64,000 nt of DNA from Candidatus Bathyarchaeota archaeon. Its GTDB lineage: Archaea; Thermoproteota; Bathyarchaeia; Bathyarchaeales; Bathycorpusculaceae. Below are positions 1 to 64,000 of this stretch, one piece after another. A program made the position numbers and the translations under genes. Under the pieces are notes generated by a model. It worked only from the letters and a program-made list of their open reading frames with translations. It was not told the DNA's origin and did no database searches. The stretch is from NCBI GenBank assembly GCA_026014705.1, contig JAOZHU010000035.1, positions 1 to 64,000 on the forward strand, in the 5' to 3' direction. The first letter of the stretch is position 1. Each line of letters opens with the position of its first letter.

Positions 1-95
1 GCCACGGTAACGGAAGACAACGCAGGCTTCGCTGCCGTAATGCATGACGCTGTCAGGAAAACGAGAACAAGCAGCAGAGCTACTTTTTTGCTCAT
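1..95 (-). CDS. Secreted or lipid-anchored protein, N-terminus only
   Basis: Only the first 31 codons are inside the window; the gene runs off its left edge. The peptide has a lysine-containing start (MSKK), a hydrophobic core over about residues 5-14, and the stretch TASC, which resembles a lipobox. Export, possibly with lipid anchoring at that cysteine, is therefore likely. A GGAG ribosome-binding site precedes the ATG by about 8 nt. A copy of a 100-bp repeat that includes a TATA region (237-336) points at this gene and probably supplies its promoter. The body of the protein is not visible, so no family can be named. Confidence 0.6.
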   Translation of the reverse strand, partial: MSKKVALLLVLVFLTASCITAAKPALSSVTV

Positions 96-236
96 GCTTA
101 TCTCCATCTGCACTGTGCAGTTTCTGCTGTAAAAGCGTTTTTGTCAAGGTTTCTTGACTAAACAGGCATTTTTTAAGTCAAATTTTCTTGAGTGACTCCT
201 ATTCAGAGCGGAAGAAGGAAACTGCAGTGCTCACCA

Positions 237-336
237 TATTTGAAGCCTATTAGTGGTTCTATGCAGAAACCAGCAGAGGGTCTATCCCGAGCAACGCCTC
301 CAACGCTATATAAACTATTTAAAAGGAGGCTATAGA
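237..336 (-). repeat. 100-bp dispersed element, copy A
   Basis: Read on the minus strand, this block matches 14413-14512 almost base for base. It starts at TCTATAGCC, runs through a double TATA region (TTTTAAATAGTTTATATAG), then GCTCGGGATRGACCCTCT, and ends at CAAATA. A third, promoter-less copy is at 33011-33076. Copies A and B both lie 100-150 nt upstream of a gene for an exported or membrane protein. The element could be a conserved promoter plus leader RNA, a small RNA gene or a miniature mobile element; the sequence alone does not decide. Confidence 0.75.
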
Positions 337-396
337 CAAAAAATCGCACAAAAGAACACGCTGCATTCTTCCTAAACATGCATTTTACGCCAGCAA

Positions 397-1176
397 TTAG
401 ATTTCGAACTTGTCTATGATTTTTCTCTCTTTTTCGCCCGTTATCTCCGCCACCACATGAATATACTCCTGTAAACCTGAACTCAGAATTCGAGGTTTCA
501 GTAATTCATCTATCTGAAAAACACCCGCCGAATTGGACATCCTAATCTTAATAGTAATCGGCTTCTCATCATCCTCCAAAATCTCAATTTTTTCAATAGA
601 CAAAGCCGAAACAGCATGAATATCAATCTTCCCAGCCTTGAAAGGAATCCTAGCCCTCCCAGCCTCCATATCCAACGCATCAGCAATGCTGACAATGCCT
701 GCCTCAACCGTCAAAGGCTTATTCGGCTGCTCATGCGCCACAATAACATGCAACACTTCCGAACACATCACCGCAAGCTCCTCCTCTGAGTAAACCGAAT
801 CCAAGCACCTTTCAATAAACTCAAGAGCTAACAGCACACTGTATTTCTCATGGTCATTTCTCGTGACAACCATGCCCAAATCATGAAAAATCGAGCCAAG
901 AACCACCACAACCTCCGCATCCTCAACGCTCAAGCCATAATCCTTCACCACACTCGGCGTAACTTGCTTCTCTGCAAGAATACGCAGCAACCTCAAAGCC
1001 AAATTAGCAACGATTTTAACATGCGTAGGACCATGATCCGTGTACCCCATACGATCAATAGCCATTACATTTGCACATTTCCAATAACCATGCAACTTAA
1101 CATCAGCCTTAACCCTTTCCATAACACGCTTCAGCTTAACGTTACCCCGAAAAGGTATGTTAAAAACAAACGCCAT
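397..1176 (-). CDS. HD-domain metal-dependent phosphohydrolase
   Basis: This 259-residue protein carries the ordered HD-superfamily metal ligands: a histidine in DHGPTH (about 48-52), the HD pair in FHDLGM (98-99), a further histidine near 109 and 148, and the aspartate in IADALD (167). HD proteins hydrolyse phosphate esters of nucleotides or related compounds in the cytoplasm using one or two divalent metals. The last 90 residues are a mixed alpha/beta region rich in charge that I do not recognise. The start is the ATG at 1176; a TATA-like AAGCTTTAAATT lies near 1224-1235. The substrate cannot be told from the sequence. Confidence 0.8.
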   Translation of the reverse strand: MAFVFNIPFRGNVKLKRVMERVKADVKLHGYWKCANVMAIDRMGYTDHGPTHVKIVANLALRLLRILAEKQVTPSVVKDYGLSVEDAEVVVVLGSIFHDLGMVVTRNDHEKYSVLLALEFIERCLDSVYSEEELAVMCSEVLHVIVAHEQPNKPLTVEAGIVSIADALDMEAGRARIPFKAGKIDIHAVSALSIEKIEILEDDEKPITIKIRMSNSAGVFQIDELLKPRILSSGLQEYIHVVAEITGEKERKIIDKFEI

Positions 1177-1508
1177 TCGCCAACCAACTCCAACAAGAAC
1201 TAATCATGCCGCCATGGAAATTTAAAGCTTAACCATTCACTCGCCCTCCGCGCTCACCAAGAACACAATGACACAGCACACAATAGATCCACACGGCAAA
1301 AAAACCACGAACAACACGGTGTAAAACCAACTCAAACGTAAAATGCACCCTGCAATCGACAGAGCAGCATTGGAAAACTTGAACACGCCCATAAGTCTCA
1401 TCATGAACCTAAAAACGTCGGCAAGTTTACAGGTCTTCTTTCATAAAACTTTTATATGTGAGGGGTTGTGCATATGTGAATGTAACGACTCAAAGGAAAC
1501 ACGGTGCC
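1177..1508. other. Intergenic region between HD gene and Sm-like gene
   Basis: About 330 bases without a convincing gene. It holds the divergent promoters of the two flanking genes: a TATA-like box on the minus strand near 1224-1235 and one on the plus strand at 1449-1457. Short open frames here (for example 1343-1525) have no recognisable composition or start signal. Confidence 0.6.
1449..1457 (+). promoter_or_regulatory. TATA box of the Sm-like gene
   Basis: CTTTTATAT preceded by an AAAA stretch. A transcript would begin near 1480, which lies downstream of the ATG at 1458 and therefore argues for the ATG pair at 1509/1512 as the translation start. Confidence 0.6.
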
Positions 1509-1751
1509 ATGATGGAACCAAGTAAAAAACCCCTAAACGTCCTCATAAAACAACTCCACGGAAACATCGAAGTCGTCCTCAAAAACGGCTGCGAATACAA
1601 AGGAACCATGATAAAATGCGACGGCCACATGAACATCCTCCTCGAAGGCGCAACAGAATGCAAAGACGAGCAGCTGCTCACAAACTACGGCAACGTACTG
1701 CTACGTGGAAACAACATCCTCTACATAGTACTAAACCACACCAAACACTAA
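1509..1751 (+). CDS. Sm-like archaeal RNA-binding protein (SmAP)
   Basis: An 80-residue protein that matches the Sm fold from end to end. Sm1 covers about residues 9-45 (LIKQLHGNIEVVLKNGCEYKGTM, with the MNILLEG hallmark), and Sm2 covers 57-72 (GNVLLRGNNILYIVL). Sm-like proteins form six- or seven-membered rings that bind U-rich RNA. The open frame extends to 1458, but the TATA box at 1449-1457 places the transcript start beyond that codon, so the ATG at 1509 or 1512 is preferred. Its stop codon interlocks with that of the convergent rio2 gene (1748-1751). The call is firm; the start is moderately firm. Confidence 0.92.
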   Translation: MMEPSKKPLNVLIKQLHGNIEVVLKNGCEYKGTMIKCDGHMNILLEGATECKDEQLLTNYGNVLLRGNNILYIVLNHTKH

Positions 1752-2647
1752 AACGCCAACGCCACACATTTTCCAGCAACATACGCATGAACTTCGTCAC
1801 TGTTAACCTTCAACCCATACCTGCGACCAAAAAAACTCAGCAAATTCTCAACATCACGCCTCAACAGTTCCTGCGCGTTAGGATGATCCGCAACAACATA
1901 TTGAGGCCAATCAATAATCAAAACATGCATATCTTGATTTAGAATAACATTATACTCGCTGAGGTCAGCGTGAACAACACGCGCCTCCACGTAAGCTCTC
2001 TTCACGTTGCCCAAAATTTCCCTCAAAACTTTCGCCGGATCTGGCAGCTCCCGCCACCTCGCCAACTCGGCACCCTCAATCATCCCCATTGCGATAGCAT
2101 GACGGTTTTGGCTCAGCGGTTCTGGCACAGCGACACAATGCGCATAAACAAGCTTCATAGCGTGAAACTCTTTTTCAGCCGCGAGCCGAGATTGGAAAAG
2201 CCAGCTTGCACGCTCCGCAGCATAGCCACGCTTGCGTCGTGTCTGCCTAAAACTTATCCTGCCCAGCCTATGAAATTTCACAGCTATCCGCGTTCCCATC
2301 GGTGTTAACGCATCATAAACATCAGCTTCTTTACCCACACCAAGAATCTGCCCAAACGCGTCTATGAGCCCTGCTTTGACGAAGGCATTTATGGATAAAC
2401 AATCGTAGCCCGCATAATTCAGCGTGTAACCCACATACGCACCGTGCATGCTGTAGACTAACCCTAGCTTGTTAAGTCTATCAAGCGTGAACACTACCCG
2501 ATCCATAGGCAACTTGGCGTACTTAGCTATCTGCTCCTTCGGCACAAACGCGCGTTTACCCATAGCAGCCTCAATAATATGCAGTATCCTGAGGTCATCA
2601 GTCCCGAGTTTCCGAAACACCTCAACCGCAACATCAGCAGACGACAT
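1748..2647 (-). CDS. rio2: RIO-type serine/threonine kinase Rio2
   Basis: The 299-residue protein begins with a winged helix (about 1-85), which is the mark of Rio2 among RIO kinases. The atypical kinase domain follows, with a glycine-poor loop in GVGKEADVY (103-111), the ATP-contacting lysine in AVKFH (124), the catalytic HADLSEYN loop (D228) and the metal-binding IIDWPQ (D246). Rio2 is an ATPase/kinase that acts on the late 40S (archaeal 30S) ribosomal precursor. The neighbourhood fits: an Sm-like protein converges on it, and fibrillarin/Nop5 lie 2 kb away. The length is typical for archaeal Rio2. Confidence 0.95.
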   Translation of the reverse strand: MSSADVAVEVFRKLGTDDLRILHIIEAAMGKRAFVPKEQIAKYAKLPMDRVVFTLDRLNKLGLVYSMHGAYVGYTLNYAGYDCLSINAFVKAGLIDAFGQILGVGKEADVYDALTPMGTRIAVKFHRLGRISFRQTRRKRGYAAERASWLFQSRLAAEKEFHAMKLVYAHCVAVPEPLSQNRHAIAMGMIEGAELARWRELPDPAKVLREILGNVKRAYVEARVVHADLSEYNVILNQDMHVLIIDWPQYVVADHPNAQELLRRDVENLLSFFGRRYGLKVNSDEVHAYVAGKCVALAF

Positions 2648-2765
2648 ACACCTGACAAATGAGCCACATACCTAATAAGAATAGAGCATGCTCACTCGTG
2701 CGCAAGCGGTTTCATAAAAGGAAAAAAGGAGTGCACTTGGTCTAAAGCCAGCAATTACAGGCTGC

Positions 2766-3119
2766 TCATTTCTGCTGCTTTTCCCATTCAAGAGCAGTTT
2801 TCTTAATTATCGCTTCAATATTCTGCGGCTGAGACAAATCAGCAATCACATTATCCAGTTCGTATTTCACAAGCGAATTTATCTCCATGGGTTTCAGCGG
2901 GAAATTTTTACCAGTCTGATACAACCGCAACGCTCGCAAACCACACTTAACCATCACATCATTCAGTTCCATCCGCAGACTCTCCAACTCACTCTTGCTC
3001 TTGCTCATCGCCTCATCAAAACTCTTTTTCTCACAAGTCAATTCCTTCAACTCACCTGCAAAGCCTTTCAGAATAAACGCATACCGCTCGTTATAGCCTT
3101 TTCCATAACCCACCTCCAA
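2766..3119 (-). CDS. Small coiled-coil protein of unknown function
   Basis: A 117-residue acidic/basic helical protein. Residues about 22-58 are rich in Glu, Lys, Ser and Leu with heptad-like spacing (AGELKELTCEKKSFDEAM), suggesting a coiled coil. The C-terminal half (70-110) is helical, with a QPQNIEAIIKKTALEWE stretch. There is no signal peptide or zinc site. It stands alone between rio2 (same strand) and the AIM24-type gene (opposite strand). Coding composition matches its neighbours and the frame is clean, so I regard it as a real gene. I do not recognise the family. Confidence 0.6.
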   Translation of the reverse strand: MEVGYGKGYNERYAFILKGFAGELKELTCEKKSFDEAMSKSKSELESLRMELNDVMVKCGLRALRLYQTGKNFPLKPMEINSLVKYELDNVIADLSQPQNIEAIIKKTALEWEKQQK

Positions 3120-3169
3120 ATCAACATTTATCTCCTACCACACAATAAAACATCACAGGCGAAAACACA

Positions 3170-3865
3170 ATGAAATACGAAATAAAATACAAACCCTCCT
3201 ACGCAATGCTAGTCGTCAACTTAGAACAAGGTGAAACCATAACAGCCGAATCAGGCGCCATGACCTACATGACACCCAACATAGAGGCGCGCACACGAAA
3301 ACGAGAAAAAAGCATCCTCGGCAGCCTAGGCCTAAGCATAATAGGCGGACAATCCTTCTGGGTAAACGACTATACTGCAACAGCTGGACCAGGCGAAGCC
3401 GCATTCGTTTCCGCACCGGTAGGCGACATCACAACACTGGAAGTCAAACCGAGCCAAGGCTACATCATACAAAAATCAGCCTACATCGCATCCACAAACA
3501 CCGTGGACTTAGACGTGAAATGGGAAGGCTTCACCAAAGGTCTATTCGGACAAGGACTATTCATGCTCAAAGCAAAAGGCAGCGGACTACTCTTCATAAA
3601 CACTTTCGGAGCAATAGACACGCACACGCTGCAACCGGGGCAAACAATGATTGTAGACAACTTCCACCTTGTAGGCTTCAGCGACACATGCAGTTACAAA
3701 GTCACCAAATTCGGTGGTCTAAAAGAAACATTGCTCGGCGGCGAAGGCTTAGTCACGCAGATAACTGGACCCGGCGAAATCTACATACAAACCAAAAACC
3801 TAAAAGAATTCGTGGAATGGCTCTGGACGCTGCTGGAACCCCGCGTACGCTCCAGAGCACGCTAA
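3170..3865 (+). CDS. AIM24/TIGR00266-family protein
   Basis: A 231-residue all-beta protein. Features typical of the AIM24 family are the opening YEIKYKPSYAMLVVNL, the GETITAESGAMTYM turn (about 22-36), the ...GGQSFWVNDYTA segment and the late GDS/GPGEIYIQTKNL repeat. The family is widespread in bacteria and archaea, forms a pseudo-symmetric beta sandwich, and has no defined biochemical role; in yeast the homologue is mitochondrial. No signal peptide is seen, so it is presumably cytoplasmic or peripheral to the membrane. It is divergent from the small coiled-coil gene, and a T-rich run follows its stop codon (3878-3890). Confidence 0.85.
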   Translation: MKYEIKYKPSYAMLVVNLEQGETITAESGAMTYMTPNIEARTRKREKSILGSLGLSIIGGQSFWVNDYTATAGPGEAAFVSAPVGDITTLEVKPSQGYIIQKSAYIASTNTVDLDVKWEGFTKGLFGQGLFMLKAKGSGLLFINTFGAIDTHTLQPGQTMIVDNFHLVGFSDTCSYKVTKFGGLKETLLGGEGLVTQITGPGEIYIQTKNLKEFVEWLWTLLEPRVRSRAR

Positions 3866-3922
3866 AAGTATAAACTTGCCTTTTTTCTATTTCTTCAAAA
3901 CTCAGCCAAAGCAAGCATCACA

Positions 3923-4618
3923 CTATCTTTGCGCCGTAATCATTGCGTGCGCCTTATCATAAGGCTCTAAACGCACGGTTTCTCTTACGTTAAAGCCTCT
4001 CTTCCTTAAGACACGGGCTTCCTGCTGGTAAACCTCCTCAGGCGCCTTCGTCACGTCGATGCTTTGCGATTTCACCGCAAGCATAACCCAGCCATGCGAT
4101 TTCAAGAACACATCAGCGTTATCCGCTAAGACTTTAGCTTGCTCAGGCTGCGCAATGTCACAGTAAATGCAGTCTACTTTGCCACTGATGAACAACGCGT
4201 ATTTTTCAGGAAACCGCGCATCCTCCAAAAACGGCGACATATTCACTCTGTAAGCGCAAACATTATCCACCAAGTCCCGCAGCGACCGCGAAGCAAACTC
4301 CACACAGTAAACGTGACCTTCCTCGCCCACCATGTCGGAAATGTGGCTCGGCGTAGTCCCCGACGCAGCGCCCAAATAGAGCACGCGACTTCCAAGCGTA
4401 ATCGGCACGGTTTGCAAGCCCTTGAGGATAGCCGCTGCCAGCTTGCTTCTGAATGCGTCCCAAACACGGTACTCCACGCCTTTAAAACGGACAAGTCGCT
4501 CACCGTAAACGGTTCTGCCCACTGCCAAATTGCGAGTGGCTAACCGTTGCGTGCCATCTTCAAGTTTAACTTGATATATTTCAGCAAATTTTGGGTGAGG
4601 CTTAATCTTTATATGCAC
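3923..4618 (-). CDS. flpA: Fibrillarin-like rRNA/tRNA 2'-O-methyltransferase
   Basis: The 231-residue protein begins VHIKIKPHPKF, the canonical archaeal fibrillarin N-terminus. It carries the SAM-binding motif YLGAASGTTPSHISD, the acidic VYCVEFA strand, YCDIAQP, and the catalytic lysine in MLAVKSQS. It is the methyltransferase of the C/D-box guide RNP and works with Nop5 and L7Ae on rRNA and tRNA. The frame continues far upstream inside nop5, but a GTG at 4618 follows GCGGAG at a proper distance and gives the normal family length, so that start is chosen. It overlaps the end of nop5 by 17 bases, implying translational coupling. Confidence 0.95.
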   Translation of the reverse strand: MHIKIKPHPKFAEIYQVKLEDGTQRLATRNLAVGRTVYGERLVRFKGVEYRVWDAFRSKLAAAILKGLQTVPITLGSRVLYLGAASGTTPSHISDMVGEEGHVYCVEFASRSLRDLVDNVCAYRVNMSPFLEDARFPEKYALFISGKVDCIYCDIAQPEQAKVLADNADVFLKSHGWVMLAVKSQSIDVTKAPEEVYQQEARVLRKRGFNVRETVRLEPYDKAHAMITAQR

Positions 4619-5918
4619 GTCGGTCTTTTCTCCGCTTGTTACCCCTGTTACCTCGCCTGTCGCGCCTATCCCGCCCGCCGTATCGTTCTTGCCGCCACTG
4701 CTGCTCACGCCGCTCTTCCCGTCGCTCACGCTGCTCGAACCGCGGCTTTTTCTCCTGAACAGGCGGAGGCTCCTTGTACTTTTCATGAATCTCCTCCAAC
4801 CGCTTCTCCAAATCCGCCTTCAAAGCGTCACCCACGTACCTGCCACCGCCAAACGCGTCGGTTCGCACTGCGATGGCAAGTTTCCCAGCCAAAGCCCGCG
4901 CAATTTTGCCACGTTGCCATCGTTTAGCATCATGCAATAACATGTGCTGAAAAATCAAGCCATGCTTAGGCGGGCGCGCGCCCGTTTTCAATGAGCGGAA
5001 CAACGCCTTCTCCGCGCCCAACACCTGAATCGTGCTCGCAGGACGCAAGGCTAGATTCTGCAAGCCGCCTGCCACGGCAATTAAACGCGCGCCGAGAAGC
5101 GAACCCACTAGCGCCTGCGTGTTGGGTGCTACTTCGTGCATGGTTTTATCCAAGTAACTTTCCATGCCTTGCCGCAGCTCATACAGCTCCAATACGTCTC
5201 TGCTTAAGGCTTGGATTTGCGCTAAATCTGTTTCAGTTACGTCAGCGCCCATTGACGATGCGGCGACATCGGCAATCGTTTCCGCTTTAGCCTTGGGCAC
5301 ATCCATTTTTTCAAGAGCTTCGAACACGAAATTGCTTTTATCGCCCAGATTAACAACTAGACGCGCGTAAGTCTCATGTTTTTCAATTAGGCGGTCAAGC
5401 TCCGGGAAGTGAACACCATACCATTCGCGCAAGCGCCCCATGAACAAGTTCACGGTGCGGTCTAAATCATCCAATGTCTGAATTGCCTGAGCCACTATCA
5501 AGTCCCGTTTCTCAATGGCGCCTTTAACACGCAGTTTAGCAAGCTCCATACTCACATTGCGCGTCCAAACACTCAGTTCCTTTGCGTCTTTAACGAAGCC
5601 CGCTTCCACCGCAACGCTTTCCATGCGGGCATGCGCAGCCTCCGCATCGGCAGGCGCGGCAACCTCCACCGCAATGCCTGTCTTCTTCTGCACCGCGGCT
5701 GCAAGGCTGGTGCTCTCGAAGGCAAAGACATCGTAACCTTTGTCCTTAAGCTCATCGATTATAGAAGCAAGCTCAGTTGAAACCTTCCCAGCTTCAAGCT
5801 TAGCTAAAGTTTTCGCTGCTGCTTGCGGCTTCTTCGCGAATAAAGTTTGGGCAGCAAGTTTTCCTTCTTCAGTAAATGCCGCGAAACCGAAGGGAAACTG
5901 AATTATTATGGCTTTCAT
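4602..5918 (-). CDS. nop5: C/D-box RNP core protein Nop5 (Nop56/58)
   Basis: A protein of 438 residues starting MKAIIIQFPFGF. An N-terminal fibrillarin-binding domain (about 1-110) precedes the coiled-coil arm (110-240). The Nop domain has the signature ALVGSLLGARLIAVAGGLQ and GLIFQHMLLHDAKRWQRGKIAR. The last 60 residues are an Arg/Lys/Gln-rich low-complexity tail (REERREQQWRQERYGGRDRR), probably disordered and RNA-binding. Nop5 bridges guide RNA, L7Ae and fibrillarin. The upstream TTG at 5939 is rejected because GGAG sits 9 nt before the ATG at 5918. It is co-transcribed with flpA. Confidence 0.95.
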   Translation of the reverse strand: MKAIIIQFPFGFAAFTEEGKLAAQTLFAKKPQAAAKTLAKLEAGKVSTELASIIDELKDKGYDVFAFESTSLAAAVQKKTGIAVEVAAPADAEAAHARMESVAVEAGFVKDAKELSVWTRNVSMELAKLRVKGAIEKRDLIVAQAIQTLDDLDRTVNLFMGRLREWYGVHFPELDRLIEKHETYARLVVNLGDKSNFVFEALEKMDVPKAKAETIADVAASSMGADVTETDLAQIQALSRDVLELYELRQGMESYLDKTMHEVAPNTQALVGSLLGARLIAVAGGLQNLALRPASTIQVLGAEKALFRSLKTGARPPKHGLIFQHMLLHDAKRWQRGKIARALAGKLAIAVRTDAFGGGRYVGDALKADLEKRLEEIHEKYKEPPPVQEKKPRFEQRERREERREQQWRQERYGGRDRRDRRGNRGNKRRKDRRAYKD

Positions 5919-6090
5919 TATCCTGTGCTCCGTTAACAAGCCTAACTATTGCATACTAACTGTATTAATAAATAGTTGTTGATTGAGGATGAAAAACAGC
6001 TGAGCACCCTATAATGCCTAAGGAGGTTCAGTGTCTTTTTGGCTAGCTATCCTTTGAATAATTTGAAATTTTCTCTTTGGGCGTTATAGA

Positions 6091-7752
6091 ATGGTTTATA
6101 TTTTTTGTGTGCATTATAGAATTAGTTATCTGCTTTTTGGGACGCTACGAACTTTGAACTACTCAAGTTCAACACCGCGTTTCGCTCAACTGAAAACACT
6201 GCTCAACGAGTGGCGATTGGCTTTTCTATTGTTTGCATCAGCCTACGCAGCAATTCTCCTGCTTCACATTGCAGATGCGCCTCTGCAATGGGACGAAATC
6301 GTTCACCTTAACGATGGCTTGTTCCTGTTACGCGGAAACTACTCTGAAATGAACTCTTTCTATCCGCCGCTATTTGATGTAGCAACCGCCGTTTTCTTCA
6401 AACTCTTCGGCGTGAGCGTGCTTTCAGGCAGACTCGTTTCCATGTCGTTTTCTCTTCTTTCCCTCTGTGCGGTGTTTGAGCTTGCTTACCGCTTGTACAA
6501 TGGACAAACTGCGTTGCTTGCAAGTGTGCTTCTGGGTATAATGCCCGGCTATCTGTGGATTTCCCGCATGACCATGACTGAAACAATGCTGCTTTTCTTC
6601 TTCGTGGCATCTCTTTTCTTTTTCTTCAAATGGCTGCGTAGCCAACAGCGCAAGGTGCTAGTCATAAGCGGTTTGGCGCTAGGATTGGGTTTCCTGACCA
6701 AATATCCTGCGCTCATCGCCACAGCCATAATGACTGCGAGTATACCTCTTTTGGATAAATTCCGCATCAGACCCCTGTTCGCCAAGTTCACAATCCTGCT
6801 GGTAACTGTTTTGGTCGTGGCTACACCGTGGATTGTCATTTCGTATCAAATCTACGCCTCAAAAATGTTGGATGAATGGCTGTATGCGCTGCAAGTAGGC
6901 AACCCTGAAAAAGCACTATACAGCACGCGTTTTCCGTTGCCCATATTTTACCTGATCGAAATGACTTGGCCTTACAATGACACTCACCCAATTTCGTTTC
7001 TGTTTTACATCATAAGCATGCTCGGTCTAGGATTATTTGCGTGGCGCAGAAAGAGCGAGGACAAATTTCTAATAGTCTGGTTTACAGTGGTTTACATTTT
7101 CTTTTCCCTCGTAAGCAACAAACACTGGCGATACGTGATGCCCCTCTTTCCAGTTTTGGCAGTTTCAGCCTCAGCGCTCATCGTTTTCCTCTATAACCGA
7201 CTCTGGAAAATCGATAAAAACTCACATAACGCAAACAAAAAACGCGCCATTAAAGCGGCAGGAGTCTTGTTCACTGTACTTCTAATAATCAGCACATATT
7301 ACAGCGCTAGTGATGCCTATGAGTGGGTTGCCCGCGACCAAGTTAAAATCGACATCGAATCGGCGACGAACTATGCCGCCAACCGACTCAGCCAGAACGA
7401 GTCAATAATGCTGCTTTGTCCATTTAATCTTTTCAGTTCCGACATGGTACGGTTTTACTTGTGGGTTAACGGCGCCAAACAGAACCACGTTTACCAGTAT
7501 CCGCAACTGCCCGTTGACACGTACACGCCTAGCTTTAACATTACCGAGTTAATTTGCTTGTGCAAGCAACATCACGTGAAATACGTGTTTACCTACGAGT
7601 TCGGCGGTACGGTACCCTACTTCAACACGTCGCTTAACCTGCAGGCAATTTACATACTGCTGTACGAGTCAGGCAATTTCACGCATATATCCGACGAAGC
7701 TACTTTCGGGTCGAATCCACGCCGAATCTTCGTTTTGACCTTCTTGGGCTAA
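6091..7752 (+). CDS. Membrane glycosyltransferase, PMT/ArnT-like (GT39-type)
   Basis: About 550 residues with roughly ten membrane segments, the first near residues 45-60. The first extracytoplasmic loop has the acidic motif PLQWDEIVHLNDG (about 65-77), which matches the catalytic DE region of dolichyl-phosphate-mannose-type transferases. Further segments include LLGIMPGYLWISRMTMTE and GFLTKYPALIATAIM. Enzymes of this type move a sugar from a polyprenyl-phosphate donor to protein or lipid outside the membrane; donor and acceptor here are unknown. A TATA-like GGTTTATATTTT overlaps the assumed start, so a downstream TTG (6154 or 6217) may be the true start. The function is inferred from family features. 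Confidence 0.78.
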   Translation: MVYIFCVHYRISYLLFGTLRTLNYSSSTPRFAQLKTLLNEWRLAFLLFASAYAAILLLHIADAPLQWDEIVHLNDGLFLLRGNYSEMNSFYPPLFDVATAVFFKLFGVSVLSGRLVSMSFSLLSLCAVFELAYRLYNGQTALLASVLLGIMPGYLWISRMTMTETMLLFFFVASLFFFFKWLRSQQRKVLVISGLALGLGFLTKYPALIATAIMTASIPLLDKFRIRPLFAKFTILLVTVLVVATPWIVISYQIYASKMLDEWLYALQVGNPEKALYSTRFPLPIFYLIEMTWPYNDTHPISFLFYIISMLGLGLFAWRRKSEDKFLIVWFTVVYIFFSLVSNKHWRYVMPLFPVLAVSASALIVFLYNRLWKIDKNSHNANKKRAIKAAGVLFTVLLIISTYYSASDAYEWVARDQVKIDIESATNYAANRLSQNESIMLLCPFNLFSSDMVRFYLWVNGAKQNHVYQYPQLPVDTYTPSFNITELICLCKQHHVKYVFTYEFGGTVPYFNTSLNLQAIYILLYESGNFTHISDEATFGSNPRRIFVLTFLG

Positions 7753-7892
7753 CGAGACACATTCACATTAGCACTTGAATTGGCAAATGCACGTTAATCA
7801 TGCAGCTGTGGCGATAAACTCGGCGTTTGGCTAAGGTTTAAACTCTGGTTCTCAGAATTATACGTGGTTAACCTGAGGGGGCGAAAAACTGC

Positions 7893-10091
7893 ATGTCTGT
7901 TCCGCATCGTACACGCGGCGTCAAAGTCCTAAAAGCTGTTTCTTCACCTATCAGGCTAACAATCTTGAACTTGCTATTCGATAAGGGCGCGTTGTCCTAC
8001 ACAGAGCTAATGAACGCTCTTAAGATGAATCCAAGCCGAGACGCAGGACGATTCGCGTATCACCTGAAATTCCTGCTCAAGGCAGCCCTGCTTGAAGTAG
8101 ACGCAGACGCCAAGAAGTATTACCTAACGGAACTGGGCAAAATGGTTATCGACGTAGCGGACAGAGTGGAGAAGAAAGCCCACAAACCCCGCGGCATGAT
8201 AGTCCGCACTTCGCATTACACGCTGGAGGAATTTGATGCCAACAAAATCGCAAACACGCTCATAAGAGAAGCTAAGATGCCTGCTGAACTCGCCCAGAAA
8301 ACAGCGAAGGAAGCAGAAAAACTCTTGCTCAAATCAAAAACAAAATACTTAACCGCCCCACTAGTTAGAGAAGTAGTAAACGCAATCCTAGTTGAGAAAG
8401 GATTGGAGGATTACCGCCACAAACTCACGCGGCTCGGCATGCCAGTTCATGAAGTAACTGCGTTACTGGAAACCAAAGACACTGTTGAAAACTCGGAGGC
8501 TTTGTTGAGGGAAGCGGGAAAAGCAGTGCTCAGCGAATATACGCTTTTGAACGTTTACCCCCGCGATGTTGCTGACGCTTATGTTTCAGGTTCCATCCAC
8601 ATAAACAACTTAGGAACATGGCTTCTAAAACCAAACGAAGTGATACACGATCTGCGCTTTTTTTTCCAAAATGGCATTCAAGCCAGCAATCCACTTCAAC
8701 TTTCCGCTGCGCGCCCTCAAACTTTTGGAGCCGCATTGTCAACTGTCTTCAACGTACTTTTGCACACACGCGGCGAAGTGAACGCATCGCAAACATGCGA
8801 CTATTTTAACGTGTTTCTCGCGCCGTTCGCCAAGGGAACTGAAGCAGCAAGAATAAAGGAAAATTTGCGCCTTTTCATAACGAGCATTCATACTCATGTT
8901 GATGCAGCGTTGAGCGTAGATCTTACAATTCCAAAATTCATCGCCGATAAAGCAGCAATTGGACCTCAAGGAAAAAACTGTGGCAACTACAGAGATTTCT
9001 CAGAAGAAAGCCGTCTGTTAGCTGAACTCATGATAGACATATTTGCAGAAGAAAGCTCGCTGAAGCCATTGCTCAATCCCAAACTCATCGTAAAAGTTAC
9101 AGACCAAGCATTTACCGATGAAAACGCAAAGGCGCTTCTCCTGAAAGCCCACGGTTTAGCAGCGGAAAATGGCGCGCCGTACTTTGCAAACATGTTGCAA
9201 TCAGGAAAAACCGCTGCTTTTGCGGCATCAGGCTGCAAATTTGAGACGGATCTAACTGGCGACTGGGAAACCGACACGCTGAGAACAGGTTGCATAGGGT
9301 ATGTGACCATCAATTTACCTAGAATTGTCCAAGAAAGCGAAAGGGACAAGAACAAATTTTCTGAGGTTTTAAGGGAACGCTGTGAGATGGCATCTAGGGC
9401 CCTTGTTATCAAATACCGTGCGCTCAAGCAGAACGGGCGAAAATCTTTTCCATTCCTAACGCAAAACACAAACGGCGATACCTATTTCAGACTCGAAAGC
9501 TGCTCCAGCATAATAAACTTGGCAGGACTCAACGAGTGCGTGGAAAGCTTCACCGGAAAATCATTGAGCAACGAAGAAAGCGCCATGGCTACAGAGGAAA
9601 TCTTGCAAGGCTTGCAGGCGTTTAAGCATAAGGTCGGCAGAAAATATGGAAAACGCTTGTTCACAGCCATACTGCGGAGCCTTGATGCATCTGAACGCTT
9701 GGCGCAGCTGGATGTTGAAAAATACGGCGTTGCCAAGGTCAAGTTTTCAGGAACCCGCGAAAAACCCTTTTACTCCACCACCAGGCGCATACAACTTCAA
9801 GGCAGCAGTCTGCCTTCCGGTGCCTTGGATACAGAGCAGAAACTGCGAGTATTGAACTCTGGAGGAAGCCTAAACATAATCGAGCTGGATGAAAAACACT
9901 ACGTGCCAGAAGAACTATACAACGTGACGAAGCAAGTGGTTGAGAAGCAGGCAGTAGAGTTTTTCACATATAATCGTAAAATAACGCACTGCAGCAACTG
10001 CAGAAAAAACTGGTTCGGTGTGCTGCATAAGTGCCCGTCTTGCGGATCTCTGAGCACTATAGTGCAGTTTGACAGGTTTAGCTCTACGTGA
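7893..10091 (+). CDS. NrdD-like protein with N-terminal winged helix and ATP cone, lacking the glycyl-radical motif
   Basis: A 732-residue protein in three parts. An ArsR-like winged helix (about 1-95: SPIRLTILNLLFDKGALSY) is followed by an ATP cone (about 103-190), then an anaerobic ribonucleotide reductase body with TGCIGYVTINLPRI and a C-terminal zinc site (HCSNC...CPSC). Ordinary NrdD ends with an RxxGY-type glycyl-radical motif soon after the zinc site. Here the chain ends SLSTIVQFDRFSST, and no shifted frame restores the motif. The early active-site cysteine of RPFCQ..DLR is replaced (KPNEVIHDLR), while the cysteine in SGCK is kept. No NrdG activase is nearby. It may be a nucleotide-sensing regulator rather than a reductase; that role is inference. 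GAGGGGG precedes the start. Confidence 0.85.
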   Translation: MSVPHRTRGVKVLKAVSSPIRLTILNLLFDKGALSYTELMNALKMNPSRDAGRFAYHLKFLLKAALLEVDADAKKYYLTELGKMVIDVADRVEKKAHKPRGMIVRTSHYTLEEFDANKIANTLIREAKMPAELAQKTAKEAEKLLLKSKTKYLTAPLVREVVNAILVEKGLEDYRHKLTRLGMPVHEVTALLETKDTVENSEALLREAGKAVLSEYTLLNVYPRDVADAYVSGSIHINNLGTWLLKPNEVIHDLRFFFQNGIQASNPLQLSAARPQTFGAALSTVFNVLLHTRGEVNASQTCDYFNVFLAPFAKGTEAARIKENLRLFITSIHTHVDAALSVDLTIPKFIADKAAIGPQGKNCGNYRDFSEESRLLAELMIDIFAEESSLKPLLNPKLIVKVTDQAFTDENAKALLLKAHGLAAENGAPYFANMLQSGKTAAFAASGCKFETDLTGDWETDTLRTGCIGYVTINLPRIVQESERDKNKFSEVLRERCEMASRALVIKYRALKQNGRKSFPFLTQNTNGDTYFRLESCSSIINLAGLNECVESFTGKSLSNEESAMATEEILQGLQAFKHKVGRKYGKRLFTAILRSLDASERLAQLDVEKYGVAKVKFSGTREKPFYSTTRRIQLQGSSLPSGALDTEQKLRVLNSGGSLNIIELDEKHYVPEELYNVTKQVVEKQAVEFFTYNRKITHCSNCRKNWFGVLHKCPSCGSLSTIVQFDRFSST

Positions 10092-10098
10092 ACAGCAA

Positions 10099-11028
<930 letters not shown>

Positions 11029-11119
11029 CTAAAGACAAGAGAGTTGATAACTGCTAAATAACACTTTTTATGAAAGGAAAATCGCGGTTGAAGCTGGGAA
11101 AGAAAAAAGGGAGTTGGGG

Positions 11120-12010
11120 TTATTTCTTGCTTTTGCCGCGGTACATTACCGCAAGCGCGATGGCGATTACTGCGACGATGGCTAATACTACTATCGCTGC
11201 GATGTATTCCATGGGCACACCGGATGGTTGAGCAGTTCCTGATGGTGCGAACATTGCTTGGTATGTGTATGTGTAGCCGTATCCGCAAATTATGCTCGTC
11301 GGATTGTCGGTGAAGGTCACTGGGTGTCCATCTGCGCCCACAGCGACCCAATAGACGAAGTCGTATCCTGAATTTGGCGTTGCTTTTAAGCTAATGGTTG
11401 CGCCGTCAGTGTAGTAGTAGGTTCCTGGTCCTGGATTGGTGGTTCCGCCTATCGAGTTTAGGACCACAACTATGGCTTCGTTCGTGGCTGGAGGCGCTGC
11501 TGTCGGAACAAACACGGGTTCATATACGTAGGTGTAACCGTAGCCGCAGATTACTGTTAATGGGTTTGTTGAGACTATTAAGCTGTCCATGGCGACGTTT
11601 GATGGTGAGGGAAACTTGGGTACCCACTCGCTGTCTGCTGCCGCGTTTTCTGGGTAGTTTATCGGTGGCACATTGTGTCCTGGCGTGTAGGTTCCGCGGA
11701 TTATCCAGTATTGGAATTTGAATCCGCTGTCTGCTGTAGCTTGCAAAGTGATGGTCTCTCCATAGCCATACCTGTATGCCCCAGGCGATAGGTTTGTTGT
11801 TCCGCCTACGGAAGCGGCGATGACGACTATGGCGGTTTCTTGAGGAGCTGGTGGAGGGGTGGGTGGGTTGTATGGGTTTGGCACTTGTGGGTATTGTTCT
11901 GGCGGGATTTCTTCTTGTGCGTATGCGCTTGAACTGAGGGTTAGCAGAAGGGTTGTTATTGTTAGAAGGAACAAAAGCAAGGTGGTTGTGGATTTGGTGG
12001 TTTTCAACAA
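11120..12010 (-). CDS. Secreted, membrane-anchored protein with two InlB-type repeats
   Basis: A 296-residue surface protein. A signal peptide (about 1-31, ending SSSAYAQ) is followed by a Pro-rich linker (NPYNPPTPPPAPQE). Two related beta repeats of the divergent InlB B-repeat kind begin AIVVIAASVGGTTNLSPGAY (about 60) and AIVVVLNSIGGTTNPGPGTY (about 178), each followed by a phrase like GFKFQYWI or GYDFVYWV. A single C-terminal membrane helix (about 266-290) ends in RGKSKK, placing the repeats outside the cell. Such repeats are binding or spacer modules; no enzymatic domain is visible. A related repeat type appears in the subtilase near 52-53 kb. Confidence 0.8.
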   Translation of the reverse strand: MLKTTKSTTTLLLFLLTITTLLLTLSSSAYAQEEIPPEQYPQVPNPYNPPTPPPAPQETAIVVIAASVGGTTNLSPGAYRYGYGETITLQATADSGFKFQYWIIRGTYTPGHNVPPINYPENAAADSEWVPKFPSPSNVAMDSLIVSTNPLTVICGYGYTYVYEPVFVPTAAPPATNEAIVVVLNSIGGTTNPGPGTYYYTDGATISLKATPNSGYDFVYWVAVGADGHPVTFTDNPTSIICGYGYTYTYQAMFAPSGTAQPSGVPMEYIAAIVVLAIVAVIAIALAVMYRGKSKK

Positions 12011-12072
12011 TTATTTTCTCTCCTTTTCTTGAGACTCTGAAATGGTCTCTATTTACTAATATTGCCATTGTC

Positions 12073-12087
12073 ATATATATATATATA
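12073..12087 (-). promoter_or_regulatory. Extended TATA region of the secreted repeat protein gene
   Basis: An uninterrupted alternating AT tract ending in TATAAA, read on the minus strand about 60 bases before the ATG. A 5-bp inverted repeat (GAGAC/GTCTC) lies between it and the gene. Confidence 0.5.
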
Positions 12088-12330
12088 AACTGATAGCTAT
12101 CTCGTTACGTCAGATGTTATCAGAGAAAAAGGTTCGCAGAAAAAGTTTCGTCTTGTGGTCGTTGGTTGTATGACTAGTTGCTATTTGCGTTTAAGGTTAG
12201 TTTTTGCGCACAACGGTTATTTAGTACGTGATTAGGGTTCCCTCTTTTTGTTGATTTCTGTTCAGCAACTTGATTCTTGCATGAGAACAGTGCAGAGTTT
12301 TCAAGAAGGTGGTGCTTTTATTGGGCAAGG

Positions 12331-12339
12331 TTTTTATTA
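12331..12339 (+). promoter_or_regulatory. TATA box of the FKBP gene
   Basis: TTTTTATTA preceded by a GGGCAAGG stretch, 48 bases before the ATG. The predicted transcript start is near 12358. Confidence 0.55.
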
Positions 12340-12386
12340 GCCTGTTAGGCTTACTCTGTCCCGACAAAAGCAAAGGATGATCTGCG

Positions 12387-13094
12387 ATGGTACTGCAAAA
12401 AGGCGATTTCATACTAGTCGAGTACACGGCAAAGGTGAAGGAAACAAACGAGGTTTTCGACACCACAAATGAGGAAACCGCTAAGAAAGAGCACCTTCAC
12501 AAGGAAGGCGAAATTTATGAGCCGAGGCTAATAGTAGTCGGCGAAGGTTGGATGCTGAAAACCTTGGATGAGAGCTTCACCACCATGGAGCCTGGTAAAA
12601 CTGCGACTGTGGAGATTTCACCTGACAAGGCTTTTGGTGCTAGAGATCCAGAGAAGGTTAAGCGTGTTCCGCTGAAGCAGTTGGTTGCCAAAGGTATTAA
12701 TCCTGTGATTGGCATGCGTATTGAATATGGTGGAAAAAACGCGAGCATACGCTCCATCGGCGCTGGCCGGGTTCTTTTGGATTTTAATGCGCCGCTGGCG
12801 GGTAAGACTCTTGTTTACGACGTTACCGTGATTAAGAAGTTGGAAACTAAAGAGGAGAAAGTTGCGGCGCTTGTTCATCGCAGGATTCCAGTTGCTGAGG
12901 CAGCGAAGTTCAAGCTTGCATTTGAAGAGGGCATTTTGACTGTGGAGATGCCTGAGGAAACTTTCTATTTGGAGGGTGTTCAAGTGGCGAAGCGCGGCGT
13001 CGCCGTGGATGTGCAGAAATTCTTCCCGGACATAGTTGCAGTAAAGTTCGTTGAGGTCTTTAAGGTCGAGCCGAAGCCAGAAGTTAAAGCTTAG
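12387..13094 (+). CDS. FKBP-type peptidyl-prolyl cis-trans isomerase, long archaeal form
   Basis: A 235-residue protein that starts KGDFILVEYTAKVKETNEVF, the SlyD/archaeal FKBP opening. It continues with EPRLIVVGEGWMLKTLDESF and EKVKRVPLKQL, with an inserted IF domain between them. The extra C-terminal domain of about 80 residues (from about 155) marks the long archaeal class. It catalyses proline isomerisation and acts as a chaperone in the cytoplasm. Its stop codon interlocks with that of glycerol-1-phosphate dehydrogenase on the other strand (13091-13094). Confidence 0.92.
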   Translation: MVLQKGDFILVEYTAKVKETNEVFDTTNEETAKKEHLHKEGEIYEPRLIVVGEGWMLKTLDESFTTMEPGKTATVEISPDKAFGARDPEKVKRVPLKQLVAKGINPVIGMRIEYGGKNASIRSIGAGRVLLDFNAPLAGKTLVYDVTVIKKLETKEEKVAALVHRRIPVAEAAKFKLAFEEGILTVEMPEETFYLEGVQVAKRGVAVDVQKFFPDIVAVKFVEVFKVEPKPEVKA

Positions 13095-14131
13095 TTGATT
13101 ACTTCGGTTGCGCGTGCGACTTTCTCGCAGGCTTCGCGGCTTAGCCTTAGTTTATGGAGGATTGTGTATCTTTCGGGTCTGATGGTGGCTGCCATTTCTA
13201 GCGCTGTTATTATGTCTTCGTTTTTGGCGCCTAGTTCTTGGGCTGTTGTGGGTGCGCCTACTTGTTTTAGTGTTTCTCTTATTTGTTGCCAGTTTGCTCT
13301 GTGTAGATAGGCGGTTAGGATGGAGCCAACGCCGCATTGTTCGCCGTGCATGGCATGTGGGCAGTGGAGCATGTCTAGGGCGTGGCTGAACAGGTGTTCT
13401 GAGCCGCTGCAGGGTCGGCTGCTTCCTGCGATGCTCATGGCTACGCCGCAGCTCACTAGTGCTTCAAGGAGTATTCGCAGGCCTTCTTCGTTGTTGGGTT
13501 GGATGAGTTCTGCGTTTTGTATTAGTAGTTTTGTGCTCATCAAGGCTAGGCTTGCTGCGTATTCGCCGTAGTACTCGTTTTTTTCGGCGTGCGCTAGTTG
13601 CCAGTCTTTGACTGCGGTGAATTTGGCGATTACGTCTCCGCAGCCGCTGATGATTGAGCGCCATGGTGCTTGCGCTATGATGTTTGTGTCGGCGATTATG
13701 GCTAGTGGTGCTTGTGCCATGATTGAGTAGGGTTTGTTTGTTCCTTTGATTGAGGCGAGTGGGCTGGCGATGCCGTCGTGTGAGAGTGTTGTGGGAATGC
13801 TGATGAATGGTGTGTGTTGGTTTGCGGAGGTGAGTTTTGCGGCGTCGATTTTTGCTCCTCCGCCGACTGCGAAGATTACGCGTGGTTTTGTGGTTTTGAT
13901 GTGCTGTTCGATTGTTTGGATGTCTTTGTTTGTTGCGTTTTCTACGAGTAGTGTGTCTACGATTATGCCTGTTTGTTCTAGCAGTGCGTGGACGGCTTTT
14001 CCTGCTATTTCGTGGCTTTTTTCGCCTGCGATTATGAGGGCTGTGCCGCTGTTGAGGTTTAGTCTGCGTGTGACTTCGGGTATGCGGTTTAGGGTGTTTT
14101 TTCCGACTATTACTTCTCGCGGTAGCTGCAT
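13091..14131 (-). CDS. egsA: sn-glycerol-1-phosphate dehydrogenase
   Basis: This 346-residue enzyme reduces dihydroxyacetone phosphate to sn-glycerol-1-phosphate, which sets the archaeal stereochemistry of membrane lipids. It shows the nucleotide-binding AVGGGAKIDAAK, PTTLSHDGIASP, SGCGDVIAKFTAVKDW and the zinc region HALDMLHCPHAMHGEQCG. The open frame can be extended to a TTG at 14152, but MQLPREVIVG at 14131 is the usual family N-terminus. A TATA-like GGTTTAAACC lies near 14187-14197. The protein is diagnostic of an archaeon. Confidence 0.95.
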   Translation of the reverse strand: MQLPREVIVGKNTLNRIPEVTRRLNLNSGTALIIAGEKSHEIAGKAVHALLEQTGIIVDTLLVENATNKDIQTIEQHIKTTKPRVIFAVGGGAKIDAAKLTSANQHTPFISIPTTLSHDGIASPLASIKGTNKPYSIMAQAPLAIIADTNIIAQAPWRSIISGCGDVIAKFTAVKDWQLAHAEKNEYYGEYAASLALMSTKLLIQNAELIQPNNEEGLRILLEALVSCGVAMSIAGSSRPCSGSEHLFSHALDMLHCPHAMHGEQCGVGSILTAYLHRANWQQIRETLKQVGAPTTAQELGAKNEDIITALEMAATIRPERYTILHKLRLSREACEKVARATEVIN

Positions 14132-14620
14132 GTAATGGTAGCTTGCGGTCAAGTTTGGTTCACTGTTGGTTGTTATTGTCTAGTTTGTGGCTTAGGGTTT
14201 AAACCTTTTTGCGCAATATGCGTTTTGGGCGTTGTTGTTTTCGGTGTGGTGCACGGTGGTTTTACTGGTGCATTTTGCAGTTGTTTGTGTTTGGTGCTTG
14301 GTTTGTTTCTGTTTGGTTGTTGGTTGTGGTTTGTGCAGGAATGTGTCGCTTCTTGCTGTTGGTTTCTGTCGGCTTAAAACGTGCGGGGTTTTCGCTGTTA
14401 TGCTTGGGGCAATCTATAGCCCCCTTTTAAATAGTTTATATAGTGCTGAAAGCGCTGCTCGGGATGGACCCTCTACTGTTTTCTGCAATGAGTTTCTAAT
14501 ATGCTGCAAATAGGTTTGCGTTTCGGCATGAATTGGGAAACAACTCTTTTGTTCAGCAATTTTTTCTTGGCTGTGTTTGATACTAAAACTTAAATTGTAA
14601 GGTTTGCACCACACATATTT
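14132..14620. other. Intergenic region carrying repeat copy B
   Basis: About 490 bases with no credible gene. The first half is strongly G/T-rich on the plus strand. The second half holds copy B of the 100-bp element (14413-14512) with its TATA region, then about 110 bases of leader before the zinc-ribbon membrane protein. Open frames here are low-complexity (Cys, Val, Leu, Phe) products of the base skew. Confidence 0.6.
14413..14512 (+). repeat. 100-bp dispersed element, copy B
   Basis: This matches copy A (237-336, minus strand) over its whole length: TCTATAGCC, then TTTTAAATAGTTTATATAG, then GCTCGGGATGGACCCTCT, ending CTGCAAATA. The TATA portion at 14425-14442 would start transcription near 14455-14465, so the conserved 3' half would be the first 50-60 nt of the transcript of the downstream operon, or a separate small RNA. 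Confidence 0.75.
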
Positions 14621-14974
14621 ATGAAACTCCTAACGGTGTTGGGCGCTGTTGTCGTGGCTATTCTGTTCTTTTTCGCGGTAATTTTCGCTATGGCGGCTTC
14701 AGTTGCAGCAACTACGACACGGTTAGCCGTAAGCATGATGCTGTTCGCTATTGGTTTAATCGTGGCTGTGGCAACTTATTACATGACGCGGAAGCCCAGA
14801 ACCGTTATTCATCAACTGGAGCTCTCAGGGCAAATGCAAGCCGCGGAGTTGAAGTGCCCGCGTTGCTCCGCCTCAGTTAACGCAAATCAGATTAAACTTA
14901 TTTCAGGCGTGCCATATGCCACATGCCCCTATTGTGGTAACACATTTGAGGTGGCTGAGGAACCGAAATGGTGA
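14621..14974 (+). CDS. Two-helix membrane protein with C-terminal zinc ribbon
   Basis: A 117-residue protein. Two membrane helices cover about residues 4-30 and 35-54 and are followed by a cytoplasmic zinc ribbon with CPRC (about 86-89) and CPYC (about 106-109). No known family assignment. It overlaps the next gene by 7 bases and shares its promoter inside repeat copy B, so it belongs to the same operon as the cysteine-tailed membrane protein and the radical SAM enzyme. A role in that system is inferred from linkage only. Confidence 0.72.
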   Translation: MKLLTVLGAVVVAILFFFAVIFAMAASVAATTTRLAVSMMLFAIGLIVAVATYYMTRKPRTVIHQLELSGQMQAAELKCPRCSASVNANQIKLISGVPYATCPYCGNTFEVAEEPKW

Positions 14975-16623
14975 AGAAGCGCCAGTGGCTCTCGATTCTT
15001 GTTTTCTTTGTGATTTGTTTCACGTTTGTCGCTGCCTCTGCTCAGGCTTGGACAGGCACCTTCCACCTTGAACATGAGTGGGTGAAAATCTGGATAAACC
15101 AAGACGGCACGATAGACCTGCTCTACGACATACGCCTGAAGCTGGATTCAGGTGATTCGATAAGCCGAGTGTTCATCGGACAGCCCCAGCGCGACTTCAC
15201 AATAGGCACAGCAATCGATGGATACGGCAACGTTTTAGCTGCCACCGACATAAGCTCTGGAAGCGACTACAGGGTCCAAGTAAAATTCATATGGGAAATG
15301 GCAGTGGGAGAAAGCTTGAGTTTTAACCTCACAACAAACGTCGCGAACGTGCTTTACAATGACACGATGAACCCCGGCAACATCGGCATGCAATTCACAC
15401 CAACATGGTTCGAAGCTCCAATCTACGACCTGCGCATACAAATCGTCCTCCCTCCAAACGTTAAGACAGATGAAGTGAAAACTGCGCAGGAAGCGTACTG
15501 GAACAAAACGGCAGACGAAGAAGGCAGATTAACGGTTTACTGGGAAAAGCAAAACCTCGCATCAGGTCAAAAATACCCAATAGGCATATCTTTCCCCGCA
15601 AAGTACTTACCCGACTATGAACCTATCACCACACCCACGTCACAGCCGCCTACAGAAGAAAACGGCGAAGACTCGTACGCCTTAGTAGTCATTGCATGCG
15701 TGTTCGTGTTTCTGGCGGTTGCCATAGCCCTATTTGTTGCCCGCAAAAAACCCTACACTGCACCGAAAGTCAGCATGGAGACTCTCGGCGTAAGACGCGG
15801 ATTAACCGCAGTTGAAGCCTCATTTCTTCTTGAAATGAAACCAGCACAGATAGTCACCGAAATTCTCTACAGCTTACTCCAAAAACGCGCAGTATGGACT
15901 GAGGCAACCAACCCCGCGCTCAAACTGCAAATAATGCCCGAATACAAAGATAAAACAGGCACCAAAGAAAACCCTCTGCGTTATTATGAAATAGACTTTC
16001 TCAACGCCGTGAAAGCCGACGGAACACTCGACGAAGAAAAGCTAGCCCACACCATAATGTACTTGCGCGACACAGTGGAGCAGAAACTACGTGGATACAG
16101 CCGACGCGACACCGTAGACTACTACCGAAAAATCGTCGATAAAGCATGGACACAAGTGGAGCAAGCTGGCACAGCTGACATCGCATCGAATGCCTACGAC
16201 GAGCAACTGCTCTGGCTTCTGCTCGACCCCAACCACCGAGCGCGCACAGAAAACGTCTTCCAAAACCGCACCTTCGAACCAAACCCCCTATGGTTCTGGT
16301 ACTGGCACGGCTATCACCATTACCACCCGAATCCCACGTACACTCCGCCAATCAACACCTCAAACCCAACTGCGAAGCCACCAGCAATCCCCGGCGCAGA
16401 ATTCGCAGACAACATTGCCACAGCAGTCGAAAAAACCTCCAGTGACATCGTGATTAACCTCGAAAAATTCGCCAACGCCATCCTCCCACCGCCACCTTCA
16501 ACCAAAACGTCACGTGAACCAGCCCGCCATGGCAGCGGTTGCGTCTGCGCCTGTGCTTCATGTGCCTGCGCTTGTGCCTGCGTTTCCTGCGCTTGCGCCT
16601 GTGCCGGCGGAGGTGTCGGTTAA
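14968..16623 (+). CDS. DUF2207-like membrane protein with a ten-cysteine C-terminal tail
   Basis: A 551-residue protein. A signal peptide (about 1-27) precedes an extracytoplasmic beta-rich domain (about 28-215) resembling the N-terminal domain of DUF2207 proteins. A Thr/Pro linker leads to a membrane helix (about 229-252) and then a cytoplasmic region with a DUF2207-like helical domain (about 265-400). A His/Tyr/Trp/Pro patch follows (WFWYWHGYHHYHPNP). The chain ends in a cysteine-alternating tail that includes SCACACACVSCACACAGGG, with ten cysteines in the last 27 residues. The next gene, two bases downstream, is a radical SAM/SPASM enzyme with an N-terminal region resembling a peptide-binding PqqD-like domain. 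Modification of the tail by that enzyme is a linkage-based inference. Codon use is normal through the tail. Confidence 0.75.
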   Translation: MVKKRQWLSILVFFVICFTFVAASAQAWTGTFHLEHEWVKIWINQDGTIDLLYDIRLKLDSGDSISRVFIGQPQRDFTIGTAIDGYGNVLAATDISSGSDYRVQVKFIWEMAVGESLSFNLTTNVANVLYNDTMNPGNIGMQFTPTWFEAPIYDLRIQIVLPPNVKTDEVKTAQEAYWNKTADEEGRLTVYWEKQNLASGQKYPIGISFPAKYLPDYEPITTPTSQPPTEENGEDSYALVVIACVFVFLAVAIALFVARKKPYTAPKVSMETLGVRRGLTAVEASFLLEMKPAQIVTEILYSLLQKRAVWTEATNPALKLQIMPEYKDKTGTKENPLRYYEIDFLNAVKADGTLDEEKLAHTIMYLRDTVEQKLRGYSRRDTVDYYRKIVDKAWTQVEQAGTADIASNAYDEQLLWLLLDPNHRARTENVFQNRTFEPNPLWFWYWHGYHHYHPNPTYTPPINTSNPTAKPPAIPGAEFADNIATAVEKTSSDIVINLEKFANAILPPPPSTKTSREPARHGSGCVCACASCACACACVSCACACAGGGVG

Positions 16624-16625
16624 AA

Positions 16626-17972
16626 ATGGCTTTCATGCGCAAGATTCTCCGTTTTCCCTCAATTCCCCACGGGCGTTTCACTTACAGGGGAAAAGGAGAG
16701 TTCGAAGGCATGGCGCTGCAATTGCGCGTAGAGCCAGATGGACGCGGCGTCATGGTGATAAACGCGAACACTGTGTTGCATCTTAACGAAACTGCGTCGG
16801 CTTATGCCTATTTCTTCATGCAGGGTGTGCCTGAAAGCAGCACGTTACAGAAAATTCGGCGAATGTACCGCGTAACTGCTGCGCAAGCGAAGGCAGACTA
16901 CGAGAAACTCGTTTACACAATAAGCACGTTGGCGCGCACGGAAAAGGTTTGCCCTGTGTCCTTTCTCGACATAGCCAAGGAAGAACCCTTTAGCTATCAA
17001 TACTCTGCACCGCTACGCATGGACTTAGCGCTTACTTTCAAATGCCCGAACAACTGCGTTCACTGCTACGCAGGCGGTCCGCATGAAACCGCGGAATTAA
17101 CCACGACGCAGTGGCGAGAAGTCATAGACCGCCTCAGCGAGATAGGCGTCTTCACCGTGACTTTTACAGGCGGCGAGCCAACACTGCGCGAGGATTTGCC
17201 TGAGCTGTTGCAGTACGCACAGAGTAAAGGCATGGTTACGGGGTTAATAACTAACGGCAGAAAACTCAAGGATAAAGCCTACGTGCAAGCGCTTGAAACA
17301 GCAGGCTTAGACTTTGTGCAGATAACACTTGAATCCCATTTACCGAAAATACATGATTTGGTAACCGCGGCAGAGGGCAGCTGGAAGGAAACCGTAACAG
17401 GAATAAAAAACTCTGTAAAATCGCAAATATACGTCACCACGAACACGACGCTAAACAAGCACAACGCTCCAGATTTCCTGCGAACTGTCGACTACCTCAA
17501 GGAGCTCGGCGTCGCCGCTTTCGGCTGTAACAGCCTCATCTACTCGGGAAAAGCAACCGCTGTAAGCCAAGAATTCACCCTGCCCATCAAAACCCTCAGC
17601 GAGTTACTACCGAAAATCCGAGACAAAGCCCAAGAACTCTCGCTGAAATTCCTTTGGTACACGCCCACACAGTACTGCCGCTTAGACCCTGTACAGCTAG
17701 GTTTAGGCGTTAAATCCTGTACTGCAGCACTCATCAACATGTGCATTGCGCCGAACGGAGACGTTTACCCGTGCCAGAGCTACTTTGAAAGCTTAGGCAA
17801 AATCCTTGCTGACTCATGGCAAGACATATGGAACAACCCGGTTGCCGCTGGGCTTCGCCGCAGAGATTACGCGGAGCCAAAATGTAGGGAATGCACGCAA
17901 CTGCAGGTGTGCGGAGGCGGCTGCCCTCTGGAGCTAAAAAAGGACAGATACCTCTGCGCGCAAACTGGCTAA
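16626..17972 (+). CDS. Radical SAM/SPASM enzyme with N-terminal PqqD-like region
   Basis: A 448-residue protein. Residues about 20-115 resemble a PqqD-like recognition domain (VINANTVLHLNETASAYAYF). The radical SAM core begins with FKCPNNCVHCYAGG (CxxxCxxC at about 141-148), then FTGGEPTLRED. A SPASM region has CIAPNGDVYPC, CRECTQLQVCGGGC and a last cysteine near the end, ligands for auxiliary Fe-S clusters. Enzymes of this build install thioether or C-C links in ribosomal peptides. The start at 16626 is chosen because GGAGGTG lies 11 bases upstream, inside the end of the preceding gene, and because the longer frame is only a shadow of the cysteine tail. The third gene of the 14.6-18 kb operon. 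Confidence 0.88.
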   Translation: MAFMRKILRFPSIPHGRFTYRGKGEFEGMALQLRVEPDGRGVMVINANTVLHLNETASAYAYFFMQGVPESSTLQKIRRMYRVTAAQAKADYEKLVYTISTLARTEKVCPVSFLDIAKEEPFSYQYSAPLRMDLALTFKCPNNCVHCYAGGPHETAELTTTQWREVIDRLSEIGVFTVTFTGGEPTLREDLPELLQYAQSKGMVTGLITNGRKLKDKAYVQALETAGLDFVQITLESHLPKIHDLVTAAEGSWKETVTGIKNSVKSQIYVTTNTTLNKHNAPDFLRTVDYLKELGVAAFGCNSLIYSGKATAVSQEFTLPIKTLSELLPKIRDKAQELSLKFLWYTPTQYCRLDPVQLGLGVKSCTAALINMCIAPNGDVYPCQSYFESLGKILADSWQDIWNNPVAAGLRRRDYAEPKCRECTQLQVCGGGCPLELKKDRYLCAQTG

Positions 17973-18055
17973 GAACAAAGGCGCAACACACTCCAAACTG
18001 TACATGCATGCGTTTATAGATGTGAAGACACTTGAAGTCATCACAAAGCAAGACC

Positions 18056-19276
18056 GTGAAGCTAGTGATTTTCGATGTTGAAGGAGTACTGATTCCAAAG
18101 AACCGTTTCCTCTTCGAAATCGGCAAAAACCATAGCGCGGCGCAAATGCTGCGCGTTCTGCTGTTCGGCTTTCTCTACGGACTGCACGCTGTTTCATTGA
18201 AATCCGCGTTAAAACACATTTTCGCAGGCTTACGCGGTGTGAAACTTGATTGGCTTTTGACAGTTGCCGAAAAAGTGCCCATAGCATCTGACGCCGGAGA
18301 GCTTTTCTGCCAACTTAAAGCACAAGGCTGCAAAGTCGCACTGATCAGCTCAGGAATTCCTACCGCAATAGTCAGCCATTTGGCCGCCAAACTTGGGGCG
18401 GAATACGGCTTCGGCTTTGATCTGGTGCTGAACGATGGTGTTTTGACAGGCGAGATTCGCGGAGACGTCATAGAACGCAACGGGAAGCTTCATCTCTTAT
18501 CAAAAATCCTCGCGACTGAAAAACTAAGCCTCAGCGACTGCGCCGTCGTAGCTGACGACCGCAACAATGTTGCCCTCTTTGTTCGCGAAACTCGTAAAGT
18601 AGCCTACAACCCTGACTTCAGGATACTCATCAAAGCAGACACGGTAGTGACAGGCAAACTGCAAAAAATTTTGCTTGCTGTGAATGGACAACCGCCACAG
18701 CATGCTTTACTCACACGGAACGACGTTTTGAGAGAAATCATTCACGCTTCAGGCGTCTCTGTGCCACTTCTCTGCAGCTTAATCGGCGTCAATGCGGTTA
18801 TCCTGCTGATTGGCGCTGTATCCGCGGTTTACGCTGCATCCGAACTGTTGCGCATGGAAAAGAAAAATCTGCCTCTCATTTCAGCGATAACACGCCATGC
18901 TGCTTCGCACACGGAGCTTTACGAGTTCACCGCTGCGCCTTTGTATTTTGCCACAGGCATAATGCTAACCCTGCTGTTTTTTAAAGCGCCTGTAAGCAGT
19001 GCCGCTATCGCCATTTTCACTTTAGGAGACAGTGCCGCCTCAATTTTCGGAAGCATGCTACCGCGAAAGCCTTTGCCGTTCAACAAGGGCAAAACTTTGG
19101 TTGGTTCCATCGCAGGGTTCATTTTTGCTTTTGCGGCTGGCGCATTTTTCGTACCGCCTCCGATAGCGCTAGTTGGCGCGGCAGCAGCCATGACTATTGA
19201 GTCTTTGCCGTTGCCTGTGAACGACAATGTTGTGATGCCTGTCTGCACGGCTGTAATTCTCGCGTTCATTATCTGA
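18056..19276 (+). CDS. HAD phosphatase fused to a dolichol/phytol-kinase-like membrane domain
   Basis: About 406 residues. The N-terminal half is a HAD-IB/SerB-like domain with the nucleophile loop VIFDVEGVLIP, the LISSGIP threonine/serine motif and VVADDRNN. The C-terminal half, from about residue 235, has about six membrane helices and the CTP-dependent prenol/dolichol kinase signature LGDSAASIFGSMLP...KGKTLVGSIAG. A linked kinase and phosphatase acting on isoprenoid or lipid phosphates is the simplest reading. The frame is open to a TTG at 18032, but the TATA-like CGTTTATAG at 18011-18019 places the transcript start beyond it, so the GTG at 18056 is preferred. Glutamate replaces the usual second Asp of the HAD DxD motif. 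Confidence 0.82.
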   Translation: MKLVIFDVEGVLIPKNRFLFEIGKNHSAAQMLRVLLFGFLYGLHAVSLKSALKHIFAGLRGVKLDWLLTVAEKVPIASDAGELFCQLKAQGCKVALISSGIPTAIVSHLAAKLGAEYGFGFDLVLNDGVLTGEIRGDVIERNGKLHLLSKILATEKLSLSDCAVVADDRNNVALFVRETRKVAYNPDFRILIKADTVVTGKLQKILLAVNGQPPQHALLTRNDVLREIIHASGVSVPLLCSLIGVNAVILLIGAVSAVYAASELLRMEKKNLPLISAITRHAASHTELYEFTAAPLYFATGIMLTLLFFKAPVSSAAIAIFTLGDSAASIFGSMLPRKPLPFNKGKTLVGSIAGFIFAFAAGAFFVPPPIALVGAAAAMTIESLPLPVNDNVVMPVCTAVILAFII

Positions 19277-19308
19277 AGCGAGGCGCAAGCGGACTCAGTT
19301 GTTTATCT

Positions 19309-19782
19309 TCAGAGGTTCATCAGGGCTTCTTCGTAGTTTTGCACGATGAATCTTTTACCCTTCCTTGCTACTACGTGTCCTTCCTGCTCTAGGTGCTGCC
19401 TCTGTTTTTCGGCTCCACCTGGATATTTCTCGTTCAAGAAGCCGCCAGTTTTCAATGTGCGCCAGTAAGGCGTGACATCTGCGTAACCTTGCTGCCTTCG
19501 TTCTTCGGCGGCGTGAGCGGCTATCCAAGCGAATATGCCTGTTGTCAGAGGACAGCCGATTGTGGCATTGTGTTTCCTAGCGAGGGCAGCTCGGATTTCG
19601 TTAATAGTTACCAGTTTGCCTGAGGGAACTTGGCGCATTGCTTCGTCTACTTCGATTGGTGCGGGTATGACTACTGTGCCTGTCCCCCATCGTTTGCTCA
19701 TTGCGGCGGTGATTTTTTCCACTTTCGGTAAGCCTTTGTTGTCGTGTAGTTTTTGGTTCCATGTTGGCTTTTTTGCCGGCAT
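19309..19782 (-). CDS. MGMT-like (alkyltransferase family) protein
   Basis: A 157-residue protein. The middle (about 50-90) has PSGKLVTINEIRAALARKH followed by NATIGCPLTTGIFAWIAAH, which resembles the DNA-binding and active-site region of the methylguanine methyltransferase fold. A conserved-looking YWRTLKTGGFLNEKYPGG follows. The usual PCHR active site is not present, though a cysteine occurs in IGCP. It could be a DNA-binding alkyltransferase-like protein without methyl transfer. No operon partner is visible; the GIY-YIG gene follows on the same strand after 60 bases. Confidence 0.65.
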   Translation of the reverse strand: MPAKKPTWNQKLHDNKGLPKVEKITAAMSKRWGTGTVVIPAPIEVDEAMRQVPSGKLVTINEIRAALARKHNATIGCPLTTGIFAWIAAHAAEERRQQGYADVTPYWRTLKTGGFLNEKYPGGAEKQRQHLEQEGHVVARKGKRFIVQNYEEALMNL

Positions 19783-19845
19783 GACCTCGCCTGTACCGTT
19801 ATTCTGCGGTGCGGTTTAATCAGTTTTTCGTTGTTGCCGCCTCAG

Positions 19846-20103
19846 CTATTTTACTGTGCCTCGTGAATTGACGAGGTGGAGTTTTTGTTGATGGGTTAGT
19901 TTCTTTATTTGTTTTTCGCGTTTCATAGCTTCTGCTCGTGAGCTGAAGAGTTCAATGTAAGCGACTTTCTGGGGCTTATGCATTTTTGTGTATCTTGCGC
20001 CTTTGCCGCTTTCGTGGAGCCTTATGCGGGCGTCGATGTTTTTGGTGTACCCTGTGTAGAAGCTGCCGTCTACGCATAGGATGACATAAACGTAGTAGGA
20101 CAT
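19846..20103 (-). CDS. GIY-YIG nuclease-superfamily protein (UPF0213 type)
   Basis: An 85-residue single-domain protein. It starts YYVYVILCVDGSFYTGYTK, the GIY-YIG motif pair in its VYV/YTG form, with the conserved arginine in IDARIRLHESGKGARYT and the late glutamate region EAMKREKQIKKL. This stand-alone class is common in bacteria and archaea and is thought to cut or process branched or damaged DNA, but the role is not established. The next two upstream open frames on this strand may be co-transcribed. Confidence 0.88.
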   Translation of the reverse strand: MSYYVYVILCVDGSFYTGYTKNIDARIRLHESGKGARYTKMHKPQKVAYIELFSSRAEAMKREKQIKKLTHQQKLHLVNSRGTVK

Positions 20104-20124
20104 TTTTCGCTCATTCTCCAGTGG

Positions 20125-20790
20125 TCAAGTGGCTTCGTCGAAGCTTATGAAGCTCTTTTGCAGTATGCGTTTCAGGTAGGTGTCTGGGTCGATTTCTTGG
20201 ACCCGTGCTTGGTCTACGTCGATGATGTATATTTCTTGTATGCGGGCGTTGCAGATTTCCTCCTGCGTGACTGGTGGGTTGCTGTAGTACTTGTCGCAGA
20301 GCGCTTGGATGAATTCAATGTCTGCGGATGTTCTTCTGCGCGGCGGCTTCGCCAGTGCTTTGGGAAACGGCAAGATGTAATGTGGCGGCACACCTAGGGC
20401 GAATTTTCCGGCGAAGCTGCTGTAGCGTATGATTTTGCTGGCTAACCGTGCTGACGTGTACGTTAGCGGGCTCAAGGCGTGTTCGGGCGGGATGAAGCCT
20501 GTTTCTATTTCCACGATTAGGTTTCCGTAGCCTTTTGTTGAGTACAGGTCGCATGTTAAGAGGTCATTCAAGCGGTATTCCAGTTGCACTTCGTAGCCTT
20601 TTAGAATGAGGTATTTGGCGCAGACGAGTTCCATTACCGAGTGGTTTATTTTCACTACGTTTTCTTTGTGGAGTTTCAGTAGCCACTCTTTGAGGTTGTT
20701 GAGTTTGTCTTGTGCGCTTGTGTTCACGTCGGCTGTGAGCCGTGAGAGTAAGGTAGATAAGTCTTGCTCAAAGCGTTCTCGGTTATTCAT
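20125..20790 (-). CDS. Uncharacterised protein with possible PD-(D/E)XK nuclease fold
   Basis: A 221-residue protein. The N-terminal third is helical (about 1-60). Residues about 64-97 read YEVQLEYRLNDLLTCDLYST then NLIVEIETG, the spacing of Glu, Asp and ExE/K-like residues seen in restriction-endonuclease-like folds, though the usual lysine is absent. A basic stretch KPPRRRTSADIEF lies near 151-163. Position 20790 is chosen because AAAGGAAAGGA precedes that ATG; an in-frame ATG at 20811 has none. A TATA-like GGTTTATATACC lies at 20855-20866. The nuclease assignment is weak. Confidence 0.55.
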   Translation of the reverse strand: MNNRERFEQDLSTLLSRLTADVNTSAQDKLNNLKEWLLKLHKENVVKINHSVMELVCAKYLILKGYEVQLEYRLNDLLTCDLYSTKGYGNLIVEIETGFIPPEHALSPLTYTSARLASKIIRYSSFAGKFALGVPPHYILPFPKALAKPPRRRTSADIEFIQALCDKYYSNPPVTQEEICNARIQEIYIIDVDQARVQEIDPDTYLKRILQKSFISFDEAT

Positions 20791-21032
20791 TGATCCTTTC
20801 CTTTGTTGCATTCGTTCTAATGTGCATTTTGGACTGTATGTTAAGTGTTCACGGTATATAAACCCGTAAACGCTGCATTATCATTCCCGGCTTGATCTTA
20901 AACGGGTTCAGAGTTTAAATAGTATCCATCGTTTGGCTGTGAATTGCCTATATTGCCATGCGTCATTTGCGGCAGTTTTGTTAAAAAAGTTTGCAGCGTG
21001 CTTAGCCTTTTATTATTATAGTGTGCAAACAA

Positions 21033-21040
21033 CTTTATAT
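21033..21040 (+). promoter_or_regulatory. TATA box of the structured RNA candidate
   Basis: CTTTATAT, centred about 30 bases upstream of the first base of the closing stem at 21067. Confidence 0.55.
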
Positions 21041-21066
21041 GAAGCTAAGTGGTTATAATGTATTTA

Positions 21067-21229
21067 CCAAGTTGGGGAGCATGCTGGAGCGATTCAGCAA
21101 GGAACAGTTGTCACATTGACTAACTGTCCAACGCGGTTCCGCGAGATAACATCAAACGGGGCAGGCAACTGGCGGTTGGTTAACAGCTGACTGAACTGCG
21201 CTGAACGTTCGGGCTTAGACTCAACTTGG
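21067..21229 (+). ncRNA. Structured non-coding RNA candidate of unknown family
   Basis: About 163 nt closed by an 8-bp stem, CCAAGTTG (21067-21074) with CAACTTGG (21222-21229). Inside are five further hairpins: TGCTG/CAGCA (21082-21099); a 12-bp arm with two single-base bulges (21101-21129, ACAGTT/AACTGT stacked on GTCA/TGAC); CGCGG/CCGCG (21132-21143); CAAC/GTTG (21166-21178); and CAGC/GCTG (21184-21203). A TATA box lies upstream and AAAAAGCCTTTTT plus a T-rich run lies directly downstream. No protein frame spans it. I could not match it to SRP RNA, RNase P, tRNA or C/D or H/ACA RNAs. The fold was worked out by eye. Confidence 0.65.
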
Positions 21230-21249
21230 AAAAAGCCTTTTTCTAATTT
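21230..21249 (+). terminator. T-rich terminator of the RNA candidate
   Basis: AAAAAGCCTTTTT followed by CTAATTT directly after the closing stem. Archaeal polymerase stops at such T-runs. Confidence 0.5.
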
Positions 21250-21606
21250 GCTCTGGTTACATTCTTATTGCCGACGGGGTTCTACTCTTTGAAGGGCATT
21301 CAAAATCGCGTTTTCTGTTGTGAGTTTTGGTATGTGCAACATGGCTTTTTGGGATGTATTTGGCTGCACGAGCAACCGCGATGTTTGTGAATGCTTTTAT
21401 TTCTGTTTAAGCTAGTATCATGCGCCGGATGATGAGAAGGCATTAGCTTGACCATCATGGGATGACAACTCAGAGTTACTCGGACGGCAAACGCTAATTC
21501 CTGAACAATTGTCAATTGAACAGTAATTTTTAATAACCCTGCAGGCATCTCTTCCACTATTACGTTAACCAAAGGAGAGATAGCAACGGGTTCAGGCTTC
21601 AAAATC

Positions 21607-23169
21607 GTGTTAACCGCCTCAGCCACCGAAATGAGCGATTTCTTCAACAACCCCTTCATGGCGTTCGTAGGCGGATTCGGCATAGGCCCAATCCCACTGG
21701 GCTACGCAAGAAAAACCCTCTACCCGCGAGTCCCACGAACCAGCAGCGGCAGAGCAAAATACGCTCCATATGGCTTGAGAAAAGTTGAAGCTATGCTGCT
21801 AGCCAATGGCTTCACGGAAGCAGACGTTGTCGTTGTGCACCCTGAAGACTTGGACGCGTTCGTAGGCACAGACACGAAAGTGGTCGGCATCTCTTCAATG
21901 GACCCAACAGGCATGGGCTACGTGAGCAAAACATACTCTTCAATCATCGGCGGAGGCGAACCCCTAAACGCCATCGAATTTAAAAAACTCGTAAGCCACC
22001 CGAGCATCAAGAAATTTAAACCTAAAATAATCGTAGGCGGCTTCGGCTCATGGCAGCTGGAACGCAAACATGTGTCAGACAGCTACGGCGTAACTTGCGT
22101 TTTCATAGGCGGCAGACCAGACGAAATAGTAGCTGTTTTCAAGAAAGCCGTCAGCGGCGAACCGCTTCCACGTGTGGTGCGCGCTGCTGAATCCGCAGCT
22201 AACTGGGATTACACAACAATGCCCTTGGTGAAGCACGCGGCTATTCATGGTGCAGTGGAGATTTCCAAGGGGTGCGGCAGAAACTGCCAGTTCTGTACGC
22301 CGACTATGCAACGCAAAGTAGACATACCGTTAGAAAGCATCATGAGCGAAGTTGCGACAACTGTGAAAGAAGGCAGCGACCACATCACCCTAGTTACCGA
22401 AGACCTGTTTCTCTACGGTGCAAAGGATAAGAAATTTATCCCCAACAAGGAGGCAGTTGTCAAATTAGCCAAAAGCGTGGCTGATTACCCAGGCGTTAAA
22501 AGCATACAGGCTTCGCATATGTCGCTGGCGCCAATCGTCTGCAACCCGGACATGATTAGGGAATTAGCGGAAATATTGATTGAGCGTAGCTGGTACTCGC
22601 ATGGGAAGAAACCCATAATCACTGCGGAGACAGGCATCGAAACAGGCAGTTCACGGCTGATGCGGAAGTATATGGCGGGAAAGATGCTGCCCTACAAGCC
22701 TGAGCAATGGCAAGAAATAGTCACCAGCGCATTTGGCATCCTGAATGATAACGACTGGTATCCGCTGGCAACGCTCATCATAGGATTGCCTGATGAAAAG
22801 GAAGAGGACGTTCTCCAAACACTTGAGTTAATGGATGCGTTGAGGGACTACAAAGCGTTTTATGTGCCGCTGTTCTTTGTGCCTCTGGAAAACTGCATAC
22901 TCATGAACAATAAGGGCGCAGAGTTAGATTCACTTTCAAAAGCCCGATGGGACTTCTTCATACGCTGCTGGGAATACAACATCCGCATCTGGCGCGACAC
23001 GTTCCTAGAAAACAGATTCTCCAACCCTATTGCTTACACGGCTGTAAACAATATCGCCATACCGACCTTTGCCAAGATAATGGGTATGTACTACGGTTGG
23101 AAACGTGGGGAACAGCTGAAGGAGGCTTTCTGGCGGCTCGGTATGCCGCAAAAGCCAACACAAACCTAA
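21607..23169 (+). CDS. B12-binding-domain radical SAM protein of unknown function
   Basis: A 520-residue protein. The first 190 residues form a Rossmann-like region similar to cobalamin-binding domains (VVVVHPEDLDAFVGTDTKVV and PKIIVGGFGSW), without a clear DxHxxG motif. The radical SAM core begins near 210 with EISKGCGRNCQFCTP (CxxxCxxC) and continues VTEDLFLYG, ITAETGIETGS and IIGLPDEKEEDV. The substrate is unknown, and no linked partner gene is visible. The GTG at 21607 is used because no better start lies upstream in frame. Its stop codon interlocks with that of trmI. Confidence 0.85.
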   Translation: MLTASATEMSDFFNNPFMAFVGGFGIGPIPLGYARKTLYPRVPRTSSGRAKYAPYGLRKVEAMLLANGFTEADVVVVHPEDLDAFVGTDTKVVGISSMDPTGMGYVSKTYSSIIGGGEPLNAIEFKKLVSHPSIKKFKPKIIVGGFGSWQLERKHVSDSYGVTCVFIGGRPDEIVAVFKKAVSGEPLPRVVRAAESAANWDYTTMPLVKHAAIHGAVEISKGCGRNCQFCTPTMQRKVDIPLESIMSEVATTVKEGSDHITLVTEDLFLYGAKDKKFIPNKEAVVKLAKSVADYPGVKSIQASHMSLAPIVCNPDMIRELAEILIERSWYSHGKKPIITAETGIETGSSRLMRKYMAGKMLPYKPEQWQEIVTSAFGILNDNDWYPLATLIIGLPDEKEEDVLQTLELMDALRDYKAFYVPLFFVPLENCILMNNKGAELDSLSKARWDFFIRCWEYNIRIWRDTFLENRFSNPIAYTAVNNIAIPTFAKIMGMYYGWKRGEQLKEAFWRLGMPQKPTQT

Positions 23170-23999
23170 ACAGTAGCGTTGTTTTCTTCATGCGTAACCT
23201 TGAGCCTTAACGCTTTCCGTGCATGCGTAATATAACCCGTGTGCCCGGTCATCATTGTGTGTGGGCGAGTTTTTCCGCGTTCCACCTGCATACCGCGCAT
23301 TAGGCATTCTACAGTTTCGATGCAGACAAAATTATTCTCCTTCAAAGCCTCGGTTGTTCTCACAACCTGGTCTATAGATGGGCTGAAAGACACAATTATC
23401 CCCGACGGTTTTAGTGCGTCGTAAGCATGGGGCACAACCAGCCACGGCGTAGCTAAATCCAGCACTACGGCGTCCACGTCGCGCTCATCAATTCCCGCCG
23501 TAACATCTTTGCTCTTCAGTTCAACAAAATCCAACAAGCCTGCACGTTTAAGGTTTTTTTCCGCCGCCTTTTGGAATTCTTCCCGAATCTCGTAAGTGGT
23601 AACCTTGCCTGTTGGCTTGACGTAATGCGCAAGTGCCGTAGTCAACGCGCCGGTGCCTGTGCCTGACTCGACAACGCGGCTTCCCGCGCCTATTCCGCTG
23701 AAAATAACCATCAGCGCAGTGTCTTTGGGATACGTTATCTGAGTTTTGCGCGACGACTTCATGATATAATCCGTTAAAGCTGGCTTCAGAGCAGCGAATT
23801 CCACGCCTAGGCTGGTTCGAACTGTGGCACCGAATTCCATGCCGATGAGCTCATCAAGCTTCAGGTAACCCTTATGAGTGTGAAAAGTTTTCCCAGTCTT
23901 CACTTTCACCATGTACGTTCGCCGCACATCTAAATAAAGAATCACGTAGTCGCCTTCGCATATTTTCTCAGTGGCCAACTTTTCTGTCACCTGAAACAT
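23166..23999 (-). CDS. trmI: tRNA (adenine-N1)-methyltransferase TrmI
   Basis: A 277-residue enzyme with the small N-terminal beta domain (about 1-75, YVILYLDVRRTYMVKVKTG) and a class I methyltransferase domain. The SAM motif is RVVESGTGTGALT (about 103-115), and DAVVLDLATPWLVV is the motif IV region of TrmI. Archaeal TrmI methylates A57/A58 in the T-loop of tRNA and works as a tetramer. The length and order fit the family. It faces the radical SAM gene and shares a 4-base stop overlap. Confidence 0.92.
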   Translation of the reverse strand: MFQVTEKLATEKICEGDYVILYLDVRRTYMVKVKTGKTFHTHKGYLKLDELIGMEFGATVRTSLGVEFAALKPALTDYIMKSSRKTQITYPKDTALMVIFSGIGAGSRVVESGTGTGALTTALAHYVKPTGKVTTYEIREEFQKAAEKNLKRAGLLDFVELKSKDVTAGIDERDVDAVVLDLATPWLVVPHAYDALKPSGIIVSFSPSIDQVVRTTEALKENNFVCIETVECLMRGMQVERGKTRPHTMMTGHTGYITHARKALRLKVTHEENNATV

Positions 24000-24048
24000 T
24001 TAGCTGGAAGTAAAATTACATGCGTGTAATTTAAACCTTGAATGGCGC

Positions 24049-24321
24049 CTAGGGCTTTTTCTCTTTTTCTGCGATTAGCCGCTTCAATTTGCGCTCCATT
24101 CTCAACTCGTATGCGTGCTCCTTAACTGGCGGCGGCAGTCGCTTCCGCTTATGAACGAGATTCGGCGGCACAATGCGTCTCTCGCCAACGTTAACCGCGA
24201 CTTTTTCACCCTCAACCACGTCCTCAAAAGCCTCCAGCGCCTCAATAATCCAGTAGCCCACGCTTTTGGTGACTGCCTTCACTTTGTACTTGCCCTTGTA
24301 ATAATACCTCTCTTCGCTCAT
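24049..24321 (-). CDS. Small basic protein of unknown function
   Basis: A 90-residue protein from the ATG at 24321. It has an N-terminal beta-like section (YYYKGKYKVKAVTKSVGYW), a middle acidic stretch, and a strongly basic C-terminal helix (VHKRKRLPPPVKEH and LRMERKLKRLIAEKEKKP). This may be a nucleic-acid or ribosome binder. The frame extends to 24423, but a TATA-like CGTTTTATATGGG at 24354-24365 (minus) makes the later ATG the likely start. It is divergent from a LysE-type exporter. No family recognised. Confidence 0.65.
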   Translation of the reverse strand: MSEERYYYKGKYKVKAVTKSVGYWIIEALEAFEDVVEGEKVAVNVGERRIVPPNLVHKRKRLPPPVKEHAYELRMERKLKRLIAEKEKKP

Positions 24322-24379
24322 AGCAACCCTCAACATTTTCCTTGGACATATACCCATATAAAACGCACGCAAAGCAAAT

Positions 24380-24386
24380 GTTATAT
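24380..24386 (+). promoter_or_regulatory. TATA box of the first LysE-type gene
   Basis: GTTATATC, about 45 bases before a TTG start that has AGGAG at 24415-24419. Confidence 0.45.
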
Positions 24387-24429
24387 CACTCAAACCCGTG
24401 AACCTAAAACATTCAGGAGCCAAGAAAAC

Positions 24430-25047
24430 TTGGAATTAGGTTTCCTCGTTAGCGGTATAGTAATCGGCTTCTCAATAGCCGCGCCCGTTGGACCCATAGG
24501 TGTGCTGTGCATACGCCGCACGCTAGCAGATGGGCGCCTCAACGGCTTAGTCTCAGGCTTAGGAGCCGCCACCGCCGACGCTGTTTACGGCAGCATTGCT
24601 GCATTCGGGTTAACAGTTATCAGTAACCTGCTCATTCAACAACAAATGTGGCTGCGCCTCTTCGGTGGAGCATTCCTGATTTTCCTCGGTGCAAAAACCT
24701 TTTTCAGCAAGCCCCCCGAAACGTCAACTCACGAAAACCGCAAAGGACTCATGACGGCGTATGGTTCAACTTTTTTTCTTACGCTTACGAACCCTGTGAC
24801 TATTTTGTCGTTTGCAGCGATTTTTGCAGGAATCGGCTTGGGAAGCACTGTGGCGGATTATGGTTCAGCCGCGTTGCTGGTTTTCAGTGTTTTCGCAGGC
24901 TCTGCCCTGTGGTGGCTAATTTTAAGTGGAACCGTGAGCTTGCTGCGGAAAAAAGTAACTCAGCGCGTGTTACAGTGGATCAATAGAACGTCAGGCGCTA
25001 TAATTGTAGGCTTCGGCGCGTTCATTCTCATAAGCCTGCTCTTTTAA
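24430..25047 (+). CDS. LysE-family amino-acid exporter
   Basis: About 205 residues with six membrane helices. It opens LGFLVSGIVIGFSIAAPVGPIGVLCIRR, in which APVGPIG is the LysE/RhtB signature. The NPVTILSFAAIFAGIG segment marks the second half. These transporters export amino acids or related compounds in exchange for protons. The start is a TTG at 24430 with AGGAG 10 bases upstream; a longer frame to 24115 overlaps the divergent gene and is rejected. A second family member is at 44705. Confidence 0.88.
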   Translation: MELGFLVSGIVIGFSIAAPVGPIGVLCIRRTLADGRLNGLVSGLGAATADAVYGSIAAFGLTVISNLLIQQQMWLRLFGGAFLIFLGAKTFFSKPPETSTHENRKGLMTAYGSTFFLTLTNPVTILSFAAIFAGIGLGSTVADYGSAALLVFSVFAGSALWWLILSGTVSLLRKKVTQRVLQWINRTSGAIIVGFGAFILISLLF

Positions 25048-25050
25048 GAG

Positions 25051-26394
25051 CTATAGGGTGTACTCTGTGCATTTTTCTACGCGGGTCACCTGAGTTTTCA
25101 CGTCGCGCATGAACTTAGCGAAGAGCTCGGCTTTTTCTGTGTGTATGGGAAAGGTTCTTTTCGCGTTTATCTCTTTGAGCGCTGCTTTCAACTGCAAGGG
25201 CATCATATGCCCGCTTACGTGAACGTGATACTGTGGTATACCGTAGTGGCTGAGCCAGTTGGTTAACCGTTCGTGGTCGATTTCCATTTCTTCGTTGAAG
25301 GGTTCGGAGGAAGACAAGATGTAACAGCTTCCCGCGGTAGGCTGTAGGGCAACAAGTTCTTCAAAATCGTAAAAGGACATAGCCAAAATGACTTTGCACT
25401 GCTGCTTCGAGACTTCGAACACATCGAAAATCTTGTTTTGAGGCGCGTACTGCTCCATTAACTGTGTTTCCCACTTATCAAAGCGTTTCTTCGACTTTCG
25501 AAAAATCAGCATAGCCTCATCGTCTAAACACGGAATCTTTAAGCCTTTATCCCTGCGCAGTGTATCCAACAAGTACGCCTGTTTCAATGAAATTGCCAAG
25601 CACCGCTGATTCCGTTTAGCAATGTGATAGAAAGAGTTCAAACGGTCAACATCCGAATTGGAAAACCCCGCCATCACTATGCCTTCTGCATGTGAAACAA
25701 TGCGGTTCAGTTTGCTTTCCACTTCGCTCTCAGAAGAAACACTCGCGTCTGTCATGTTTGTCGCTTCAGTAACAACAGCCACCGGCTGCGCTTCTCTCGC
25801 CTTTTCAACAAAATCAAGCGTCATCTCTGGTTTAGCACCGTGGTCTCTGAAATCACCCGTGTACACAACCGAACCGTTCGAGGTGTGAATAATGAAGCCA
25901 TAGGCTCCAGGAACCGAATGGTCAACATGAAATGGCTCAACCTCCAAGCTGCCTACAGTAATTTTCTTGCCCGTGCGAAAACTCCGAAAATCCAGATCAG
26001 CAACATTAAACTCTAAATCTGCACGGCGAATTTCACTCAGCGCTTGCAAGATCATCTCTGTAGTTTCTCCACAGTAAACCGGGATTTCTCGTTTAATGAA
26101 AGACAAGTGCGCAGAGTGATCCAAATGGCCATGCGAAAGAAACACGGCGTCAACCGTAGGAAGGCTAGGGTCAAACTCGTAAATCCCCTTTATCCGCGGT
26201 AGAATTTCCAGTTCCTGCAGGCTCATAGCGCTTCGCGGAGCAAGAAACGGCAAGGAATAAAACCGCGTTTTCATGGCAAAGGACATACCGAAATCAAAAA
26301 ACACCCTTGTGTCGCCATCCCTAAGCAGGATTTTGTTCCCTCCAATTTCATTGACGCCACCATAGAACGTTAAACTCGTTGTGCTCTTCACCAT
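25051..26394 (-). CDS. RNase J-like metallo-beta-lactamase/beta-CASP nuclease
   Basis: A 447-residue protein. The metal-binding motif LSHGHLDHSAHL (about 84-95) is followed by HVDHSVPGAYGFII, VVYTGDFRDHG and the late HVSGHMMP, in the order seen in RNase J and related beta-CASP enzymes. These are 5'-to-3' RNA exo/endonucleases or DNA-processing enzymes. It overlaps the upstream kinase gene by 7 bases and is therefore translationally coupled to it. The exact subclass is uncertain. Confidence 0.85.
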   Translation of the reverse strand: MVKSTTSLTFYGGVNEIGGNKILLRDGDTRVFFDFGMSFAMKTRFYSLPFLAPRSAMSLQELEILPRIKGIYEFDPSLPTVDAVFLSHGHLDHSAHLSFIKREIPVYCGETTEMILQALSEIRRADLEFNVADLDFRSFRTGKKITVGSLEVEPFHVDHSVPGAYGFIIHTSNGSVVYTGDFRDHGAKPEMTLDFVEKAREAQPVAVVTEATNMTDASVSSESEVESKLNRIVSHAEGIVMAGFSNSDVDRLNSFYHIAKRNQRCLAISLKQAYLLDTLRRDKGLKIPCLDDEAMLIFRKSKKRFDKWETQLMEQYAPQNKIFDVFEVSKQQCKVILAMSFYDFEELVALQPTAGSCYILSSSEPFNEEMEIDHERLTNWLSHYGIPQYHVHVSGHMMPLQLKAALKEINAKRTFPIHTEKAELFAKFMRDVKTQVTRVEKCTEYTL

Positions 26395-28106
26395 GTTTTC
26401 ACGTTCACCTTTTCCGCTTTTTTACAGACATTCGACATCGCAAGCACCACCGAAGGCAGCGTGAAGACGCTGAACACTCTCGTGTACTTTGGAGTTCCTG
26501 CTTTCCTGACAGTATCGATGTCGCCGCCCGCGCTTAAATACCCACTGACAAATGCCTTGGCAATGGCTTCTGCTTTACTATTGCTGCTCAAAGGCGGAAG
26601 ATAATGCCCAGAATAGTATAAGAATTCAGCTACATCCCACGCCTTATCGCCGCCGTGGGAAGCTTGCTCAAAATCCAGCAGGTAGATTTCTCCGTTAGCG
26701 CTGGTTATCACGTTCTCGGGTTTTGTGTCACCCAACGCCACGTTTCGGCTGTGCACCTGCGCCATTGTCTCGCCGACACGCGTTATCTGACGTAAGTCAT
26801 TCATTGTTTCTTCTTTGCCGTCGGCGGCTGCGATTCGTTTGATGGCGCTGCTGAGGTTTTCGCCCTCGATGTACTCCATGAAGACTAATCGCTCGCTGTG
26901 GTTGACATGAAGGATTTTCGGTACGTTAAAGCCTTCGCGGCGCAAGCGTTCACTGATGGCGCATTCCTTTTCAAGTCTGGTGCTGCCTAACACGCTGAAG
27001 GCTCGGGCTCCAGCTGCCCAGAGCGTTAGAGGAAACCACTTGAAACCTGACCATTCTTTAAACCGTTTTACAAGAGCTTTCTTCTCTGCACCGTTTGAGC
27101 GGGCTCGAATCAGGTACACATCGTTCAAAACTCCGCCTACGCGCTCAAATTTGACTGCAGCGTTTTCGCCGTTTACAAGTATTTTTTGCGCAAAAGCCGT
27201 AATGCTGAGCTTATCCGCGAGGGAAACTAGTCCTTCAGAGGTGGGGACGTAAACGTATTTCTGCGGGTCTATAAAGTGTCGTGTCATGTTGTTTTCTTTT
27301 TTCTGAGTTAGCCTTTGGAAGTTCAGGCGCGCATCGGTGTTCTGTGAAAAAAAGTTTAACAACTGAGGGAAAAGTCCGAACAGCGTCGTAAACAGCGTTC
27401 GAGGCGCGCTTTTTGAAATGTTGACAAAACGAACCTTGGGATTCTGGCTTTCCTTCACCATTTTTTCGGGAATCAGTACATACCCGTCTGAACGGATGAT
27501 TTTCTCTTCTCTCGCTAACTGGTCTAGTGCTTCATTGTAACCGCGTAAGACAGCTTCAGTTTCTCTCCTATTGATCTTGCTGCACATGAGATTCGGCATG
27601 CCATATGCCAGCGGCGGAAACACGCGGACACGGTTTAACATGGCTTCATACATGAAATACTGTGGCTTTATGTACATGATATACGAAAGTTCTGGAAAGC
27701 CCGCTGCCAAATTTGCTGATAGCTCAAGGATTAACCGCTTCTTGAGAATGATTTCTTGTGTGTGCAAATATTCCTTGCCTTTCAGCGCCGTGTAGGGGAA
27801 GATTAGGATGCTTGCTAATGCTTCGCCTAGAAAGCCTCTGTCAACGTCTCTGTCAAAGACCCAATGGTCAACCGTGAAGAGAATCAGGGTTTTTCCGCCT
27901 ATACTTTTAATGTAACTCAGCAAGCGTGGTTGAAAATCGCGAATCACAGCTACAACTTCAAGCGTTGATTTCTCACGGTGCGCCGAACTTGGGTTGTTAT
28001 CGAGCAAGATTACTGCGGTAACTTCGGCTGCTCCAGCAAGGTGGCTGCAAAAATTGAGAATCTGATGATGCAAGTCGCTGCCTTTTTCTGACGTGATTTT
28101 GCTCAA
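26388..28106 (-). CDS. Two-part protein with C-terminal Bud32/RIO-like kinase domain
   Basis: About 572 residues. The N-terminal 260 residues are a unique alpha/beta region, perhaps nucleotidyltransferase-like (AEVTAVILLDNNPSSAHREK, EVVAVIRDFQ), but I cannot confirm the family. Residues about 330-560 are a small kinase: glycine loop in FERVGGVLNDVY, AEKKALVKRF, the catalytic ALGDTKPENVI and the metal-binding IYLLDFEQA. It is coupled to the RNase J-like gene by a 7-base overlap, so phosphorylation of RNA-processing partners is possible but speculative. A TTG at 28106 follows GGGTGA, and I prefer it to the TTG at 28130. Confidence 0.72.
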   Translation of the reverse strand: MSKITSEKGSDLHHQILNFCSHLAGAAEVTAVILLDNNPSSAHREKSTLEVVAVIRDFQPRLLSYIKSIGGKTLILFTVDHWVFDRDVDRGFLGEALASILIFPYTALKGKEYLHTQEIILKKRLILELSANLAAGFPELSYIMYIKPQYFMYEAMLNRVRVFPPLAYGMPNLMCSKINRRETEAVLRGYNEALDQLAREEKIIRSDGYVLIPEKMVKESQNPKVRFVNISKSAPRTLFTTLFGLFPQLLNFFSQNTDARLNFQRLTQKKENNMTRHFIDPQKYVYVPTSEGLVSLADKLSITAFAQKILVNGENAAVKFERVGGVLNDVYLIRARSNGAEKKALVKRFKEWSGFKWFPLTLWAAGARAFSVLGSTRLEKECAISERLRREGFNVPKILHVNHSERLVFMEYIEGENLSSAIKRIAAADGKEETMNDLRQITRVGETMAQVHSRNVALGDTKPENVITSANGEIYLLDFEQASHGGDKAWDVAEFLYYSGHYLPPLSSNSKAEAIAKAFVSGYLSAGGDIDTVRKAGTPKYTRVFSVFTLPSVVLAMSNVCKKAEKVNVKTW

Positions 28107-28325
28107 TGTGTCACCCTTAGGAGGAGACAACTAGAGAGAATATACGTGAAGGATAAATATATCGGCAACGCGCTTTGCTTGTGACGCAATGGCGAGACGT
28201 AATTTGTTACTATTGAGGAACGTGTGACTGAGTAGCAAAGATTTAAGAAAATGAAGGAATGTTTTGTAGAGCGGCGTCTGTTGTAATGGTCTGCGTTTTA
28301 GGCTGCGGCGTTTGGTGATGACTTT

Positions 28326-28736
28326 TTATTGGATTATTTGGTGTGCGCCGATTTTTCTCAGCATTGGCTTCAATGCTGGTCTGCTCACGGCTTCAACTGT
28401 TGCGCTTTGTTCTGCTGTGGCACCTATTTTTCTGCATATGAGGTTCAACGAGTCTTCGGTGAAGTTTAGCATGGCTTGGCCGTCGCTTGTGAGTTTGTAA
28501 ACTTTTCTCGGTCTTTCGCTATCCATGTTCCATTCGCTGTTCACGTATCCTTTCTCTTCAAGGGTGCCTAGGAGGGGGTAGATTGTGCTTGGTCCGAAGT
28601 AGACGCCGAATGATTTGCGGATTTTTGTTATTATTTGGTATCCGTGCATTGGTTCGGTGCTTAGGAACTGTAGGATGATTAGGTCTAGGAGGCCTTTCAT
28701 TAATTTGACTTGGACTTCTTTTTGGTTGTTTACCAT
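28326..28736 (-). CDS. PadR-family transcriptional regulator
   Basis: A 136-residue regulator. The winged helix covers about 10-90: LLDLIILQFLSTEPMHGYQIITKI, then PSTIYPLLGTLEEKGYVNSEW and a wing ending KVYKLTSDGQAML. A C-terminal helix (about 95-115) is expected to dimerise it. PadR proteins repress genes through inverted ATGT/ACAT-type operators; such a site lies 60 bases upstream of this gene (28794-28815), which suggests autoregulation. A second PadR-type gene is divergent at 28976. Confidence 0.9.
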   Translation of the reverse strand: MVNNQKEVQVKLMKGLLDLIILQFLSTEPMHGYQIITKIRKSFGVYFGPSTIYPLLGTLEEKGYVNSEWNMDSERPRKVYKLTSDGQAMLNFTEDSLNLICRKIGATAEQSATVEAVSRPALKPMLRKIGAHQIIQ

Positions 28737-28793
28737 TTTTCTGTTTTCCTTCTGTATGTGTGTTGAACGGTTTTTCTGTTATACTTGTGTACA

Positions 28794-28815
28794 ATATGTC
28801 CTTCTCGAGACATAT
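28794..28815. promoter_or_regulatory. Perfect inverted repeat, probable PadR operator
   Basis: ATATGTC (28794-28800) and GACATAT (28809-28815) are separated by 8 bases. The core ATGT...ACAT matches the operator style of PadR regulators, and the site lies between two divergent PadR-type genes near a minus-strand TATA-like sequence (GTGTATAACG, 28825-28834). Confidence 0.55.
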
Positions 28816-28975
28816 CACGTATCGTTATACACGCTAAACCCACTTATAAAGGTTCACACACACCACAAGCATATCAAAGCATAAAACAGCCACACCACTA
28901 TTCCATTTCATACATAAATTAAATAAACCAAAACATGGCAAAGCTCAGGGTAGAACCGCACCCGGAGGAAAGCCA

Positions 28976-29287
28976 GTGTCTGAAAGCCACCGAAAAGAAA
29001 TTGTACAACGCATAGTCAAGAACTTGTTAGACATCCAGCTTTTGAGGCTAATAGACGCGCAGCCACTGTGGGGGTACGGCATCAAAAAGAAGGTAGAAGC
29101 CGAATTTCACATAAAACTGAGACACGGTGCTCTTTATCCAATGCTTAACAATCTAGAAAAACAAGGCTTTCTTACGAGCAGAAGTGAACAACAAGGCAGA
29201 AGAAAGCGGAAAGTTTACACGGTAACTGAAAACGGCAAGGAGTACCTGCGAAGCTACTACAGCATACTGAGAGAGCAGCTTAAATAA
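28976..29287 (+). CDS. PadR-like winged-helix regulator
   Basis: A 103-residue protein with one winged helix. NLLDIQLLRLIDAQPLWGYG is the recognition of a PadR N-terminus, RHGALYPMLNNLEKQGFLTS the DNA-contacting helix, and KRKVYTVTENGKEYL the wing. The dimerisation helix is shorter than in the gene at 28326. The GTG start at 28976 is supported by GGAGG 11 bases upstream. It is divergent from the other PadR gene across a 240-base spacer that holds the inverted repeat. Confidence 0.82.
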   Translation: MSESHRKEIVQRIVKNLLDIQLLRLIDAQPLWGYGIKKKVEAEFHIKLRHGALYPMLNNLEKQGFLTSRSEQQGRRKRKVYTVTENGKEYLRSYYSILREQLK

Positions 29288-29418
29288 AAAATCACAAGTG
29301 TCTTCAGCGCTCGCGCACGTTAAACGGTTTTGTGCCCGCAAGGAAGTCGAGCAGCACGTGCCGGCTGCGTTTTCGTAGAAAAAGCTTTTATCCTTAGAGA
29401 AGTGAACACGAAGCAGGG

Positions 29419-30051
29419 ATGAAGAAAAGGATGACCTTAGAATCAAACAAGACTCTGGGCGGCATAGGCGCAATACTGATGTTCGTCGGGTCCCTAGTCT
29501 CCAGCTACTCCTACGGGGTAATAACGCTTGTTGGACTAATACTTGTCATGGTGGCCCTATATGGCTTGGCAAATTATTATAGGGAAAGCGGCATTTTCAA
29601 CAATGCATTATACGGCGTAATCACAGCCATCATAGGCGTTCTGCTCTTCGCTGTCGTAGCAGTCTATGCGCTTTTCGGCGTCTTCGCCGAGCTCGGCTTA
29701 ACCATTAGCGTTGGAACCATAACTGATTGGGCGGCTGCATTGACTCAGATGGACTGGGCAAACTTGGGCTTCAGCATATTGGGCGATTTTCTTGCGTCAA
29801 TACTGTTGGCACTTGTTGTGTTATTTGTCTTCGTTGTTATCACCGCCATATTCCTGCGGAAATCGCTTGGGCTGCTGTCAGCGAGGACAGGTGTAGGCCT
29901 GTTCGGCACAACTGGAACAATAATTTTGATAGGCGCAATCTTGACAATAATCGGAATTGGGCTAATCCTCATATGGATCGCATTGCTGCTGCTCGCGATA
30001 GCGTTTTTCCAAATAAGAATACCACAAGTGCAATCTCCGCCACAAGCATAG
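29419..30051 (+). CDS. DUF996-type integral membrane protein
   Basis: A 210-residue protein with about five membrane helices, including LGGIGAILMFVGSLVS, GVITAIIGVLLFAVVAVYAL and the C-terminal IILIGAILTIIGIGLILIW. The arrangement and the opening ESNKTLGGIGAIL are typical of the DUF996 family, which is found mostly in archaea and has no known function. A TATA-like CTTTTATCC lies near 29383-29391, and a long T run follows the gene. Confidence 0.75.
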   Translation: MKKRMTLESNKTLGGIGAILMFVGSLVSSYSYGVITLVGLILVMVALYGLANYYRESGIFNNALYGVITAIIGVLLFAVVAVYALFGVFAELGLTISVGTITDWAAALTQMDWANLGFSILGDFLASILLALVVLFVFVVITAIFLRKSLGLLSARTGVGLFGTTGTIILIGAILTIIGIGLILIWIALLLLAIAFFQIRIPQVQSPPQA

Positions 30052-30070
30052 CTGAAGCAGACGCGTTTCC

Positions 30071-30093
30071 TTCCTTTTTTTTTTTTATTTTTT
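30071..30093 (+). terminator. T-run terminator after the DUF996 gene
   Basis: A run of twelve T residues followed by ATTTTTT, starting about 20 bases after the DUF996 stop codon. Nothing else is seen in the 200 bases up to the next gene. Confidence 0.6.
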
Positions 30094-30273
30094 GGTACAT
30101 TCGCATAATGAAGTAGAACTTACTGGAAAGAGAGACGCATGCACCCGCAGCGTCAGTACAGCGAGTATTCTCTGGGGTAACGCCTCGAATGAATTCTGAA
30201 TTCAGATTGCCGTTTCATAAGTTAGTTAAATATCCTTAGCCTACGTGTGTGCATCAGTATTGGAGGATAGCGC

Positions 30274-30459
30274 ATGAAGCAACAGGTTGCGTTGAAAAAT
30301 AGAAAAGAGTTAGAGGCGAAAATGGCTACGGTTTTCAGCGAGAAAATCAAGGAGCTCTCTGCAGAATTGCAAAAAATATTGATAGATGACATGGTTACAG
30401 CGTTCGAAAATAGACTAAATGTGTTAAACCGCGCGGATGCTAAGGGGTACGGCTGTTGA
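30274..30459 (+). CDS. Small helical protein of unknown function
   Basis: A 61-residue, highly charged protein predicted to be helical (KNRKELEAKMATVFSEKIKE). It has an ideal start region: GGAGG followed at 7 bases by ATG, with a TATA-like AGTTAAATATCC 40 bases upstream. That signal quality argues for a real gene. There is no cysteine pair apart from the last residue. It lies directly before a winged-helix gene on the same strand. Confidence 0.65.
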   Translation: MKQQVALKNRKELEAKMATVFSEKIKELSAELQKILIDDMVTAFENRLNVLNRADAKGYGC

Positions 30460-30499
30460 GCATTAATGTTGAAAAACATGAATTACTAATCCATAAAAG

Positions 30500-30508
30500 C
30501 TTTATAAT
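30500..30508 (+). promoter_or_regulatory. TATA box of winged-helix gene
   Basis: CTTTATAAT lies about 36 bases before the ATG at 30544, so the transcript probably has a very short leader. Confidence 0.55.
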
Positions 30509-30543
30509 GAAAGCGGAGAATATGGCTAAAAAGAGGCTTGTGT

Positions 30544-30837
30544 ATGAGACGTTCCAAGCTTGAAATGTACATTGACATCCTGAAGGTTCTGGCTCAACGA
30601 GGGCCATTAAAACTAACACATGTAATGTACAAGGCTAATGTTAACTGCAGCGTATTGAAAGAGTACATAGACTTCCTGATCAAGCAGGGTCTAGTGGAAG
30701 AGCGAACCATTGGAAAACGTCGCGTGGTTTACGCTGTGACGCAACGCGGCATAACAGTGCTCAAATACTTCAAAGAACTGAAGCAAGTGTTGCCTATTGT
30801 GGAGGAAGCTGGAAACCCAGCTTTAATGCCCTTCTAA
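30544..30837 (+). CDS. Winged-helix DNA-binding protein
   Basis: A 97-residue protein built from a single winged helix: MYIDILKVLAQRGPLKLTHV, then CSVLKEYIDFLIKQGLVEE, then the wing KRRVVYAVTQRGITVLKYF. It belongs to the small archaeal family of single-domain wHTH proteins that act as local repressors. The frame extends to a TTG at 30538; the ATG at 30544 is preferred. Target genes are unknown. Confidence 0.82.
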   Translation: MRRSKLEMYIDILKVLAQRGPLKLTHVMYKANVNCSVLKEYIDFLIKQGLVEERTIGKRRVVYAVTQRGITVLKYFKELKQVLPIVEEAGNPALMPF

Positions 30838-31057
30838 ACTCTTCACCTTTTTTCGAATTCCAACGCTTTTGCAGACTCTCGTTTCTTTAGGTTGCAGGTT
30901 AGTTCTAAGCTATGTTTGCAGAGGTTGTTTTGTGTTTTAGTTTGGAGCGTCTAATTTTGTGATTCTTGTTGAGAATAGTTACCACTGTTTCGCAAGACTT
31001 AATAAACACTCCACTGTAATTTGTCCTGTATATGTGCAGAACAGACGGGGAAGTTCA

Positions 31058-31438
31058 GTGAACAACGAGGAAACGTTAGGCAAGAAACCTCTCAGTGTAC
31101 TTGAGAAAATACGCGAAAACTTGGAGAGGTTAAACGAGAAAATGGAAGTCATGATCGAACTACAGAAACATGGCAAGCAGGACATTCAACCCGTTTCAGA
31201 TGCACCGCTGGACGTAATGACTCTGCTGTCTATGCCTGATCACTTAAGGAAAACAGCAATGACTATTTGCCGCTCTGGCAGAGCTACCGCTGAAGAGATT
31301 GCACAGCAGACAAATCGCGCTCGAGCCGTGGAAAGCGCATATTTGAATCAGCTTGTGATTATGGGTTACCTTAAAAAGGAACGCAAAGGGAGAAAAGCGT
31401 ACTTTTACGCAGACAGGGAAAGTCAAGGGTGGAAGTGA
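31058..31438 (+). CDS. HTH protein with N-terminal coiled coil, upstream of ParA-like gene
   Basis: A 126-residue protein. Residues about 12-45 are a probable coiled coil (SVLEKIRENLERLNEKMEVM). The C-terminal part (about 60-120) is a winged helix (LLSMPDHLRKTAMTICRSGR, ATAEEIAQQTNRARAVESAY). A GTG at 31058 is chosen because the TATA-like CTTAATAAAC near 30996-31005 sets transcription downstream of the earlier start at 30959. It ends only 3 bases before the ATG of the ParA-like gene, giving tight coupling. A DNA-binding partner of that ATPase is plausible by analogy with ParB-like systems. Confidence 0.7.
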   Translation: MNNEETLGKKPLSVLEKIRENLERLNEKMEVMIELQKHGKQDIQPVSDAPLDVMTLLSMPDHLRKTAMTICRSGRATAEEIAQQTNRARAVESAYLNQLVIMGYLKKERKGRKAYFYADRESQGWK

Positions 31439-31440
31439 AA

Positions 31441-32220
31441 ATGGGGAAAATTATAGCAGTGCACTCGTACAAAGGCGGCACCGGTAAGACCTTGCTTTCA
31501 CTAAATTTGGCAGCAACATTTGCCAAGCAAGGAAAGAAGGTTTGTTTGTTTGATCTCGATTTTCGGGCACCGAGCCTCCTCACTATACTGAAAATCGATA
31601 AGGCAGACTGTTGGCTAAACGACTACTTGAATGGTACCTGCGACATCCACAAGGTGCTTATAGACTTAAGCAAACGGTTGGATGGCGACCACAACTTTTT
31701 TGTGGGTTTAGCTAATCCGTCAACTGAAGCCATCAGAGATATGTCTGCGAAAGACAGAAAATGGGAAATGCACGCATTAGGTCGATTGCTGTCGCTTCGA
31801 AACGCACTCCTGAACGATGACGGGTTCGACTACTTAGTCTTTGACACAAGCCCTGGCTTGCAGTACTCATCGATAAACGCCATTGTAGCTGCAGACTTTG
31901 TGGTGGTGGCAACAACAGGCGACCGCTCGGATGTGGACGGCACGCGACGCATGCTCAGTGAGTTGTATAACTTATTCGAGAAGAAAACGGGACTGGTTCT
32001 TAATAAGGTGTTGGATTCGGCTTCGAAATCGAACAAAGATGAACTACAGAGTAAAGTCAAAACAGTCTATAAGGTGTCGATGCTGGGATTTGTGCCCTGT
32101 TTCTGCGATATTCTACGGGCTGAGGGCAACTTCATTTTTGCACAAGACAAACCCGACCATCCCTTCACGAAGATTCTGCGCGAAATGACTCGGAAAATTG
32201 AGAACAACGAAGTCAACTAG
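31441..32220 (+). CDS. ParA/MinD-family ATPase
   Basis: A 259-residue P-loop protein. The deviant Walker A is YKGGTGKT (about 10-17), the Walker A' region is VCLFDLDFRAPSLL, Walker B is FDYLVFDTSPGLQY and a later motif is GLVLNKVLD. These ATPases position or partition DNA, or other large complexes, on a surface. No plasmid replication gene is close by. The upstream coiled-coil HTH protein, 3 bases away, may be its DNA-binding partner. The GTG at 31429 would overlap that gene, so the ATG at 31441 is used. Confidence 0.87.
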   Translation: MGKIIAVHSYKGGTGKTLLSLNLAATFAKQGKKVCLFDLDFRAPSLLTILKIDKADCWLNDYLNGTCDIHKVLIDLSKRLDGDHNFFVGLANPSTEAIRDMSAKDRKWEMHALGRLLSLRNALLNDDGFDYLVFDTSPGLQYSSINAIVAADFVVVATTGDRSDVDGTRRMLSELYNLFEKKTGLVLNKVLDSASKSNKDELQSKVKTVYKVSMLGFVPCFCDILRAEGNFIFAQDKPDHPFTKILREMTRKIENNEVN

Positions 32221-32265
32221 TCAATTCCCCATTTTTTCGCTCCTTTCAATAGTCTCTTTGAGTGC

Positions 32266-32286
32266 GCGTATACAAAAGCATCAACC
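32266..32286 (+). repeat. Dispersed short repeat R, copy 1
   Basis: GCGTATACAAAAGCATCAACC between the ParA-like and mobA genes. It matches the core consensus GTATACAAAAGCATCAACC exactly. Confidence 0.7.
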
Positions 32287-32326
32287 GCACTTCATGAAAA
32301 AGCTTAAAGACGTAAAAGCACTGTGA

Positions 32327-32980
32327 ATGCATACAGTGCGGAGAAAACATGCTTTGGATAAATCTGCAATTGTCTTGGCTGGCGGTTTTTCCAGCAGATT
32401 TGGACAGGATAAGGGAGTTCTGGAACTAGCCGGCAAACCCTTGATTCGGCACGCCGTTGATCTCGCACATGCGTTTGCTGCTGACGTGATTGTAGTGACC
32501 AGTTCCAAGGAGCGCGTGGAGCAATACGCTGCGCTTGTACCTTCAGATGTGCAGTTTGCGGTAGACATATGCGAATTGAAGAGCCCGCTAGTTGGAGCCT
32601 TGACAGGTTTTAGCGTGGCCGAAGGAAAATATGCATTGCTGCTTCCATTTGACATGCCTTTTGTATGCAGCAAAGTTGTTTCTTTGCTTTTTGAATTGTG
32701 CGTCGGCAAAGCCGCTGTTGTCCCGCGCTGGCCTAATGGGCAGATTGAACCTTTGCATGCGGTGTATGACGCGGAATTAGCGGCGAACGCGGCGAGGCTT
32801 GCGGTGGACAGGGGGCAGTTGACGATGCGTGCCATGATTGAAAAGTTGCGGGGAGTCCGTTACGTGTCTACGCTGGTTATCGAGCAGTTTGACCCTGAAT
32901 TTAGGACATTTTTCAACATCAACACGCCTTTAGACTTGAAGAAAGCGGTCTCCATAATGAAGTCACGGCGTCAGGGATAA
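32327..32980 (+). CDS. mobA: Molybdenum cofactor guanylyltransferase
   Basis: A 217-residue nucleotidyltransferase. SAIVLAGGFSSRFGQDKGVLE (about 12-32) is the GTP-binding and catalytic loop of MobA, followed by PLVGALTGF and LLPFDMPFV, which holds the metal-binding aspartate. It converts molybdopterin to the guanine dinucleotide form used by formate dehydrogenases and formylmethanofuran dehydrogenases; the latter would link it to the methanofuran cluster at 46-52 kb, which is inference. Copy 1 of repeat R precedes it. Confidence 0.88.
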   Translation: MHTVRRKHALDKSAIVLAGGFSSRFGQDKGVLELAGKPLIRHAVDLAHAFAADVIVVTSSKERVEQYAALVPSDVQFAVDICELKSPLVGALTGFSVAEGKYALLLPFDMPFVCSKVVSLLFELCVGKAAVVPRWPNGQIEPLHAVYDAELAANAARLAVDRGQLTMRAMIEKLRGVRYVSTLVIEQFDPEFRTFFNINTPLDLKKAVSIMKSRRQG

Positions 32981-33802
32981 GCGCAAGTTGCCCATGTGGT
33001 AGCCAGTTCTGAAAGGGGTGTTACGGACCTATCCTCTATAGGTTTCTGCAACGGGTCTCTAATATTGCTGCAAATATGCTTTAACCTTTCGTGTCAAATT
33101 ATCTTTTTTTGGCTGCCTCCTCACGGATAAATATCGCCAGCTATAATAGACTCTACGCGTGTCTTTTCAAGCATTCACTGTTTATTTGGGCGGCTCTGAT
33201 TTCGAAACCCATCGAATATTATAAATACATAATAATCTCAGATTGTCAGGGTCATTTTTCCGTGCATAGTAGGTGTTCAAGGCTGCGACGCGACAAAAAA
33301 AGACCGCCGCAAACTCGCTATTCTCGCATTTTTTGCAATTCAAACAGCGTTTTCAGTGTTGCTATCGGGATGTTTTGGTGTTCTCTGCCCAACAATTCGC
33401 TTGGTTGCAGCGTTTTGTGTGGTTTTTTCGTTGCGAAATTTCGTCGAACCATCACATTTTACATTAAAAAGTTAAAAAAAGTTAGTTAGCTCGATGAAAA
33501 GTGCGAGTTAACTGTCAAAATCAATGAATAAACGCGATTGTAGAAGAATACGGATTGCGAAGAGCAATCAGTCACGAGCGCTGCCTGTTCTTGGTATGCG
33601 TCGTGCAGCGGCGGACAAGAAATGCATGCAGTCACGTGAATCGGAGAAATAAGCTATTTCAATGAGATATCACTTTATGAGGAAGCATGGAAAATCGATT
33701 CCGCAAGTTGATTCTGTTGATGCTTCTGTATACCGTTTTCTGCAGTATCAGCTTTACACGTGGCATTTTGCAGGTTTACGTAAACTTACGGGAGGTGTAG
33801 CG
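32981..33802. other. Gene-poor spacer holding repeat copy C
   Basis: About 820 bases between mobA and a nuclease gene. It contains copy C of the 100-bp element (33011-33076), A/T-rich TATA-like sequence near 33219-33231, and the upstream open part of the nuclease frame (33662-33802), which I treat as leader. The frame at 33091-33489 has poor composition and no ribosome-binding site. Confidence 0.5.
33011..33076 (+). repeat. 100-bp dispersed element, partial copy C
   Basis: Shares only the 3' half of the element with copies A and B: GAAAGGGGTGTTACGGACC, then CCTCTATAGGTTTCTGCAA, CTCTAATATT and GCTGCAAATA. The TATA half is absent. The conserved 3' half is therefore the unit that recurs, which fits an RNA or a protein-binding site better than a shared promoter alone. 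Confidence 0.65.
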
Positions 33803-34510
33803 GTGACAATTGAGCGCGATTTGTTAATTTCGCTTCTAAGATTAACTAAGGAAGGACCGACTTTACTTGAATGTGTCAAAAACGAGACCAAAGCCACGCA
33901 GGTCTTCGCTGAAAAATTGATAGAAAAGCTGCAAAAAGACAATATGGTTTATCTTGAACAGGATATCGTCGCCGCAGACAGTCTCAGCCGGCTCAAAATG
34001 GCCACCGCAGCGATTCAAATGGGCGCAGATGTAGAGCACGTTAGCAGCTTGTTGCGGTGGCAAGAATTTGAGGAAATTGCTGCGTTTGCGCTAGAAAGAA
34101 ACGGGTACTCTGTTGTTAGAAACGTGCGTTTTAAGCATGCAGCGCGCAGGTGGGAAATCGACATAGTAGGCTGCAGAAAACCGCTAACGTTATGCATGGA
34201 TTGCAAGCATTGGCGCCGCGGAGCATCTCCCGCCGTGTTAAGACGCATTGCAGAAGCCCAAGTGGCGCGTACACGTGCGCTCTCAGAAGCATTACCGAAT
34301 GGATCGCTTGAACTTGAGTGCGTTAAATGGGCTAGAGCCACGTTTATCCCGGCTATACTGACGCTTATGCCCGTCAGTTACAAATTTTACGATAGGGTAC
34401 CAGTTGTCCCAGTGCTGCAACTGCAAGATTTCGTTAACCAGTTGCCAGCGTACGTTGAGTCGTTAAAGTTTTTTCCTAAAGAATTCAGTCATTTACCCCA
34501 TGATTTCTAA
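33803..34510 (+). CDS. Mrr-like PD-(D/E)XK nuclease with winged-helix N-terminus
   Basis: A 235-residue protein from a GTG at 33803, which follows GGAGGTG at 5 bases. The first 90 residues are a winged helix (LLRLTKEGPTLLECVKNET). The second part is a restriction-endonuclease fold: LRWQEFEEIAAFALERNGYS, RRWEIDIVG (the catalytic Asp) and LCMDCKHWR (the D/ExK pair, as DxK). Archaeal proteins of this type act on DNA ends or modified DNA, but the substrate is unknown here. It converges on the ABC permease gene. Confidence 0.78.
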   Translation: MTIERDLLISLLRLTKEGPTLLECVKNETKATQVFAEKLIEKLQKDNMVYLEQDIVAADSLSRLKMATAAIQMGADVEHVSSLLRWQEFEEIAAFALERNGYSVVRNVRFKHAARRWEIDIVGCRKPLTLCMDCKHWRRGASPAVLRRIAEAQVARTRALSEALPNGSLELECVKWARATFIPAILTLMPVSYKFYDRVPVVPVLQLQDFVNQLPAYVESLKFFPKEFSHLPHDF

Positions 34511-36382
34511 GAGCGGTCGCGTAGCGAATTTTAACGCAGGATAGAGACTGATGAAAAACATGCCTAAAACAGCAGCAAGCAGCCACGCGGCAACAAGCAG
34601 AACGCCAAAAGTTGTCGCGATTGGTTGGGGCATCAAGACCATTAGCCCAATGATTACGCCCAGAGAGACGCCAGCGGCGCAGCTTGCCAGAAGAACAAGC
34701 AAGTTTTGAACTGCAAGCACCGCGGTAACCGTTTTAGGTTTAACTCCAACAGCACGCAAAATCGCAAATTCCTGACGTTGCTCATCCACAGCAAGCATCA
34801 TATACCCTATTAGACAGAGGGCTGCCGATGCCAAAGTGAATAACGGCAAAAGCAAAACCGTAGACCAAAACGAGCCTATGAACGCCTTATTTTCCTGAAG
34901 CACCTCGTTAAGCTCAAAAACGGTAAAATCCGAGGCAATATCTTGAATGGCGGCGCGCAGTTGCGTCAAAGTAGCGGCAAGGTCTACTGAAGGCGTAAAT
35001 TTAACAAAAACAACATTAACATGCGAAGTGCCGGTTACTTTCTGGAGAGTTTTGAGAGGAACATACGTGACGTTCCCGTTGTTGATTGGGTCCACGGCAA
35101 CGCCTACGATGTCAAAAATTTTTTCACGCACTACCACGTTCTGGAGCATCGGATCTGAACGACTAATCGGCGGGTCAGCGGACAAATCAGGTGAAAACAA
35201 GGCTTCTGCCAAAGTATCACCGATAACCGCCTGTTGTGAATCACTGGAGTTTAACGCGCAGCCCTTCATGAAGCCTTTTGTCAAGGCTTTTTCAGGGTCA
35301 ATCCCGACTATTAGTGACGTACCCGTGCGGTTATCGCCAACTGGTAAAGTTGCTAACGTTTCAGGGTCTATCTTGTACCCGCTCATTTCTCGAACAAGCT
35401 CATTCAAAACTAAACGTGCGTCAATCGTTACTATTTCAGGCGTTGCAGCCAGATGTTGCATGACCCCGTCAGGCACTGCAAGCTTCTCATCAACATAGTT
35501 AAACTCAGCGTCTTCTGCGGCTCCAGCGAATTTTGACAACAGCAGACGGTATTGAGTTGCCATTTCACTGTGAGCTATTGCTATGACATCTCTTCCGCCT
35601 GCATCATCAATCCACGACAAAGTAGTATCACTGGCAATTATTCCCCCGTAAATGGCTACGGTAAGCAAAACGAAAACCGCCGAGAGCAACACGACGATTC
35701 GAACGCTAGCTGCTTGACGACGAGTCAAACTTCTGGAAGCCAGCCGCAGAGTCAATCTAAACCTTGAAAGAGGTTTAAACGCGCATTCTGGGCCTACTCC
35801 GAAATACTGAACAGGTGACAAAGCGTTAATCGGCGGCAATTTGGCGGCAGCAAGAATAGGCTTTGCCCCGAAAACAACTGCAATGACAAAAAACACCACG
35901 AAAACCAAGGGTAAAAGCAATAGATTCGGCGGCTTCTGATGCAGCGGATACGCAAAAACATTAGCGACAGCAAAGTCCACTGTGATGCCTATAACTGCAC
36001 CGAAGATGCAGCCTGCGCAGACCACGATTAGCAGTTCAGCCATGAAGTAACCTACGACAAGGTTGTTTGGGCATCCTGCAGCTTTTATCAATCCAAAATC
36101 GCGTGTTCTTTGCTTCATCATCAGGAAAACAATGAACGACGTAACCACTGCGCCAACGACAAATATCAGAACGCTCAGAAACAGCAAAAACTGTGAAAAG
36201 ATCATCGACAAGCCAAAAGTCAAAGTCTCTTTTGCCTCTGACGCAATTCCAAAACCTATCCTTTCGCTGAAAAACAGCAAAAACAGTGTGGAGGCAACGC
36301 TTAATGTTAAAGTGGCTATCGTTAAACTTGTTTGGAGTTTTCTGCGAAATATGTCGTTGACCGCAAAGAATGTTTCACTCAT
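34493..36382 (-). CDS. ABC transporter permease, MacB/FtsX-like
   Basis: A 629-residue membrane protein with two FtsX halves. Each half has a helix followed by an extracellular loop and a group of three more helices. The first membrane helix is near 12-32; the long extracellular loop spans about 240-480 (AHSEMATQYRLLLSKFAGAAEDA). The C-terminal half ends LLVAAWLLAAVLGMFFISL. It pairs with the ATPase at 36375, with an overlap of 8 bases. MacB-type exporters move lipoproteins, peptides or drugs across or out of the membrane; the cargo here is unknown. Confidence 0.85.
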   Translation of the reverse strand: MSETFFAVNDIFRRKLQTSLTIATLTLSVASTLFLLFFSERIGFGIASEAKETLTFGLSMIFSQFLLFLSVLIFVVGAVVTSFIVFLMMKQRTRDFGLIKAAGCPNNLVVGYFMAELLIVVCAGCIFGAVIGITVDFAVANVFAYPLHQKPPNLLLLPLVFVVFFVIAVVFGAKPILAAAKLPPINALSPVQYFGVGPECAFKPLSRFRLTLRLASRSLTRRQAASVRIVVLLSAVFVLLTVAIYGGIIASDTTLSWIDDAGGRDVIAIAHSEMATQYRLLLSKFAGAAEDAEFNYVDEKLAVPDGVMQHLAATPEIVTIDARLVLNELVREMSGYKIDPETLATLPVGDNRTGTSLIVGIDPEKALTKGFMKGCALNSSDSQQAVIGDTLAEALFSPDLSADPPISRSDPMLQNVVVREKIFDIVGVAVDPINNGNVTYVPLKTLQKVTGTSHVNVVFVKFTPSVDLAATLTQLRAAIQDIASDFTVFELNEVLQENKAFIGSFWSTVLLLPLFTLASAALCLIGYMMLAVDEQRQEFAILRAVGVKPKTVTAVLAVQNLLVLLASCAAGVSLGVIIGLMVLMPQPIATTFGVLLVAAWLLAAVLGMFFISLYPALKFATRPLLEIMG

Positions 36383-37064
36383 TTTTGTTCGCCAATTGAC
36401 CATCTTTCAAAAACAGTTTCTGGTCTGCAAGCTGAATTATTTCCTCGTCATGAGTCGAAACAATAATTGTCTTGCCCTGTGCCTTTAACAACTGCAATAT
36501 CTGGATAATCTTCTGTCCGTTCGCAGTGTCCAAATTCCCGGTAGGTTCATCCGCAAGCAGCAGCTGTGGATCATTCGCCAGAGCACGCGCAAAAGCAACC
36601 CGCTGTTGCTCGCCGCCGCTCAACTGCGCTGGAAAATGATTTGCCCTGTGCTGCAAACCAACCGTGCTCAATAAATCTTTGACGCGTGCTTCAATTTCCT
36701 TCGTTGACTTCCGCTGCCACTCCATCGGGAACGCAATGTTTTCAGCCACTGTTAAAGTGGAAACTAGGTTATACGCCTGAAATACGAAGCCCACATTGTT
36801 GCAGCGGAATTCAGCAAGGAAATCCTCATCCTTGTCAGCCAGGTCTTCGCCGAAAACGACAATTTTTCCGCTGGTGGGCTTGTCGATGCCGCTGATGAGA
36901 TTTAGGAGAGTGGTTTTTCCAGCGCCTGAAGGACCCAAAATGACCACAACCTCGCCTTCAGCAACTGCCAAATCTACTTGTTTTAACACTTCAATTTTCA
37001 TTTCGCCTATCAGGTACACTTTACTCAGAGATTGCGCTGAAACAGCGAGATTACTTCCTTCCAT
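36375..37064 (-). CDS. ABC transporter ATPase, MacB/LolD type
   Basis: A 229-residue ATPase with Walker [12 protein letters not shown] (about 41-51), the Q loop in [18 protein letters not shown], the signature [15 protein letters not shown], Walker [13 protein letters not shown] and the switch histidine in VSTHDEE. It powers the permease encoded directly downstream. An earlier TTG at 37088 is open, but the ATG at 37064 matches the family start. Confidence 0.92.
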
Positions 37065-37146
37065 TAACGTGTGCCTTCTGCTGCTCAATAGTCACGTATG
37101 GGTTATTCGTTTATTATAATTGTTGAGGTACAGTCCCTTACACGCT

Positions 37147-37584
37147 TTATTCGCCGTAGTTTTTTTCCAGGTTGATGTTTCCTCGGTCTCGCTTTAGAAT
37201 CCTAACTTTGTCGGGCAACTTGCCTCTTTCCCATTCGCTCCAAGATATCTCCCTGAAGAGCCATTTCTTCCCCAGATGCGCCGCCACAACCGCATGTTTG
37301 TGCTCATTATCCGCCGGAATTAACTCATTGAGAAACCTGAAGAGCTTGTCAATTTGCTGCTTAGGAAAGTACGCGTAGTACCCTGCGTTCTTAACCTCGA
37401 ACGCGAAAATATGCGCGCCTTTGCGAGCCATGATGTCTGGCAGCGGATTCAAACTTGGATTGCTGACTGGAATGCGCACCGCGTTGTATCCGTGTTTCTG
37501 CAAAAGCTTCACGAGCACGTTCTCACTGTAAAACCCTCGCTTGCGCCAACGCCGGAGCCTAATGCGGTCAATTTCCTTAACCAC
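37147..37584 (-). CDS. Archaeal Holliday-junction resolvase Hjc-like
   Basis: A 145-residue protein from GTG 37584. It shows the Hjc order: RRWRKRGFYSENVLVKLL (basic N-terminus with the catalytic glutamate), NPLPDIMARKG with the Asp, and IFAFEVKNAG with ExK. It then follows YYAYFPKQQIDKLFRFL. Such enzymes cut four-way DNA junctions in pairs. The frame is open to 37806, but a TATA box at 37634-37643 supports the later GTG start. The C-terminal 30 residues (DKVRILKRDRGNINLEKN) are basic and may be specific to this lineage. Confidence 0.8.
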   Translation of the reverse strand: MVKEIDRIRLRRWRKRGFYSENVLVKLLQKHGYNAVRIPVSNPSLNPLPDIMARKGAHIFAFEVKNAGYYAYFPKQQIDKLFRFLNELIPADNEHKHAVVAAHLGKKWLFREISWSEWERGKLPDKVRILKRDRGNINLEKNYGE

Positions 37585-37633
37585 CGTAGCCGCCCTCAAC
37601 TGCTGTCTTGCCGTGATGAGATTGCCAGTTGCA

Positions 37634-37643
37634 CAATAAAAAA
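37634..37643 (-). promoter_or_regulatory. TATA box of the hjc-like gene
   Basis: Minus strand TTTTTTATTG. The expected transcript start near 37612 is about 28 bases before the GTG at 37584. Confidence 0.5.
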
Positions 37644-37945
37644 CTGCTGCTTCAGCGTTAAACTCGATGAAGTAGCGTTGATGCTTCTGTATACGGCTTT
37701 GTCGCCCTCGTTGTGCTGGACTGTGTCTGGTGACGTATGACTTCTCTAAGTAATACCAATACACCCAAAGCAACTTAAACCGAAAGTTGCCATGATAATG
37801 ATGCAAAAAAGAGCATGGTTTAGCCTACACTAAGCAACATCAAATCACACTTCCCCGCCAAACAAGCCTGGAAATCGTTCGTTCCAGCGTGGAAATGCAC
37901 AATGGACCCCTGACTGAAAGTTATCGTGAAAACCTCTGCGATAGT

Positions 37946-37971
37946 GCAGTATACAAAGGCATCGACGAAAA
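37946..37971 (+). repeat. Dispersed short repeat R, degenerate copy 2
   Basis: GCAGTATACAAAGGCATCGAC then GAAAAC, which differs from the consensus at about five positions. It lies in a gene-free region. Confidence 0.5.
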
Positions 37972-38550
37972 CCGCGTAAACCGGTCTCAAAAGGCACCTC
38001 GTAAAAACTAGGGTTTCAACGCAGACTCAGCATAGACAGCGGTCCAAAAGGCTGATGCAAAATGGAGTCACATATAGAAGACGCGGGTTAAGCAATTTCC
38101 CTAAAAGAGGAAAGAGCAAAAACTTCCTCGCGCAGTTGTGATTACGACCCGTAGCGGTGCCACAGGTTGCATAAAGTTGAGCGTTTTGCTCTTCCTTGTG
38201 AAAAAGGATCTGGACAAGCAGCGAGAACTCGAAGTAAACTCGAAGAACAGTGGCTTCTGGTTGACATGGAGATTTTCGACTGTCTTTATATGAGGACACG
38301 GTTATCTCCATGCGGAAGCCTCAACCGCAGAGCAAAAAAGGCTAAAAAGAGGTTGTTTTGCTGATTGGGGCTCATTTTTGGAGGTTTGATTCTTGCACGA
38401 CGACTAAGAAATTGCGCGTTTTTACAAGCGTTTTCTTTCGAACATTTACAAGCCGCCATACGTGCTCTAAACAGAAAGTAAGCGTTTTCAAGGCTGAATT
38501 CAGCGGAAAAGGCTAATCGAGGCGCCGTTACATAAAGAGTCTGTGACAAG

Positions 38551-38570
38551 TAGCAAGCTACGGTTTTTTG
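38551..38570 (+). terminator. Stem-loop followed by T-run
   Basis: GTAGCAAGCTAC forms a short stem (GTAG/CTAC), followed by GG and six T residues. It may end a transcript from the gene-free region before the lon promoter, but there is no gene just upstream. Confidence 0.4.
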
Positions 38571-38594
38571 AATATTACCAGTTTTGAAATAGCT

Positions 38595-38602
38595 GTTTAA
38601 AT
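38595..38602 (+). promoter_or_regulatory. TATA box of lon
   Basis: GTTTAAAT, about 45 bases before the GTG of lon, with GATTGAGGAG immediately before that start. Confidence 0.55.
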
Positions 38603-38642
38603 GCTTTCAAAAGAAAAGCTATGCGGGGATTGAGGAGAAGCC

Positions 38643-40877
38643 GTGTCTTTTAACCACTTCGGGGAAGGCACCGAAATGCTCAGCCGCAGTGTGGAAGGGC
38701 AAACTGTGAAGGTGCGGTGGAACTGGGGCACATTCAAGACTAGCGAAGGCTACCCCGTAGATGACAACATGATAAACTGGGTCATAGGGCAAGACCAAGC
38801 CTTGAATGAAGGCTTCCTATGCCTAAACGAGTGGGTGCACAAACTAAAGCATCTAGACCAGACGCGATGGTACGCGAGTTGGAGTAAACCGGATCGCCCG
38901 AAAACCTCAGCTAAAACCGTTATCAGCCCAGGACCATACTTGCTTCTCCTTGGTGACCCTGGAACAGGTAAATCGCTTCTTGGACGGGCACTTTCAGAAA
39001 AATTAACGCAGGTTTACAAGGAAAACGGCATAAAGCTTTTCGATGTAATCTGCTGGAAAAACCCCGCATTGCCCAGTCAACCGCGCGTGTCCATTCATCA
39101 AGCTGGAGAAGCGAAAAAGATTCTGCAGACGGAACAGCTGAAAGAATTAAAACGCAAATTCGCCACCAAGATAGGTCTAAAAGCCATCCAAAGCCTCATG
39201 CTGGGGCTAGGTTTATTCCTCATGTGCTTAGGCTTCTTCTGTCTCATTCAGGCATGGCAAACGTGGGCAGCCAACCCAGAATATTTGGGGGAAACACTGC
39301 AAACGTTTTACAACAATAGCTTCGCGGACTACTTCGCCAGCAAATTCGTAAGCCTGGTACCGCTGACATTTATTCCAGGAGGCAGCCTACTTTTTTTCAG
39401 CATCTTCATCTGGTGGTTCTCCCGATTAGGCGGACTGGGCAACCTCCGCGGTGTTGGAGGCGCCCAGCAGACAGAAGTTCCTAAACTGATTGTAGATAAC
39501 AGTTCAGGCTGTGCACCTTTTGTGGACGCCACAGGGCACAAGTGCGCGCAGCTTTTTGGGTCAGTTGCGTGGGACCCGTTTCAAACTGGCGGATTAGGCA
39601 CGCCAGAACATCAGCGGGTAACTGCCGGCGACGTGCATGTGGCGTCGCTGGGCATATTGTATATTGATGAAATCAAGAATTTAGACCCTGAGGAGGCAGT
39701 CACGTTGCTAACGGTGCTGGAAGATGGGCAGCTGCCTATCACTTTGCGTGGGAGATGGCATGGCGGAGATACTGCGGCGATGGCTGTATCAACTGAACCA
39801 GTGCCGGCAATTACTTTTCTGTTAGGTGCGGGAAACTTTGATAGCATAAGCCAAATTCACCCTGCGCTGATGGACCGTATTTATGGCTACGGTAAGGTTG
39901 TGCGGATGAACAATGATATGCCTAATACGTTGGAAAACAGGCGCAAATACGTGCAGTTCATAGCGCAGGAAGCTAAGCGATTTAATCTTTTGCCCTTCAG
40001 TAGAGACGCGTGCGTTGAAATTGTGGAAGAGGGTAGACGGCGAAGCAACAAACGTGACGCGCTTACCACCCGGTTTAGACCCCTAATTTCAATAATTAAA
40101 ACATCGGCAACCATAGCCCTCAACGAGAACTGCAAAGTGGTTGAGCGGCGTCATGTCGTGGAAGCTTTAAGCAACCACTGCAAAACTATTCAGAAGCAGC
40201 TGCTGGAACATGAAATAAGTGAGAGAGGCAGGCTGTTAGAAATTAAACCTGAGGGCGTCAAGCTTGGGCAAATATACGGTTTAGCTGTAGTGCATGACCC
40301 CTACAGCGGCGAGATGACAGGTAGCGTTCTCAGCGTCAAAGCGCAGCTTGTGCAAAAAACTACGCTGCCGAGAGACCATCCGCTTAAAGGGTACTACCGT
40401 GTGACAGGCGTAGCTAAGGGGCAGAGTTTTATTTCAGACAGCATCGCCAAAGTTCGCAGCGTCATTCTTCAAAAATACGGTGCAGATATAGCGCAAGACT
40501 ATTTTACGCATCTTGATTTTGCGCAGTCTTATGGCGTGGATGGGCCTTCTGCGGGCGTAACTATGGCTATACTTTTATGCTCGCTCATTGAGGGCAAACC
40601 CGTACGGCAAGATGTGGCGGTCACAGGCGAAATAAACCTGAGCGTTGGTGACGCTACGAACGTAACAGCGGTCGGCGGCATCCATGAAAAGATTAAGGCT
40701 GCGGAAGCATGGGGTTTCAAAAAAGTAGTTATCCCGCAGAAAAATTTTGAGCATTCAATTGATCCGCGAGACTACACGATTGAAGTTGTGCCTGCTGCTA
40801 CGCTTGATGACTACTTGCGGGAGTGCTTGGTTGAGCAGCATATCGTCAGGCTTCCTGTTCAGCGGTTCCGGCAATAG
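38643..40877 (+). CDS. lonB: Archaeal membrane Lon protease (LonB)
   Basis: A 744-residue protein. The AAA+ domain has Walker A LLLGDPGTGKSLL (about 100-112) and Walker B ILYIDEIKNLDP. Two membrane helices (about 184-206 and 236-260) are inserted in the ATPase domain, the mark of LonB. The proteolytic domain has the catalytic serine in GVDGPSAGVTMA and lysine in GGIHEKIKAAE. It forms a hexamer at the inner face of the membrane and degrades misfolded and regulatory proteins. The start is a GTG with GAGGAG 5 bases upstream. Confidence 0.94.
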   Translation: MSFNHFGEGTEMLSRSVEGQTVKVRWNWGTFKTSEGYPVDDNMINWVIGQDQALNEGFLCLNEWVHKLKHLDQTRWYASWSKPDRPKTSAKTVISPGPYLLLLGDPGTGKSLLGRALSEKLTQVYKENGIKLFDVICWKNPALPSQPRVSIHQAGEAKKILQTEQLKELKRKFATKIGLKAIQSLMLGLGLFLMCLGFFCLIQAWQTWAANPEYLGETLQTFYNNSFADYFASKFVSLVPLTFIPGGSLLFFSIFIWWFSRLGGLGNLRGVGGAQQTEVPKLIVDNSSGCAPFVDATGHKCAQLFGSVAWDPFQTGGLGTPEHQRVTAGDVHVASLGILYIDEIKNLDPEEAVTLLTVLEDGQLPITLRGRWHGGDTAAMAVSTEPVPAITFLLGAGNFDSISQIHPALMDRIYGYGKVVRMNNDMPNTLENRRKYVQFIAQEAKRFNLLPFSRDACVEIVEEGRRRSNKRDALTTRFRPLISIIKTSATIALNENCKVVERRHVVEALSNHCKTIQKQLLEHEISERGRLLEIKPEGVKLGQIYGLAVVHDPYSGEMTGSVLSVKAQLVQKTTLPRDHPLKGYYRVTGVAKGQSFISDSIAKVRSVILQKYGADIAQDYFTHLDFAQSYGVDGPSAGVTMAILLCSLIEGKPVRQDVAVTGEINLSVGDATNVTAVGGIHEKIKAAEAWGFKKVVIPQKNFEHSIDPRDYTIEVVPAATLDDYLRECLVEQHIVRLPVQRFRQ

Positions 40878-41081
40878 GTCGCTGACAGCTGCTGGAAAAC
40901 TAGCTTATTTTCAAGCTTTTTGCTACGTAACTTCCAAGCTGGAGCTTTAAATGTAGGCTGCGCTGCGCATTTTCTTAACATCTGCAAGTTCCATGTTGCC
41001 AGCCTCGTAAACATAGTTGTGGCAATATTACCTGAATAATTAATTGTCACCAGAAGTCACCGCTGCGAAGCGCAAGTATAA

Positions 41082-41106
41082 GCGTATACAAAAGCATCAA
41101 CCAAAC
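41082..41106 (+). repeat. Dispersed short repeat R, copy 3
   Basis: GCGTATACAAAAGCATCAAC followed by CAAAC, between the convergent lonB and tsr3 genes. This is the longest clean copy. Confidence 0.7.
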
Positions 41107-41117
41107 ACACTCGCACC

Positions 41118-41687
41118 TCACCCAAAGGCGCAACTCTTGCCACTGACGCGGTTTTGAATTCTTACTACCTCTGTGCTGTCCTGCGCCGCAGCATAAGCTT
41201 CCAATAGGTTACGGTTTAACTCCAGAAAAGTATGGCCCCACGCGAAGAGGGATAACAGTTCTTCTGCTTCTTTCTTGAACCCTGCAATGTACAGTGCCGC
41301 TGCCAAGGCTTCTACCGTGGTTAGTTTGGTGGCTTTTCCGAAGTTAACAGGGTTTCCAGCTATTAGAATAGGCAAACACCTTGCGGTCCCTTTCACATGT
41401 TTTGACAAAACTTTCTGCGCATGCTCCCAACTGCAATCTAAAGCAACCAAGCCGAAATCCTCAACCCGTTGCTTATCAGCAGGCGAAAAAGCTATTTCCG
41501 AAAAAGGGTTAAGCACAACTGCACGTTTGGGCAAAAACCTTGTCTTGCTCACTAACCGCGCCATGCCATGGCGCTTAAGCTTTAAACCTGTGCATCGCTT
41601 GGGGTCGCATTGCGCTGCGTGATAAACAGTTATTCTAGGCGCTACATGCACTGCTTTTGCGCACCTTCGCATGACTCGCTGGATCAT
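41118..41687 (-). CDS. tsr3: rRNA aminocarboxypropyltransferase Tsr3
   Basis: A 189-residue protein. It has the Tsr3 pattern: QCDPKRCTGLKLKRHG near residue 27, LNPFSEIAFSPAD, VALDCSWEHAQKV, RCLPILIAGNPVNFGK and AAALYIAGF. Tsr3 transfers the aminocarboxypropyl group from SAM to small-subunit rRNA, a late 30S/40S maturation step. It overlaps the 3' end of the NAD(P)HX repair gene; an alternative ATG at 41672 shortens the overlap. Confidence 0.9.
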   Translation of the reverse strand: MIQRVMRRCAKAVHVAPRITVYHAAQCDPKRCTGLKLKRHGMARLVSKTRFLPKRAVVLNPFSEIAFSPADKQRVEDFGLVALDCSWEHAQKVLSKHVKGTARCLPILIAGNPVNFGKATKLTTVEALAAALYIAGFKKEAEELLSLFAWGHTFLELNRNLLEAYAAAQDSTEVVRIQNRVSGKSCAFG

Positions 41688-43185
41688 TTAAAACGCTGGG
41701 AATTCTGCCAATAAGGTCAGTTGCCGTCATGTGATAGCCAATGTCGTTTGCTACAAAGTCTCCTGCTGCTCCGTTAACGAAAGCGCCTGCGACCGCAGCC
41801 TCAAACGAGTCAGCTTTCTGGGCTAAGAAAGCTCCTACAATGCCTGCGAGCACGTCGCCTGTGCCGCCCACGGTCATTCCCGCGTTGCCTGTGAAATTTA
41901 GCTTACAGCGGTCCCCGCTGCAAATTATGTCTGTTTGTCCTTTTAGAAGAATTACGGCGTTAAGCTCTGCTGCCGTTTTTTGCACTTCGGAAACGCGGTC
42001 AGACAGGCTCTCGGGCAGCTTTTTTCCAGTAAGCACTGAGTATTCTCCGGCATGGGGTGTGAAAACGCAGAGATTTTTTAAGGGTCGCCTGAATTCGGCG
42101 AATGCTTTCAAGCCGTCAGCATCTAGAAGCAATGCCTTGCCAGCGCCTTCTATAAGGTTTACGCAGTTTTTTACGAATTGTCTGGTTTCAGGGTGCAGAC
42201 CGATTCCCGGTCCCAGCACGACAGCATCTGCCATTTCAACATACGGTCTTAGAACATCAATATTTGCGGGATTCAAGTGTGCTCCTTCCAGCTTCAAGGT
42301 AATCATATCAGGAGACATTGAGGAAATCGCGGTCGCAGTTTTTGCTGGTGCCGCGAGGTAGACTATATCTACACCAGTCCGCAGCGCAGCTAAGGATACC
42401 AGTGCAGGAGCGCCTGAGAAAACTTCGCTGCCACCGATTACCAGCAAGCGCCCAAAATCACCTTTGTGACTGTTTGGATGCCGTGTTTTTGTAACGAGGA
42501 AAACATCGCCTGGACCAGCATAGTTTTCCAATTCTTTAGGCAAGCCTATGTCTTTCACAATTAATTCGCCTACGTATTCTTTGGCTTTTTCCAATCCCGT
42601 TTTCGCTTTGTAAAAAGTCACCGTCACGTTTGCCTTCACTGCAGCGCCTAAGACTTCGCCCGTATCCGAATCTATTCCTGTAGGCGCATCAACAGCGAGC
42701 TTGAAAGCTTGCGCAGAGTTAATGTGCCTTACCAATTGTGCGATAGGCGGCTTAAGCTTGCCTTTTGTGCCTGTCCCCAGCAGTGCATCGACAACTATGT
42801 CTGCGTCTATTGCAGGCAATTCGGAGCTATCAGTGACCTCGTAAAGGGGTATCCTCTCACGCATCGCTTTAATAGCGCACAGGTTCTGCTGCGCCGCGGG
42901 ATGGACAACGTCTTTGCTTTTCCCAGCGAGAAAAACCGTGACTTTATAATCCATTGATGCCAAGTGTCTTGCAGCCACGAAGCCGTCGCCTCCGTTCCCG
43001 CCTAGGCCGCAGAACACTGCGATTTCGTGTTTGCGTGAGAAACGTGAGGCAATTTCAGCGGCAATGTTGCGTCCTGCGTTTTCCATGAGTTGAAGCAACG
43101 TGATTCCAAAATATTCCGCATTCACTTCCAACGCCCGCATCTCTCTGCTTGAAATGCTATGGACGTTTCCTTTTTTCAGCGGCAT
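41635..43185 (-). CDS. nnrED: Bifunctional NAD(P)HX epimerase/dehydratase
   Basis: A 516-residue fusion. Residues about 1-215 are the NnrE (YjeF_N) epimerase: FCGLGGNGGDGFVAARHLA, VDALLGTGTKG and AVDAPTGIDSDTG. Residues about 230-500 are the NnrD dehydratase: LLVIGGSEVFSGAPAL, VVLGPGIG, VFTPHAGEYSVLTG, ILLKGQTDII and the GNAGMTVGGTGDVLAGI nucleotide site. The two enzymes repair hydrated NADH and NADPH. Tsr3 follows on the same strand with an overlap. Confidence 0.93.
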   Translation of the reverse strand: MPLKKGNVHSISSREMRALEVNAEYFGITLLQLMENAGRNIAAEIASRFSRKHEIAVFCGLGGNGGDGFVAARHLASMDYKVTVFLAGKSKDVVHPAAQQNLCAIKAMRERIPLYEVTDSSELPAIDADIVVDALLGTGTKGKLKPPIAQLVRHINSAQAFKLAVDAPTGIDSDTGEVLGAAVKANVTVTFYKAKTGLEKAKEYVGELIVKDIGLPKELENYAGPGDVFLVTKTRHPNSHKGDFGRLLVIGGSEVFSGAPALVSLAALRTGVDIVYLAAPAKTATAISSMSPDMITLKLEGAHLNPANIDVLRPYVEMADAVVLGPGIGLHPETRQFVKNCVNLIEGAGKALLLDADGLKAFAEFRRPLKNLCVFTPHAGEYSVLTGKKLPESLSDRVSEVQKTAAELNAVILLKGQTDIICSGDRCKLNFTGNAGMTVGGTGDVLAGIVGAFLAQKADSFEAAVAGAFVNGAAGDFVANDIGYHMTATDLIGRIPSVLNDPASHAKVRKSSACSA

Positions 43186-43250
43186 TTTTGAACACCTGAT
43201 TATGTAATGTCATCTAATAGGAGATAAGCGTATCCCAAGCCAAGCAGGCT

Positions 43251-43275
43251 GCGTATACAAAAGCATCAACAAAAC
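43251..43275 (+). repeat. Dispersed short repeat R, copy 4
   Basis: GCGTATACAAAAGCATCAAC followed by AAAAC, in the divergent spacer between the NAD(P)HX repair gene and the YjbQ gene. Confidence 0.7.
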
Positions 43276-43376
43276 ATCTTTTTTTTAGGTTGCTCAACGG
43301 CAAACCACGTAATCAAAAACACATTCAGAAACATTTTTGAACAAGTAGCCGGCATAGCAGAAGACAGGGGGATTTC

Positions 43377-43793
43377 ATGCCAGAATTTAAGGTTTTCACC
43401 ATGCATCACGTCTTTTCAACTAAAGGCGAGATCGACTTCACAGATTTAACGGACCTTGTTCAATCAGCAGTGGCAAAATCAAATATTCGAAATGGCATCG
43501 TCCACGTTTTCGCGCCGCACGCAACTGGCATACTAATCCTGACGGAAAGCGACTACGCCTTGCTGGAAGACATCAAAATGCTTTTGGAGAAGATTATACC
43601 GAAACACATGGCGTACCATCATCCCTCGAATGCACACGCCCACTTGCGGTCTGTGCTGCTTCCGCCAGACAGGACTCTCCCAGTTATTGACGGACGCGTA
43701 GCATTCGGAACATGGCAATCTCTGCTTTTCGTGGAAACAGACGTTTACCCGCGTAAAAGAACCGTCATAATACAGGTCATGGGCGAGCAGTAA
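43377..43793 (+). CDS. YjbQ/UPF0047-family protein
   Basis: A 138-residue protein. The family pattern is clear: NGIVHVFAPHATGILILTE (about 38-56), HLRSVLLPPDRTLPVIDGR and a final FVETDVYPRKRTVIIQVMGE. The histidines and acidic groups bind a metal ion in structures of this family; a thiamine-phosphate synthase activity has been reported for some members, but the role is not settled. It has its own start region with GGGGG before the ATG. Confidence 0.88.
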   Translation: MPEFKVFTMHHVFSTKGEIDFTDLTDLVQSAVAKSNIRNGIVHVFAPHATGILILTESDYALLEDIKMLLEKIIPKHMAYHHPSNAHAHLRSVLLPPDRTLPVIDGRVAFGTWQSLLFVETDVYPRKRTVIIQVMGEQ

Positions 43794-44249
43794 CCCTCTA
43801 CACCGCGGCATAGCGTCGCCGGCGCCATCTGACAATATTTCTAAGCGCTTCGCGGTTATATCGGGGAGAAAACTGACTGAAGCAGCGCTATTTTAACGGT
43901 ACGTTGATATTTCACAATAGGGGTTATGGTTTTTTTAACTTTTTGTTGTAAACTTTTACCATTCGGGTTTCTTTCGCTGCAATATTGGCAGAAAGCGACC
44001 GGCAACAGCACAATTAAACGCTGCATAACAGCGTTCTTAAATAATATTGGATGGGGCACAGTCGAGTTTAGCGCCGATTTCTTGGTAAAAACCAGCAATT
44101 CCTCTAATTTCTCAACGTAGACGCGGCATGTATTTATAAAGTTCGTTCAACTTACGAAGCGCGACAGATCATTGTCCAAGGAACCGCAAGCTGTGCTGCA
44201 AAGAAAAGGTAATTAAGCGTGACCTGAACTGTATTTGCATGGTGACATC
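43794..44249. other. Spacer upstream of the RAM-domain gene
   Basis: About 450 bases without a gene. A TATA-like TATTTATAAAG lies near 44130-44140, matching a transcript start 80-90 bases before the next gene. The rest shows no repeat, hairpin or start signal of note. Confidence 0.5.
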
Positions 44250-44519
44250 ATGCCGGTCTTAGCGTATGTGCTGTTCAAAGTGAATTCAGGCACAGAAAGA
44301 GAGGTTTGCCAAAAGATAGTTGCATTCGATGAGGTTCTGCACGCCGAAATCATTTTCGGCGAATTCGATGTTATTGCGAAAATCTCGGCATCAGATTTAG
44401 ATGCCTTGGAAGACTTTCTGTCGCAGAAGCTTAGAAACGTGCCCAGTGTAGTCTTGACGTCTACAATGGTTGTGGGCAGAGAGTACAGAGGAAAAAACCA
44501 GCGCCTAAAAAGCACGTAA
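44250..44519 (+). CDS. Stand-alone Lrp/AsnC ligand-binding (RAM) domain
   Basis: An 89-residue protein from the ATG at 44250 (preceded by TGGTGA). It contains only the alpha/beta RAM domain: MPVLAYVLFKVNSGTEREVC, EIIFGEFDVIAKISASDLDAL and SVVLTSTMVV. No DNA-binding domain is present. Stand-alone members bind amino acids and may modulate full-length Lrp regulators. There is no obvious operon partner; repeat R lies about 90 bases downstream. Confidence 0.85.
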   Translation: MPVLAYVLFKVNSGTEREVCQKIVAFDEVLHAEIIFGEFDVIAKISASDLDALEDFLSQKLRNVPSVVLTSTMVVGREYRGKNQRLKST

Positions 44520-44607
44520 ACAGCTACTTGGAGAAACGTTGCAGCTAAAACCGCCGCAGATGCGCGGATGGTGGTTTACACAACTCTAAGCGGGCAAATT
44601 GGTGAAG

Positions 44608-44630
44608 GTTGGTTGATGCTTTTGTCTACT
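44608..44630 (-). repeat. Dispersed short repeat R, copy 5
   Basis: Minus-strand AGTAGACAAAAGCATCAACC followed by AAC. One base differs in the GTATAC core. It lies before the LysE gene at 44705. Confidence 0.6.
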
Positions 44631-44704
44631 GAAACGTTTCAGCGGCTATCTCGCTGACGCTCCGCGGGAATGTTTATTAGCGAAATCAATGAGATTGAGG
44701 TAAT

Positions 44705-45355
44705 ATGGCGTTTACGGCAGAATTTTACCTGTTCCTAGCGTCCGTGGTACTCATTTCACTGACAGGCGTGATGATGCCTGGTCCACTTTTTGCGGTTACA
44801 ATTGAAAAAGCGGCGAAACGCAAAACCGCAGGTTTGCTCATCGCGGTTGGACATGGCATTGTAGAGTTTCCGTTGATGTTCCTCATCTATTACGGAATAA
44901 CGCAAATCATAGCCTCTAACATGCTGCAAACCGTGCAGGTCACGGTTGGAATAAGCGGCGGCTTGCTGATGATGTTTATGGGCTTTCAAACTTTCCGAAA
45001 CAGGAACAAGGCAAGCGAAAAACATGAAAGCCCGATGCGAGATTCATTGCTCGCGGGAATTTGGACGACAGCCGCAAACGCAGGCTTTATTCTGTGGTGG
45101 CTGACTATCGGCACTACGCTTGTTATAACCGCCAGAAGCTTTGGGCTGCTGGAGTTTTCCGTGTTCGCCGTGGTTCATTGGCTCTGCGACTTCCTGTGGT
45201 ACACTGTCATAGCTTACTTGATTTTTAAGTCGCATCGTTTTTGGACTCGAAGAGTAAATCAAGGTATTGTCCTGTTCTGCTTTGCAGTCTTGATGGGTTT
45301 CGGTGCATGGTTTTTCACTTCAGCACTATGGCTACTAATCACCGCTTTAATGTAG
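44705..45355 (+). CDS. LysE-family exporter
   Basis: A 216-residue protein with six membrane helices. The signature [16 protein letters not shown] (about 20-35) is the LysE pattern with PGP in place of PVGP. It continues [36 protein letters not shown] and a C-terminal helix. It likely exports a small amine or amino acid. The ATG follows GAGGT at 5 bases. The macrodomain gene starts 17 bases after its stop codon and may be co-transcribed. Confidence 0.87.
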
Positions 45356-45371
45356 GAGAAGCCCCAAAAAA

Positions 45372-45930
45372 ATGAGTAAATGCGAATTCAAAGCTGGCAA
45401 AACCACGGTGCGCTTGGTTAGGGGAGACATCACTGAAATGGAGACGAATGCCATAGTGAACGCGGCGAACTCGTCGCTTATGGGCGGCGGGGGCGTAGAC
45501 GGCGCAATCCACCGCAAAGGCGGACCAAAAATACTTGAAGAATGCAAAAAAAATACGCACAAAGAAATGGCTCACGGGACTCCCAACTGGAAAGGCAGTT
45601 ATAACAACAGCAGGCGGGCTCAAAGCTAAACACGTTATTCACACGGTTGGACCAGTGTGGCATGGTGGAAACCGCGATGAACATGAGTTATTAGCGCAAG
45701 CATACCGAAACTCGCTGAAAACAGCAGTTGCTAATAAGCTTAAGAGTGTGGCTTTTCCAGCGATAAGCACAGGCGCTTACGGTTATCCTATGGATGAAGC
45801 AAGCAGGGTTGCTTTGAAAACAGTTAAGGCTTTTCTGGAAAAAGAGAACGCATTAGACGAAGTGGTGTTTGTCTTGTATTCTGAACATGATTTGAAGGTT
45901 TACATGGACGCAGCTAAAGAAATCTTCTGA
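45372..45930 (+). pseudogene. Macrodomain protein gene with a frameshift at an A8 run
   Basis: Two overlapping frames encode one macrodomain. Frame 1 (from 45372) gives [20 protein letters not shown] and [16 protein letters not shown], the ADP-ribose-binding start. Frame 2 (to 45930) gives [29 protein letters not shown] and a C-terminal helix. The join is at AAAAAAAA (45546-45553): after about residue 59, continuing requires moving forward one base. Ribosomal or transcriptional slippage on A8, a sequencing error, or a broken gene are all possible. The rest of both frames is conserved in pattern, which argues against an old pseudogene. The intact protein would bind or hydrolyse ADP-ribose groups. 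Confidence 0.78.
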
Positions 45931-45997
45931 AAAGCCAGCCTCAGGCTGTTTAGCGCCAGCGACTTGTCGAATTCTGAGAAAAAGCCTAAACGGGGAT

Positions 45998-46022
45998 GTT
46001 TGGTTGATGCTTTTGTATACGC
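45998..46022 (-). repeat. Dispersed short repeat R, copy 6
   Basis: Minus-strand GCGTATACAAAAGCATCAAC followed by CAAAC, identical to copy 3. It lies between the convergent macrodomain and DUF362 genes. Confidence 0.7.
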
Positions 46023-46030
46023 TGTCAGCA

Positions 46031-46867
46031 TTACTTTCGCTTAAATGGGTGCATTACGGCTTCTACCGCTTCGCCTATGACTTTCACGGCGTCAATTTTG
46101 CCTAAACCTTTCTCGTAAGCCTTTCGGATATGCCTTATTTCATGTGGGTCTATGCCCATAACGCGGCATGCCGTGGCGTCTGTGGCAACCGCGTCCGCTC
46201 CCGCAATGATAACCCCCATTTGAACAGGGGTACCGTCTATTGGTCCTGAACCTTCCATGCCTACGAAGCCGTCGATAACTGTTAAGGCAGGTTTGAGCAC
46301 TGTGTTTATGTCGAGCACTACTTTGCTTATGCCTTTCAAGTGGTATTTTCCTTTAAATTTTTCAGGAAGTAACCCGAACATGTTTTTCATGCCCAGCGTG
46401 ACTCCGGTGTCAACATGCGTCTTGAGTTTTGCAGCGCTTATAACAGCAGATTCGGTGACAATCTGCGGGACGATGATGCTTTTTAACGCTTCACCATCAG
46501 GTATCGCTAGCTCAACTTTGTCCTCTACATATCGCAAGTTCAAAAATTCAACGCCGTTGCGTTCACACATGTCTTTCATGCCCGTTTTCTCGAAGGCGCG
46601 ATCAGCATTGGTTATTGTTGCGTCCGACTCTACAACGTAAATTTTAACGGGCAAATCCTGCAGTTTTCTTATTATGGCTTCAACAACAATGGGGTCGGTG
46701 GTTGCTCCAGTATCCCATGTCTTATCAGTGATGAAGTTAACCTTGATGAGTACTGTGTCCCACCCTTCGATAGCACGTTTGTAGTTTATGAGGTCTAGGG
46801 CTTTGAAAACGGGTTCGTGCCCGCGTTCGCCTTTGACGACAGCCACAGGTGACGACATCAACCGCAC
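46031..46867 (-). CDS. DUF362-family protein
   Basis: A 278-residue protein with the family pattern: VLIKVNFITD near 42-51, IYVVESDATIT, VISAAKLKTHVDTGVTLGMKNMFGLLPE and a final VATDATACRVMGIDP. There is no ferredoxin-like cysteine pair, unlike many DUF362 proteins. The function of the family is unknown. It follows mfnE by about 40 bases on the same strand, so it is likely the last gene of the methanofuran operon, though it has no known part in that pathway. A GTG at 46867 or ATG at 46858 could start it. Confidence 0.82.
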   Translation of the reverse strand: MRLMSSPVAVVKGERGHEPVFKALDLINYKRAIEGWDTVLIKVNFITDKTWDTGATTDPIVVEAIIRKLQDLPVKIYVVESDATITNADRAFEKTGMKDMCERNGVEFLNLRYVEDKVELAIPDGEALKSIIVPQIVTESAVISAAKLKTHVDTGVTLGMKNMFGLLPEKFKGKYHLKGISKVVLDINTVLKPALTVIDGFVGMEGSGPIDGTPVQMGVIIAGADAVATDATACRVMGIDPHEIRHIRKAYEKGLGKIDAVKVIGEAVEAVMHPFKRK

Positions 46868-46908
46868 ACATCATATAGCAGGCTTGTGCTAATACATAAA
46901 TGCGCTGT

Positions 46909-47592
46909 TCACTTAGCCTTAACTTCGGCTTTGATGAGTGTGCAAACAGCGCTATTACCCGCCAGTATAGCGCTAACCCGCTCAGGGTAGGTGCCGTTTA
47001 CAACGTAGCAGTTGAGCCGTTTTGTTGAAAGAAATTTTGGCAGGAATTTGTCCACGCTGGTTCGCTGAGCAAACGCAAGTAGTTCACTGGGCGAAAGCTT
47101 AGGGAGCAGTTTGGCGTCCGAATGCGTCTTAGGGTCGCTTGTGAAGATTCCGTCAACATCAGTAACTAAAACCAGTTTGTCCGCTTTCAAGCGGCTTGCA
47201 ACATAGGCGGCTATCGAATCTGAAGTAACGTCCCAAGATGCGTGCAGGGGCTTTTCGGTAAAAAAGAGGCGGGAGGGCAGAAAAATCGGGGTTGCCTTGT
47301 TTTTGGAAAGCTGGCTTGCCTCGGTCAGCGAGCAGGTTGCGACAGAATTTGGGACAAGTTGCGACAGTAAAAGCCCAAACTGATCCATCGCCAAAATGGC
47401 CATTTTATGCGCGGTATCAGCAGGCAACGAATAATTGTTGTCGAATTCTCGTACCGTGTCAGCGAACTTGCCGCCGCCGGGAACAACGGCTATGCAGTGT
47501 TCTTTCGCAATACCGTTTAGCTTATGGCACAAGGTTTTCAGCGTAGCTGGGTTTTCAGCCAAGCTTCCGCCTATCTTTATTACCGCGTCCAT
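46909..47592 (-). CDS. mfnE: Aminomethylfuran phosphate kinase MfnE-like
   Basis: A 227-residue member of the amino-acid kinase superfamily: VIKIGGSLAENP (phosphate-binding start), IAVVPGGGKFADTVREF, WDVTSDSIAAYVASRLKADKLVLVTDVDGIF. MfnE phosphorylates (5-aminomethylfuran-3-yl)methyl phosphate to the diphosphate used in methanofuran assembly. The call rests on family plus position: it overlaps mfnF by 13 bases and lies in the same operon as mfnA, B and D. The length is close to that of known MfnE. Confidence 0.87.
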   Translation of the reverse strand: MDAVIKIGGSLAENPATLKTLCHKLNGIAKEHCIAVVPGGGKFADTVREFDNNYSLPADTAHKMAILAMDQFGLLLSQLVPNSVATCSLTEASQLSKNKATPIFLPSRLFFTEKPLHASWDVTSDSIAAYVASRLKADKLVLVTDVDGIFTSDPKTHSDAKLLPKLSPSELLAFAQRTSVDKFLPKFLSTKRLNCYVVNGTYPERVSAILAGNSAVCTLIKAEVKAK

Positions 47593-48635
47593 TGGATTGC
47601 CCTGCCTTCAAACGTGTTTGCCGCCATTAAGGCAACGCCTACCGCTGGTGAAACCGTGGCTACGTCAGTTTTCAGTAGCTCGTTAAGGGCTACTATTTCT
47701 GTTATGCTTGCGAGTTGGGCTGCTTTTCTGGCGAGGAAATCTCTTCCAAGTCCCGTAACCACGGCTTTAACCTTTGTTTTCGCGCGTGGTTTGATGCGGC
47801 TGTAAACTTGACGTAGCCCTTCAGCTATTGTTTCAACTTGCTTGTTATGGATGTACGTGGCAATTTGTATTATCTCCTGTTCGGTTAGCATTTCGGTGTC
47901 GGCGCAGACCACGCGCGCTAGCCTTGCTAATGCTTCAGCGCGTGTTTTTCCGCGTCCATCCGCCGTTTCAACAGCATATTCTTCCTTGGTGATGTTGCCT
48001 AAGACCAAGTGTGCATCGCCTGATTGGGCGAATAATTCTGAGGAAACTCGTGCTGTGCCGTTTCTTAGTGGAATTGAGTTGGTGATTGCGGCAATGTTTG
48101 TTCGCAGGCTCCCCGTGTATACGAGTTCGCCGTTCATGAGTTTTTCTAGGTCAGTTTTGCCGCTCGCGGAAAGTTTCCCGTTAACTATAGGGATTATGCT
48201 GGTGCTAGTGCTGCCGACATCGATTACTATGCAGTTGGGGATTAGTTGGGCGACCAGCCACCCTGTGGCTGTCCAGTTTGCCGCGGCAACCTCAAGCGGT
48301 TCTGCTCTTGCTTTTGCAAGCGATTTTAGGGTGGCATCCACAGTTAAAACCATAATTGGCATCGCAGGAAAAGCTGCAGCGACATGCGTCAGTATGTGGT
48401 TGACGCCTTCACGCTTTGTGGGGTACACATCGGACAATTCCGCGGTCATGGTTACGCCTACACAGTCGAGTCTTGTGGCGCCACTGACTTTTTCTGTTAG
48501 CCTGCGGAGTACGGTGCCGAGGTTTTCTGGGTTTTTCCAGACTGGAAAATACTCCGTTACAGTTTTGCATTCGATTACAAAGCCGTTGTCAATGCTTATG
48601 TATGCGGCTTTGGTGTTGGCGCCTCCGATGTCCAA
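47580..48635 (-). CDS. mfnF: Methanofuran core-coupling enzyme MfnF-like
   Basis: A 351-residue protein of the ASKHA fold: it starts with DIGGANTKAAYI, and has DVYPTKREGVNHIL, LIPNCIVIDVGSTSTSIIPI (second phosphate loop) and VVTGLGRDFLARKAA. MfnF joins the aminomethylfuran diphosphate to gamma-glutamyl-tyramine. The start is a TTG at 48635; upstream in-frame codons provide no standard start, and a stop codon appears soon. It follows mfnD by 23 bases and overlaps mfnE. Confidence rests on the conserved cluster. Confidence 0.87.
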   Translation of the reverse strand: MDIGGANTKAAYISIDNGFVIECKTVTEYFPVWKNPENLGTVLRRLTEKVSGATRLDCVGVTMTAELSDVYPTKREGVNHILTHVAAAFPAMPIMVLTVDATLKSLAKARAEPLEVAAANWTATGWLVAQLIPNCIVIDVGSTSTSIIPIVNGKLSASGKTDLEKLMNGELVYTGSLRTNIAAITNSIPLRNGTARVSSELFAQSGDAHLVLGNITKEEYAVETADGRGKTRAEALARLARVVCADTEMLTEQEIIQIATYIHNKQVETIAEGLRQVYSRIKPRAKTKVKAVVTGLGRDFLARKAAQLASITEIVALNELLKTDVATVSPAVGVALMAANTFEGRAIQWTR

Positions 48636-48658
48636 GCCAAGTGCACGTACTACGTTGG

Positions 48659-49891
48659 TTACCCCCTACGGCGTATTATGCGGTGAAGACTCTTTTTAGC
48701 TTCACGGAGCTTTGTTGTTGCTGCTTCCAGCGTCGGAGCGCAGGATAGAACGAGCGCGCAGGCTGTGTTGTTGTTTGGGACAGGGAACGGCGGAGAAACA
48801 ACAGAGTTTAAGCCACAGATCTCTTGCAAAGCTGCAGCGGTTGGTTTAGGAGTGTTCACTTTTGAAAACACAGCGTACCTTTTGTTTTGATTATTTCTCG
48901 GCAACTCATTTTTAACAACAGCGTCGATCATTGCCTGGGCTGAATTAAAGTCGAGAACGCTTCTTAAGCCAACATAAGACGTGGTTAATCTCGGGTTGAC
49001 TTCTATTATTACAGGCTTTTCGTGAGTTAAAATAAGGTCAACGCCAACGTAGCCTCTGAGACCCTTAAACGCTTTCGCCACCGTCTGCGCCGCGGCAAGC
49101 GCCTCCTGCTTAAGCAAACTGTCAAAAGGAACTTGACCGCCATTGTAAACCGAGGACTCCTCAGGCGTCTTCAAAGAAACATTTTGCCTGTTTAGGCTTA
49201 TAGGTAGCGCATCATTCTCTGTCACAAGCAAGCTTACGCTGGCGGCTGTTCCTTGAATCAACTCTTGAGCCATAAAACACTTGGCTGAAGATTCATGAAC
49301 GACTTTGGCGACCGCTCTGTCTATTTGCGGTTCGTTTTTCACTACGCTTAATCCAGCGCATCCAACGCCGTCAAATGCCTTAACTACCACGGGGTATTCG
49401 AGGCTGCCCCGTATGTCCTGTTTGATTTCAGCGATGTCATCAAGTGCGTTGGCAACTATGGTTGCTGGTGTATTCAAGCCCAACGCCTGAACTCGCGCGA
49501 GCAGCTTTGCTTTGTCGGCAACTGTTTCGACGGCGGCTGCGCGGCAGTTCAGCGAAAAGGTAGTTGTCTGCTCTACTGATGCAATTAGCGACCGCAGGGT
49601 TTGATTGGATTCAGGGGCTATTACGTAAGCTGCGTCACTTGACTCGCAAAGCTTGCACAGTGTTTCTTGGGCTTGCTGAAACGAAGTAACTTTCAGAGTG
49701 TGGTCTGCCTGCAATGGCGGGTTGAGCGCCGCGAGCCGGGCGTCAAGTATTGTGGTTACAGAGTAACCTGCAGCCTTAAAATCAGCTATTATCGTTCGCA
49801 GCATGCCGAAGCCTTCGCTCAGGATGCTGGGTTGCAGTGGATTGCCGGCGAAGCCGCCTCCGGAGGCGAACTCGTAGACCAGAAGCTTCAA
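48659..49891 (-). CDS. mfnD: Tyramine-L-glutamate ligase MfnD-like (ATP-grasp)
   Basis: About 410 residues. It starts LKLLVYEFASGGGFAG, the N-terminus typical of this ATP-grasp group, and has YPVVVKAFDGVGCAGLSVV (the ATP-binding loop), CFMAQELIQG, GYVGVDLILTHEKPVIIEVNPRL (the metal site). MfnD ligates tyramine to the gamma-carboxyl of glutamate. A TTG at 49891 with GGAGTGA about 10 bases upstream is used; a TATA-like AGCTTTAAGG at 49926-49936 suggests its own promoter. The longer frame to 49954 is rejected. Confidence 0.88.
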   Translation of the reverse strand: MKLLVYEFASGGGFAGNPLQPSILSEGFGMLRTIIADFKAAGYSVTTILDARLAALNPPLQADHTLKVTSFQQAQETLCKLCESSDAAYVIAPESNQTLRSLIASVEQTTTFSLNCRAAAVETVADKAKLLARVQALGLNTPATIVANALDDIAEIKQDIRGSLEYPVVVKAFDGVGCAGLSVVKNEPQIDRAVAKVVHESSAKCFMAQELIQGTAASVSLLVTENDALPISLNRQNVSLKTPEESSVYNGGQVPFDSLLKQEALAAAQTVAKAFKGLRGYVGVDLILTHEKPVIIEVNPRLTTSYVGLRSVLDFNSAQAMIDAVVKNELPRNNQNKRYAVFSKVNTPKPTAAALQEICGLNSVVSPPFPVPNNNTACALVLSCAPTLEAATTKLREAKKSLHRIIRRRG

Positions 49892-49957
49892 ATTGTTCCG
49901 CTCACTCCAGCGAAGGGAGGAGTGTTGCCTTAAAGCTTTTGCTATGTTCAACAAAAT

Positions 49958-51100
49958 TTACTTTTGATGTGTTTTGGTGTGGGCAGTTAATTCTTGCAGA
50001 AACGTTGTTATGTGCAGTTTTTTCAGGTGGGGCATTACAACAATTCTAACGCAATCAAGATGCGGCACATAAGAAACAAACCAGCCGCGTTGCTGCAACG
50101 CTCTCGCCAGTAATTTCGAATTTGAGCAGCGGAACGCTATGATGTTAAGCGTTGGTTCAGTTACAAGTTCAAAGCCAAGCGCCTTGAGTCTAACGGACAA
50201 GAACTGGGTCAACTTAAGAACACGGTTAACTGTTTTCGTGAATCCTTCGCGTCCCAATGTTTCGAACACAGCCCAAGTTGCCGCCGCTGAAGCGCCGCTT
50301 CTTGTGCCCACAAACGTGTATTGTGCATTCTCGGTCAAGTAAGGCGTTTCCGTCTTAATGTATTCTAGGTACGTGCTGTCTCTGAATAGTATTCCGCCTG
50401 CGGGTACAGTCGCCAACCCCATTTTGTGCGGGTCAACAGTAATTGATGCCACGCCTTCAAGGCGAAAATCACAGATAGGCGCATTTTCCATGAACGGCAG
50501 CATGAGTCCGCCGAGTGCCGCGTCCACATGCAGATGAATGCCATGCGCCACAGCGATTTCAGAAAGCTTGCCAATTGGGTCAACTGCGCCCAATTCGGTT
50601 GTGCCCGCCGTGCCTATTATAGCAATCGTGTTTTTGCTTATGCAGTTTTTAGCTGCTGCTGGATCAACCCTAAAGGAACTGTCTAAACTCGCTTGAACTG
50701 GCTTAATCCTCAGTAAGCTGCATATCTTGTTGAAGGAGAAATGCGCTGACTGCGGCAACACCACTTCAGGGTTGCTGACGCCGGCTCTGTTTCGAGCAGC
50801 CAAAAGCGCCAAAAGGTTGGCTTCAGTTCCACCTGAAACGATGAAACCGACGGCTTTCTCATTGCTCAGGAGCGTTGCCAAATTTCCGATAACTTCTTTT
50901 TCCAACTGCGAAGTCCCGGGGAACAATCCAGCATCGCCAAGATTTGCGCTTAAGAATAGTTTGTGCGCGGCTTTTGCAGCGGGATGTGGTTCTGTGCACA
51001 TCGAACACAGTATTCGCCCGTCCATGTATTGTGAGTCTTTCGCGCGGATTTTCTTCAAATCGGCTAATACTGCTTTGCGGCTTCTCCCTTTGAGTTGCAT
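49958..51100 (-). CDS. mfnA: L-tyrosine decarboxylase MfnA-like (PLP)
   Basis: About 380 residues. It has the MfnA/group II decarboxylase pattern: SMCTEPHPAAKAAHKLFLSANLGD, FIVSGGTEANLLALLAARN, LHVDAALGGLMLPF and the PLP lysine in TVDPHKMGLATVPAGG. It converts tyrosine to tyramine for methanofuran (or aspartate to beta-alanine in related archaea). The ATG at 51100 is used because AGGAG lies 8 bases upstream; the ATG at 51118 has no room for one. It is preceded by mfnB with 24 bases between. Confidence 0.9.
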   Translation of the reverse strand: MQLKGRSRKAVLADLKKIRAKDSQYMDGRILCSMCTEPHPAAKAAHKLFLSANLGDAGLFPGTSQLEKEVIGNLATLLSNEKAVGFIVSGGTEANLLALLAARNRAGVSNPEVVLPQSAHFSFNKICSLLRIKPVQASLDSSFRVDPAAAKNCISKNTIAIIGTAGTTELGAVDPIGKLSEIAVAHGIHLHVDAALGGLMLPFMENAPICDFRLEGVASITVDPHKMGLATVPAGGILFRDSTYLEYIKTETPYLTENAQYTFVGTRSGASAAATWAVFETLGREGFTKTVNRVLKLTQFLSVRLKALGFELVTEPTLNIIAFRCSNSKLLARALQQRGWFVSYVPHLDCVRIVVMPHLKKLHITTFLQELTAHTKTHQK

Positions 51101-51124
51101 GCCTAAACTCCTTTTCATCTCCTT

Positions 51125-51853
51125 TCAAAAGCGACTTTTCTTTATGCGTTCCAACGTATCGACGAGTTCTTTCACTTTTTCTCGCGTGATTCTGCCGTTG
51201 ATTCTGTCGCCGTCAGTGCACGCTGCGCTTCTCATGCCGGCTATATCGGCGCCTATATTGTAAACTGTAGGCAGGTCTTCTTTCCGCAACGAACCCGCCA
51301 AAGCCGCTTTCAAACCATGCGAGTGAGCGGCATTAACGAAGCCTTGAAGCTGATTAACGGTAAGATAGGCGAAGAGGTTTTCGCCATCTTTGACTGCGGT
51401 GTCAATCATCGCGACATCAGCGCCAGACAAATGTGCAATGACAGGAACAAGCAACGGATTTATTGAACCTACTCTCGCTGCGTCAGCATATCCAGCAGCA
51501 ACAACTTTGATTGAAGAGTTGTAATTCTTCACTGATTTAGTCACGTTACGCATGAGGTAGATGGCTTCTTCCTTGGTTCTTACGCCATAGAGCCCAATTT
51601 TGATGTAATCGACTCCTGTTGTTGCAGCGCCCAATGCTGCCAACGATACAGCACAGGGCAAATTAGGCGCGTCACCTATTGCGCAGCTCACTTCGATGCT
51701 CGGCGGAGCGAGTTCTCTGATGCGGCGTATTACCCAGGGGAAACTAGCGCCTAGTGAGCCTTCTTTAGGGTTTTTCACATCTATTATTTCAGCGCCGCCT
51801 GCAATTGCCTCCAAGGCTTCTTTCTCGTCTGCTGGGCTTATGAGCAATTTCAC
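51125..51853 (-). CDS. mfnB: (5-Formylfuran-3-yl)methyl phosphate synthase MfnB
   Basis: A 242-residue TIM barrel. The residues known to be needed in the methanogen enzyme are all at matching numbers: Lys27 in IDVKNPKEG, Lys85 in VDYIKIGLYG and Asp151 in VAMIDTAVKDG. MfnB makes the furan ring from two glyceraldehyde-3-phosphate molecules, the first step specific to methanofuran. It is the first gene of the minus-strand cluster. The start is a GTG at 51853; a TATA-like AAGCTTTAAAGG lies at 51884-51895. Confidence 0.93.
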   Translation of the reverse strand: MKLLISPADEKEALEAIAGGAEIIDVKNPKEGSLGASFPWVIRRIRELAPPSIEVSCAIGDAPNLPCAVSLAALGAATTGVDYIKIGLYGVRTKEEAIYLMRNVTKSVKNYNSSIKVVAAGYADAARVGSINPLLVPVIAHLSGADVAMIDTAVKDGENLFAYLTVNQLQGFVNAAHSHGLKAALAGSLRKEDLPTVYNIGADIAGMRSAACTDGDRINGRITREKVKELVDTLERIKKSRF

Positions 51854-51955
51854 TTCAGGTCATATTGATGCGGAATGCCATCGCCTTTAAAGCTTTTGTT
51901 GCGGACTACGCCGTCGCCGAATTCATCGGGGCGCTATGATGACAAAAGGATTGCT

Positions 51956-54900
51956 TCAGGCAGCTTGGGAAGCGCGCCGTTTGCGTCTTCTGTGAAGCAA
52001 TAAACAGGTCACGGTTGCCGCCAGAACAATCGGGATTAAAACTATTCCTATCATCGGCGCAAGCAAATAGTTTGTTTGCCACTTCCACGTTATGCTGGAA
52101 GGCTGGTTTATCGTAAACTGGACACTCGTTGTTGCGCCTGATGCTGGAGCGCTTCCTGTGCCCGTCCAGCCCGTGCAAACTTGCTGGGTCACAATTGTTG
52201 CTGCGTCGGGCGAATTCACTGATGCTGTTATGGTTTCGCCAGCATTAAACCATGCTGTAGTCGGCGTAGGCGAACCATAAGACGAGGTCACAGTTAACTG
52301 ATACTGCTTGGTCCAAGACGCTGCTTGTTGTAAGGCATTGTTCACTGTTAGTTGCGCCGAATTGCTTGTGCCCGTGTAGCTGCCTACTCCAGTGCCTGCC
52401 CAACCATTCCAAACGTAACGTTCCCCTTCACCCGCCTCGGGCGGCACAGCAGAAATATCTACTTTGGAGCCTGCGTCGTACCATCCGCTTGCGGGGCTGA
52501 CTTCACCAAAATTCGCAGATAGCTCCAAGTAAAACTGGGTTTTCCAGTTAGCAGTTGCCGCCTTGGGGCTTGTCATCGTTATCGCGTTTGAGGTTGCCGA
52601 TGCTCCTGAAGCGTCGCCGCTCCACTGGGTGAAAATGTGTCGTGTGCCCGCTGTTTCAGTGACTACCAACGGAGACACTGTGGCAAACGCGTTTGCACCA
52701 GAGTCATACCAACCAGCGCCGCTGACAGCGCCATGAGCCGTGTACGTGGTGAGATAGTACTGTGTCTTCCAGTTCGCTGTCGCTGTCTTTGCTGCGTTCA
52801 TAATGATGCCGTCGCTGATTAAGCCTGTTCCAGAGGCATCGCCTCCCCAACCTGTGAAAACGTATTGGACTCCAGCACCGCCAGAGATGGTTCCGCTCGA
52901 TAAGACTGCGTTCGCCGCAACGCCTACATCGTACCATCCTCCTCCGCCGGGCGTCCCATGCGCGGATTCCACAGTTAAGTAGAACTGTCTCTTCCAAGCA
53001 AACTCAATCGTATGTGCGGCTTCAACGGCGGCAAACGTGTACGCTGTTCCAGCGGTTAGGCTGCCTCCGTCAACTTGGTAACCTGTGCAAAGCCATTGGC
53101 TGTTGTTGGGTACAACTTCGGCGGGACTGGTGACTGCTGCTGCGAAGCTTTCACCTTGGGTCACCCACGCTGAGGCGGTTGGTGCGCCATGTGCACTGTT
53201 AACTTGGATCCAGAATTGTCTCGCCCACATGAACTCTATTGTGTGCGCCGCCTGAACGTTGACAAACGTGTAGCTGTTGCCAAGTTGCAGTGAGCCGCCG
53301 TCGATTCGGTAGCCTGTGCAGATCCACTGTTGACTTCTCTGCGTGGTTTCTGTTGGGCTTGTCACTGAAACTGCGAGTGAGCCGCCTTGGTCTATCCACT
53401 GCGAAGCGGTTGGCGCGCCGTGGCTGCTTTGCACCGAGATGTAATATTGGGTTTTATAGTTGACCGTGAAGGTGACGCTTGACTGCACCGTGAACGACGA
53501 CGCATCAGTTGTCCAGTACCGTTGCGTGTCAGAGACATAGATGGGGTTGTCAATTGTCAAGGTTGTTCCCGTGTCAGCATAATCTGAGAATGTTCCTGCC
53601 ACGATGTTGCCTGTTTTCGCGACGCCGTTTTGAACGTAATGCACCACGTTTGAGGCATTGGGAAGCCCTGGTGTATTCAACGTCACGTTCACTGCCCCTA
53701 AGCCTTCGCTGGATAAAGTGAATGCGCCGCTGCCTGTGGTTTCTGTTGCTCTCTTCACGACCAAATAATAAGTCCCAGTATAGGAAGGGACTACCCAGAA
53801 CTGTTCGATTCCGCCAGACGTCGCGTTAACGCTCTTAGCCACTATTGCGGGTTCGCCGTATGCCGTGCCAGTTGAATTATAAAGATACAAATCGTAATCG
53901 GCGCCGGAAGGCACTTTGAGGCTGAAGTTGTATTTGCCGCCAGCGATAAGCTGCACGTTTCTCGCCCACGCGAGTCTTTGGCCGAGAACCGAAATGTCGC
54001 CAGCTGCAGGCGGCTTACCCAGCGTATCGGTTACTAAGGTTCCGACGTTGTACGTGCGCAAAACAGCATCTACCGCGGCATCTAAATTTACTCTGCCATA
54101 CCCTTCGTGAACATCTTTTCCGCCGCGGTTAAGTGTTGGCGACGCAGCAGCAGTCGCGCCTTCTCGGAGGTTAGGATAAGTTTCGGTTGCCGTCATCAAC
54201 AGCAGCATTTTGGGCTGTAGGGCTTGGCTGCGAGTCCAGTTCCACTTGGCGTGTCCGCCCAGTGCTTGGATTAAGATTTGGACGCAGCCTGAGATTATCG
54301 GCGCCGCCATAGATGTTCCCTGCATTGAAGCTGCATCGCCACCTTGTACATCTGTGAACATGCCTTCTGCGTCGTTGTAATTGGTGTCTACGCTGAAGAG
54401 GGGCAGGGCGTAGAAGCTGCCGCCCGGCGCAGCAATATCGGGTTTGATGGTTTTTCCCGTGTATCTTGATGTTCCTCCTTGGCTGCTGTAGCTAGCTATG
54501 TTGTCGAACTGGTTCACTGCCGCCACGGTTATGGCTTCGTCCACGGATGCAGGTGAATAGACTTTGTTGCCGCCTGAGCCGCTGTTTCCTGCTGCAACGA
54601 CGGCGGTTACGCCGCTGTTCACTAAGTTTAACACGGCTAAATTTACGGAAAGCGTTTCTTCGTCGAAGCCCAAGCTCATGCTGGCGGTGGTGATGTGGTA
54701 TTGGACTCTGTTTGTGATTATCCAGTTTAGGGCGTTAACCAGTTCGGTGTCGGTTCCTTCGCCGCTGGCGCTTAAGACTCTGACGCCTACTAGTTTTGAC
54801 TGGGTTGCCACGCCTGTCCAAGCTGAAAAACCGTCTGACGGCGGCGTGTAGGGCCATGACATATTAAACGTGACATACAAATCGCCTGTGCCTTCATTCA

Positions 54901-55963
54901 GAGAAAGCAGGACGTGATACATGTTGTATCCTCCTGTGGGTGCTGAGTCGATGTTGTAGGTTAATGAGTAAATGGTGTTCTGGGCAGGCGTGTCTCTCGA
55001 AGCGGCGGCGCTCCATGAGCCCGTGCTGATGGTCTTGTCGCCGTAAACCAGCACAATTGATGAGAGGTGTGCTGTGCCAGTTGCTGTCCATTTCACGCTG
55101 ATTCTTATGGGTCCTGTTCTGTTGACAGCCATGCCGCTGACGATGTAGTTGCCTGAATCTGACACTGCACCGAGGTTGGCGCCCCATGTTGCGGTTGCGT
55201 AGCCCGAGGCGTCCGTGCTGAAGAAGCCGTTTCCAGCGGCTAATCCTGCAACGTGGGAGCCGTGTCCGTTGTCGTCAATCGGTGTGGTAGATGAGCCGAT
55301 TTGGTCGTTCCAGCCGACGATTTTTTTGGAGAAGTCCGAGTCGCCGTAGCTGCTTGAGAAGCCGTTGTGTGAAGCGTCGATGCCTGTGTCGATTATGGCG
55401 GTTGAAGCGTTTGGGTCGCCTTGGAGCGCCATTGTGTTCCAGACGTAGGTTCTGGCGCCGATTTGCTGTGTTGCGTAGGCGAGGTGTGCTTTGCCGATGT
55501 TTTCTTTTTCGACCAGTAGCACGTTGGGGCATTGCTGAATGAAGTGTGCAATTGCGGCGTATGGTATTGTGCCGCCGAATCCGTAGGTGGCTTCAGTCCA
55601 TGGCTGGGTGGTTAGGTATCCGCCTGATTCTATGAACGCGGCTGCGTCCTGTGTCGTCGGCGCCGCTTGCAGCAAAGCAATGACATTTACATAGTCTTGT
55701 TGGGTGTTGTTTGCGGTTTTTGCGGCGATTTCTTGGTCTAGGCTGTCGGCTATTGCGTTGTTGTTTTGGTCTATCCATGCGGGTTTCCAGACTGTAGGCG
55801 TGAAGGATTCGGCTGGGTTCAGGCTGGCGGTGGTTGGGGTTTCTGGTTGGGCGTTTGTTGCGTTTATCATTAAGGCGGGTACTGATGCAAATAGCAGAAG
55901 TGCGAAAAGGGCTGTTAAGAGTGTAGCAGTTTTGCTGTTCGTTTTCGTCTGCCTCTCTTTCAG
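51956..55963 (-). CDS. Large cell-surface subtilase (S8) with repeated beta domains
   Basis: About 1335 residues from a CTG at 55963. A signal peptide (TATLLTALFALLLFASVPAL) lies upstream of the first ATG (55870), and no ATG, GTG or TTG occurs between it and the preceding stop. The protease domain has the catalytic Asp in AIIDTGIDASHNG, His in GHGSHVAGLAAG and Ser in MQGTSMAAPIISG. Pre-peptidase-like and about seven InlB-like repeats follow, with phrases such as FYLTVESAHGTPGGGGWYD. A last membrane helix (PMIGIVLIPIVLAATVTCLL) and basic tail anchor the protein. A TATA box at 56011-56020 fits a start near 55963. A sequencing error in the start codon is possible. Confidence 0.87.
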   Translation of the reverse strand: MKERQTKTNSKTATLLTALFALLLFASVPALMINATNAQPETPTTASLNPAESFTPTVWKPAWIDQNNNAIADSLDQEIAAKTANNTQQDYVNVIALLQAAPTTQDAAAFIESGGYLTTQPWTEATYGFGGTIPYAAIAHFIQQCPNVLLVEKENIGKAHLAYATQQIGARTYVWNTMALQGDPNASTAIIDTGIDASHNGFSSSYGDSDFSKKIVGWNDQIGSSTTPIDDNGHGSHVAGLAAGNGFFSTDASGYATATWGANLGAVSDSGNYIVSGMAVNRTGPIRISVKWTATGTAHLSSIVLVYGDKTISTGSWSAAASRDTPAQNTIYSLTYNIDSAPTGGYNMYHVLLSLNEGTGDLYVTFNMSWPYTPPSDGFSAWTGVATQSKLVGVRVLSASGEGTDTELVNALNWIITNRVQYHITTASMSLGFDEETLSVNLAVLNLVNSGVTAVVAAGNSGSGGNKVYSPASVDEAITVAAVNQFDNIASYSSQGGTSRYTGKTIKPDIAAPGGSFYALPLFSVDTNYNDAEGMFTDVQGGDAASMQGTSMAAPIISGCVQILIQALGGHAKWNWTRSQALQPKMLLLMTATETYPNLREGATAAASPTLNRGGKDVHEGYGRVNLDAAVDAVLRTYNVGTLVTDTLGKPPAAGDISVLGQRLAWARNVQLIAGGKYNFSLKVPSGADYDLYLYNSTGTAYGEPAIVAKSVNATSGGIEQFWVVPSYTGTYYLVVKRATETTGSGAFTLSSEGLGAVNVTLNTPGLPNASNVVHYVQNGVAKTGNIVAGTFSDYADTGTTLTIDNPIYVSDTQRYWTTDASSFTVQSSVTFTVNYKTQYYISVQSSHGAPTASQWIDQGGSLAVSVTSPTETTQRSQQWICTGYRIDGGSLQLGNSYTFVNVQAAHTIEFMWARQFWIQVNSAHGAPTASAWVTQGESFAAAVTSPAEVVPNNSQWLCTGYQVDGGSLTAGTAYTFAAVEAAHTIEFAWKRQFYLTVESAHGTPGGGGWYDVGVAANAVLSSGTISGGAGVQYVFTGWGGDASGTGLISDGIIMNAAKTATANWKTQYYLTTYTAHGAVSGAGWYDSGANAFATVSPLVVTETAGTRHIFTQWSGDASGASATSNAITMTSPKAATANWKTQFYLELSANFGEVSPASGWYDAGSKVDISAVPPEAGEGERYVWNGWAGTGVGSYTGTSNSAQLTVNNALQQAASWTKQYQLTVTSSYGSPTPTTAWFNAGETITASVNSPDAATIVTQQVCTGWTGTGSAPASGATTSVQFTINQPSSITWKWQTNYLLAPMIGIVLIPIVLAATVTCLLLHRRRKRRASQAA

Positions 55964-56010
55964 TTGGCGTTTAGTGTGGAGTATTGTGTCTTAACAAACG
56001 CATGAAACTT

Positions 56011-56020
56011 ATTTAAACTA
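56011..56020 (-). promoter_or_regulatory. TATA box of the subtilase gene
   Basis: Minus strand TAGTTTAAAT. The expected transcript start is near 55988, upstream of the CTG at 55963 and long before the first ATG at 55870. Confidence 0.5.
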
Positions 56021-56091
56021 GATGAATTGGGAATAACGGTAGACTTTTCTGCTGGTTACACGTAAGAGAATGCGCAGGAGGCTGCTGGCGC

Positions 56092-56823
56092 GTGAAGGTT
56101 ATTCCAGTTATCGACATCCTGAACGGTGTGGTTGTTCACGCTGTGAGGGGCAGGAGAAGCGAGTATAAGCCGTTGCAGAGCGTGTTATGCGCTTCGGCGG
56201 AGCCGTTGGAGGTTGCTTCGGCTTTCAAGGCGCTGGGTTTCAGTGAGCTGTACGTGGCGGATTTGGATGCCATTTTGGCGGGGCACCCGAATTTTTCGGT
56301 TCTGAGGCAGATGGCGGGTGCGACTGGGCTTAGGTTGATGGTTGATGCGGGCGTGGCTGATTTTGAAAGGGCTCGGATGCTGTTGGAGGGGGATGTCTCG
56401 GAGGTTGTGGTTGGAACAGAAACCTTGGCGGATTTGAGTTTTGTCGGGGAAGCCGTTGAAGTTTTTGGGAAGAGGCGAGTTGTTGTTAGCCTTGATTTGA
56501 AGGGTGGGGCGGTGCTGAGTCTGTGTGAGTCAAACGAGTTCAGTGACCCTTTGGGTCTTCTGCGGGAGTTTAGCGTTATGGGTGTGGAGCAGATTATTCT
56601 GCTGGATTTGGATAGGGTTGGCAGCGGTGAGGGAGTGGACATGCGTTTTTTGAAGCAGGCGCTGGAGAATCGGGAGTTGAAATTGTTTGTCGGTGGTGGC
56701 GTTCGCGGCACAGAGGATTTAGTTGAGTTGCGGAGTCTGGGTGTGTCTGGCGCTTTGGTTGCCACCGCCTTGCACTCGGGGAAGATTACGCTAAAAGAAT
56801 TGAGGCGTACTGGTTTTCTTTAG
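56092..56823 (+). CDS. HisA/HisF-like TIM-barrel protein (TIGR00734-type)
   Basis: A 243-residue barrel with KVIPVIDILNGVVVHAVRG at the start (Asp7, as in HisA), MVDAGVADFE, VVVSLDLKGGAVLSL and FVGGGVRGTEDL. It is not a normal HisA: the family is known from methanogens and methylotrophs that have methanofuran or methanopterin cofactors, and no his gene lies nearby. Its place 4 kb from mfnB suggests a role in C1-cofactor synthesis. The GTG at 56092 has AGGAGG 13 bases upstream. Confidence 0.85.
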   Translation: MKVIPVIDILNGVVVHAVRGRRSEYKPLQSVLCASAEPLEVASAFKALGFSELYVADLDAILAGHPNFSVLRQMAGATGLRLMVDAGVADFERARMLLEGDVSEVVVGTETLADLSFVGEAVEVFGKRRVVVSLDLKGGAVLSLCESNEFSDPLGLLREFSVMGVEQIILLDLDRVGSGEGVDMRFLKQALENRELKLFVGGGVRGTEDLVELRSLGVSGALVATALHSGKITLKELRRTGFL

Positions 56824-56827
56824 GCGT

Positions 56828-57961
56828 TTACGGAGTGAGCACGGTGCCGTTCCAGAATATTATTTTGCTGTAGGGCAGTGCAGTGTAGTTTTCGATTTCG
56901 TCGTAGATTACGTCGAGTTTGACGCCGTATTGGTCTAAGTGGTTGTTGAGGGTTATGCAGAGTTCGTTTGCGAGCGAGGTTGCTTCCCATAAGCCCCAGA
57001 TTTTGTCGCTTGGTCCGCGGAAGCCGTAGGCGAAGTCTTTTGGCAGGACGAAGGCGACGCGGTCAGTGTTTGTGCTGTTGGTTCTTGGGTTTTCGGCGGC
57101 GTATTGCCAGAACCGTTTCAGCGCGTTCAGGTGGTCTTCTTGCAGGATGCCATGCGTGTAGTTTTCGTTGGTGTCGAAGATGACGATGTATTTTGCGCCG
57201 TTTTCGTAGGCTGTGACCATGTCGTTGTAGAGTTCTTCGCCTGACTCCAGATATGGTGGTTGCGTGTATGTCCATGTCATTATTACACCCCAGTCTTTGT
57301 TTTGTGCTGTGGCTGCGCCTCGGCATAATGCGACATTCAGCTGTCGGCTGTAGTTCCATCCGAATTCGGCGAAGACTACGTCGTATCCTGATTTGTAATC
57401 GAACCAATACAGCGCGTAGTCGGAAGTGTATCTTTGCAGGTTTGCGGTTTCAGGGTGGTTTCTGCCGACCCGGTTTAGGTACATGGTGATGTTGCTGACG
57501 AATTGCTCGCTGGCGTGGGTGTAGTTGTCGGCTTTCCAGACTGGGCGCCATTGGTAGATGTCTAGTTGGCGTCCGCCGATTTCGTCGTAAATGTAGAAGC
57601 CTAGGAACTTGTTGCCCCATTTGGCTGTTGCATTTTGAAGCCAACCAGTGCGGAAGGGGTGTTCCGTGAAGAGTATGAAGGATAAGCCCTTGTCGTAGAC
57701 GTACTGGCAGGCTTCGTCCAGTTTTGTGGTGTTGTAGGTTATGCCGCTGCTGCCGATTATGAACAAGTTCGTGTATGGGCTTACGACGTCAACTATGGTT
57801 TTGATTTCTTCCAGCGAATCGTAAGCGGCGTCAACGCCGACGAACAGGTTTAACGGTTCGCATTGGGAGGGCACTTCTTCCATGACAGCGTAGCGGAGGA
57901 ACAGCGCGACAGCCAGCAAGGTGACAAGCAGAAGGGTGATTAGGAGGTGTTTTGGTTTCAT
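56828..57961 (-). CDS. Secreted or membrane-anchored protein, possible TIM-barrel
   Basis: About 377 residues from the ATG at 57961. An N-terminal signal anchor (KHLLITLLLVTLLAVALFL) precedes an extracellular domain with repeated Trp/Tyr/Asp-rich segments (TNLFIIGSSGITYN, FLGFYIYDEIGG, VIMTWTYTQPPYLESGEE, YIVIFDTNENYTHG). The pattern FYIYDE and WTYTQPP with a late ILQEDHLNALKRFW resembles glycoside-hydrolase barrels, but I cannot name a family. Predicted N-glycosylation sequons (NYT, NIT, NAT) are frequent. A longer frame to 58078 is rejected because it lacks a start signal. Confidence 0.65.
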   Translation of the reverse strand: MKPKHLLITLLLVTLLAVALFLRYAVMEEVPSQCEPLNLFVGVDAAYDSLEEIKTIVDVVSPYTNLFIIGSSGITYNTTKLDEACQYVYDKGLSFILFTEHPFRTGWLQNATAKWGNKFLGFYIYDEIGGRQLDIYQWRPVWKADNYTHASEQFVSNITMYLNRVGRNHPETANLQRYTSDYALYWFDYKSGYDVVFAEFGWNYSRQLNVALCRGAATAQNKDWGVIMTWTYTQPPYLESGEELYNDMVTAYENGAKYIVIFDTNENYTHGILQEDHLNALKRFWQYAAENPRTNSTNTDRVAFVLPKDFAYGFRGPSDKIWGLWEATSLANELCITLNNHLDQYGVKLDVIYDEIENYTALPYSKIIFWNGTVLTP

Positions 57962-58131
57962 TACGGTTCTTGGTTTTATTCTTTGGCGGGTAAGATAAGG
58001 GTTTTTCCGAATTGCCGTGGGATGCACGTTCGTTTGTGAGGTTGAAGCTGGACGGGTGGTTCGGTGTGGTTCAAACAAGTCTTATAAGCTTTGACGCGTT
58101 ATAGACTTATGCATGGGAGGGCGAACACGGC

Positions 58132-58425
58132 TTGAAATGTAGCGAGTTAATAGACAAAATCGTGTACGCTGAAGGGCACTTTAACGTGGGCAAAGTCAAA
58201 GACATCGTTGTAGATGCTGAAGAGTGGAAAGTGACGCATCTGGAGATTGAGTTGAGCAAGGAAGCAAGCGAGCAAATCCTCGGCGTGAAGCCCGCAATGT
58301 TCGGAAGCGCGAGAAACACGTTGGCGATTTCGGCTTTGGAGAAGGGCGGCGCGTGCTGCTCAGCAAGCGGGATAGACCTTAAAGTCTCAAAAGGGCAACT
58401 GGCGATTTACCTTAGACCCGTTTAG
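58132..58425 (+). CDS. PRC-barrel domain protein
   Basis: A 97-residue single PRC-barrel: LIDKIVYAEGHFNVGKVKDI, VVDAEEWKVTHLEIELSKEA and a final ISALEKGG. Stand-alone archaeal PRC barrels have been linked to cell division or RNA metabolism (for example CdpB-like proteins). The TTG at 58132 follows GGGAGGG at 10 bases; a TATA-like AGTCTTATAAGC is near 58075-58086. The cysteine pair CC near residue 75 is unusual for the family. Confidence 0.8.
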   Translation: MKCSELIDKIVYAEGHFNVGKVKDIVVDAEEWKVTHLEIELSKEASEQILGVKPAMFGSARNTLAISALEKGGACCSASGIDLKVSKGQLAIYLRPV

Positions 58426-58556
58426 CGCTGCTGCTTTGTCCCTGCGGTCTGCTTGAGCTTCAGCAAATTTAGCTTCCCCTTTTTTATTGTGCTTAACGGA
58501 ATGTTTGCTGTGTCTTGAGAAAGCGTGAGTAGCCGCTTGTTAAAGAAACGTTTTGT

Positions 58557-59084
58557 TTAATCGAATTCGGCAACATTGATTATTATCTTGAAGGAGTATG
58601 TTGTTTCAATGGAGCTGACGTGCCACTGCATCTCATAAGTGCCGTAAGCCGCGGGGGTTTCTATGATTGCGCCGTAGCCTCGGCTTGAACGCGGAGCCAT
58701 CGTTCCCAGCTCTATCTCAAAGGGCAGCGGGTAAGACTGGTTTGCCAGCCCGAGGAGCGCTAGCTGTTCTGGCACTGCGTCAAAATGAAGTGTTACGTTG
58801 TGAATTGGTGCTGAGCCAATGTTCCTTATGGTGTAGGAGAACTGTGTGTGGGGGTCTGGTGGGAGCTTGAACGTTACTTGCGTGTTGTTGCTGGTCGCCC
58901 AGCCGTATTGGGTGGCGTGGTCGGTTGGGACGCTGAACCACACGCTTAGTGGCGATGTTTGCGGTATGAGCTGGATTATTTTCTGAAGCACGGGTTGCAC
59001 CACAGCTTGCCAAACTGAAACCACAATTAGACTGAATGCGAGTGCGTATACTGCTAAGAGAACGGCTAATTTCTTTTTGTTCAC
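58557..59084 (-). CDS. Membrane-anchored extracellular protein of unknown function
   Basis: A 175-residue protein. An N-terminal membrane helix (about 6-27, LAVLLAVYALAFSLIVVSVW) is followed by an extracellular beta-rich domain with a linker IIQLIPQTSPLSVWF, then TFKLPPDPHTQFSYTIRNIG and a final YEMQWHVSSIETTYSFKI. The second half resembles small Ig-like or CARDB-type adhesion domains. It starts with GTG. No partner gene is obvious. Confidence 0.6.
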   Translation of the reverse strand: MNKKKLAVLLAVYALAFSLIVVSVWQAVVQPVLQKIIQLIPQTSPLSVWFSVPTDHATQYGWATSNNTQVTFKLPPDPHTQFSYTIRNIGSAPIHNVTLHFDAVPEQLALLGLANQSYPLPFEIELGTMAPRSSRGYGAIIETPAAYGTYEMQWHVSSIETTYSFKIIINVAEFD

Positions 59085-59338
59085 GCTTTACCACGCTTCT
59101 CGGGTTATTTTATGCGAAGACGGTGACGCTCAGTAGTCCTGTTATTAACTTAGGGGTTGGGTGCTAAATTTTTTTCGCCCGAAAAACTTGAAGTACACAG
59201 AGCTTAGCATGGCTATTCGTGGCTGTTAGGCAAATTCGGTGTTAGCGCTTTTTGTGTTTTCGTAGGTTGGTGAATTCACTGAGCCGCAATTCAATTAATC
59301 AGTGTTGCGTATATGTTATGTATGCAGGACGCGTTTAA

Positions 59339-59512
59339 ATGGCAAGGTTGATTTCAGTTTCAAACGAGGTGTACGAGCTTCTGTCGAAGAGGAAAGGGAA
59401 GAAGAGTTTCTCGCAGGTTATTAAGGAGAATTTGTGTTCGCGGGAAGAAAAAGGAGACGCAGCAACCTACAGCAGCAAACAGCAATCCGCTATCCTGTGT
59501 AGCATACGATAG
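59339..59512 (+). CDS. Orphan VapB-type (DUF217) antitoxin-like protein
   Basis: A 57-residue protein. Residues about 1-32 match the DUF217 antitoxin N-terminus: LISVSNEVYELLSKRKGKKS then FSQVIKENL. The C-terminal tail (SREEKGDAATYSSKQQ) is not the usual toxin-binding helix and may be degenerate. There is no VapC gene next to it: an RNase P RNA gene follows at 59561. A TATA-like GCGTATATGTT lies near 59308-59318. It is too short for routine gene callers. Confidence 0.6.
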   Translation: MARLISVSNEVYELLSKRKGKKSFSQVIKENLCSREEKGDAATYSSKQQSAILCSIR

Positions 59513-59560
59513 CGCTTAGCTATTCTGAAGACCCAAATTACAAGAATAAAAGAAAGAGTT

Positions 59561-59886
59561 GGGCTGGTGTGTTGGACGTAACCCGCCTTTGGTTTTTTGT
59601 GGCATTCAGCTAAGCGGGCTACCCGCGCCTTCAGGTAGAGTCCTCATCAGCGACCGTTTGCCCTTTCCACTTGCAGGACAGCCGTTTCACCGCTCCCACA
59701 AGGCATACTCGGCAACTTAACATGCTTCATCGTCACACGCCAAGTGGACGTTCCGTTTCTGCTCCGTAGCCAAGCCTCTCGGCTTCCCCCGCAACTAACA
59801 GGGGTGCAATTCTACACGTGGGCGGAGTTTCCTCAAGCCTCGCAACTAAGCGAAAGCCCGACAGCCACACACCAACTCACCAGCCC
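59561..59886 (-). ncRNA. rnpB: RNase P RNA
   Basis: Read on the minus strand. The ends pair as P1: GGGCTGGTG (59886-59878) with CACCAGCCC (59569-59561). Near the 5' end is GAGGAAACTCCGCCCAC (CR-I type). The middle has GGAGCAGAAACGG and GGTGAAACGGCTGTCC. Near the 3' end are GGGTAGCCCGCTTAGCTGAA and AAACCAAAGGCGGGTTACG (CR-IV/V type). These agree with the conserved core of archaeal type A RNase P RNA in order and spacing, over 326 nt. It is the catalytic RNA that matures tRNA 5' ends. Open frames on both strands across this region are spurious. Confidence 0.93.
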
Positions 59887-59922
59887 GCTAGTGCAATGCG
59901 TATTCGCGGGCAATAAGAATTA

Positions 59923-60816
59923 CTACACAAGCTCACCACAAGCCACGAGAATCACTTTCCCGCCCACATGAACCCGCAACACACCCGCCGCATTCTCAGC
60001 CTTCAACAACAACAACGAACGCCGCCCAATCTCATAACCCTGCTCAACACGAGCATTCACTTCCTCAGAACCAAAATAACGATAACGCGACAAATAACCC
60101 GCAAGGCAACCGTTACCCGAACCAGTAGCCGGGTCCTCAGGAATCCCAAACAAATCCACGAAAACACGCACATTCAAATCATTACTCGCCTCATACACCT
60201 CAGGACAGAAAACCAGAATCCCAGCTTTCACTTCCCTCGACAAATCCATCAGGTCGCCCAGGCTAATCCGCGCACGCCTAACAGCAGCCAAACTCTTCAA
60301 AGGCACAATTACGAAAGGCAAACCAGTAGACACTTCCTGAACAGGATACCGACTGTCAAAATCGCTCAAATCAAGGCTTAACACCCGCGCAAGCCGAGCA
60401 GCACCAAACGTCCTGCCAAAAACAGGCGGCACCTGCTCCACCCAAAGCAATCCATCACTTAACCGAGCACCCTCAAAATCAACAGCAACATGCCCCACCT
60501 TCAAATTCAACAGCACACGACTAACGGGCTTCTTAAGCAAAAAACGCCTTATCACATAAGCCGCACCCAACGCCGGATGCCCAGCAAACGGCACTTCAGT
60601 CGAAGGCGTAAAAATCCGCACATCAAAACCCTCACTACGCTGATGACGCGAAAGAATAAACGCCGTCTCCGAAAAATGCATCTCATTAGCCACTTCCTGC
60701 ATCTGCTCAGCAGACAACGCACCGCGACTATGCACCACCGCAAGCTGGTTACCTGCATATTTACGCTCAGCAAACACATCAACCAAATAGAACGGCAACC
60801 TACCCACACACCTCAC
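59923..60816 (-). CDS. PhzF-family isomerase
   Basis: A 297-residue protein of the PhzF/DapF-like fold. It opens FYLVDVFAERKYAGNQLAVV and has NEMHFSETAFIL (the catalytic glutamate), VRIFTPSTEVPFAGHPALGAAYVI and GIPEDPATGSGNGCLAGYL. Members catalyse isomerisation of dihydro aromatic or amino-acid derivatives; the substrate is unknown. The start is GTG; a TATA-like GCATTTAATATGC (60842-60854) allows a very short leader. It ends 37 bases from rnpB. Confidence 0.9.
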   Translation of the reverse strand: MRCVGRLPFYLVDVFAERKYAGNQLAVVHSRGALSAEQMQEVANEMHFSETAFILSRHQRSEGFDVRIFTPSTEVPFAGHPALGAAYVIRRFLLKKPVSRVLLNLKVGHVAVDFEGARLSDGLLWVEQVPPVFGRTFGAARLARVLSLDLSDFDSRYPVQEVSTGLPFVIVPLKSLAAVRRARISLGDLMDLSREVKAGILVFCPEVYEASNDLNVRVFVDLFGIPEDPATGSGNGCLAGYLSRYRYFGSEEVNARVEQGYEIGRRSLLLLKAENAAGVLRVHVGGKVILVACGELV

Positions 60817-60939
60817 CCCAAACCAAAATCATCACAGCAGCATATTAAATGCACGGTAACCCCACCACACACGGCACCGCCAAAAGCCGCCAGCAGCAGA
60901 CGCAAGAAATAAGAATACCTACCAACGCAGGTAACACTC

Positions 60940-61527
60940 ATGAACAAACGCGTCATCCTCATCACAGGCACTCCACGCGTAGGAAAAACCACCATATCAC
61001 ACGAACTCACCAAAAAACTAAACGCCCAATACATCAATCTAACCGACCTCGCTGAAAAAGAAAACCTAACAACAAGCCAAGACAAAACACGTAAAACCAC
61101 AATCATAAACGAAACCAAAATGCGCCGAAAACTAAACACAATACTCAACAACGCACAAGAAGAAACCATAATCATCGACGGACACTACGCCGCTGCAGTC
61201 ACGCCTAAAAAACACGTGACACATGTCTTCGTGCTCAGACGCAACCCAATAGAACTTCAAGAATTCATGCAAAAAAGCAGCTTCAGCGAAGCAAAACTAT
61301 GGGAAAATTTAGCCGCAGAAATCCTCGACGCCTGCCTCATCGAAGCTATCCAATACCAAGGAAAAGACAAGGTATGCGAACTGGACATCACAGGCAAAAC
61401 CGCGGAAGACACAACAAACGAAATAATAGCCATTTTAAACAACCGCAAACAACCCAGCATAGGCAGCGTAGACTGGCTGGACATGCTAGAACGGGAAGGT
61501 AAAACCGAAGAATACCTGCGATTCTGA
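60940..61527 (+). CDS. Fap7/AK6-type adenylate kinase
   Basis: A 195-residue P-loop kinase: VILITGTPRVGKTTISHEL (Walker A, about 5-23), TIIIDGHYAAAVTPKKHV and the short LID-like segment. Archaeal Fap7 homologues combine weak adenylate kinase and ATPase activity and help mature the small ribosomal subunit with uS11. A Lys/Asp-rich acidic C-terminus (MLEREGKTEEYLRF) is typical. It is divergent from phzF and convergent with the gene at 61533. Confidence 0.88.
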   Translation: MNKRVILITGTPRVGKTTISHELTKKLNAQYINLTDLAEKENLTTSQDKTRKTTIINETKMRRKLNTILNNAQEETIIIDGHYAAAVTPKKHVTHVFVLRRNPIELQEFMQKSSFSEAKLWENLAAEILDACLIEAIQYQGKDKVCELDITGKTAEDTTNEIIAILNNRKQPSIGSVDWLDMLEREGKTEEYLRF

Positions 61528-61532
61528 ACCGC

Positions 61533-61895
61533 TCACCTAAGACTCGCAATTATCTTCTGCTTAGTCAACAACGTAATCTTACGCCTATTCGAGTACGACT
61601 TAGCATGGTCACTGAACTTCTCCCCAATCATAATCGGACTCGACAACCCCACATCATCCGACGCCGTATCCAAACTGATGATAACATTAACGCCAATCGT
61701 CCTGTTCCAATCACGCACCCAAACACCCTGCTCCAAACGCCCCTTCTGAACAATAAGGTCAAACCTACGCGAAATACCCGTGAACCCCTCAAGAACTGTG
61801 CTCTCCTGATTAACCTTGTACCCCTCCTTCCTAAAGTACCGCACGGCAAGCTCCATCAAACGCGACCTCGACGCTGACCCTTCTTCACCACTCAT
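61533..61895 (-). CDS. Small protein with possible PD-(D/E)XK-like fold
   Basis: A 120-residue protein. It has RLMELAVRYFRKEGYKV followed by TGISRRFDLIVQKG, resembling the start and the catalytic Asp region of restriction-endonuclease-like proteins, and a C-terminal helix with KKQK-type basic residues. Key acidic/lysine pairs are not all visible. It may be a nuclease relative or a small DNA-binding protein. Convergent with the Fap7 gene, 6 bases apart. Confidence 0.5.
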   Translation of the reverse strand: MSGEEGSASRSRLMELAVRYFRKEGYKVNQESTVLEGFTGISRRFDLIVQKGRLEQGVWVRDWNRTIGVNVIISLDTASDDVGLSSPIMIGEKFSDHAKSYSNRRKITLLTKQKIIASLR

Positions 61896-61962
61896 CCCGC
61901 TACCCCATTACCCAAATGTTATCTACCTGTTCAATGAAAAGTCTTTCGGAAGGCAAAACCCA

Positions 61963-62163
61963 ATGGTCACCACACTAATCATAGTCTGCAGAAACTGCGG
62001 CGGCTTACTCATGGCAGCCACCCAGCAAAAAACACGAACCTGCCCATACTGCGGCTCACGCGTAAACGTACAAACAGCCAAACGCATAGCCTCAGCAGAA
62101 AACGCCTTCAAAGCCTCAGAAATACTGCGAGAAATAAAACGAAAAAAAGGCTTCAACCAATAA
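61963..62163 (+). CDS. DUF1922-like small zinc-ribbon protein
   Basis: A 66-residue protein. A single zinc ribbon uses IVCRNCGGL and RTCPYCGSRVNVQ. A basic helical tail (EILREIKRKKGFN) follows. DUF1922 proteins are restricted to archaea and have no known function. The ATG at 61963 follows GGAAGG; the longer frame to 61816 overlaps the divergent gene and is rejected. Confidence 0.8.
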   Translation: MVTTLIIVCRNCGGLLMAATQQKTRTCPYCGSRVNVQTAKRIASAENAFKASEILREIKRKKGFNQ

Positions 62164-62320
62164 AACAAACAACAACCAAAGCAAACGCAACCCACGCAAG
62201 CACGCCAGAACTATAAAAACTATATAAAAAGGGCGTATAATCTAACGCCACGCATTAGCTGACAAACGCAACTTCTTTAAAACCAAACATGCAATAATAC
62301 TAGCAAGCGAGGAAACAATT

Positions 62321-63010
62321 ATGCCCCTTGAAGCCACACCTGAAAAAAACACCGTCATGTTCGTCTGGTTCAACCACTATGCAGGAGTACTCATAAAAAC
62401 TCCCACAAAAACACTTGTCGTCGACCCAGTAGACGTGAAAGCGCGCAACCTACGCAACGTAGACGCCATACTAATAACACATGAGCATTATGATCACTTG
62501 GACCAGCGATTAATAGCCGAAATACAAAAAACCACAAACTGCTCTGTTATAGCTGACCCAGCCTCCACAAAAAGTTTACACCACAGCATTCCGCCTGAAA
62601 AACTGCAGGAAATTCGCCCAACCGCAGAAACCAAAATCGGCGAAGTCTCAATAAGAGCTGAAAAATGCAATCACCCTGCAGCCGCACCAGTCACTTTCAT
62701 AATCACAAGTGAAGACGGCGTGAAAATATTCCACACCGCAGACAGCTTGCCCTTTCCTGAACTAGCAGCCATCGGCGAAAGAGAAAAATTCGACGTTGTC
62801 TTCTGCACAGTAGGCATAGCCCCAAACGCTACACCAGAAACAGGTTTCGAGATTGCAAGACTAACGAAACCGCAAGTAGCTGTTCCCTACCACACCAGCA
62901 CACCCGCCCAGCAACGCCAGTTCGCTGAACTTCTAAAAAAACAACTGCCCAAAACCGCCTGTTTAATCCCCGAACTAAACAACATTTACCAAGTTTCCAA
63001 AAGGAAGTGA
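62321..63010 (+). CDS. UlaG-like metallo-beta-lactamase-fold hydrolase
   Basis: A 229-residue protein: VMFVWFNHYAGVLIKTPTKT, ILITHEHYDHLDQRL (HxHxDH, about 49-63), KIFHTADSLPF and a final HTSTPAQQRQF. These features fit the UlaG-like branch, whose members include lactonases and RNases of small substrates. GAGG precedes the ATG. Its stop overlaps the GTG of pyrE by 4 bases, so the two are coupled; an unknown link to pyrimidine metabolism is possible. Confidence 0.85.
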   Translation: MPLEATPEKNTVMFVWFNHYAGVLIKTPTKTLVVDPVDVKARNLRNVDAILITHEHYDHLDQRLIAEIQKTTNCSVIADPASTKSLHHSIPPEKLQEIRPTAETKIGEVSIRAEKCNHPAAAPVTFIITSEDGVKIFHTADSLPFPELAAIGEREKFDVVFCTVGIAPNATPETGFEIARLTKPQVAVPYHTSTPAQQRQFAELLKKQLPKTACLIPELNNIYQVSKRK

Positions 63011-63639
63011 CAAAACTGCAGAACCGCAACGACACAAAAAAGATTGAAATGGCAAAAATACTACACAAAATAGCCGCCCTAAAATTCGGACTCTTCAAAC
63101 TCACAAGCGGCAAAGTAACCCCCTACTATATAGACCTAAGAATCGTACCCAGCTTCCCCGATGCCTTCCGACAGATATGCGACTTCTACGGCGAAGCAAT
63201 AACCAACCAAATAGGACTCAAAAACTTCGACCGCATAACAGGCATCCCAATCGCAGGCATACCCTTCGCCTCGCAAATAGCCTACAACCTGAATAAACCT
63301 TTTCTATACGTACGCAAAGGCGTCCGCATGCATGGACGACAAAGACGCGTTGAAGGCATTCTCGTCTCAGGAGAACACGTCTTGCTAATTGACGACCTAG
63401 TTACAACTGGTTTAACGCTAAAAAAAGCCGCCGAAGCCGTCACTGCCGAAGGCGGAATAGTCAAAGAAGCCGTCGCCCTGCTGGACAGAGAAGAAGGCGG
63501 AAAAGAAAAACTCGCAAAAAACGGAATCCAACTTCACTCGCTACTCAAAATCAGCGAAATAGCTAACACGCTGTTCGACATAGGTGCAATAGATGAAGAA
63601 AACCTGAAAACCATACTAAAACAAATTAAAAAACAGTAA
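63007..63639 (+). CDS. pyrE: Orotate phosphoribosyltransferase
   Basis: A 210-residue enzyme. It has FKLTSGKVTPYYIDLRI, RITGIPIAGIPFA and the PRPP-binding VLLIDDLVTTGLTLKKA. It forms orotidine monophosphate from orotate and PRPP, the fifth step of pyrimidine synthesis. The start is a GTG overlapping the upstream stop (GTGA). An N-terminal extension of about 20 residues precedes the family's core. pyrB, the other pyrimidine gene in the window, is 52 kb away. Confidence 0.93.
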   Translation: MTKLQNRNDTKKIEMAKILHKIAALKFGLFKLTSGKVTPYYIDLRIVPSFPDAFRQICDFYGEAITNQIGLKNFDRITGIPIAGIPFASQIAYNLNKPFLYVRKGVRMHGRQRRVEGILVSGEHVLLIDDLVTTGLTLKKAAEAVTAEGGIVKEAVALLDREEGGKEKLAKNGIQLHSLLKISEIANTLFDIGAIDEENLKTILKQIKKQ

Positions 63640-63655
63640 AAAAAGACGACAAAAC

Positions 63656-64000
63656 TTAGTCGTAGAAGATGAGACTTTTCTCCTCCAACAGCACATGCAA
63701 CTTTTGCACTGCAGTATACACGTCTTGCTCCTTCTTGGCGCCCGTACAGACCAATTTGCCGCTTGCAAACAGCAGAATCACGACTTTGGGTTCATCCATT
63801 CGGTAAATCAAGCCGGGAAACTGCTCAGGTTCATACATCGTCTTTCCAAGAGTAAAAGCAGCTTTCTCTAAATCAATCATCCCGCCTAAACTTGCCGAGG
63901 CGACGATGTTTTGAATTTTCAAGTCTGGCTTGCTGATTATTATTATGCCGCCTTTTTTCAGTTCCTTGATGACTTTCATCACGGCTCTCCGCGCTTCCTT
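63656..64000 (-). CDS. tbp: TATA-box-binding protein, C-terminal part
   Basis: The gene runs off the right edge; 114 codons are visible. The visible part holds the end of the first repeat (KEARRAVMKVIKELKKGG) and the whole second repeat: IQNIVASASLGGMIDLEKAA, EPEQFPGLIYRM, VVILLFASGKLVCTGAKKEQ. TBP is the archaeal general transcription factor that binds the TATA boxes seen throughout this window. A full archaeal TBP is about 180 residues, so roughly 70 are missing. The short version starting at 63982 is not a real start. Confidence 0.95.
   Translation of the reverse strand, partial: KEARRAVMKVIKELKKGGIIIISKPDLKIQNIVASASLGGMIDLEKAAFTLGKTMYEPEQFPGLIYRMDEPKVVILLFASGKLVCTGAKKEQDVYTAVQKLHVLLEEKSLIFYD

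Follow-up and report, generated by a model that had tools for sequence, protein, structure and literature searches.

The window, the whole 64,000-nucleotide stretch of bathyarchaeal DNA that was analyzed, contains a cassette of three genes on the + strand, referred to here as A (14621–14974), B (14968–16623), and C (16626–17972). A encodes a 117-aa protein with two transmembrane (TM) segments and a C-terminal zinc ribbon, ending in EEPKW; B encodes a 551-aa membrane protein bearing a cysteine tail; and C encodes a radical SAM/SPASM enzyme with an N-terminal RRE. A and B overlap by seven bases (ATGGTGA, 14968–14974), which are identical in 39 of 40 loci and imply translational coupling, and B is separated from C by two bases. 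A homologue of A lies directly 5′ of B in nearly all loci, and no additional gene family recurs beside the cassette in all lineages. The cassette is a real and conserved unit. The start of A is preceded at approximately 28 bp by a TATA-like element (cTTAAATTg, 14589–14597), and TTTAAAT or TTAAATT is visible approximately 28–30 bp 5′ of this start in most f1 relatives. It is likely to be the single, near-leaderless promoter of the cassette, although this function is inferred.

Protein A has two CxxC pairs in addition to its two hydrophobic segments. The pairs make up its zinc ribbon (CPRC ... CPYC, 14855–14935), and the four cysteines were invariant in 27 relatives. Zinc-ribbon profile matches of A were single, weak, and under the cut-off.

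B begins with a signal peptide or first TM segment (residues 1–25, 14968–15042), as indicated by hydropathy and a model helix at residues 3–23. An extracytoplasmic beta domain (15046–15657) follows, which was assigned distantly to DUF2207 from PF09972 matches. Most of residues 31–210 had a pLDDT >90 in the AlphaFold model, and the fold resembled those of ribophorin I and the M1-aminopeptidase N-domain (Foldseek: 8b6l_O, 1.5e-11; 4gaa_B, rmsd 3.8). A TM segment (residues 239–257, 15682–15738; model helix 234–258) is followed by ARKK (positive inside) and by a cytoplasmic helical/winged domain (15745–16287), which was modeled with high confidence and showed a mean pairwise identity of 57% and a pN/pS of 0.36. 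A conserved amphipathic helix (residues 477–505, 16396–16482) precedes the tail and is a candidate recognition element for C. This helix was present in the model, its hydrophobic moment was distinct from that of shuffles (p ~0.001), and its identity was 60% versus 37% in the adjoining linker.

The B protein of the window had no Pfam match, and a PDB profile search with B returned no sequence matches. PF09972 (DUF2207) matched 12 of 34 B family members at E ≤ 1 (best 1.6e-5). DUF2207 proteins are laid out as a signal/TM segment, an extracytoplasmic beta domain, a TM segment, and a cytoplasmic region. B shares this layout in addition to the distant sequence match but differs in that all matches were under the curated cut-off; no protein B from 41 genomes reached the gathering score (best 23.4 versus 24.4 bits).

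The last 28 residues of B are GCVCACASCACACACVSCACACAGGGVG, with ten cysteines within 22 residues (525–546). The cysteine tail, CVCACASCACACACVSCACACA (16540–16605), is followed by GGGVG and was near-invariant across 62 distinct sequences. No other part of B is under such strong constraint, as the tail has a pairwise identity of 93% and a pN/pS of 0.07, versus 43–57% and 0.36–0.49 for the folded domains. The spacer residues between the cysteines are confined to A, V, S, H, N, T, and G. As approximately 60 genomes carry the tail with free synonymous drift (198 TGT, 149 TGC, and all four Ala codons) and almost no amino-acid change, it cannot be attributed to chance. A phylum-wide scan with the DNA pattern CxCxCxxCxCxC gave many extra matches, which were rejected as chance. 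Among them, a recurrent match in family f18 (CKCTCQ[NY]CTCTC) was found to be antisense within another gene, which we take to be archaeal ammonia monooxygenase subunit A, and a match in genome G022 had no open frame.

A cytoplasmic location of the tail is likely and fits the topology of B, although it is inferred from sequence alone. Membrane insertion is not excluded owing to the hydrophobicity of the tail (Kyte-Doolittle 2.1 over 19 residues). In this alternative, the tail would be a small-residue, cysteine-rich hairpin or helix inserted in the membrane and possibly lipid-attached, serving as a C-terminal anchor or oligomerization element, and C would attach or alter it for that role. The hydropathy is in the TM range, the preceding linker is positive on average (mean charge +2.4), and weak CYSTM matches were found in four of 34 B members (E 0.18). 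However, TM helices do not usually alternate Ala and Cys, the CYSTM E-values are at chance level, and the tail was left disordered in the AlphaFold model of B. We thus regard this alternative as very improbable.

C matched Radical_SAM (1.4e-22) and SPASM (3.2e-10) in Pfam, and SPASM was present in 36 of 36 C family members. The radical SAM cluster motif CPNNCVHC (C140, C144, and C147; 17043–17066) was invariant in 40 of 40 members. The SPASM cysteine motif (CX12GX4C...CX2CX5CX3C...C, C365–C444, 17718–17957) corresponds to the reported seven-cysteine motif CX9-15GX4C-gap-CX2CX5CX3C-gap-C (PMC6231123), and all seven cysteines are carried by the C protein of the window; both motifs are intact. 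Across the family, six of the seven were invariant in 40 of 40 members and the seventh (C444) was found in 31 of 40. Cys351, outside the cluster motifs, likewise did not vary in any of the 40 members.

The RRE (PqqD-like) domain of C (residues 16–104, 16671–16937) was identified by profile, model, and fold search. The PqqD profile matched the C protein of the window weakly (E 0.059); 30 of the 36 family members matched it, the best at 8.5e-5. In the AlphaFold model, residues 1–122 formed three strands followed by three helices, and Foldseek matched this N-terminal model to a lasso-peptide RRE with bound leader (5v1v; probability 1.00, rmsd 1.8 Å, TM 0.68 by target). The best matches of the RRE model were TbiB1/FusB1 leader complexes, with weak E-values (0.06–0.4). 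A PDB sequence search with the N-terminus alone returned nothing, and the fold search was needed. The model thus predicts a PqqD-like fold that matches leader-bound RREs.

The best PDB sequence match of C was SkfB (6efn, 6.1e-27). In NCBIfam, C was far under the curated cut-off of every named maturase family, and its scores for the sactipeptide/ranthipeptide maturases were 95.8 for SkfB, 78.9 for StsB, and 73.9 for AlbA (cut-offs of 300, 625, and 850, respectively). Its best NCBIfam matches were NirJ2 (144 versus a cut-off of 500) and the other heme enzymes AhbC (123 versus 650) and AhbD (121.6 versus 500), which would support C being a tetrapyrrole or cofactor enzyme (NirJ/AhbD-like) only indirectly linked to B. 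However, these scores are far under the cut-offs and span only the radical SAM core and SPASM, and C has an RRE and, in the 163 genomes of the order, was never found without the cysteine tail save for one fragment at a gap. This explanation can practically be dismissed.

A sequence-only reading of the locus had claimed a three-gene layout with a 7-base overlap and a 2-base gap, a shared promoter region, a zinc-ribbon membrane protein, a DUF2207-like protein ending in ten cysteines, and a PqqD-like N-terminal region of the enzyme. The layout held, with its coordinates confirmed, and the promoter claim fits the TATA-like element, the function of which is inferred. The zinc ribbon held through the CxxC pairs and their invariant cysteines, with weak profile matches, and the PqqD-like region held as a predicted fold with weak Foldseek E-values. 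The ten-cysteine tail also held, although the string quoted for it covered only seven of the ten, and the likeness to DUF2207 held only distantly.

The cassette occurs in many uncultured archaea of the Bathyarchaeia and their relatives; all the genomes were from one archaeal phylum and mostly fragmented draft assemblies. The tail was found in 60 of the 163 genomes of the order, with C directly downstream of B in all 60. These include cases in which only the 5′ part of C remains beside an assembly gap and one genome with decayed remains. C without the tail was found once in the 163 genomes, as a fragment at an assembly gap. Every exception to the coincidence of the tail and C came down to a gap in the assembly, a tail variant with nine cysteines, paired pseudogenes, or a pattern match in non-coding sequence. 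Four genomes (G488, G485, G466, and G462) were rejected as cases of a tail without C or with a displaced C, as C begins right after the tail and ends at an N run (scaffold gap). G054, in which B appeared to lack most of its body, was rejected owing to masked sequence (N).

Relatives outside the order showed only 31–42% identity in the B body and kept the tail, and the tail and C stayed clustered in relatives of other families even with a scrambled gene order (L138 and L139). The trees of B and C mirrored each other (Spearman 0.97), with 25 of 40 splits in common versus 0.2 by shuffling. Joint decay was observed in G075, in which B and C were both pseudogenes, and in G044, with truncated A and B and no C. 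A contig scan with B alone retrieved only three loci, all from Candidatus Bathyarchaeota. The open-licence PMC set yielded no paper on the cassette, whether searched for DUF2207 together with radical SAM or for Bathyarchaeia together with radical SAM and RiPP.

A near-unchanging tail that always lies beside an RRE-bearing radical SAM enzyme suggests enzymatic rebuilding of the tail. We consider it likely that C modifies the cytosolic tail of B, and B would thus be the substrate of a membrane-tethered, protein-sized RiPP-like system; the action of C on the tail and its chemistry are inferred. B would be anchored via one or two membrane segments with the beta domain outside, and its helical domain, amphipathic helix, flexible linker, and ten-cysteine tail would be inside the cell. 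The RRE of C, perhaps with the amphipathic helix, would bind B, and the radical SAM centre and SPASM auxiliary clusters would act post-translationally on the CxCxC tail. The most likely products would be thioethers linking the cysteine sulfurs to carbons of the neighboring, almost invariant Ala/Val residues. The modified tail would be compact, hydrophobic, and polycyclic, and probably a redox, metal-binding, or membrane-associated element, a final function that is also inferred. A, translationally coupled to B, would probably be a membrane partner or chaperone, and its zinc ribbon would face the same compartment; this role is likewise inferred.

Such chemistry has precedents: thioethers are installed in peptides by SPASM/RRE enzymes (PMC8326336, PMC6231123), and a protein subunit receives three of them from QhpD (PMC7876137). 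One RiPP criterion, the linkage of a precursor gene to a modifying enzyme, was met in 60 of 60 tail-bearing genomes of the order. Another was unmet, as B is a membrane protein (525–594 aa across the family) and not a short leader/core peptide. Several observations count against tail modification: the seventh SPASM cysteine is missing in nine of 40 C members, the named maturase cut-offs are far from reached, no protease or exporter recurs among the neighboring genes across loci, and there is no short leader/core precursor. To our knowledge, no thioether substrate has the CxCxC spacing of the B tail.

The likeliest chemistry, by inference, is thioether cross-linking; epimerization is not excluded, nor is a tail that is inserted in the membrane or one that stays unmodified as a metal-thiolate. 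If C were an epimerase, every other residue would be converted to the D form, and the tail would be an alternating L-Cys/D-Ala strand or helix without thioethers. In favor, the tail is a strict Cys-x-Cys-x alternation, epimerization by PoyD strictly follows a 1,3 pattern, and the peptide epimerase EpeE contains two [4Fe-4S] clusters (PMC8326336). Epimerases of the PoyD/EpeE type rely on a single critical cysteine, and C carries the invariant Cys351, whose role is unknown. However, the epimerase targets described so far lack such cysteine density, the full SPASM cysteine set of C is more like that of cross-linking enzymes, and epimerization does not require the cysteines themselves to be invariant. 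Epimerization is thus considered unlikely.

The tail could also be an unmodified metal-thiolate or iron-sulfur array, with C acting elsewhere or assembling the metal site. Arrays of the CxCxC type commonly act as metal ligands, a zinc ribbon is present in A, and bufferins, which are modified cysteine-rich peptides, chelate copper (PMC12452194). However, no Pfam metallothionein match was obtained at E ≤ 1 in the B protein of the window or family members, although HMMER may miss short low-complexity tails. The spacers are small residues that hardly vary, a constraint that metal binding alone would not require, and no further gene family accompanies the cassette in all lineages. Nor would it be clear why the tail occurs so strictly together with a radical SAM enzyme that binds peptides, and we find the metal array doubtful.

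Returning to tail modification by C, the closest known idea is the pairing of TIGR04222 membrane proteins with MNIO enzymes in bacteria, mostly Actinomycetota (PMC12452194), in which modification is likewise unproven. There, a membrane protein with a disordered, low-complexity, cysteine-containing C-terminal tail, the proposed substrate, is linked to a RiPP-type enzyme. However, MNIO (DUF692) is unrelated to radical SAM, the TIGR04222 tail is Ser/Gly-rich with cysteines, predicted to be periplasmic, and diverse in sequence, and MNIO is absent from a third of the genomes with TIGR04222. B was rejected as a TIGR04222 protein, with no match in the window genome or G359, or among 35 B proteins at E ≤ 1. 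QhpC/QhpD is similar in that radical SAM thioethers are formed inside a protein subunit and not in a secreted peptide, with the enzyme and substrate in one operon (PMC7876137). QhpC is, in contrast, a small bacterial subunit with a 28-residue leader and Cys-to-Asp/Glu bonds, whereas the B tail has no Asp/Glu acceptors. The sactipeptide/ranthipeptide synthases with an RRE (AlbA, SkfB, and CteB) share the RRE–radical SAM–SPASM/Twitch architecture and a cysteine-bearing substrate encoded next door (PMC6231123, PMC8326336) but act on short leader/core peptides. The ACGX system (NCBIfam TIGR04340) likewise has a radical SAM/SPASM enzyme with a repetitive cysteine-containing target, but C scored 66 bits versus the TIGR04340 cut-off of 400. 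The ACGX target is a repeat peptide and not a membrane protein.

The sequence-only reading is supported in its overall interpretation. Two of its three refuting conditions were examined, and neither was borne out: no tail-bearing homologue lacking a radical SAM neighbor was found in the 163 genomes of the order, and a PqqD-like fold was predicted for the N-terminal region of C. Its cytoplasmic tail fits the topology, with membrane insertion not excluded, and its thioether chemistry stays an inference. Its description of the tail as an unusual target needs a qualifier, given the TIGR04222/MNIO proposal in bacteria (PMC12452194) and the modification of a protein subunit by QhpD (PMC7876137).

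A bolder reading, which could as well be wrong as right, is that a cytosolic (CxC)n tail is rebuilt by a dedicated RRE–radical SAM/SPASM enzyme as an element of polycyclic thioethers or of alternating D and L residues, which is kept attached to the protein as a redox, metal, or membrane device. It would be a tethered RiPP that is never released and a new class of rebuilt membrane protein. Most of what is known of RiPP enzymes comes from short peptides that bacteria secrete. A resident membrane protein with a tail as the apparent substrate, encoded in a strictly conserved cassette of widespread uncultured archaea, would carry radical SAM chemistry over to protein-anchored devices and provide a new cofactor-like structure for archaeal biology. 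The question is directly testable because the sequence defines the substrate, the enzyme, and a candidate recognition helix, and the tail string is a good search key for more members.

A draft genome (1.99 Mb, 96% complete) contains the window as contig C24. The forward strand of the window carries the cassette A-B-C, comprising a two-TM zinc-ribbon protein (A, 14621-14974), a membrane protein with a C-terminal Cys tail (B, 14968-16623), and a radical SAM/SPASM enzyme (C, 16626-17972). The sequence-only reading held for these positions, the 7-base A/B overlap, and the 2-base gap between B and C. Its tail string was incomplete, displaying 7 of the Cys; the C-terminus of B is GCVCACASCACACACVSCACACAGGGVG, with ten Cys inside 22 residues. 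The overlap was exactly 7 bases (ATGGTGA) in 39 of 40 loci, which also sets the final residue of A as Trp and the start of B as Met-Val, and gaps between B and C were mainly -1 to +3 in the loci compared. A TATA-like element was found ~28-30 bp upstream of A in most relatives from family f1.

B homologues were present in 34 of the 91 genomes of the window's family and in other families of the order and of the phylum; the three named related loci were all from Candidatus Bathyarchaeota. Within the order, A was upstream of B and C followed B at every locus where the contig extended far enough. The flanking genes varied from lineage to lineage, which makes A-B-C the unit. Window 18032-19276 encodes a 414-aa protein (family F3) that joins a HAD/SerB-like phosphatase at its N-terminus to a multi-pass membrane part at its C-terminus; it was conserved after the cassette in 18 loci and was not conserved there in other lineages. 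The surveys were limited to one archaeal phylum, and most genomes were fragmented drafts.

All 163 genomes of the order were surveyed for the tail (9-Cys pattern) and for C (E<=1e-90). The tail pattern matched in 61 genomes, one match being non-coding (G022), and C was found in 60; 58 genomes were common to both lists. The unpaired genomes were four: C begins directly after the tail and is followed by an N gap in G488, a fragment of C lies at an N gap in G463, C accompanies a 9-Cys tail variant in G017, and B and C are both degraded in G075, where both genes are frameshifted (L106). Like G075, G044 (L108) shows joint decay of the cassette, as only truncated A and B remain there, without C. The next gene in L108 is the HAD-like gene found after C elsewhere. 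Tailed B plus C also occurred outside the order (G251, G359, G436, and G418), in the gene order C, A (reverse), B in G436 and B (reverse), A, another gene, C (reverse) in G359. As the linkage was kept through these rearrangements, it points to function and not to shared descent alone. The B and C trees were concordant (Spearman 0.97), sharing 25 of 40 splits against 0.2 expected from label shuffling. A DNA pattern encoding CKCTCQ[NY]CTCTC (L197, L198, and many genomes of family f18) was rejected as a Cys protein, being a chance match antisense to what we take to be archaeal amoA.

Across 35 B proteins, the tail showed a mean pairwise identity of 93% and a pN/pS of 0.07, compared with 57% and 0.36 for the cytoplasmic folded domain, 43% and 0.49 for the extracytoplasmic folded domain, 37% and 0.61 for the linker immediately before the tail, and 20% and 0.74 for the TM segment. 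Synonymous change was close to saturation throughout B; thus, the tail has been preserved as protein and is not a recent DNA repeat. Relatives whose domains were 31-42% identical to those of the window's B retained 86-91% of the tail. Ten Cys were present in 59 of 62 distinct tail sequences and nine in the other three, with spacers restricted to A, V, S, H, N, T, and G. Natural 9-Cys versions of the tail were seen in L097 of G017, which lost one Cys-Ala pair, in L138 of G359, and in L139 of G436.

An AlphaFold model of B, built from 35 sequences, has an N-terminal helix and then a TM helix (234-258) flanked by two confidently modelled domains, a beta domain (31-210) before it and a helical/winged cytoplasmic domain (281-430) after it. 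A further helix spans 477-505, and the linker and tail are disordered. The closest PDB structures to the modelled beta domain (window 15046-15657) were ribophorin I (oligosaccharyltransferase OST1) and the N-domains of M1 aminopeptidases (E 1.5e-11 to 1e-7). The beta domain resembles DUF2207 distantly, so the DUF2207-like label proposed from sequence alone held only in a distant sense, and the predicted extracytoplasmic domain may be an archaeal domain related to the ribophorin I fold. One relative matched Pfam Ribophorin_I (E 0.0038). The C-terminus was placed in the cytoplasm because positive residues come after the TM helix, and the hydrophobicity of the tail (2.1) makes its membrane association possible. 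For a recognition element, the strongest candidate is the conserved amphipathic helix at 477-505.

C carries the radical SAM and SPASM motifs and an RRE; the PqqD-like N-terminal region claimed earlier was supported by a model with RRE topology (pLDDT 76), whose top PDB matches were RREs bound to leader peptides. Six of the seven SPASM Cys were invariant. All 40 C proteins compared have Cys351 (window 17676-17678), which lies outside both motifs and could be an H-atom donor or cluster ligand. C fell below the cut-off of every named family tested, and its best match in a PDB sequence search was the sactisynthase SkfB.

Across the surveyed genomes of the order, C always had a Cys tail next to it, the sole exception lying at an assembly gap. 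As C also has its own peptide-gripping domain, it most simply acts on the tail, and modification of the tail by C is inferred to be likely, without chemistry data. RRE-SPASM enzymes with Cys-bearing substrates often form thioethers (PMC8326336, PMC6231123), and in the case of QhpD the substrate is a protein subunit (PMC7876137). Thioethers specifically, again inferred without chemistry data, are given slightly less than even odds of being the product; the near-invariant Ala/Val spacers would be consistent with a role as reaction partners. Epimerisation by C is considered unlikely, and the strict alternation is also compatible with 1,3-epimerisation as in PoyD (PMC8326336). The remaining weight goes to a different chemistry or to a metal site without modification, and a redox or metal role is a guess.

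The closest idea to tail modification by C that we found in the open-licence PMC literature is the untested proposal that Cys-rich tails in subsets of bacterial TIGR04222 membrane proteins are modified by MNIO enzymes (PMC12452194). The A-B-C cassette has another class of enzyme, another protein family and another tail sequence, its tail is predicted to lie on the other side of the membrane, and it belongs to another domain of life. Its tail-enzyme linkage is also tighter, as one-third of TIGR04222 genomes lack an MNIO (PMC12452194).
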